Positions 1-29,848 of a stretch of 29,848 nt of DNA are shown in pieces (within the stretch, counting starts at the first letter, position 1; each line of letters opens with the position of its first letter). A program made the position numbers and the translations under genes. The notes beneath the pieces are model-generated. The model did no database searches and had not been told where the DNA came from. It saw nothing but the letters and a program-made list of their open reading frames with translations. The stretch lies in IMG/VR virus record IMGVR_UViG_3300022836_000029, positions 1-29,848 of that record, one strand, 5' to 3'. Source of the stretch: a virus.

Positions 1-2383
1 TTTTGACAGCCTGGCTCCAGACCAACAGCTACGCTACACCATGATTGTAAATACGCTAATGACCGCTGTAGGAAGTCCAGAGTTTACAAACTCGGTAAGG
101 GCCTGGGCGGCATCTAAAGGTTGGGCAGTCAACATAAGTGATGATGATGCTATCGCCTTGGCTCCACAAATGATTGCAGACCTAGGGGACAGGGGAACTC
201 GCGGAGCCCCCGTTGCAAGCGAGGAAGACGGTACGCCACCAGGAAATACCGGCAGCGGAGGTTCAGAGCCCCAACTAGACAGTCTTCTTAAAAAACTGAG
301 AGACGTCCGTATTGCAACCCTAGATATGAAGAAGGGCTGGGCTGGGATGCAAGAAGTCTTGCAGTCCGTCTTCGAGGGAGGTTCTAAAGGAATCAAGGTC
401 TTTGATGGTCTATCTAATCAAATAAGAAAGCTTGGGATTGGAAGCAGTCTAATAGAAATGATTGTTGGAATGGACCCCGACGAATACGCCGAGCGCAAAT
501 CGGAGCTCTTTATATTCGATGCTGACGGAAACATTACAGAAACAACTGCCGCCCTTAAAAACATGGGGGCAGCCTTTAATGCTATCGCCATGGGAGATTT
601 TGCAAGCTCAACCCAAGAATCTATCTCGGGAATGAAGGACCAAACTACGGCAATGAATAAATTGATTGCCGCTGGGTCAACATATGTCGATGCCTACAAG
701 ATGGTTCAGGACCAAGCTCTAGCTACAGCAATTGCCCAAGCCACAGGCACCGAGGAAGTCAAGGAGCTAATTGCTCTTTCCGAAAAGCTATCAGAAATGA
801 CAAGAAAGAATGACCAAGAGGCCAAAAATTCTTCGGCTTCCGAAGCGGTAAGAAAATCAAATGATGAGTTTAAAACTCAGTCCGCCGTTATCTCCAAGCT
901 GTCTAAAAATATTGGAAAGTATTCCGACGCACAAATAGATGCCATCATGGGAGACAGCGACTTACAGACTCTACTCCTGAACCCATCCATTGATGCCCGA
1001 GCTTTTCAGCAGGCATTGAATGACATAGAGCGCCAGGCCTCGATTAACCTAAAGGTTAAGCTCCAAACAACTGACGGAACAAGAAGCGTTTTTGACGAGG
1101 GATTTAATACGGCTATGGATGCCTTCTCTAGGCAAGAGCAAGAGATTGACCTTAAGTTTAACGCTAGTGTCTCAGCCGATGAGGACACCCTAAAAGATGC
1201 TAAGAATGAAATTTTAGCTATTCAGTATGAGCTAGACGATTACAACGCGGAGTTAGAGAGAATATCTTGGCAGGAAGAGGATATTAACGAGGCCTACGAC
1301 AAGAGGTTTGAGGCCCTAGAAGATATTGCTGACATTAATCAAAGAATTACTCAGGAGCAGAAGTCACAGCTTGATATTGCGGACGCTCTTTCTAGAGGAG
1401 ACATTGCGGGTGCAGCTCGTGCGGTACAGGAACTAAGAGCGCAACAGGTAGAGAATGCCTCTAAGTCTCAAAGAGAAATGCTGGAGAAAGCCCAGAAGGC
1501 AGAAATCGAGGGGATCACTTCAGTCAGCGGCCTTGGAAGAGAAGAATTAGAAGATAGAATCAAGCTTCTAGAAAGAAACATCTTTAATATTGAAGAGATC
1601 TCTTCTGAGCCAGCAGAAGAAAGAATTAGACTAGCTCAGTCCCTAAGGGACGCAGAGGTAGAAGCTTTGCTTGTCCTAGGAAAGACTAGAAAAGAGTGGG
1701 ATGGAATAAAGAACGGTATTGACATAGCCGAAATCTCTGGATGGAAGTTTAAAGAGACTATGCAACAGGCACTTGATGTTGTTGAGAAGCTTATGCTTGC
1801 CTACCCTTCGGAAAAGCCAGAGCCAATTGTGGCTCCCAGACCTTCTGGCGGCGGTGGAGCTAAGGCAGCTAACGTCACTAAGGGAGACTGGTATGACCCA
1901 GGCACTGGCGGCACAATCAAGGAAGCCGCCGCCGCAAAAGGTCAGCACTGGACAACCTATTACAATGAAAATAGAGGCGTGATTGATCCAGCCGCCAGGG
2001 TAAATAAAGCAAACGGTGGAATGATTATTCCTAAACGAATGGCTGTTGGTGGTTTTGTTGGTGGGTACAGCTCTACACCAGTTCAGATGAATATGGGCGG
2101 TAGGGTTAAAGGCTATGCGGCTGGAGGCCTTGGACGAGGATCAGATATTATTCCCGCTATGCTAACCCCTGGAGAGTTCGTAGTCAGGCGCCCCGCCGTA
2201 GCTGGCTTTGGAATGAAGAATCTGGAAAAGATAAATAGTGGAACATACGATGGCAGTTCCGTGTATAATTATAGTTTAGCGGTAAATGTTAGGTCTGACG
2301 CGGATCCTAAAAAGATTGGCCGCACAGTAATGTCATACATCAAGCAAGTAGAAGACCAAAGAATTCGAGGAAACAAGCTCTAA
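1..2383 (+). CDS. tape measure protein, C-terminal part (cut by left edge)
   Basis: The frame is open from base 2, so the ATG at 41 is probably internal and the gene begins outside the window. The protein sets tail length and forms the scaffold inside the tail tube; at infection such proteins are released towards the host envelope. About 790 residues are visible. Counting from the ATG at 41, residues about 370-560 are charged and helical, as expected of a coiled-coil rod. A Gly/Ala-rich tail follows, containing GGMIIPKRMAVGG and the motif TPGEFVVRRPA, which is very common near the C-terminus of actinophage and lactococcal phage tape measures. Its position directly upstream of minor tail genes supports the call. 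It ends in a TAATG overlap with the next gene. No lysozyme or peptidase motif is visible in this part. Confidence 0.9.
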   Translation, partial: FDSLAPDQQLRYTMIVNTLMTAVGSPEFTNSVRAWAASKGWAVNISDDDAIALAPQMIADLGDRGTRGAPVASEEDGTPPGNTGSGGSEPQLDSLLKKLRDVRIATLDMKKGWAGMQEVLQSVFEGGSKGIKVFDGLSNQIRKLGIGSSLIEMIVGMDPDEYAERKSELFIFDADGNITETTAALKNMGAAFNAIAMGDFASSTQESISGMKDQTTAMNKLIAAGSTYVDAYKMVQDQALATAIAQATGTEEVKELIALSEKLSEMTRKNDQEAKNSSASEAVRKSNDEFKTQSAVISKLSKNIGKYSDAQIDAIMGDSDLQTLLLNPSIDARAFQQALNDIERQASINLKVKLQTTDGTRSVFDEGFNTAMDAFSRQEQEIDLKFNASVSADEDTLKDAKNEILAIQYELDDYNAELERISWQEEDINEAYDKRFEALEDIADINQRITQEQKSQLDIADALSRGDIAGAARAVQELRAQQVENASKSQREMLEKAQKAEIEGITSVSGLGREELEDRIKLLERNIFNIEEISSEPAEERIRLAQSLRDAEVEALLVLGKTRKEWDGIKNGIDIAEISGWKFKETMQQALDVVEKLMLAYPSEKPEPIVAPRPSGGGGAKAANVTKGDWYDPGTGGTIKEAAAAKGQHWTTYYNENRGVIDPAARVNKANGGMIIPKRMAVGGFVGGYSSTPVQMNMGGRVKGYAAGGLGRGSDIIPAMLTPGEFVVRRPAVAGFGMKNLEKINSGTYDGSSVYNYSLAVNVRSDADPKKIGRTVMSYIKQVEDQRIRGNKL

Positions 2384-2976
2384 TGTCAACCGCCACATAT
2401 ATGTCAGGACGTCAAAAATGGGGTAGGCCACAAGCGATGGTCTTCTCTGACAAGCCAGCCATTTTAGACAATGGCTTCTATATCCCTGACGGTACAGAAA
2501 TGGAAGATTTTATCATTCTTTCCGATCATAACAGAGAGCCTATTGGCTTTAAGAACAACAGGATAGAGAACAAGGTTAGAAACGTTAATGGAAACCTTCG
2601 CTCCTATCATATTGCAGACAAGCTAAATATATCAACTTCTTGGAAAACACTTCCGTCCCGAGCCCTTTCGTCTGAGCAAAACTTTAACTCAGTAACTGGA
2701 CAGACAGTCATTGGAGCTAATGACTTGGCCTACACCGCAGACAATGGGGCAGGAGGGGTAGACATTCTGAACTGGTACGAAAATCACAAAGGCTCCTTCT
2801 GGGTTTTCTTGGCCTACGACAAGTTGACAAACTTCGATACAGACCAGTATAATAGACTAGGGCAGTACAATGAAGTCTTGGAGGTAATGTTTGAAGACTT
2901 TAACTATGACGTCGCTGCCCGCGGTCGATCAACCCACGACTTTTGGGATATATCTTTGAGCTTGGAAGAAGTTTAA
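2383..2976 (+). CDS. minor tail protein, possibly distal-tail (Dit-like)
   Basis: This 197-residue protein starts at an ATG overlapping the tape measure stop (TAATG), with GAGGAAA as ribosome binding site about eight bases upstream. In siphophages the gene right after the tape measure usually encodes the distal tail protein joining the tube to the hub, so a Dit-like role is inferred from position and size. I recognise no catalytic motif. The protein is rich in aromatic and Asn/Asp residues (for example SFWVFLAYDKLTNFDTDQY), typical of beta-rich virion proteins, and lacks membrane segments. It overlaps the following large tail gene by one base. A consensus-like promoter sequence lies inside it (2824-2853). 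Confidence 0.7.
   Translation: MSTATYMSGRQKWGRPQAMVFSDKPAILDNGFYIPDGTEMEDFIILSDHNREPIGFKNNRIENKVRNVNGNLRSYHIADKLNISTSWKTLPSRALSSEQNFNSVTGQTVIGANDLAYTADNGAGGVDILNWYENHKGSFWVFLAYDKLTNFDTDQYNRLGQYNEVLEVMFEDFNYDVAARGRSTHDFWDISLSLEEV
2824..2853 (+). promoter_or_regulatory. internal promoter-like sequence, TTGACA-18-TATAAT
   Basis: Perfect -35 (2824-2829) and -10 (2848-2853) boxes, 18 bases apart, lie inside the 197-residue tail gene, about 120 bases upstream of the large hub gene. It could give extra transcription of the downstream tail genes. The bases are also codons, so coincidence cannot be excluded. Confidence 0.35.
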
Positions 2977-5900
2977 TGTTCGTTAATGATGAGCTAAAGA
3001 CTCACCTAGAGACCTCTGCCACAATTAGGCTTAAATCAGCGGTGATTGCTGAGTGGAATATGAACATCGCCAGCAATATTTCCAGGGTAGGCAACTATCG
3101 ATACCGTCCAAATGATCTAGATACTCCTCAGTACAACAGTATTGCAGAGTCATTTAGCTACCAAGACGAAGAATCTTTATTTTATACCGGCGCCACGGAT
3201 GCCGATGTAGTTATTGATGGTGGGTTTGATGATGACGAATCTCCCGTAGCCTTTACATTAACCAAAGAAAAAGAAAAGACTCTTTATTCTTTAGAGGATT
3301 GCTTTGGCCGCTTCCGCCCACGCTCTGGAATTAATAAGCTCAGGTATTTTGAGGGTAATTATTCTCATCACGACACAATCAATATGGCCCAAAGACCCAG
3401 ATACTACATGGCTGATAAAAAGGATCCATTCAAGTACTGGTCTTCATACAGGACTGAGGGTGGCGTTGAGAGAGGGGTTGCAAACGAGACCATAGATGGA
3501 CAGCACTACATTGATGATGCTGCCCCATTCGTTGTATACAAAAACAGGGTTCCTGCCAATAGGATTGTAGTAAAGACACAAACAAACGTAGGAAGCATAG
3601 ACCTAGGGCCATTTAAAAACTCAACAGAAACCTTTGATGACCCATTGTTTGGATTTCAGAATCAAACCACACCGTCAGAGTGGAAGGTTCAATACCTACA
3701 CAATGACAATTGGACAGATGCAATAAGCTTTACGGCATCTTCATTAAGGAGAAATGGTGAGCCGATACTGGGCCCAGACGGATACCTAGAAATATACTAC
3801 GGGCTATCTATTCCTGACGAATATTACGGCATCTTTAATTACGAAAAAGAAATCTCTTCGACCTCCTTGCTTCCAGGAACAGACGGCCTGCCAAACGGAA
3901 CAGCCTTTCTTGTAAGGGCCCAGGAGAATGATCGGGGTACTCTTCATATTATTGTTGATGGGGAATACGAGTCTTTCTCGGCAGAGTACGGATGGAATAT
4001 TTTAGACGAAATTACTCGATCTGTGGGCTTTGTTACAGACCTAACGTCTCCACCTTCTTTAGTTGATATAAACAACGAAGGAACCATCTATAGGGAGTTT
4101 CAGTACATCTCTGGCCTTCGAGTTGTAGCTAAAAAAATGAATGTCTTTGATTCGACCTTTGACCTTATTGAGCTATCTCCAAGGTTGGCCGTGGACTTGT
4201 CAGAAAAGACAACGGCCTTTAGTCTGAAAAAGTCTGCCTCAGACCTTGGAGTCAGCGGTATGCCAGTAGGACAATTGCTTGCCTCAACAGGGACTCTTTC
4301 TCTTTTCGACTTTGACCAAGCATTCTTTAAGGAAAACAATAACAGTATCATAAAAGACTACACGTCTCAAAACATTCAAATAAAAACTTATGAGATAGTG
4401 GTTGGGGTAAACGGCCTGGACTTCTTTGTTCCGATTAAGACTATGTACTCTGAGGGATTCCCCGACATAAATAACAAGGACCGATCAGCAACGATATCTC
4501 TAAGGGACATGTTCCTTTATCTTGAGTCTAGTCCTGCCCCCCAGATGTTGATTCAAGATGCCTCGCTGAGTCAAGCAGTATCTATGCTACTCGACTCTTC
4601 GGGATTTTCAAACTACGTCTTTAGGAGAAACGCCGAGGAGCCAGAAGAGGTCATCCCATACTTTTATATTGCGCCAGATAAAACGGTAGCGGAAATCTTG
4701 AATGACTTGGCCAGGTCCACTCAATCATCCATGTTCTTTGATGAGTATAACAACTTTGTCGTAATGAGCAAAGGGTACATGATGCCCACGCTAGAAGAAC
4801 GTCCCACGGACATTATCCTTTCAGGAACAAAGAATGTCTCAGATACTGGGGTAGTGAAGAACAATCCTACAACAGATAACTTAACTAACATTGTAAGCAT
4901 ATCCTCACAAGACAACAAGATCTTCAATGACGGAACCATAACCTATTCAACACGATACATTCAGAGGTCCTACTCTTCTATCAAGCAGGCGAGCCTTCTG
5001 GATAGGGACAAGACTTGGATTTATAAGCCTGCTCTGCTTTGGGAGGTCTCTGCTACAGACAACGTTCGTTCAGTGAACGAGGAGGTTGGAGAGCAGTCGG
5101 CCTATGTTCTTGGTGCTGTACCCATTAATTCAGATCTATCAGAACAGATCCCCTTTGTAGAAAATCATCAAATACAAAACAACGTTATTGATTTTGGAGA
5201 AGGCGTTTACTGGATGACTCGGTATAATGGATACTTCTATGCCAACGGAGAGATCTTGAAGTATGATGCCGTTCAGTACAATATCCCAGGACTCAGTTTG
5301 GCAGAGCTTCTTTCAGGCTCTTCTGATGGAGACAACGTCTGGATTAGTAGCGTCAAAGAGTATCAAAACTATTTCTCAAAGGTTCCCTTTAATGGAAAGA
5401 TTTATCCAACGGGATTGGTTAGAATATATTCGGAGCCAAACTACGAATCGAATGACGGAGTCTTTAGGCTTGCTAACGGAGAAGTCTCAAAACACGGAAG
5501 AGGCAAGTTTGGAACGGACATTGTTTACCATAGCGCGGGAGTGAGTGATTACTGGCAGTCAGACGACAATGTTCGTGGACTAACGATGGATTCCAAGTAT
5601 CTATTTAGAAAAAATCAGACGCTACCCGAAACTTCTATAGGCGCCGCGGGGATTAGCAATGTTCGAGCAAAAGAGACTACCAGAACAGATCTGATAAAAA
5701 ACTTCTTCGCAACCCAAAACGCAACCGAAATCCCTAGGATACAGACATACCCCGCAACGGTTCAGTCCTCAGCTCTTATTATGAATGGAAGCTTTGCTTC
5801 GTCATCATCCCCCGCAATCGATTTTGTAACATACATTAGCAAGCCACTGGAGAATAGGTTTAGACATTTTGGGACCAGGGTCAGAATTGTTGGTAAGATT

Positions 5901-7307
5901 GAAAATAGCGAAATACGCGGCCAGACCCCCTTGGGTTCCATGACTTACTTTACGACCACAGATACTCGGTCTGACCAAGATGTGACCATCGCGGGTGGAT
6001 CCGCTGGGCTAGGCCTTCTCGTTAATCCAGAAACAAATAATGGTTACTACTTTGAGATCGCAGCCTTGACAGCAGCAAACATCACAAGCTATGAGTCAGA
6101 GCAGAACGTAAACAACCTATTCTTCTATAAGGTAAAAAAAGATTCTTCTCAATCGTCTCCTACAGCCTCAGCCATTCCTGTTCCACTCTGGAGCGGTATT
6201 GGAAATATCCTGGTTGATAGCGGAAACTTTGCGGGACAATCAAGAATGAACGCAGACGAAAACACTACGGTCTACGACCTCGCCGTGGAGTATGAAGACA
6301 GAGGGACAACGAGAAGGTTCTATCTTTACATAAACAACGTCATTGTAGCTATTGTGGACGACGAAGATCCTCTACCAGCCTATAACAATGTCGCTCTGTT
6401 TTCCAGGGGATCCACAAAATCCATGTTTGAGAATATCTACGCTCTTACAGAAAACTACAGCCAGAATGCAACCTTTTCTCTAGAAGCTCCCGCGCGAGCG
6501 GCCTTCGGTGACGACGAGATTAATGCCAACAAGGCCTTTCAGAAGTATGCCATGAGTGGTCTAATTCAGTCTACATACCTTTCTGGGATAGGAACCTCCG
6601 AGCCTCCCAAGTACAATATTTATTTTGAAGAGTTTGGAACAATCATGAGAGAGGCCGCTTACTTTAATGTCAGATATGACAAGGCCTATCCAGCACTTTC
6701 TGCAAAGATTTCTCCAACGTTCAACAGGCTCAAGGGATATACGGTGTCTGGGTTTAGGGCTGGATCTTATGGGGCAGAGTTCTTAGTCTTTAACTCCACA
6801 GATACAGCTTTGACTCTAGACTCTACTAGCGGAAACTATTTAAGAATTCAAGGAGTAACCTTTACCCAGCAGTCTAATAACGAGCTCACAGTAGACGAAT
6901 ACTTTGAGAGAGTTAGTGACATGTCCGATCCTCAATTTTCGGGGGACGTGGTGATTCATCCCCCAGGAAAATTTAAAGAAGACTACCGAGACATAAAGCT
7001 AAGTAGACTAACAGAGGGGCGTTCAGGCTTCTCAATTAACGCTCCTTATATTCAGAACAAAGACTCCGCAGATAGTCTAATGCTTTGGCTAACACAGAGG
7101 ATCATGAAGCCACGAAAGTCCGTAGGCATCGATGTGTTCGGAATGCCAATTCTACAGCTAGGGGATATCGTCCAGATTGATTACAAGAACGAGAACGGCG
7201 TTGATGAGGTGGCCCCAGAAGACTCTAGATTTGTGGTATATTATATTGACTATGACCGCGGGGCAGATGGCCCCAGCATGTCCGCATACCTAAGTGAGGT
7301 TGTATAA
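2976..7307 (+). CDS. large minor tail protein, tail hub/fibre-like with possible lectin-like insert
   Basis: The 1443-residue protein is taken to start at the ATG at 2976, which overlaps the previous stop and has GGAAG upstream; the frame is open back to 2943, but that would overlap the neighbour more. Its order after tape measure and Dit-like genes, and its size, fit the tail hub / tail-associated protein that forms the tip and contacts the host surface. Residues about 430-625 contain segments such as SQAVSMLLDSSGFSNY and KTVAEILNDLARSTQSSM, reminiscent of gp27/Tal hub domains. Residues about 940-1160 look like a concanavalin/LamG beta-sandwich (FYLYINNVIVAIVDDEDP, then VALFSRGSTKSMFENIYAL), which could bind glycans. 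The final 60 residues (DVFGMPILQLGDIVQIDYK) again look hub-like. Domain assignments are by eye; the tail-protein call itself is firm. Confidence 0.8.
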   Translation: MFVNDELKTHLETSATIRLKSAVIAEWNMNIASNISRVGNYRYRPNDLDTPQYNSIAESFSYQDEESLFYTGATDADVVIDGGFDDDESPVAFTLTKEKEKTLYSLEDCFGRFRPRSGINKLRYFEGNYSHHDTINMAQRPRYYMADKKDPFKYWSSYRTEGGVERGVANETIDGQHYIDDAAPFVVYKNRVPANRIVVKTQTNVGSIDLGPFKNSTETFDDPLFGFQNQTTPSEWKVQYLHNDNWTDAISFTASSLRRNGEPILGPDGYLEIYYGLSIPDEYYGIFNYEKEISSTSLLPGTDGLPNGTAFLVRAQENDRGTLHIIVDGEYESFSAEYGWNILDEITRSVGFVTDLTSPPSLVDINNEGTIYREFQYISGLRVVAKKMNVFDSTFDLIELSPRLAVDLSEKTTAFSLKKSASDLGVSGMPVGQLLASTGTLSLFDFDQAFFKENNNSIIKDYTSQNIQIKTYEIVVGVNGLDFFVPIKTMYSEGFPDINNKDRSATISLRDMFLYLESSPAPQMLIQDASLSQAVSMLLDSSGFSNYVFRRNAEEPEEVIPYFYIAPDKTVAEILNDLARSTQSSMFFDEYNNFVVMSKGYMMPTLEERPTDIILSGTKNVSDTGVVKNNPTTDNLTNIVSISSQDNKIFNDGTITYSTRYIQRSYSSIKQASLLDRDKTWIYKPALLWEVSATDNVRSVNEEVGEQSAYVLGAVPINSDLSEQIPFVENHQIQNNVIDFGEGVYWMTRYNGYFYANGEILKYDAVQYNIPGLSLAELLSGSSDGDNVWISSVKEYQNYFSKVPFNGKIYPTGLVRIYSEPNYESNDGVFRLANGEVSKHGRGKFGTDIVYHSAGVSDYWQSDDNVRGLTMDSKYLFRKNQTLPETSIGAAGISNVRAKETTRTDLIKNFFATQNATEIPRIQTYPATVQSSALIMNGSFASSSSPAIDFVTYISKPLENRFRHFGTRVRIVGKIENSEIRGQTPLGSMTYFTTTDTRSDQDVTIAGGSAGLGLLVNPETNNGYYFEIAALTAANITSYESEQNVNNLFFYKVKKDSSQSSPTASAIPVPLWSGIGNILVDSGNFAGQSRMNADENTTVYDLAVEYEDRGTTRRFYLYINNVIVAIVDDEDPLPAYNNVALFSRGSTKSMFENIYALTENYSQNATFSLEAPARAAFGDDEINANKAFQKYAMSGLIQSTYLSGIGTSEPPKYNIYFEEFGTIMREAAYFNVRYDKAYPALSAKISPTFNRLKGYTVSGFRAGSYGAEFLVFNSTDTALTLDSTSGNYLRIQGVTFTQQSNNELTVDEYFERVSDMSDPQFSGDVVIHPPGKFKEDYRDIKLSRLTEGRSGFSINAPYIQNKDSADSLMLWLTQRIMKPRKSVGIDVFGMPILQLGDIVQIDYKNENGVDEVAPEDSRFVVYYIDYDRGADGPSMSAYLSEVV

Positions 7308-7834
7308 TGTCAGAGGGCGTTAGTGCTACTCCAGACGTTCCGGCTATCCAGCACACAGATACCAACCAGCCAAACTCGGGAATAAAGATTGCAACTCCAG
7401 ATATTATTCAGTTTAACGAATCTGCCCTGCCCGTAGACGCAATGACAAACCTATTGTTCGAAGACATTGGGGGACAGGAAATTCTAAACATTTCCCACAG
7501 AGATATCGTAAATGGACAAGACGTAATGTACAACCTTGTTGGTAACTTAAAAGACATAGAACTTAGATATAACTCTAAAAACATCTTTAGTCTTCCTGAA
7601 ACAATTGAAACATACTTCAAAAACTTCTCTATTCGTTTAGCCATTCATGTTCCAGAAGAAGGAACTGGTCCTGACGGCCAAAGAATGTATATTCTTGAAG
7701 AGGACTCTCGATCCGCGGGCAGAGGAGATCTGATCCTCGACGTAACCAATATGGAGAAAAATGAACGGGTAGATATCGAGATCCTAAAAAGAGGGGCCGT
7801 GTTTGGTGATACAATGTATATGGAGGAATCTTGA
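7307..7834 (+). CDS. hypothetical tail-module protein
   Basis: A 175-residue protein starting in a TAATG overlap with the large tail gene, with GAGG about eight bases upstream. I do not recognise a family. It is acidic, without Cys or membrane segments, with an N-terminal low-complexity part rich in Asn, Pro and Thr followed by a probable beta-rich core (for example NSKNIFSLPETIETYFKNF). Sitting between two minor tail genes in the same transcription unit, it is most likely a virion tail component or a tail assembly factor. It overlaps the next gene by four bases. Confidence 0.6.
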   Translation: MSEGVSATPDVPAIQHTDTNQPNSGIKIATPDIIQFNESALPVDAMTNLLFEDIGGQEILNISHRDIVNGQDVMYNLVGNLKDIELRYNSKNIFSLPETIETYFKNFSIRLAIHVPEEGTGPDGQRMYILEEDSRSAGRGDLILDVTNMEKNERVDIEILKRGAVFGDTMYMEES

Positions 7835-9237
7835 TAACTAATACCGGAAAAACAATTTTAGCTAAATACCTTATTGGCCAGGCACCCGCCTACGCCTCAC
7901 ATATCGCTTTGGGTGTAGGGGCCAGACCACTAGAGGAAGTAGACGACTTTGCTGACTATTCAGAAAAGCAAAAGCTAGACTTTGAGGTTTTGAGAATCCC
8001 CATTAGCTCAAGAGGATATGTTTACGATGATGCGGGCGCGGCAAACATTGTCTTTGCGGCAGAGCTACCAGGAGACCAGAGATACCTTTTTACCGAGGTG
8101 GGGGTATTCTCTGCAAAATCTAATCCTGCGGCAGGAACCCAAGACAGTAAAATGATCTACACCTTTTCTGAATCCGAGAACTGGGAGTACCACGACGACG
8201 TCACAGCCTCAGGACTTAGCACCATAGTTTCACCATTGAATGGTGAGATTGAGGGAAGCGTTATTAACCCTCTAGACCTACTGTCTGAACCCATTCCTGC
8301 GTTCAGAACCAACTCAGACAACTCAGCCTTCAACAGTGATGCCAGAAGTACTAAGTTTGAGCTCCCCAGGTTCCTAGACAGAACCTTAATGGTTGCTGGA
8401 AATATGTCATTTTTGGAATACAATGGGACAAACCTTGTGGTTAAGACGGCTGATGTTGGAGAGTATTGGGCCAATCATATTCACCTTACAGGGATTTCTC
8501 CCAATTTTAACAAAAATTCTGCGGAAGATCGTTTACAGCTGGCCTTCTCTATCATGAACAAAAGCTTTGAGCAGACCACAACTATTAGCGAAGTTAGAAT
8601 TCTTATTGAATTTGCCTCTAGTGACAACCCCGACCCAGAGAACTTTGCAAGATTTGAGGCAAGGATTGCCCCTGGCCAGGTGGAGGACGTGCTATCTTCC
8701 GCCGTCGATTTTAACTCAAATAGATACTATGTTGCTACAAAATCTATAGGAGATCTAGCTAAGAGCCCCGCGTTCACATGGAATACAATTAATAATCTAA
8801 AGATTTATGCATCCATCATAGCTTCCTACGCCATTACTGCCGAAGAGATCGTTAGCAATGTTGCCACAATAACGCTCGACCAATCACACGGACTATCTGT
8901 GGGAGATCTTGTCGAGATTGACGGACTAGGAGCTCCTTATGATGGAGAGATAAAAGTTACATCGGTTACTGATGATGTCGATCTCTCTGATTACTCTGTA
9001 TCTTTTGATCTCGTAGACGCAGACCAGTCCTCCACCGCCTCAGGAACCGCGTCAGCGCCCTCTAACAGATTCTACCTCTCCCTAGATGGGTTTAGACTAG
9101 AGAACCTTACCTCGCAAAACCCTCTCTACGGAATGACGGGGTATTCAGTCATTCGAACTGATACTGGCCAGCCTATCACAAAAGAACCCGACACCTCAAA
9201 CATTGTAGAATTTAGATATGGAATGGACGTGGCTTAA
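7831..9237 (+). CDS. minor tail protein
   Basis: A 468-residue protein with a TTG start at 7831, chosen because GGAGGAA lies just upstream (7822-7828) and the reading overlaps the previous stop by four bases. The N-terminus (NTGKTILAKYLIGQAPAYA) resembles the start of minor tail or baseplate proteins in large actinophages. Residues about 335-405 contain a compact beta unit, SNVATITLDQSHGLSVGD, similar to Ig-like modules found in virion fibres. No enzymatic motif is apparent. Position between other tail genes supports a structural role at the tail tip. It ends in TAATG with the next gene. Confidence 0.7.
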   Translation: MITNTGKTILAKYLIGQAPAYASHIALGVGARPLEEVDDFADYSEKQKLDFEVLRIPISSRGYVYDDAGAANIVFAAELPGDQRYLFTEVGVFSAKSNPAAGTQDSKMIYTFSESENWEYHDDVTASGLSTIVSPLNGEIEGSVINPLDLLSEPIPAFRTNSDNSAFNSDARSTKFELPRFLDRTLMVAGNMSFLEYNGTNLVVKTADVGEYWANHIHLTGISPNFNKNSAEDRLQLAFSIMNKSFEQTTTISEVRILIEFASSDNPDPENFARFEARIAPGQVEDVLSSAVDFNSNRYYVATKSIGDLAKSPAFTWNTINNLKIYASIIASYAITAEEIVSNVATITLDQSHGLSVGDLVEIDGLGAPYDGEIKVTSVTDDVDLSDYSVSFDLVDADQSSTASGTASAPSNRFYLSLDGFRLENLTSQNPLYGMTGYSVIRTDTGQPITKEPDTSNIVEFRYGMDVA

Positions 9238-9671
9238 TGCCTAGAGGACAACAGAAGGTTATCTTTGCAAAGGAAGACCTCCCCCCAGTAGGTAAGTTGT
9301 CTGATGGTTCGTATGGGTATGTTGCTAGATATCGAATCATATCTGAGGACCAGAATAGATATTCTTCCTGGGCGCCAATAAGAGAATTGCCAGTACCAGA
9401 GCCAATCCTGGGGTCAGGCGCTGTGGTTGCCAATGGAAGCATTGTACAGGTGGCCTGGGGTGACTCAGAAAAGAGCCCTAGCTACGATGTATTTATTAAG
9501 TCTGATAGCAATGACTACGTTTACCACGGAACAACCACTAACCATAACTACTCGTTTCTTGCGGAATATGAAACAAGCACCGTCACCGTGGCGATACAGA
9601 TAGAAAGCATTGAAAAGGAACGGGCAGATTTTATCACTATCTTCGAAAGTCCAGAGACGGACCTGGTATAA
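9237..9671 (+). CDS. small tail protein with fibronectin III-like fold
   Basis: A 144-residue protein that starts within the TAATG junction; the ribosome binding site is weak, so translational coupling to the upstream gene is likely. The segment SDGSYGYVARYRIISEDQN, followed by WAPIRELPVPEP and then VQVAWGDSEKSPSYDVFIK, has the strand pattern of fibronectin type III repeats common in phage tail-tip and fibre proteins. These domains mediate weak carbohydrate or protein contacts. It is probably a tail-tip decoration. The last codons overlap a TATAAT extended -10 sequence (9664-9672). Confidence 0.6.
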   Translation: MPRGQQKVIFAKEDLPPVGKLSDGSYGYVARYRIISEDQNRYSSWAPIRELPVPEPILGSGAVVANGSIVQVAWGDSEKSPSYDVFIKSDSNDYVYHGTTTNHNYSFLAEYETSTVTVAIQIESIEKERADFITIFESPETDLV

Positions 9672-9672
9672 T
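9664..9672 (+). promoter_or_regulatory. extended -10 promoter candidate (TGGTATAAT)
   Basis: TGG followed by a perfect TATAAT lies across the end of the upstream gene. No convincing -35 box is present, but extended -10 elements can work without one. The expected start point falls at or one or two bases beyond the ATG at 9678, which lacks a Shine-Dalgarno sequence. A leaderless transcript, common in Actinobacteria, would explain both facts. The motif is also codons, so chance is possible. Confidence 0.35.
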
Positions 9673-9677
9673 TAATT

Positions 9678-10124
9678 ATGTCAAAAATACCACTACCAGA
9701 ACGAGGCCAGCCAGTAGATACGTCCTACATCTATCAAATAGCCAACGCTGTCAATGAGCTAGCTACACAGCTATCTCCCACAACGGGGAGATACACATCA
9801 ATCGACACCGCCGCAGCCCAGACGCAAAACGTTAGAACCTCAGATGCCAGGATTGTTGGAGGGTACGTAGCTGTTTCGAACAACTCTTCAACCAGCCCCG
9901 ATGGTGAGGGTAGCTTTAGCTACAACTATAGCGACTTCGCTTATGCCCCTATCGTAACGGCCACGCCCATACTCATCGAAGGTACAGCCACAGAGTCTGG
10001 TAAAGACATTGTAGTTGTTTTAACAAAAGTCACAAACAACAGGGTCGAGGGAATCGTTAGGTTCAACACTATCGGCGTTGCCTCAGTAGGTATTAATCTT
10101 TTAATTGTCGGCATTCCTGTATAG
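9678..10124 (+). CDS. probable tail fibre/receptor-contact protein
   Basis: A 148-residue protein. Residues about 5-30 are helical (YIYQIANAVNELATQL), followed by a Ser/Thr/Asn-rich beta region. The part around DGEGSFSYNYSDFAYAPIV, followed by strands ending in GINLLIVGIPV, resembles compact trimeric fibre-tip or H-type-lectin-like domains at the ends of tail modules; this is inference from pattern, not a firm family match. No Shine-Dalgarno sequence is visible before the ATG; instead TATAAT ends six bases before it, suggesting leaderless expression. It is the last gene of the tail cluster. Confidence 0.55.
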   Translation: MSKIPLPERGQPVDTSYIYQIANAVNELATQLSPTTGRYTSIDTAAAQTQNVRTSDARIVGGYVAVSNNSSTSPDGEGSFSYNYSDFAYAPIVTATPILIEGTATESGKDIVVVLTKVTNNRVEGIVRFNTIGVASVGINLLIVGIPV

Positions 10125-10132
10125 GTTGCGGC

Positions 10133-10654
10133 ATGGATAGAGAATTATATAACAGTGCCCCTGTAATCCCAGGGAGTAAGAGGGTCTGGTTCTTAAACGG
10201 ATGCCTGGTTCGGAAGTATCACTTTAGTCAGGCCAACGGAATCATGTCTGTATTTAATATTAATAAAAATCAGATTGAAAGCTGCCTAATCTCTGATTTT
10301 AAAAGAAAGAGGCTGAGAGCCTACACAGTAAAAGAAACGGCAAGTCTAGTCAGTCGTCACACAAAACATATGTATCGGCTGATGCACCAGGGAATTATTC
10401 CGCCACCTATGGGGGCCACGGAGAATGGGGTTCGTACCTGGGGAGTCAGGGCCTACTACTCAGAAGTAGAGGTTAGAGAGATCCGTGATATTATTGCCTC
10501 AAGGCACATGGGGCGTCCAAGAAAAGACGGACTCATAACAAACGACAAAACTCCAACGGTACAGGAGTTGACACGACGCCTAGGAGATGGTATCCTTACA
10601 TATACGAAGAAAGCAAACGGAGACTTCGTCCCAATTTGGAACGAATCTATATAA
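10133..10654 (+). CDS. helix-turn-helix DNA-binding protein (MerR/excisionase-like)
   Basis: A 173-residue protein. Residues about 64-92 read YTVKETASLVSRHTKHMYR followed by a short LMHQGIIPPP wing, the pattern of a MerR/excisionase-type winged helix: a helix-turn-helix followed by a Gly-Ile-Ile-Pro wing. Residues 127-133, GRPRKDG, resemble an AT-hook and would add minor-groove contacts. It therefore probably binds DNA and may regulate phage transcription. The gene stands alone between the tail cluster and the replication genes, and a promoter-like sequence for the replication genes lies within its own 3' end. The ribosome binding site is weak. No catalytic recombinase is nearby, so a role as excisionase is unlikely; a transcription switch factor is the better guess. 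Confidence 0.7.
   Translation: MDRELYNSAPVIPGSKRVWFLNGCLVRKYHFSQANGIMSVFNINKNQIESCLISDFKRKRLRAYTVKETASLVSRHTKHMYRLMHQGIIPPPMGATENGVRTWGVRAYYSEVEVREIRDIIASRHMGRPRKDGLITNDKTPTVQELTRRLGDGILTYTKKANGDFVPIWNESI
10568..10596 (+). promoter_or_regulatory. promoter candidate, TTGACA-17-TATCCT with TGG extension
   Basis: A perfect -35 TTGACA (10568-10573) is followed after 17 bases by TATCCT (10591-10596), preceded by TGG as in extended -10 promoters. It lies inside the 3' end of the HTH gene and about 75 bases before the ATG at 10671, which has a strong ribosome binding site. It is well placed to start transcription of the replication block separately from the tail genes. Confidence 0.4.
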
Positions 10655-10670
10655 CCCAGGAGGTTATTGT

Positions 10671-10877
10671 ATGGAGCAAGACAAGACAAGAGTCAAGGTT
10701 GGTCTAGGTTACACAATGAATCTAGGAAACTTCCAGTCACTGAGAATCGATATCGGTGTTGAGGATTCTCAGCGAGAGGGTGAGCACGCTAGCGAAACGT
10801 TCGACAGGGTCTACAGCTTTGTGGAGCAGAAGCTTTCCGATAAGATTGCAGCGGAGACAAACAAGAGCGACGACTAA
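10671..10877 (+). CDS. conserved-looking small hypothetical protein
   Basis: A 68-residue acidic protein starting at the ATG at 10671, chosen because AGGAGG lies seven bases upstream; the frame is open further upstream (to 10587), but that would overlap the HTH gene deeply. The N-terminal half is beta-like (KVGLGYTMNLGNFQSLRI) and the C-terminal half is an amphipathic helix (TFDRVYSFVEQKLSDKI). I do not know its function. As the first gene after a promoter-like site and directly upstream of the helicase pair, it may be an early or replication accessory protein. It ends in TAATG with the next gene. Confidence 0.65.
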   Translation: MEQDKTRVKVGLGYTMNLGNFQSLRIDIGVEDSQREGEHASETFDRVYSFVEQKLSDKIAAETNKSDD

Positions 10878-11185
10878 TGGCCGAGCGCAAAGATCGAATG
10901 GCCTTGCTTAGCCGGTATGCGAAACTGCATAAAATTCGGTATGACGCCCGCCCTTTACACAACATTAACCGCGAACAGTGGGCCGCAGACAACCTTGTAG
11001 AGTCTTACACTCTATATGGTTGTTACGATCTGCTTGATTATTATTTTGAGGTGAAACAGCATCCATCATGGAAACACTTCGCTAACTATGCTGATCAAAT
11101 ATTAAACGCACAAAAAGATACCCAAAAGGATAACGACGAACGTGCCGAAAGGCGCAGATTGGCAAGGTTGTGGCTACATGAGTAA
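10877..11185 (+). CDS. hypothetical protein upstream of the replicative helicase
   Basis: A 102-residue, mostly helical, charged protein starting in a TAATG overlap. It contains an aromatic-rich centre (YTLYGCYDLLDYYFEV, then HPSWKHFANYADQIL) and a strongly charged C-terminus (DDNDERAERRRLAR-like). No known motif is recognised. Because it lies immediately upstream of, and overlaps by eight bases, the DnaB-like helicase gene, a helicase loader or helicase-interacting role is a reasonable guess from context only. Confidence 0.6.
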   Translation: MAERKDRMALLSRYAKLHKIRYDARPLHNINREQWAADNLVESYTLYGCYDLLDYYFEVKQHPSWKHFANYADQILNAQKDTQKDNDERAERRRLARLWLHE

Positions 11186-12401
11186 CACAGAAGCAAAAGT
11201 ACTTTCTGCGGTTCTTGAGGATAAGCAGGTTCACGTACTACTCCAGGCAAACATTAGTGGTCTTCTTCGTACACACGGTGACGTCTGGGAATTTGTTCGT
11301 AACTACTTCGAGAACAACTCGGTAGTACCCCCTGTCTCTTTGGTTATTGAAAAGTTCAGAGACTTCGATGTTCTCCCAGATGTTGGTTCGACAAAGTATC
11401 ATCTGGGAGAGCTTCAAGTTGAATATCTAAACGATAGCCTGAAAGATGTTCTTAGATTAGCCGCAACTGAGGTTCAATCAGGTAACGGATCAGAAGCTTT
11501 AGAAAACTTAATTGGCCAAACGGCAGAGCTAAAAAAGAACACCTCTACCATTAGAGATATTGATGCTACAGATACCGCCTCAGCCATTGCCTATTTTGAG
11601 GACGTTCAGAGGCAAAACGCTCTTGGGCACCGAGGAATTAAGACGGGTCTTCCAGGATTTGATAACTACCTCCCGTCAGGAATTATGCCTGGACAGCTAG
11701 GGGTATTCTTGGCCTATCCTGGAATTGGCAAGTCTTGGCTAGCCCTTTATTTTGCGGTACAGGCATGGAAACAGGGGAAGTCTCCAATGATTATTAGCCT
11801 TGAAATGTCTGAGACCGAAGTCCGTAACAGAATCTTTACCATTATGGGAGAAGGCCTGTGGTCCCACAGAAAGCTCAGCTCAGGAGAGGTAGAGCTAGAC
11901 ACTCTTCGTATGTGGCACGAGAAGCATGTACAGGGCAAGCCAGAGTTTCATATTATCTCAAACGATTCTGGAGGAGAAATCAATCCCTCCGTTCTTCGTG
12001 GAAAGATTGACCAATATAAGCCAGACTTCGTCATTGTGGATTATCTACAGCTTATGAGTCCCAACCAGAAGTCTGAAAGTGAAACGGTACGTATGAAAAA
12101 CCTTTCACGAGAACTAAAGCTTATGGCGATTAGTGAGGAAGTTCCCATCATAGCAATCTCCTCAGCTACACCAGACGATGTGACAAAACTAGACACCGTA
12201 CCAACTCTGGGACAGACCGCATGGTCTAGACAGATTGCCTATGATGCTGACTTTGTCCTAGCTTTGGGTCGTGGAGCGAATAGTGATGTTATGGAATGTG
12301 TCTTTAGGAAAAACAGGAACGGATTCATGGGGGAATTCATGATTCAGGTAGACTTTGACAAAGGACACTATAAGTACAAAGACGTGGAAGATATGATTTA
12401 A
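11178..12401 (+). CDS. dnaB: replicative DNA helicase, DnaB-like
   Basis: This 407-residue protein is a RecA-fold ATPase of the DnaB family that would unwind the fork as a hexamer. The start at 11178 (MSNTEAKVL) is preferred over 11142 because it overlaps the previous gene by only eight bases. Residues 1-130 form a small helical N-terminal domain like the DnaB primase-contact domain. The ATPase core has a Walker A G182-I-G-K185-S186 and a Walker B strand ending at D288 in FVIVDYLQL, which is the DnaB-specific motif. FRKNRNG near the C-terminus matches the DNA-binding/arginine-finger region. Together with the primase downstream it makes a primosome pair, with one unknown gene between them. Confidence 0.92.
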   Translation: MSNTEAKVLSAVLEDKQVHVLLQANISGLLRTHGDVWEFVRNYFENNSVVPPVSLVIEKFRDFDVLPDVGSTKYHLGELQVEYLNDSLKDVLRLAATEVQSGNGSEALENLIGQTAELKKNTSTIRDIDATDTASAIAYFEDVQRQNALGHRGIKTGLPGFDNYLPSGIMPGQLGVFLAYPGIGKSWLALYFAVQAWKQGKSPMIISLEMSETEVRNRIFTIMGEGLWSHRKLSSGEVELDTLRMWHEKHVQGKPEFHIISNDSGGEINPSVLRGKIDQYKPDFVIVDYLQLMSPNQKSESETVRMKNLSRELKLMAISEEVPIIAISSATPDDVTKLDTVPTLGQTAWSRQIAYDADFVLALGRGANSDVMECVFRKNRNGFMGEFMIQVDFDKGHYKYKDVEDMI

Positions 12402-12410
12402 AACAAGCAT

Positions 12411-12416
12411 TATACT
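12411..12416 (+). promoter_or_regulatory. TATACT -10 candidate for a leaderless start
   Basis: TATACT lies in the 21-base gap after the helicase gene. Six bases separate it from the ATG at 12423, so the predicted transcript would begin at the ATG itself. No Shine-Dalgarno sequence precedes that ATG. No good -35 box is present, which keeps confidence low. Confidence 0.25.
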
Positions 12417-12422
12417 GGTTAG

Positions 12423-12749
12423 ATGACCAATGTACGACACAAGCCAATAAAGAGATTCGAGCTAGAAGGCACGATTTACGACGACGCTCAGATCTACAGG
12501 TTAAAGAATGAGTACATAAGACTTGTTACTCTACAAATGAGAATTTCGGGGTACGTCCCAAGAATAGACATTGCGCCAGACTTCAATATAGAGTATAATG
12601 AGAAGACACAAAGTTTTAATTTTAAACTGTCAGTATACGCAATTTACGTAGGAAAAAGGAAAAGCGAATGGATCTTCGGAGTAAACGTAACAAGCATAGT
12701 TCCTATTCAGCCGAGCAAGTCAAAAGAATTCTTGCCGGAAGTGGAATAG
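12423..12749 (+). CDS. hypothetical protein between helicase and primase
   Basis: A 108-residue protein that I do not recognise functionally. The N-terminal half is basic and helical (FELEGTIYDDAQIYRLKNE), the centre is beta-like (IEYNEKTQSFNFKLSVYAI). Its coding pattern is continuous, and its C-terminal 27 codons overlap the primase start by 82 bases in another frame, which is unusually long for this genome. There is no ribosome binding site before the ATG (see the -10 candidate at 12411). Position between helicase and primase suggests a replication accessory role, for example primosome assembly; this is inference. Confidence 0.6.
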   Translation: MTNVRHKPIKRFELEGTIYDDAQIYRLKNEYIRLVTLQMRISGYVPRIDIAPDFNIEYNEKTQSFNFKLSVYAIYVGKRKSEWIFGVNVTSIVPIQPSKSKEFLPEVE

Positions 12750-13612
12750 ATATTCAGTCAGAGGTTGACACTGACTATATCATTTTTTGCCCTTACCACG
12801 GAAATCACCGTACACCTGCCGGAGAAATCGATAAGATCACCGGAACCTTCTTCTGCTTTTCTTGTCGTCACGTCACAGACCTCATTGAGTTTGTCATGCA
12901 ACAAACATCGAGAACCTACTTTGAGGCATCCAGATTCATCAAGAGCAAAGAGGTCTTGACCAACCTAGAATCAGAGATTAATCAAAAACTTATCGAGAAG
13001 CCTTTGTACGTACAATTTGACGTGTCGGAGGTAGAACGCCTCTCCACCGCCGCCCTACAGTCTGCCAGGGCCAAAGACTACTACCTGGGTCGGAATATCT
13101 CAAAAGCTTCTGTGGTCAGGTTTTCTCTAGGATACTCAGAGGTTAGAGACATGGTGACAATTCCTATCCACGCTCCTGACGGTATGCTGGTTGGATTTGT
13201 GGGTCGTTCTGTCGAGGGTAAGGATTTCAAAAATACGCCAAAGCTACCCAAAGGAAAGACCTTATTCAATCTGCACAGGGTAAAGTCTTCTAGACAGGTA
13301 TACGTAGTAGAATCATCCTTTGATGCGATTCGACTTGACCAGTGTGGCCTTTCAGCTGTTGCCTCACTGGGAGCAAGCGTCTCCGCCTTTCAGGTCGATT
13401 TGCTAAAAAAATACTTCAATGATATAATTGTCATTGCGGACAATGATGAAGCAGGGAATACAATGGCCACCAATCTACAAGATAAACTTGGCTCAAGCGT
13501 ATCGATTCTTCGTCTAGATCAAAAATATAAAGATGTTGGGGAAATGGACGACGAAGCAATCAGAGCTCTAAGCTTTGACTTCGATGCGTCCATCGCGGCA
13601 CTCTTAAAATAA
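12668..13612 (+). CDS. dnaG: DNA primase, DnaG-like
   Basis: The 314-residue protein would synthesise RNA primers. The N-terminal CHC2-type zinc site is C41-x2-H44 ... C63-x2-C66 (CPYHGNH and FCFSC). The Toprim catalytic centre follows, with E215 in VVESSFDA and D258-N-D260 in IADNDEAG; SLGASVS lies between. It is shorter than bacterial DnaG and lacks the C-terminal helicase-binding domain. The ATG at 12668 has AAAGGA about ten bases upstream and retains the helix before the zinc finger (YSAEQVKRILAGSGI); a later start would cut this, so the long overlap with the preceding gene seems real. Confidence 0.9.
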   Translation: MDLRSKRNKHSSYSAEQVKRILAGSGIDIQSEVDTDYIIFCPYHGNHRTPAGEIDKITGTFFCFSCRHVTDLIEFVMQQTSRTYFEASRFIKSKEVLTNLESEINQKLIEKPLYVQFDVSEVERLSTAALQSARAKDYYLGRNISKASVVRFSLGYSEVRDMVTIPIHAPDGMLVGFVGRSVEGKDFKNTPKLPKGKTLFNLHRVKSSRQVYVVESSFDAIRLDQCGLSAVASLGASVSAFQVDLLKKYFNDIIVIADNDEAGNTMATNLQDKLGSSVSILRLDQKYKDVGEMDDEAIRALSFDFDASIAALLK

Positions 13613-13662
13613 AAGATATAACACATATCAATGCGTACCAATAAAAAACAAAGGAGCACCAA

Positions 13663-14334
13663 ATGAGTATAACAAAAGGGCTTGCAAACATCAATGCACT
13701 GCTAGACAAGCCAAAGTACGATGGAGACAAGGCTCGCGTTCGCTGGCTTAAGCTAGCCGATGGTCAGGCTGTTCGGATTCGATTCATGGAAGAGCTGGAC
13801 GAAGAGTCTGCCAACTATGCAGAGAGTCGTGGACTTTCTCTAGTTGTTAGAGAGCACACCAATCCAAAAGACTTCCGTCGCAAGGCGGTAGACACAATGG
13901 AGGAAGAGGGTCGTGACTGGGCAGAAGAAATGCACCAGAAGGACCGTACTGCTGGATGGAAGGGCCGCCTTCGCTTTTACTGCAACGTTCTTGTCGATGA
14001 CGGCATCGAAGCTCCCTTCGTCGCAATCTGGTCGATGGGGGTTAGCAAGCAGTCCTCGTTCAATACACTTCGTGAGTACACCCTGGAAACAGGAAGTCTT
14101 TCGAATCTGTCTTGGAAGCTCAAGCGTAACGGACAGGGAACAGAGACGAACTACACTCTGATTCCTTCTGGTCCCGATGCTGAGCCCTTTGACTGGGAAA
14201 GCCACGAGCCATTCGACTTGAACCTGGCTTTGACTCAGATTCCTTACGCAGAGCAAGAGGCATTCTATCTTGGCTTTGACAATGTGGGGGCCACCTCTGT
14301 GACAGCTTCCTCTTCAACAGGTTCGGACTGGTAA
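13663..14334 (+). CDS. ssb: single-stranded DNA-binding protein (phage type)
   Basis: A 223-residue protein with a good AGGAG site before its ATG. The family resemblance is to single-strand binding proteins of large actinophages, themselves distantly like T4 gp32: an N-terminal basic helical segment, then a beta-barrel-like core (RLRFYCNVLVDDG, then EAPFVAIWSMG) and a flexible acidic/Ser-rich C-terminus ending in STGSDW. The C-terminal tail is the part that recruits other replication proteins in SSBs. Its place between primase and polymerase supports the assignment. The family lacks a strict motif, so the call rests on architecture, C-terminus and neighbours. It closes the first replication block before a hairpin terminator. 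Confidence 0.65.
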   Translation: MSITKGLANINALLDKPKYDGDKARVRWLKLADGQAVRIRFMEELDEESANYAESRGLSLVVREHTNPKDFRRKAVDTMEEEGRDWAEEMHQKDRTAGWKGRLRFYCNVLVDDGIEAPFVAIWSMGVSKQSSFNTLREYTLETGSLSNLSWKLKRNGQGTETNYTLIPSGPDAEPFDWESHEPFDLNLALTQIPYAEQEAFYLGFDNVGATSVTASSSTGSDW

Positions 14335-14353
14335 GAACCTCTAGCGACGAATA

Positions 14354-14390
14354 GGATTGGGCTGTAGGGGGTTATCTACAGCCCAATTCC
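14354..14390 (+). terminator. hairpin terminator candidate after ssb
   Basis: ATTGGGCTGTAG (14356-14367) and CTACAGCCCAAT (14376-14387) form a perfect 12-bp stem with an eight-base loop GGGGTTAT; two further G-C pairs are possible across a one-base bulge. It lies 21 bases after the ssb stop and before the polymerase gene. No U-tract follows (TCCCTCAAG), so it may be a weak terminator or an mRNA-stabilising hairpin. Confidence 0.6.
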
Positions 14391-14432
14391 CTCAAGAATT
14401 AATCATAAATATTTAAGAAAGGTTTGTTTTAG

Positions 14433-17400
14433 GTGAGTAACAGCTATAACGCTCTTCATGTACATTCTCATTTCAGCCTTTTCGACGGAATCGCTACTCC
14501 TTTGGAGTACGTTCTTCGTGCGAAAGAGATTGGAATGGATGCTATTTCTATTACAGATCATGGATCCCTATCAGGTCACAGAGAAATGTATAGAACAGCG
14601 AAGGAGCATGGACTTAAGCCAATACTTGGCGTGGAGGGCTATATTACCGAGGATCGTCTTGACCAACGAGACCGCGACAGTAGAGAAGGTCCACTGGACC
14701 TGATCTACAACCATATAATCCTCCTAGCTAAGGACAAGAAGGGGTTAGAAAATCTCAATAAACTCAATGAGATTGGGTGGACTGAGGGATTCTACAAGAA
14801 GCCTCGTATTGACTATGAAGTTTTAGAAAAGTATAAAGAAGGAATCATTGTCACTTCTGGATGCCGCAGTGGATCCGTAGCGAAAGCTATTGAAGCTGGG
14901 GAGCTCGCGGAAGCAAAGAGGCAGATTGAGTGGCACAAGCGCGTCTTTGGCGACGACTATTACATTGAGGTTATGCCTCACAATCCCGCAGACATGAATC
15001 TCGCCCTACTAGAGCTAGCCGACGAATTCGGGGTAAAGCCAGTAGTGACTCCAGACTGCCACCATGCACACGTAGGGCAAAAAGACATTCAGGAAATCAA
15101 GCTTATTCTTAACACTTATAGCAATAAGGTTCAGAAGGATTCTACCTTTGATAAGTCTACTAAGTTTGACAACCTGAAAGATAAGCTTAACTATCTTTAT
15201 GGTGAAAGAGATATCACGTTTAACGACTTTGACATTCACTTAATGTCTGACGAAGAAATGCGCTCAGCGATGAGTGCGCAGGGTATTGACCGTGAAGACA
15301 TTTACTCTAGCACCCACGAGATTGCAGACAAGATCTTAGACTACAAGATTGAAGACCACCACGACCTGCTACCTGTTCAGTACCAGAACCCAGACAAGGA
15401 GCTACGCACCCTAGCTCTCGAAGGGCTGACTGAGCTTGGACTAGAGCAGAAGCAGGAATACCTGGACAGAATTGAAGAGGAAATGGACGTCATTTCTGCA
15501 AAGAACTTTGGTCCTTATTTCTTGGTTGTTAGGTCTATGATTTCTTGGGCTAAGAAAGAGGATATCATGGTGGGCCCTGGTCGAGGCTCGGCGGCTGGAT
15601 CCTTGCTTTGCTACGTGCTGGGCATTACTGATATCGACCCCATCAAACACGGTCTTCTGTTCTTTCGTTTCATCAACCCCGAGCGTGGAGACATGCCTGA
15701 TATCGATACTGACATTCAGGACTCCCGCCGAGAAGAGGTCAAAGACTATCTTGTTAGACAGTACAAGCACGTAGCCTCCATTGCAACCTTCTTGCAGTTT
15801 AAAGACAAGGGTGTTGTGCGAGATATTGCTCGGGTGCTTCACGTACCACTCACAGACGTAAACAAGGTCCTTAAGCTTGTCGATACTTGGGATGAATACT
15901 GCATGTCCAAGCAAACAGCTTGGTTCAGAGAGAAGTACCCAGAGATTGAGCAGTACGGAGAACAGCTTCGAGGAAGAATTCGCGGTACAGGAATTCACGC
16001 CGCTGGAGTAGTTACCAGTAAGAACCCAATCTTCCGCTATGCACCCATGGAGACCAGAAACTCTCCAGGGAGCGGTGGGAGGATCCCTGTGGTTGCCGTA
16101 GACATGGAAGAGGCAGAAAGAATTGGCCTCATCAAGATTGATGCTCTTGGGCTAAAGACTCTGAGTGTAATCAAAGACACTCTTAATATCATCAAGAAAA
16201 GACACAGAAAAGATTTGAGCCTTAAGTCAATAGATATGGAAGACTCAAACGTATACGAAATGCTTTCCTTTGGACACACAAAAGGAGTCTTTCAGTGTGA
16301 AGCCACCCCTTACACAAACCTTCTGATTAAAATGGGGGTAAAAAACTTTAATGAGCTAGTAGCCTCTAACGCTTTGGTGCGCCCAGGAGCAATGAACACC
16401 ATCGGAAAGGACTACATTGCCAGAAAGCATGGCAAGCAGAAGATTTCCTTTACTCACGAGATTATGAAGAGCTACACCGCTGAGACCTATGGCTGTGTCC
16501 TTTACCAGGAGCAGGTCATGCAGGCCTGTGTTAATCTTGCAGGAATGTCTATGGCTGATGCCGACAAGGTTCGTAAGATTATTGGTAAGAAGAAGGATGC
16601 TAAAGAGTTTGACATATTCAAGGATAGGTTTGTGAATGGAGCATCAAAGCATATCTCTCCAAACGTAGCCAAGGATCTGTGGCACGACTTCGAGGCCCAC
16701 GCGGGGTATTCTTTTAACAAATCTCACGCCGTAGCATACTCTACAGTATCTTACTGGACAGCATGGTTGAAGTATTACTACCCACTAGAGTTTATGTTCG
16801 CCATGCTCAAGAACGAGAAGGACAAGGATGCTCGTACAGAGTACCTAATTGAGGCTAAGAGAATGGGCATCCCTATCAGACTTCCCCACGTAAACGAGTC
16901 CGATGCAGACTTTAAAATTGAAGGCAAGGCGATTCGCTTTGGGCTATCAGGGATTAAGTTTATCTCTGACACCATTGCCTCTAAGTATATTGCGGCCAGG
17001 CCCTTTATCTCTTACGCGGAGCTCGAAGAGTTCTCAAGCAAAAAGGGGAGCGGAGTAAACGCTAGAGCTCTTAACTCTCTAAAGTTTGTTGGCGCGGCAA
17101 GCTTTCTGGACAATCCAAGAGACGAAGTTGCGATTAGGGAGTCCTTGTATGAGTACCTAAACCTTCCTGAGTTTAGCGTTACGGTGCCTTCTCACTACCA
17201 CGCTTTTATAAAAGACGTTTGTGAGTTTGAGGAGAAGGGTTCCTTCTTGCTGATGGGCATGATTAAAAATATTAAAAGAGGCAAGGGGTGGTCGAGGGTA
17301 GAAATTCTTGATAAGACTGGGTCTGTAGATATCTTTGATGAAGAGCAGACGACGATTGAAACAGGAAAGATGTATATTCTTCTGGCTAGCGACAACAGAA

Positions 17401-17711
17401 TCGTCTCCGCAATTCCAGCGGAAGGCGCTCAGCAGTCCGACGCTGCAATCATCAAGTTCTTAAACTACAAGATGTTACCCTATGGTGACGACGAAATGTT
17501 TGTTGTATCCTTCAAGCCTCGAATGACAAAGGCTGGTAAAAAGATGGCAACACTTACCTTAGCAGACACAAGCAGAGACCTTCACCCAGTGTTGGTCTTT
17601 CCCACAGCGTTTGCCAAGGCATATATGAAGATTCAAGAGGGAAGCTCCTACAAATTCTCTTTTGGAAAAACGAAGGACGGAACAGTAATATTGGAGGATA
17701 TACATGTTTGA
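14433..17711 (+). CDS. dnaE: DNA polymerase III alpha subunit (DnaE type) with PHP domain
   Basis: This 1092-residue protein is the replicative C-family polymerase. The GTG at 14433 is used, with AAGAAAGG upstream. Residues 1-270 are the PHP domain; all nine positions that bind metals in active PHP domains appear kept: H9, H11, D18, H43, E68, H94, C144, D208, H210. The polymerase core follows, with GPGRGSAAGS and the catalytic aspartates D423, D425 (PDIDTDI) and D570 (KIDALGLKTL). A helix-hairpin-helix and an OB-fold (LLMGMIKNIKRGKG) occupy the C-terminal 300 residues. It is slightly shorter than bacterial DnaE. It follows the hairpin at 14354 and overlaps the MazG-like gene by eight bases. 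A separate exonuclease is encoded at 19477. Confidence 0.95.
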   Translation: MSNSYNALHVHSHFSLFDGIATPLEYVLRAKEIGMDAISITDHGSLSGHREMYRTAKEHGLKPILGVEGYITEDRLDQRDRDSREGPLDLIYNHIILLAKDKKGLENLNKLNEIGWTEGFYKKPRIDYEVLEKYKEGIIVTSGCRSGSVAKAIEAGELAEAKRQIEWHKRVFGDDYYIEVMPHNPADMNLALLELADEFGVKPVVTPDCHHAHVGQKDIQEIKLILNTYSNKVQKDSTFDKSTKFDNLKDKLNYLYGERDITFNDFDIHLMSDEEMRSAMSAQGIDREDIYSSTHEIADKILDYKIEDHHDLLPVQYQNPDKELRTLALEGLTELGLEQKQEYLDRIEEEMDVISAKNFGPYFLVVRSMISWAKKEDIMVGPGRGSAAGSLLCYVLGITDIDPIKHGLLFFRFINPERGDMPDIDTDIQDSRREEVKDYLVRQYKHVASIATFLQFKDKGVVRDIARVLHVPLTDVNKVLKLVDTWDEYCMSKQTAWFREKYPEIEQYGEQLRGRIRGTGIHAAGVVTSKNPIFRYAPMETRNSPGSGGRIPVVAVDMEEAERIGLIKIDALGLKTLSVIKDTLNIIKKRHRKDLSLKSIDMEDSNVYEMLSFGHTKGVFQCEATPYTNLLIKMGVKNFNELVASNALVRPGAMNTIGKDYIARKHGKQKISFTHEIMKSYTAETYGCVLYQEQVMQACVNLAGMSMADADKVRKIIGKKKDAKEFDIFKDRFVNGASKHISPNVAKDLWHDFEAHAGYSFNKSHAVAYSTVSYWTAWLKYYYPLEFMFAMLKNEKDKDARTEYLIEAKRMGIPIRLPHVNESDADFKIEGKAIRFGLSGIKFISDTIASKYIAARPFISYAELEEFSSKKGSGVNARALNSLKFVGAASFLDNPRDEVAIRESLYEYLNLPEFSVTVPSHYHAFIKDVCEFEEKGSFLLMGMIKNIKRGKGWSRVEILDKTGSVDIFDEEQTTIETGKMYILLASDNRIVSAIPAEGAQQSDAAIIKFLNYKMLPYGDDEMFVVSFKPRMTKAGKKMATLTLADTSRDLHPVLVFPTAFAKAYMKIQEGSSYKFSFGKTKDGTVILEDIHV

Positions 17712-18024
17712 TGACGTAGCAACGCAAGTACACAAGACCTCTGTTGAAAAGGGGTTTTGGCCAGAAGGAGGCATTAACGATATCTTTATTGCCAAGCAGT
17801 GCATGATGATTGTATCAGAGGTCACTGAGGTAATGGAGTCTATTCGAAAGGACAAGGGGAGCCAGGACACCGTAGAGGAGCTGGCAGACGTTCTTATCCG
17901 TACCCTGGATCTTTGGAAGGGTATGCGCCTTAGCGGTTACGTTACGCACTCCCTAGACGAAGCCATGGAAAACAAAACAAGCTATAACAAGACAAGGCCA
18001 GAAAGGCATGGTGTACGCTTTTGA
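17704..18024 (+). CDS. MazG-like nucleotide pyrophosphohydrolase
   Basis: A 106-residue protein with GGAGG before its ATG. The motif order IVSEVTEVMESIRKD then EELADVLIRTLDL matches the EExxE...ExxD metal-binding helices of the all-alpha NTP-PPase (MazG/dUTPase-type) superfamily. Such enzymes hydrolyse (d)NTPs to monophosphates and pyrophosphate, cleaning the nucleotide pool or lowering host alarmone effects. Adjacent polymerase and RecA-like genes, which it overlaps on both sides, put it in DNA metabolism. Single-domain length is normal for phage versions. Substrate cannot be told from the sequence. Confidence 0.85.
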   Translation: MFDDVATQVHKTSVEKGFWPEGGINDIFIAKQCMMIVSEVTEVMESIRKDKGSQDTVEELADVLIRTLDLWKGMRLSGYVTHSLDEAMENKTSYNKTRPERHGVRF

Positions 18025-19034
18025 GTAATGTTACTTTAGAGGAAGCTCTAGCAATGTTGGACCCCAAGATTCGAAAGAAGATTGGATCTGGTGTTGGAAT
18101 TAAGACAGAGTTCCAGAAGACTCCAAGTCCAGGGCTAAACAAGGCTCTAGGTGGAGGCTTTCCCTACGGAAGGCAAGTCCTTCTTTGGGGAAGCAAGTCC
18201 AGCGCAAAGTCTTCTCTATGTCTACAGACTATCGGTCTGGCACAAAAAGACGGAAAGCTCTGTGCCTGGGTCGATGCTGAAACGTCTTATGACGAAGAGT
18301 GGGCCAAGAAAATGGGGGTAGATCCAGAACAACTAATCTATTCCGAAGCTAGAAGTGTCAATGACATGGTAGACGTATGTGTCGCTCTGCTTCACGCTGG
18401 AGTCGATATGATTGTTATTGATAGCATTAGCTCACTGCTTCCTGCCGTATACTTTGAGAAGGATACCTCGGACCTAAAGTCTTTGGACCAGACGAAGCAG
18501 ATCGGTGCGGAGTCTAAGGACTTAAAGCACGCCTGGCTAATGATTAACTATGCAAACAACAAAGAAAAACCAGCACTAATTTTGGCAATCTCTCAGGCCA
18601 GGAATAACATTACAGCTATGTACACCCAGTCTGTACCTACGGGAGGGCTAGCTACACAGTTTATGTCTTCCACCATCGTAAAGCTTTTCTCCTCATCGTC
18701 TGACTCACAGGCCATCAAGGCAAAGATTAGGTCTAACGACAAGCTCATTGAGCAAAAAGTTGGTCGTAGAGTACGGTGGGAAATCCAGAACTCAAAGACT
18801 TCCCCCCCAGGAGAAACTGGAGAGTACGACTTCTACTTTAAGGGAGATCTTATTGGGATTGACTCTATTGCAGACCTGGTGGATACCGCAGAAATGTACG
18901 GTCTCGTAGAGCGCACAGGCGCCTGGTACATTATTCCTGACGGCAGTAAAGTCCAAGGACGTCCAGCGTACATCGAGTACGTAAAAACTAATCCTGAGCT
19001 GCAAGCAAAGTTGATTGAGGGCATTAGTGCCTAG
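18021..19034 (+). CDS. recA: RecA-like recombinase with altered Walker A
   Basis: A 337-residue RecA/UvsX-type ATPase for homologous strand exchange, started with TTG at 18021 in a four-base overlap with the MazG-like gene. The ATPase core shows a P-loop G57-S-K-S-S-A62-K63-S64, a VDAE segment with E87 in the place of the catalytic glutamate of RecA, and a Walker B strand IVIDSISSL with D134. Position 62 is Ala where RecA proteins normally have Gly (GPESSGKT), while Lys and Ser are kept. The long N-terminal helix of bacterial RecA is largely missing, and the C-terminal part is divergent. Cas4-like nuclease and resolvases lie downstream, forming a recombination set. Confidence 0.88.
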   Translation: MSNVTLEEALAMLDPKIRKKIGSGVGIKTEFQKTPSPGLNKALGGGFPYGRQVLLWGSKSSAKSSLCLQTIGLAQKDGKLCAWVDAETSYDEEWAKKMGVDPEQLIYSEARSVNDMVDVCVALLHAGVDMIVIDSISSLLPAVYFEKDTSDLKSLDQTKQIGAESKDLKHAWLMINYANNKEKPALILAISQARNNITAMYTQSVPTGGLATQFMSSTIVKLFSSSSDSQAIKAKIRSNDKLIEQKVGRRVRWEIQNSKTSPPGETGEYDFYFKGDLIGIDSIADLVDTAEMYGLVERTGAWYIIPDGSKVQGRPAYIEYVKTNPELQAKLIEGISA

Positions 19035-19206
19035 GTACAGCATCTATCAAGGCCAATTCGTATGCTCTGTATGCAAGAGAGTGACAACAAGTCTGAGGTT
19101 TTATCCAGAATCAAAAGAAATGACCTGGGTATGTAAAGACAAGCACCTTAATCTTGTTTCTCTAAATACAAAGAAGAGTAAGAAGGACTATGAGCGAAAG
19201 GTCTGA
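19027..19206 (+). CDS. small zinc-ribbon protein
   Basis: A 59-residue protein. The GTG at 19027 is chosen because GAGGG lies upstream and it overlaps the recA stop by eight bases; a TTG at 19015 is also in frame. The motif C13-x2-C16 (CSVCK) and C36-x3-H40 (CKDKH) is a likely zinc ribbon, followed by a lysine-rich C-terminus (NTKKSKKDYERKV). Probably a nucleic-acid or protein adaptor in the recombination block. No more precise function can be supported. It overlaps the next gene by 17 bases. Confidence 0.65.
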   Translation: MPRYSIYQGQFVCSVCKRVTTSLRFYPESKEMTWVCKDKHLNLVSLNTKKSKKDYERKV

Positions 19207-19480
19207 GGGTAAACGGATTGGGGCCAAGCTAATTAAAAACAGCGGAAGAGGCCAAACCAAGGGAGACGCCAAATGGTATAACTTTATCGTAGACTTTAAG
19301 GAGGTCGGAAAGAGCTTTACCCTAAATGCAGATGTATGGGCAAAAGCTGTGACCGATGCCCTGAAGTCTAACGCGGACCCTGCTATAATAGTAGTTATAG
19401 GACAAACAACAAAGACAAGACTGGTTGTGATAGAACTATCACTGCTAGAGCAAATGATTGAAGAGAGAGACAACAAATGA
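19190..19480 (+). CDS. PD-(D/E)XK nuclease, Holliday-junction-resolvase-like
   Basis: A 96-residue basic protein. GAKLIKNSGRGQTKGDA followed by a strand ending in VDFKEVGKSF gives the arrangement G-D26 ... D35-x-K37 of PD-(D/E)XK nucleases, and the overall layout (basic N-terminus, GDA, DxK, KSFTL) resembles short archaeal/phage Holliday junction resolvases. AAGGA precedes the ATG. It lies between the zinc-ribbon and exonuclease genes, overlapping both. A RuvC-like resolvase is also encoded at 21499, so this one may cut other branched or flap structures. The fold assignment is by motif only. Confidence 0.6.
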   Translation: MSERSEGKRIGAKLIKNSGRGQTKGDAKWYNFIVDFKEVGKSFTLNADVWAKAVTDALKSNADPAIIVVIGQTTKTRLVVIELSLLEQMIEERDNK

Positions 19481-20094
19481 GAACCTTACTGTTAGATATA
19501 GAAACAAAGCCCATCAAGGCATGGGTATGGGGCTTGTGGGACCAGAACATTAGCATTGGGCAAATCATTGAGCCCACAGAAATGCTGTGCTTCGGAGCGA
19601 AGTGGCAGGGATCTAAGAGTAAGAAGCAAGCTTTTAGTTCTGTATACCACAACGGCAAAGAAGACATGCTCAAAGAGCTTCACGATCTGATGGAAGAGGC
19701 AGAAGTTCTTGTTGGCTGGAATTCTGCTGGGTTTGATCACAAGCACATCAAGAGAGAGTTCTTAGAGGCTGGGATGCCTCCAACATCTACAGTAAAGGAC
19801 CTAGACCTGATGAGTGTGGTCAAGGCTAACTTTAAATTCCCCTCAAACAAACTAGACTATGTAGCTCAAAGACTGGGGGTAGGTTCCAAGTTTAAGCACA
19901 CTGGCTTCCAACTTTGGATTGACTGCATAAACAATGACCCTAAGGCTTGGGCCATGATGAAGAAGTATCAGGCCCAGGACGTTGTTCTTTTGGATGAGCT
20001 GTATGATATTCTTCTTCCCTGGTTCCCAGGAGGTAGCAGTCTGAGCATCAAGGACAAGCGTGATATCGCTGATCTGGCAGAGGTGGTACAATAG
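19477..20094 (+). CDS. 3'-5' exonuclease, DEDDy (DnaQ-like) family
   Basis: A 205-residue RNase H-fold exonuclease that could proofread for the phage polymerase or trim recombination ends. Exo I is LLLDIETKP with D7 and E9, Exo II is NSAGFDHKHI with D87, and Exo III is Y164-Q-A-Q-D168, the YxxxD form that defines the DEDDy group. The start overlaps the previous stop (ATGA) and has GAGAGAG upstream. Length fits a stand-alone exonuclease domain. The polymerase at 14433 has no exonuclease domain of this type, which makes a partner role likely but not shown. Confidence 0.85.
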   Translation: MRTLLLDIETKPIKAWVWGLWDQNISIGQIIEPTEMLCFGAKWQGSKSKKQAFSSVYHNGKEDMLKELHDLMEEAEVLVGWNSAGFDHKHIKREFLEAGMPPTSTVKDLDLMSVVKANFKFPSNKLDYVAQRLGVGSKFKHTGFQLWIDCINNDPKAWAMMKKYQAQDVVLLDELYDILLPWFPGGSSLSIKDKRDIADLAEVVQ

Positions 20095-20095
20095 T

Positions 20096-20404
20096 ATGGT
20101 GGAAGAAAAAAAGACAACAATTGAAATGGTAAACGGGCTATCCGAGATTGCAGAATATATGCAAGACGAAGAACTGAAAGAGGCTCTAGAGTTCATTGCC
20201 AAGGTTATCCTAAAGCCAGACATTCCTCCGAGTATAGCTGTCCTGGAGTTAGTAAGACTCCAGGCGATTCAGGTCAAGCTTAGCCTGCGGGCTACTTGGA
20301 TGGCAAATGTTGATAAAACCGACAGAGCTAAAAAGAACATATATTATACCGCCGCCGAATCTTTGCAACAATTCTGTCAGACACTAAAGTATGTGTTAAA
20401 ATAA
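20096..20404 (+). CDS. hypothetical helical protein
   Basis: A 102-residue protein; the ATG at 20096 is chosen because GAGGTGG precedes it and it starts just after the exonuclease stop. It is predominantly helical, with an acidic N-terminus (EIAEYMQDEELKEALEF) and a basic, aromatic C-terminal half (RATWMANVDKTDRAKK). No Cys cluster or catalytic motif. I do not recognise the family. It sits between an exonuclease and a Cas4-like nuclease, so a DNA recombination accessory role is plausible. A 45-base gap follows. Confidence 0.6.
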   Translation: MVEEKKTTIEMVNGLSEIAEYMQDEELKEALEFIAKVILKPDIPPSIAVLELVRLQAIQVKLSLRATWMANVDKTDRAKKNIYYTAAESLQQFCQTLKYVLK

Positions 20405-20449
20405 TCCTAGGAAAGCAGCGTATAAAAACAAATAATTATGAAGGAAATC

Positions 20450-21250
20450 ATGGCTAAAACACTACTAAGCGAACTACTGGCTTCAACACCCAAGCCAGTT
20501 CAGAAGAACGAAGAAATGGAAGCCCTGGTCGAAAAGATACAGTCTGGGTATACCGCCAAGCGCGGATCCAGACACCAACAGAAAAAGACTTTTGCTCCAT
20601 CGACCATAGCTTATGGACACGGTGAGTGCGCAAGGTATTGGTACTTGGCCTTTGAAGGTGGCAACTTTGAAGATTATGCTGACAACTTCGCAGGCGCCAA
20701 CATGACTAATGGTACAAAATCACACGAAAGAATCCAGCAGGCAATTGAAGACTCTGGGATTTTGATTGATTCAGAGTTCAAGATTATTAACGAAGACCCC
20801 CCAATCTTTGGTTATGGCGACGTAATCCTAGACTGGAACAACGAAGAGCTCCTTGGAGAAATCAAGACAGCTATGTCTGAGGGGTTTGAGTACAGGAAGA
20901 AAACGGGTAAGGCAAAAGCTGGACACTTAATCCAGATCCTTATCTACATGAAAATCCTTAAGAAGACAAGGGGAGTTCTCATCTATGAGAACAAAAACAA
21001 TCATGAGATTCTAGCTATCCCTGTAGCAATGAACGAGTACCACACACAGTGGATAGATAAGACGTTTGATTGGCTTAGAACGGTTCGTAAGGCTTGGGAG
21101 GATAAAACCCTGCCCCAAAAGAACTACCGAGCAAACTCTAAGATCTGCAAGACGTGTCCGCTAAGGGCAGTCTGTGACCAGGCTGGAGACGGCGTGGTTA
21201 AAATAAATGCTTTGGAACCCATAACTAATGAAAACTTGCCAATGGTGTGA
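20450..21250 (+). CDS. Cas4-family (RecB/AddB-like) exonuclease with Fe-S cluster
   Basis: A 266-residue PD-(D/E)XK nuclease. The ATG at 20450 is preferred over the in-frame ATG at 20438, as AAGGAA is five bases upstream. Catalytic residues D124 (GYGDVILDW) and E137-I-K139 (LGEIKTAM) are in order, with H in KSHERI upstream. One cysteine before the core, C60 (GECARYW), and three at the end, C233-x2-C236-x5-C242 (CKTCPLRAVC), form the four ligands of the 4Fe-4S cluster in Cas4 and AddB. Such proteins process DNA ends. No CRISPR array or other cas gene is seen; in phages this family is a stand-alone recombination nuclease. Confidence 0.87.
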   Translation: MAKTLLSELLASTPKPVQKNEEMEALVEKIQSGYTAKRGSRHQQKKTFAPSTIAYGHGECARYWYLAFEGGNFEDYADNFAGANMTNGTKSHERIQQAIEDSGILIDSEFKIINEDPPIFGYGDVILDWNNEELLGEIKTAMSEGFEYRKKTGKAKAGHLIQILIYMKILKKTRGVLIYENKNNHEILAIPVAMNEYHTQWIDKTFDWLRTVRKAWEDKTLPQKNYRANSKICKTCPLRAVCDQAGDGVVKINALEPITNENLPMV

Positions 21251-21521
21251 CGACTCTTTTCAACCAAACGTAGGCTACCAAATCTACTGCTCTACAGGGT
21301 GCAGGGATTTGGCAACAAAAGAAAAAATTGCCCAGCGTTATGCACTATCTAGAAGAACCCGAATGATGGGCAAAACTAGAAAGTGCAAAGCGTGTGGAAC
21401 AAGCCTTTCAGCTTACAACGACGATACTATTTGTCAAGTATGTGTCATTAATCCAGGAGAAGTCTCTAAGGCTCTCAAAGATATGAAGAGGATTGCTAAT
21501 GGTAAAGATAAACTCGATTAA
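21228..21521 (+). CDS. double zinc-finger protein
   Basis: A 97-residue basic protein starting at an ATG inside the end of the Cas4-like gene (23-base overlap). Two cysteine clusters are visible: C4-x2-C7 ... C21-x3-C25 and C53-x2-C56 ... C69-x2-C72, each suited to one zinc ion. Between them is a strongly basic segment (SRRTRMMGKTRK). It is probably a nucleic-acid-binding accessory factor for the adjacent nuclease or resolvase; function unknown. It overlaps the RuvC-like gene by 23 bases. Confidence 0.7.
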   Translation: MKTCQWCDDSFQPNVGYQIYCSTGCRDLATKEKIAQRYALSRRTRMMGKTRKCKACGTSLSAYNDDTICQVCVINPGEVSKALKDMKRIANGKDKLD

Positions 21522-22077
21522 CGGCGCTCCCAGTAGACTCTGTTCTATTGATGCCAGCACCAATAGTCTAGCTTTTGCTATCTTTGATAACAAGGACCTA
21601 GAGTCTTTTGGCAAGATCAACTTTAAGGGAAAGAACACCTACGAGAAGATCGCTGATGCCGCAGAGAAGTCTCTGGCCTTTTTTAATTACTACGGTGTCC
21701 CAGAATGTATAGTCATCGAGCACACAGTGTTTATGAATTCTCCTAAGACTGTAGCCGACCTAGCCCTGGTTCAAGGGGCTATGCTGGGCTCAATGTCTAT
21801 GTCTGGAGTAAAGACAATTAAGTCTATTAACCCTATAGCTTGGCAAACATTTATTGGGAACGGAAGACTGACCACTCCAGAAAAATTGGCGGTACGTAAT
21901 GAGTACCCAGGAAGAAGCGATTCTTGGTATAAGACCAGAGAGCGAGAAGTCCGTAAGCAAAAGACTATTAGGTTTGTCAGTGTACAGTATGGTAGGACGA
22001 CACAAGACAATGACGTCGCAGATGCCATTGGGATTGGTCACTACGCCATAAGCAACTGGGACAAGTTGAGCTCCTAG
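21499..22077 (+). CDS. RuvC-like Holliday junction resolvase
   Basis: A 192-residue RNase H-fold nuclease that would cut four-way junctions before packaging. The ATG at 21499 is preferred to the TTG at 21493, as GAAGAGG is well spaced. Acidic residues appear in RuvC order: D18 (CSIDASTNSLAFA), E74 (CIVIEHTV), and D172/D175 (NDVADAIGIGHYA). The segment INPIAWQTFIG resembles the second conserved RuvC region. The gene is embedded in the recombination block, directly before a 51-residue HTH gene. Confidence 0.85.
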   Translation: MVKINSINGAPSRLCSIDASTNSLAFAIFDNKDLESFGKINFKGKNTYEKIADAAEKSLAFFNYYGVPECIVIEHTVFMNSPKTVADLALVQGAMLGSMSMSGVKTIKSINPIAWQTFIGNGRLTTPEKLAVRNEYPGRSDSWYKTREREVRKQKTIRFVSVQYGRTTQDNDVADAIGIGHYAISNWDKLSS

Positions 22078-22233
22078 ATGGTAAACAAGCTGTACAAGAG
22101 CGAGGCCTGGCTCAAAAAAAGGTATCAGATGGAGAGGAAGACTCCACAAGAAATAGCTGACGAGTGTGGGGTCACACTGGCAACGATCTATACTCATCTA
22201 GACAAGTTCAACCTAAGAAGAAGCTGGCGATGA
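22078..22233 (+). CDS. 51-residue helix-turn-helix protein
   Basis: A short gene starting one base after the resolvase stop. The translation has a basic N-terminus (MVNKLYKSEAWLKKRY) and the helix-turn-helix KTPQEIADECGVTLATIYTHL at residues 21-41, a pattern seen in small phage regulators and in the DNA-binding modules attached to homing endonucleases. It ends with a basic FNLRRSWR. Translational coupling is likely because there is no separate ribosome binding site. It may regulate the promoter at 22242, just downstream, or be a degraded module of a nuclease; both are guesses. Confidence 0.6.
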   Translation: MVNKLYKSEAWLKKRYQMERKTPQEIADECGVTLATIYTHLDKFNLRRSWR

Positions 22234-22241
22234 GGATCACA

Positions 22242-22270
22242 TTGACACCAATGCTCAGACAGTGTATACT
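22242..22270 (+). promoter_or_regulatory. consensus sigma-A/sigma-70 promoter
   Basis: TTGACA (22242-22247) and TATACT (22265-22270) are separated by exactly 17 bases and lie in a 78-base non-coding gap. The predicted start is near 22277, leaving a leader of about 35 bases before the ATG at 22312, which has AAAGGGA. It would drive the unknown 98-residue gene and the terminase genes. Confidence 0.75.
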
Positions 22271-22311
22271 AGAGTATCAGGTCATTTACTACAAACGTAA
22301 AGGGAAAATAA

Positions 22312-22608
22312 ATGGTACGCTTTAGAAATCTTTCAAAGCCAAAGCCTTCGCACTTCGCCAGGCTTCCAGAGGTGACTGTTGAAGGATTCTTAATTGAACA
22401 AGGAGAAGTCATCAGGATTAAGGATGAGCATGGTATAAGGTTTAAGTTTGACTCCTTAGTCACAAACAAAAACACAGGCGCCCAGTGGATAGACTGCTAC
22501 GAGGTTTATAAGCATCGAACAGGATCCCTGCGATCATTTAAGATTGATCGCATAAAAAGAATTCCCAAAAGGAGGAAGCGCATTGCAAAACGAAGAACAG
22601 ATAGTTGA
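22312..22608 (+). CDS. basic hypothetical protein upstream of terminase
   Basis: A 98-residue basic protein behind its own consensus promoter and ribosome binding site. The middle is beta-like (VTVEGFLIEQGEVIRIKDEHG) and the C-terminus is a cluster of Lys/Arg (KRIPKRRKRIAKRRTDS) that probably binds nucleic acid. I do not recognise the family. As the first gene in the unit with both terminase subunits, it could take part in packaging or its control. It overlaps the small terminase gene by 26 bases. Confidence 0.6.
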   Translation: MVRFRNLSKPKPSHFARLPEVTVEGFLIEQGEVIRIKDEHGIRFKFDSLVTNKNTGAQWIDCYEVYKHRTGSLRSFKIDRIKRIPKRRKRIAKRRTDS

Positions 22609-23119
22609 ACATCTTGACCAAATGAACAAGGTCGTAGGAGAATATCTTAAGGGAGGTGACGCCACAAAGATATCTAAACAGCTAGCAATTCCTAGGGTAA
22701 AAGTTGTAAGTCTAATTAAAGAGTGGCAGATTCTGGCTTCCGACAATGTTGCCATTAGAGCTAGGGCCCAAGAGGCTCTGGCCGTTGCTGACCAACACTA
22801 CGGTAAGCTGATCGGTCTAGCCTACGAGGTTATTGATGAGGCAACGATGACGGCAAACCTTGCGTCTAAGACGTCTGCGATCAAGCTCGTTATGGATATA
22901 GAGTCCAAGAGAATTGAAATGCTTCAAAAAGCTGGTCTGCTGGAAAACAAAGAGCTGGCTGAGGAAATGCTGGAAATTGAACGACGCCAAGAGATACTTA
23001 TCAATATTCTAAAAAATATTGCCTCAGATCATCCAGAGATTAAAGATAAGATTATGGCAAGCCTCTCAGAGGCTTCAAAAAAGCTTGACGAAACGGTAAC
23101 GATAGTTCACCATGTTTGA
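22583..23119 (+). CDS. probable small terminase subunit
   Basis: A 178-residue protein started by TTG at 22583; AGGAGG eight bases upstream makes this start convincing. Residues 26-48 form a helix-turn-helix (DATKISKQLAIPRVKVV), followed by long helices suited to oligomerisation (residues 55-150). DNA recognition domain plus helical oligomer domain, and position directly before the large subunit with an eight-base overlap, match small terminase subunits, which recognise the packaging site and recruit the motor. No single motif proves this; the call depends on architecture and context. Confidence 0.7.
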   Translation: MQNEEQIVEHLDQMNKVVGEYLKGGDATKISKQLAIPRVKVVSLIKEWQILASDNVAIRARAQEALAVADQHYGKLIGLAYEVIDEATMTANLASKTSAIKLVMDIESKRIEMLQKAGLLENKELAEEMLEIERRQEILINILKNIASDHPEIKDKIMASLSEASKKLDETVTIVHHV

Positions 23120-24893
23120 TGAGTTCTTTGATGTATTAGAAGACAGCCCCTTTGCGGAGAAACCTGTAGATGTTCGGACTTTTGTCGAAGGAAAAGATTT
23201 CTTGGGGCAGCCCTCGCTGTCGGCTCCTCAGTACGACATTGTAGAAGGTATGAGCCAGATATACAAGATAGAAGAGTTACAGGAGCTGATGGGGTTTGAG
23301 GAGGGTAGCCAGTACTACAAAAAGTTTACAAAGAACGAGATCATTCTCCAACTTGGCAAGGGTAGTGGAAAAGACTACACCTCCACTGTAGCTGTATGTT
23401 ACATAGTTTATAAACTCTTGTGTCTTAAAGACCCCGCGGTGTATTACGGTAAGCCCTCTGGTGACGCCATTGATATTATCAACATTGCGATTAACGCAAC
23501 ACAGGCAAAGAACGTTTTCTTTAAAGGCTTTAAGACTAAGGTTGAGAGGTCTCCCTGGTTTGCAGGAAAGTATTATTCAAAGATGGACTCTATAGAGTTT
23601 CCCCATTCTGTAACAGTATACTCGGGCCACTCAGAGCGTGAGTCTCACGAGGGGTTGAACCTGTTAGTGGCCATCCTTGATGAGATCTCGGGGTTTGCGG
23701 TAGAGACCGCGACAGGCAACGAGCAGGGGAAGACAGCCGATAATATCTATAAGGCTTTCCGAGGTTCGGTAGACTCCCGATTCCCTGACCTTGGCAAAGT
23801 GGTTCTGCTGTCTTTCCCCCGATACCCAGGAGACTTCATATCTACAAAGTATGAATCGGCTATCATGGAAAAAGAAGTGGTTGAGAGAACTCACAAGTTT
23901 ATCTTAAACGCAGATCTTCCAGAAGACAGCGAGGGCAATACCCTAGAGATTACGTGGGACGAAGACCACATCGTATCGTACAACCTTCCAGGGGTGTACG
24001 CCCTTAAGAGACCAACCTGGGAAATAAACCCAACAAGAAAGATAGAAGACTTCAAGCTAGCGTTCTATACAGACCTGAATGATGCCATGATGCGTTTTGC
24101 TTGCGACCCTAAGTTTTCTTCGGATGCCTTTTTTAAGCAGCACGACAAACTTCGCTCGTCAATGTCAGCCAGGAATCCCTTAGATGAATTTAGAAGGCTA
24201 GAAGAAAGCTTTCATCCAAGACAGGACGTCAGGTATTACGTCCATGCTGACCTCGCCCAAAAGCACGACAAGTGTGCTGTGGCCATTGCTCACGTAGAGA
24301 AGTGGGTGAGCATCCAGGTACTTAAGGACCTTAACCAGGTAGTTCCCGTAGTCGTCGTAGACTTCGTAGCCTGGTGGGAACCAAAAGTTGAAGGTCCCGT
24401 AAACCTATCGGAAGTAAAGCAGTGGATTCAGAACCTTAGAAGGCTGGGCTTTGATCTAGGAATGGTGACATTCGACAGGTGGAACTCCTTTGATATTCAG
24501 AACGAGCTAAAGAAAGTCGGTATCAGAACAGAAACCGTTTCGGTAGCCAAGAAACATTACGAAGATATGGCCATGCTTGTTTACGAAGATCGATTGATAA
24601 TGCCAGGCATAGAGTTGCTGTTCGAGGAGCTCACACAGCTTAAGATTATGAAGAACAATCGAGTCGATCACCCTCGCAAAAGCTCTAAGGACCTCGCTGA
24701 CGCCGTCTGTGGGGCTATCTACGGAGCCATCGTCAACACTCCGAGAGAGGATTTTGGAGATATTGAGATCCATACTTATAAGAGCAGGCCTAAAACAGAA
24801 GTTGCGGATCTACCCGATAACGTGATACAATATAAGACCAAGCCCATTCCAGATGATATACAGGAATACCTTGATAGGGTTTCTGCTCTTTAA
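23112..24893 (+). CDS. terL: large terminase subunit (packaging ATPase/nuclease)
   Basis: A 593-residue DNA-packaging motor. The ATPase half has a Walker A G82-K-G-S-G86-K87-D88 and a Walker B strand VAILDEISG with D190-E191. The nuclease half is an RNase H-like fold with D380 (VHADLAQKHDK), D455 (TFDRWNS) and D530 (KDLADAVCGAIYG). The Walker A ends in Asp where Ser/Thr is usual. The start overlaps the small subunit by eight bases. The gene is more than 13 kb downstream of the tail genes with the replication module in between, whereas terminase genes commonly lie next to the capsid genes. Confidence 0.9.
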   Translation: MFDEFFDVLEDSPFAEKPVDVRTFVEGKDFLGQPSLSAPQYDIVEGMSQIYKIEELQELMGFEEGSQYYKKFTKNEIILQLGKGSGKDYTSTVAVCYIVYKLLCLKDPAVYYGKPSGDAIDIINIAINATQAKNVFFKGFKTKVERSPWFAGKYYSKMDSIEFPHSVTVYSGHSERESHEGLNLLVAILDEISGFAVETATGNEQGKTADNIYKAFRGSVDSRFPDLGKVVLLSFPRYPGDFISTKYESAIMEKEVVERTHKFILNADLPEDSEGNTLEITWDEDHIVSYNLPGVYALKRPTWEINPTRKIEDFKLAFYTDLNDAMMRFACDPKFSSDAFFKQHDKLRSSMSARNPLDEFRRLEESFHPRQDVRYYVHADLAQKHDKCAVAIAHVEKWVSIQVLKDLNQVVPVVVVDFVAWWEPKVEGPVNLSEVKQWIQNLRRLGFDLGMVTFDRWNSFDIQNELKKVGIRTETVSVAKKHYEDMAMLVYEDRLIMPGIELLFEELTQLKIMKNNRVDHPRKSSKDLADAVCGAIYGAIVNTPREDFGDIEIHTYKSRPKTEVADLPDNVIQYKTKPIPDDIQEYLDRVSAL

Positions 24894-24956
24894 TCACAAG
24901 ATGTTGGGCATCCTTTAAGTTTCAAACACTACATTTAGAATAAACGGAGAGTATAA

Positions 24957-25356
24957 TTGAAGTTACCCATTGATATTGTTTACTTTTCAAATTATTCAGG
25001 TAACACAAAAAAGTTCGTAGAGAGGCTAAGTGAAAATTCTTACAGGATTCCTATGGACTGTGACGATAGCAATGCTCCTATTTATACTAGGGAGTTTGTT
25101 CTTGTTGTCCCAACTTATGGGGGTGGCTCGGAACGAACAGCAATACCCCGACAAGTACGACATTTCTTAAATGTCAAGGAGAACAGGGCCCTGCTTCGTG
25201 GGGTAGTTGGAACAGGAAACACAAACTTTGGTGAGCACTTTTGCAAGGCCGCCCATTTAATTAGTGCAAAAGCAGGGGTGCCGCTTATTGCAAGGGTAGA
25301 AATATTTGGCACCACAGAAGATATTAATGACGTAACAGAAAGGTTACAACTGAATT

Positions 25357-25364
<8 letters not shown>
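24957..25364 (+). CDS. nrdI: NrdI flavodoxin-like protein
   Basis: A 135-residue flavodoxin that activates the metal cofactor of class Ib ribonucleotide reductase. The TTG at 24957 is used, with GGAGAG seven bases upstream. FMN-binding loops are visible: [13 protein letters not shown] for phosphate, [10 protein letters not shown] for the ring, and [20 protein letters not shown] is the NrdI family signature. It overlaps nrdE by eight bases, giving the usual nrdI-nrdE-nrdF order. No NrdH glutaredoxin is present in the window. Confidence 0.92.
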
Positions 25365-28453
<3,089 letters not shown>

Positions 28454-28462
28454 TGCTATACT
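28454..28462 (+). promoter_or_regulatory. extended -10 promoter candidate (TGCTATACT)
   Basis: Directly after the nrdF stop, TGC precedes TATACT, an extended -10. No -35 box at the right spacing is visible. A start near 28469 would leave a short leader that contains the strong GGAGGAAGG site before the ATG at 28485. The peptidase may thus be transcribed separately from the nrd genes. Confidence 0.45.
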
Positions 28463-28484
28463 TGGTTAAACGGAGGAAGGCTTT

Positions 28485-29228
28485 ATGATTAACAGAACGC
28501 TTGACTGGATCTCTAATCACGACCCTAGGTCTAGAGAGTATCCATTTAAACAAAGGATGGGTAGTTCTCCTGTAGCTGAGGTCCCTACCTTTTGGGAAGA
28601 AGGCATAGTCCTAGATCAAGGCCAGGAAGGCGCCTGCGTTGGCTTTGCATGGACCGGAGAGCTTCTTGCGGAGCCCTCCGCTCCTGCAATTCAGCCAGAA
28701 TTTCATAGTGCGAATATGCTAGCTGTATCTTTCTATAAGTCTGCTCAGAAGATCGATGAGTGGGCTGGAGAAAACTACGAAGGAACCTCCGTTCTTGCTG
28801 GAGCAAAGATCATGAAGTCTCAAGGCTTTATTGGAGAGTACCGATGGTGCTTTGGGATTGAAGCCGTAAAGAATGCAGTCCTTTCAGAGGGCCCAGTTGT
28901 CTTGGGAGTCCCCTGGTTTTCAGGAATGTACGGAACACTGCCTGGAGGATTAGTCATTGTTTCTGGCTCAAAGGTAGGCGGTCACGCGATACTGCTAACT
29001 GGCTACCACCCCAACCTTAAGTTTGGAAATCAGACTCACGAGGTTTTTCGTTGGAGAAATTCTTGGGGAGCTGGGTATGGGACTGGTGGGTCTGGCTGGA
29101 TCAAGTCAAATGATTTAGGGAAGCTTCTCTCTGACGGAGGAGAGGCTTGTGTTCCTATGGATAGAAAAATTCCGGTATTCAAAGACATTAGAGTAAGCGC
29201 CTGGAAAGAATCTGTCTCACCAGCTTGA
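28485..29228 (+). CDS. papain-fold (C1-family) cysteine peptidase-like protein
   Basis: A 247-residue protein with a strong GGAGGAAGG ribosome binding site. The active-site set of papain-like peptidases is present in order: oxyanion Q45 and nucleophile C51 (LDQGQEGACVGFA, with the normal spacing of six), H167 (VGGHAILLTGY), and N192 (RNSWGAGYG), with a Gly-rich GSGWI after it. There is no signal peptide, membrane segment or obvious propeptide, so it would act in the cytoplasm or be packaged. Length equals one mature papain domain. It could process phage or host proteins, or act as an amidase or transferase; substrate unknown. It stands between nrdF and the tRNA array, after its own promoter-like element. 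Confidence 0.85.
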   Translation: MINRTLDWISNHDPRSREYPFKQRMGSSPVAEVPTFWEEGIVLDQGQEGACVGFAWTGELLAEPSAPAIQPEFHSANMLAVSFYKSAQKIDEWAGENYEGTSVLAGAKIMKSQGFIGEYRWCFGIEAVKNAVLSEGPVVLGVPWFSGMYGTLPGGLVIVSGSKVGGHAILLTGYHPNLKFGNQTHEVFRWRNSWGAGYGTGGSGWIKSNDLGKLLSDGGEACVPMDRKIPVFKDIRVSAWKESVSPA

Positions 29229-29253
29229 CATTTAGGAAAAAGTAGGCTATACT
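29225..29253 (+). promoter_or_regulatory. consensus promoter of the tRNA array
   Basis: TTGACA (29225-29230) and TATACT (29248-29253) are 17 bases apart, the same boxes and spacing as at 22242. It overlaps the peptidase stop codon. The predicted start is at 29260 or a base or two beyond, about 34 bases before tRNA-Gln, so it should drive the tRNA array. Confidence 0.75.
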
Positions 29254-29259
29254 AATAAC

Positions 29260-29289
29260 ATGATGAAAAAGCAACAGCAGCCCCTCTAA
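29260..29289 (+). CDS. possible leaderless leader peptide MMKKQQQPL
   Basis: Nine codons starting six bases after the -10 box of the tRNA promoter, so the ATG coincides with the predicted transcript start. The peptide contains three consecutive Gln codons (CAA CAG CAG) and ends five bases before tRNA-Gln(CUG), which reads CAG. CCCC (29281-29284), inside its last codons, can pair with GGGG (29295-29298) in the tRNA acceptor strand. It may be a regulatory leader, but so short an ORF easily arises by chance. Confidence 0.2.
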   Translation: MMKKQQQPL

Positions 29290-29293
29290 CCGA

Positions 29294-29365
29294 TGGGGTG
29301 TAGTGTAAACGGTAGCATCGCTGATTCTGATTCAGCTGGTCTTAGTTCGAGTCTAGGCACCCTAG
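29294..29365 (+). tRNA. tRNA-Gln(CUG)
   Basis: A 72-base cloverleaf. The acceptor TGGGGTG/CACCCTA pairs with one G-U, the D-arm is GTGT/GCAT, the anticodon stem GCTGA/TCAGC is perfect with loop TTCTGAT (anticodon CUG), and the T-arm has a canonical TTCGAGT loop. G73 is followed by CTC, so CCA is not encoded and must be added by the host. Confidence 0.85.
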
Positions 29366-29381
29366 CTCAATAATTAAATAT

Positions 29382-29452
29382 GGAGATATAGTTTAATGGT
29401 AGAATAAGCGCCTTCCAAGCATTTGATGAGAGTTCGATCCTCTCTATCTCCT
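29382..29452 (+). tRNA. tRNA-Gly(UCC)
   Basis: A 71-base cloverleaf. The acceptor GGAGATA/TATCTCC is perfect, the loop CTTCCAA gives anticodon UCC (codon GGA), and the T-arm GAGAG-TTCGATC-CTCTC is perfect. The anticodon stem AGCGC/GCATT has a C-A mismatch and a G-U pair. No encoded CCA. Confidence 0.85.
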
Positions 29453-29476
29453 CGTATTCATAACTAAATACAAATT

Positions 29477-29547
29477 GCCCCTATAGTTTATTAGTAAAAC
29501 GTCTGTTTTGTAATCAGAAAAGGCGGGTGCGTTACCTGCTAGGGGCT
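29477..29547 (+). tRNA. tRNA-Thr(UGU) with atypical T-loop
   Basis: A 71-base cloverleaf. The acceptor GCCCCTA/TAGGGGC is perfect, the D-arm is GTTT/AAAC, and the loop TTTGTAA gives anticodon UGU (codon ACA), with a U-U at the base of its loop. The T-stem GCGGG/CCTGC pairs, but its loop is TGCGTTA rather than the usual TTCRANN. No encoded CCA. The first 19 bases recur at 29830. Confidence 0.8.
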
Positions 29548-29559
29548 CGCAAGACATAA

Positions 29560-29637
29560 CCCATGAGTGATGGAACACACAGGAGGCTGTAACCCTCTTT
29601 CCGCTCGGATAGCTAAGTTCGATTCTTAGGCGTGGGA
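29560..29637 (+). tRNA. tRNA-Tyr(GUA), class II
   Basis: A 78-base cloverleaf with the long variable arm expected for bacterial tRNA-Tyr (TTCCGCTCGGATAG region). The anticodon stem GGAGG/CCTCT carries loop CTGTAAC (anticodon GUA), and the T-arm CTAAG-TTCGATT-CTTAG is perfect. The acceptor CCCATGA/GCGTGGG has one mismatch at its inner end, and the D-arm is poor, so the 5' boundary may be off by one base. A73, no CCA. Confidence 0.75.
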
Positions 29638-29654
29638 CGATAACTAAATAACTA

Positions 29655-29727
29655 GCCTTCGTAGCTCAGTGGATAGAGCAGAAGATTACGAATCTTAAGG
29701 TCGCAAGTTCGAATCTTGCTGGAGGCT
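29655..29727 (+). tRNA. tRNA-Arg(ACG)
   Basis: A 73-base cloverleaf: acceptor GCCTTCG/TGGAGGC with two G-U pairs, D-stem GCTC/GAGC, loop TTACGAA with anticodon ACG, T-arm GCAAG-TTCGAAT-CTTGC. A34 would need deamination to inosine by host TadA. The outer pair of the anticodon stem is a G-A mismatch. No CCA encoded. Confidence 0.87.
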
Positions 29728-29741
29728 CGCAGTAAATATTA

Positions 29742-29813
29742 GCCTTTGTAGCTCAAAGGAAGAGCACCACACTGTCGATGTGGAGGTTGCGGTGTCAGGA
29801 TCCGTCAAGGTCG
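29742..29813 (+). tRNA. tRNA-Asp(GUC) with degenerate T-arm
   Basis: A 72-base cloverleaf. D-stem GCTC/GAGC and anticodon stem CCACA/TGTGG are perfect, and loop CTGTCGA gives anticodon GUC. The acceptor GCCTTTG/CAAGGTC has a C-U mismatch. The T-stem GCGGT/TCCGT is imperfect and its loop GTCAGGA lacks the TTC signature. G73 fits Asp identity. No CCA encoded. It may be a decayed copy or a structurally unusual tRNA. Confidence 0.7.
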
Positions 29814-29829
29814 CTTTATAATTTAACAT

Positions 29830-29848
29830 GCCCCTATAGTTTATTAGT
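29830..29848 (+). tRNA. 5' end of another tRNA, cut by right edge
   Basis: The last 19 bases, GCCCCTATAGTTTATTAGT, are identical to the first 19 bases of the tRNA-Thr gene at 29477, covering acceptor, positions 8-9 and the first D-arm half. A second tRNA of the same origin begins here; its anticodon lies outside the window. Confidence 0.65.

What the first reader, a model, noticed from the sequence alone, without database searches (positions are those of the whole stretch)
28485..29228. Stand-alone papain-like cysteine peptidase beside phage ribonucleotide reductase
Q45, C51, H167 and N192 sit in canonical papain (C1) order with the usual Q-to-C spacing and an NSWG motif. It is one domain without signal peptide or propeptide and lies outside the virion gene cluster, behind its own promoter-like element, so it is unlikely to be a simple head-maturation protease. 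Papain-fold proteins in pathogens often modify host proteins; a phage version expressed with the nucleotide and tRNA genes could act on host targets. The role is unknown to me.
Basis: partly seen in the sequence, partly recalled or inferred. Interest (0 to 1): 0.6.

Follow-up and report, generated by a model that had tools for sequence, protein, structure and literature searches.

The report
Phage papain-like protease beside tRNA genes
A phage gene between ribonucleotide-reductase and tRNA genes encodes a papain-type cysteine protease of a family already seen in many phages; it probably cuts proteins inside the infected cell, and the unexpected part is that unrelated phages repeatedly keep it next to their tRNA genes.

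Summary
ORF 28485-29228 (247 aa) has Q45, C51, H167 and N192, all invariant in 56 aligned relatives. AlphaFold2 (pLDDT 90) gives a papain fold closest to bacterial xylellain (Z 21.9). dN/dS is about 0.2. Xylellain-type C1A peptidases in tailed phages are already reported (PMC10380794) and form PHROG 16701, so this is a new member of a known kind.

In Streptomyces Loccivirinae the order is terminase-small ORF-peptidase-small ORF-tRNA, without RNR. There is no full promoter before the gene; the strong one (29225-29253) follows it and faces the tRNAs. The conserved N-terminus resembles the cleft-blocking ends of xylellain and cathepsin propeptides, so latency is possible.

Relatives occupy four settings: DNA-metabolism/tRNA regions (this clade), Gordonia lysis cassettes, C-terminal domains of virion-like proteins, and jumbo phages near RNR. 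Adjacency to tRNAs exceeds chance (6 of 12 lineages, 1.0 expected, P about 1e-4).

Best reading: a cytoplasmic, middle-phase protease cutting host proteins (0.45); target unknown. Lysis accessory, virion enzyme and insertion hotspot remain open.

The parts
28485..29228 (+). xylellain-type C1A (papain-fold) cysteine peptidase, 247 aa
28497..28574 (+). conserved N-terminal segment (residues ~5-30, D13 invariant), proposed cleft-blocking latency segment
   Evidence: D13 invariant; model residues 1-30 align with 3ois from residue 31 and with procathepsin K/L propeptides from 66P; inference
28617..28637 (+). oxyanion-hole Q45 and nucleophile C51 (QGQEGAC)
   Evidence: aligned to DQGRIGSC of xylellain
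28983..28985 (+). catalytic H167 (GGHA)
29058..29069 (+). catalytic N192 in NSWG
28472..28476 (+). GGAGG ribosome-binding site
   Evidence: sequence
28454..28462 (+). -10-like TGCTATACT without a recognisable -35; weak
29225..29253 (+). strong sigma70-type promoter TTGACA-17-TATACT, overlapping the peptidase stop codon and facing the tRNA array
29294..29813 (+). start of the tRNA array: Gln(CTG) 29294-29366, Gly(TCC) 29382-29453, Thr(TGT) 29477-29548, Arg(ACG) 29655-29728, and a fifth tRNA 29742-29813
24957..28453 (+). nrdI, nrdE, nrdF (class I ribonucleotide reductase operon) lying between terminase and peptidase in this clade only
23112..24893 (+). terminase large subunit; anchor of the syntenic position shared with Loccivirinae

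Best explanation
The gene encodes an active, stand-alone xylellain-type C1A cysteine endopeptidase. It is made in the host cytoplasm with the nucleotide-metabolism (nrd) genes, next to the tRNA array, in the middle phase of infection. The short N-terminal segment probably lies over the active-site cleft and keeps the enzyme latent until it is removed or displaced. C51 and H167, oriented by N192 with Q45 forming the oxyanion hole, then cleave one or a few host proteins to favour phage replication (host takeover or counter-defence). Shown: catalytic residues, predicted fold, purifying selection, gene position, patchy distribution. Inferred: timing, latency, cytoplasmic action, host substrate. 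Activity and target are untested.
For: Catalytic set invariant. Confident papain fold, best match xylellain 3ois, Z 21.9 over 205 residues at 2.5 A. No signal peptide or transmembrane segment by a crude check. Only 3 Cys, one of them catalytic, which suits the cytoplasm. dN/dS 0.20 and 0.10 against two close homologues. In this branch, neighbours with a known family are mostly replication, recombination or nucleotide genes: primase, helicases, exonucleases, Sak4, RecT, dNMP kinase, RtcB. Patchy distribution: many related Streptomyces phages that share the DnaE are not among the 48 records with the peptidase, as expected for an accessory, host-directed gene; the same argument is made for patchy jumbo-phage peptidases in PMC7824862.
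Against: No activity, expression or target data. Homologues are placed in Gordonia lysis cassettes and fused to virion-like proteins, so the family is not tied to cytoplasmic action. Two loci of the same broad branch lie beside an amidase or endolysin (L054, L067) and one beside an internal virion protein (L077). PADLOC, a defence-gene library, gives no match, which neither supports nor refutes counter-defence.
Confidence: 0.45

Rival explanations
1. Lysis accessory: the peptidase is part of the lysis programme, cutting wall-linked or envelope proteins, or peptide bonds of the wall, together with the endolysins.
For: In Gordonia phages Sixama, GMA2, Aleemily, Lilbeanie, Forza and Morgana the gene lies between endolysin genes and the holin; in Mufasa8 it follows a metallo-endopeptidase and a holin. 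The adjacent small gene (upstream in Sixama and GMA2, downstream in ZL12) matches the C-terminal, presumably wall-binding, part of endolysins. GMA2 Orf38 was already called a putative lysin (PMC4524720). L054 and L067, from the window's own broad branch, lie beside an amidase or endolysin.
Against: In the window and its close relatives no lysis gene is adjacent; neighbours are nrdF and tRNAs. The Gordonia lysis lineage is a separate branch of the tree. No wall-binding domain in the protein.
Confidence: 0.22
2. Virion-associated enzyme: it is packaged or displayed and acts during adsorption or entry.
For: In low-GC (30-35%) phage contigs the same domain is the C-terminal domain of 367-1086 aa proteins with low-complexity linkers and virion-like N-termini; one N-terminus matches a virion structural protein family, E 7e-4. 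L077 lies beside an internal virion protein.
Against: The fusions form one separate clade (support 100/99). The window gene is stand-alone and away from the tail genes. The fold of the N-terminal regions could not be predicted.
Confidence: 0.13
3. Passenger in an insertion hotspot: tRNA arrays and replication regions collect accessory genes, and this gene's position says nothing about its function; it may serve general protein turnover or amino-acid supply.
For: Very different neighbourhoods across the family; HNH endonucleases near several copies; known horizontal acquisition of xylellain-type peptidases by tailed phages (PMC10380794).
Against: Adjacency to tRNAs recurs in six of twelve lineages against 1.0 expected; purifying selection. 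A hotspot would also give recurrence, so this is only weak evidence against.
Confidence: 0.15

Closest known systems
Xylellain-type short bacterial C1A peptidases (3ois from Xylella fastidiosa; Lpg2622 from Legionella)
   Same: Papain fold; DQGxxGAC, GGHA and NSWG blocks; a short N-terminal extension instead of a full propeptide; no W after the catalytic Cys.
   Different: Encoded by a phage without signal peptide; about 20% identity over the aligned fold; the DEWAGENYxGTSV block is characteristic of this branch; regulation and activity untested.
PHROG 16701 'peptidase' (Streptomyces, Gordonia, Mycobacterium and Arthrobacter phages, jumbo XacN1 and RAS14)
   Same: Full-length family match (E 2.1e-51), 26-42% identity to named phage copies, similar size.
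   Different: In the window clade it lies directly behind nrdIEF; the family itself has no assigned function.
Peptidase of Streptomyces Loccivirinae (Wakanda gp80, BillNye)
   Same: 39-42% identity and the same place between terminase and tRNA array.
   Different: No RNR between terminase and peptidase and no RNR large subunit found in the genome; a small ORF on either side.
Gordonia phage lysis-cassette cysteine protease (GMA2 Orf38, Sixama gp109)
   Same: Same family and catalytic residues.
   Different: Lies in the lysis cassette, in a separate branch of the tree.

Membership tests
Peptidase family C1A, xylellain type | Cys-His-Asn catalytic residues and oxyanion-hole Gln in papain order | tested here: met
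   Invariant in 56 sequences; Q, C and H in 28/28 and N in 26/28 of a wider set
Peptidase family C1A, xylellain type | Papain fold | tested here: met
   AF2 pLDDT 90, pTM 0.88; 3ois Z 21.9, 205 residues, 2.5 A; Foldseek E 5.4e-9; predicted, not solved
Peptidase family C1A, xylellain type | Sequence profile match to Pfam PF00112 | tested here: inconclusive
   16.4 bits against a cut-off of 20.7 for this protein; the fused relatives reach the cut-off; a family profile finds 3ois at E 6.6e-17
Peptidase family C1A, xylellain type | Proteolytic activity blocked by E-64 or by a catalytic Cys change | not testable with these tools
   needs bench work
Classical papain/cathepsin enzymes | Trp after the catalytic Cys (CWAF) and full-length propeptide | tested here: not met
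   V52 follows C51; only ~30 residues precede the fold. So xylellain-type, not cathepsin-type
PHROG 16701 | Full-length profile match | tested here: met
   E 2.1e-51, profile positions 5-233 of 234
Phage endolysin | Position in a lysis cassette or a wall-binding domain | tested here: not met
   Neighbours are nrdF and tRNAs; single domain
Prohead (head-maturation) protease | Position between portal and capsid genes; known prohead protease fold | tested here: not met
   Papain fold and a location between nrdF and tRNAs

The most novel reading that the evidence does not exclude
The protease is a functional partner of phage tRNA arrays: it removes a host protein that attacks or regulates tRNAs (for example a tRNA-cleaving defence protein or its partner) while the phage tRNAs replace what is lost. 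This would explain why unrelated phages repeatedly keep the gene inside or beside tRNA arrays, and once near RtcB (L074).
Probability: 0.12. Interest if true: 0.75.

Novelty: new member of a known kind. Interest (0 to 1): 0.36.

Why it matters
Phages carrying papain-type proteases are known, but none of this family has an established function. The recurrent placement next to tRNA arrays, the lysis-cassette lineage and the virion-fusion lineage together give concrete, testable alternatives for what a phage papain does.

Tried and rejected
Own promoter for the peptidase: no -35 found; the strong promoter is downstream. tmRNA called by ARAGORN at 29053-29453: its 'tag' AWKESVSPA is the peptidase C-terminus in frame and its end is tRNA-Gly, and Rfam finds no tmRNA there. 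RNR partnership: RNR large subunit not found in Loccivirinae, Gordonia, Mycobacterium, Shaeky, Sycamore and GX15bay records that carry the peptidase. NCBIfam and PADLOC: no match. Conserved partner ORF: the small upstream gene is homologous among Gordonia phages only and resembles an endolysin C-terminus. Fold of the N-terminal region of the virion-like fusion proteins: pLDDT 29, unusable. The broad alignment A1 had no stretch usable for a collection scan.

Full report
Observation. ORF 28485-29228 (+, 247 aa) is real, with a good ribosome-binding site. The protein matches PHROG 16701 'peptidase' over its whole length (E 2.1e-51) and Pfam Peptidase_C1 below the curated cut-off. A profile of the family finds xylellain (3ois) at E 6.6e-17, aligning the DQG..C, GGHA and NSWG blocks. 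Q, C and H are invariant in 28 of 28 diverse homologues and N in 26; in 56 sequences all four are invariant. Against the 93%-identical homologue dN/dS is 0.20, against a 99% one 0.10.

Fold. AlphaFold2 with 56 sequences gives pLDDT 90 and pTM 0.88. The best solved match is xylellain (Z 21.9, 205 residues, 2.5 A), followed by procathepsins and cathepsins. Model residues 1-30 align with xylellain from residue 31 and with procathepsin K/L propeptides from about 66P. These segments cross the active-site cleft in those enzymes (own knowledge; for xylellain see Leite et al. 2013, cited in PMC10380794). A short latency segment is therefore an inference. A ribonucleotide-regulated activity of xylellain is recalled from memory and was not tested here.

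Family and tree. 48 phage records carry homologues, and at least 201 IMG/VR stretches do. Bacterial copies occur in Actinomycetota genomes. That xylellain-type C1A peptidases were horizontally acquired by Myoviridae and Siphoviridae is already reported (PMC10380794). The tree separates (a) Gordonia, Mycobacterium, Arthrobacter and Streptomyces Shaeky/Sycamore/ZL12 copies, (b) virion-like fusions plus the jumbo-phage branch, and (c) a large stand-alone branch with the window, Loccivirinae and the host copies.

Neighbourhoods. The window clade (L008-L010, L036-L040, L055; 55-99% identity) has nrdF directly before the peptidase, and tRNAs 5-66 bp after it. Loccivirinae have terminase-small ORF-peptidase-small ORF-tRNA without RNR. 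In other members of branch (c), neighbours with a family are mostly primase, helicase, exonuclease, annealing protein, dNMP kinase or RtcB, with an amidase or endolysin at L054 and L067 and an internal virion protein at L077. Gordonia copies lie in lysis cassettes, behind a gene resembling an endolysin C-terminus. In low-GC contigs the domain ends 367-1086 aa proteins of virion-like make-up. Jumbo phages XacN1 and RAS14 have it about 2-3 kb from nrdAB.

tRNA adjacency. Using tRNA positions over whole records and asking whether a random 700-bp interval falls within 400 bp of a tRNA, 6 of 12 lineages are adjacent against 1.0 expected (P about 1e-4); with complete reference phages only, 3 of 5 against 0.44 (P about 0.005). 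Caveats: lineages were collapsed by hand, some contigs are fragments that end near the array, the listed tRNAs were cut at about 150 rows per search, and the sample is the best-scoring 80 loci plus named phages. Nineteen of 24 contigs without adjacent tRNAs have no tRNA at all at this sensitivity, but many of these are fragments. The excess may reflect a functional link or an insertion hotspot; the data do not decide.

Promoter claim. The 31-bp gap before the gene holds a -10-like TGCTATACT but no -35. The only strong promoter (11 of 12 matches) overlaps the peptidase stop codon and faces the tRNAs. The gene is therefore most simply read as transcribed with nrdF.

Function. For this clade a cytoplasmic, middle-phase protease acting on host protein is favoured (0.45): no export signal, few Cys, DNA-metabolism and tRNA neighbours, patchy presence among related Streptomyces phages. 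PMC7824862 argues likewise that patchy phage peptidases are probably host-directed. The lysis and virion lineages show that the domain has been used otherwise, so these remain rivals. No target can be named.

Noticed in passing
L014:5728-6486: Homologue in which the block normally following the EWAGENY region (PVVIGINW...GGHCICVAS) lies before the DQGSEGACVGF motif: a transposed segment, possibly a rearrangement or a misassembly.
   Followed up: partly
L009:85-2409: Terminase large subunit of a close relative (about 98% identical) carries an intein-like LAGLIDADG insert (Pfam LAGLIDADG_3 E 1.3e-12, intein splicing E 3.5e-4); no such match in the window terminase.
   Followed up: partly
window 29053-29453: ARAGORN reports a tmRNA with tag AWKESVSPA that is the peptidase C-terminus read in frame joined to tRNA-Gly; an artefact.
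   Followed up: yes
window 29742-29813: A fifth tRNA found by Rfam (40.9 bits) that ARAGORN missed; the array continues beyond the window end in relatives.
   Followed up: partly
window 22242-22270: Second TTGACA-17-TATACT promoter-like site; two such sites in the window against 0.05 expected.
   Followed up: no
L003:5591-5962, L016:4585-4956, L023:5501-5899: Separate small genes matching the C-terminal part of endolysins, directly upstream of the peptidase in Sixama and GMA2 and directly downstream of it in ZL12: a lysin split into several genes.
   Followed up: partly
L051 contig (G027): 45 tRNA matches in a 38.7-kb phage contig.
   Followed up: no
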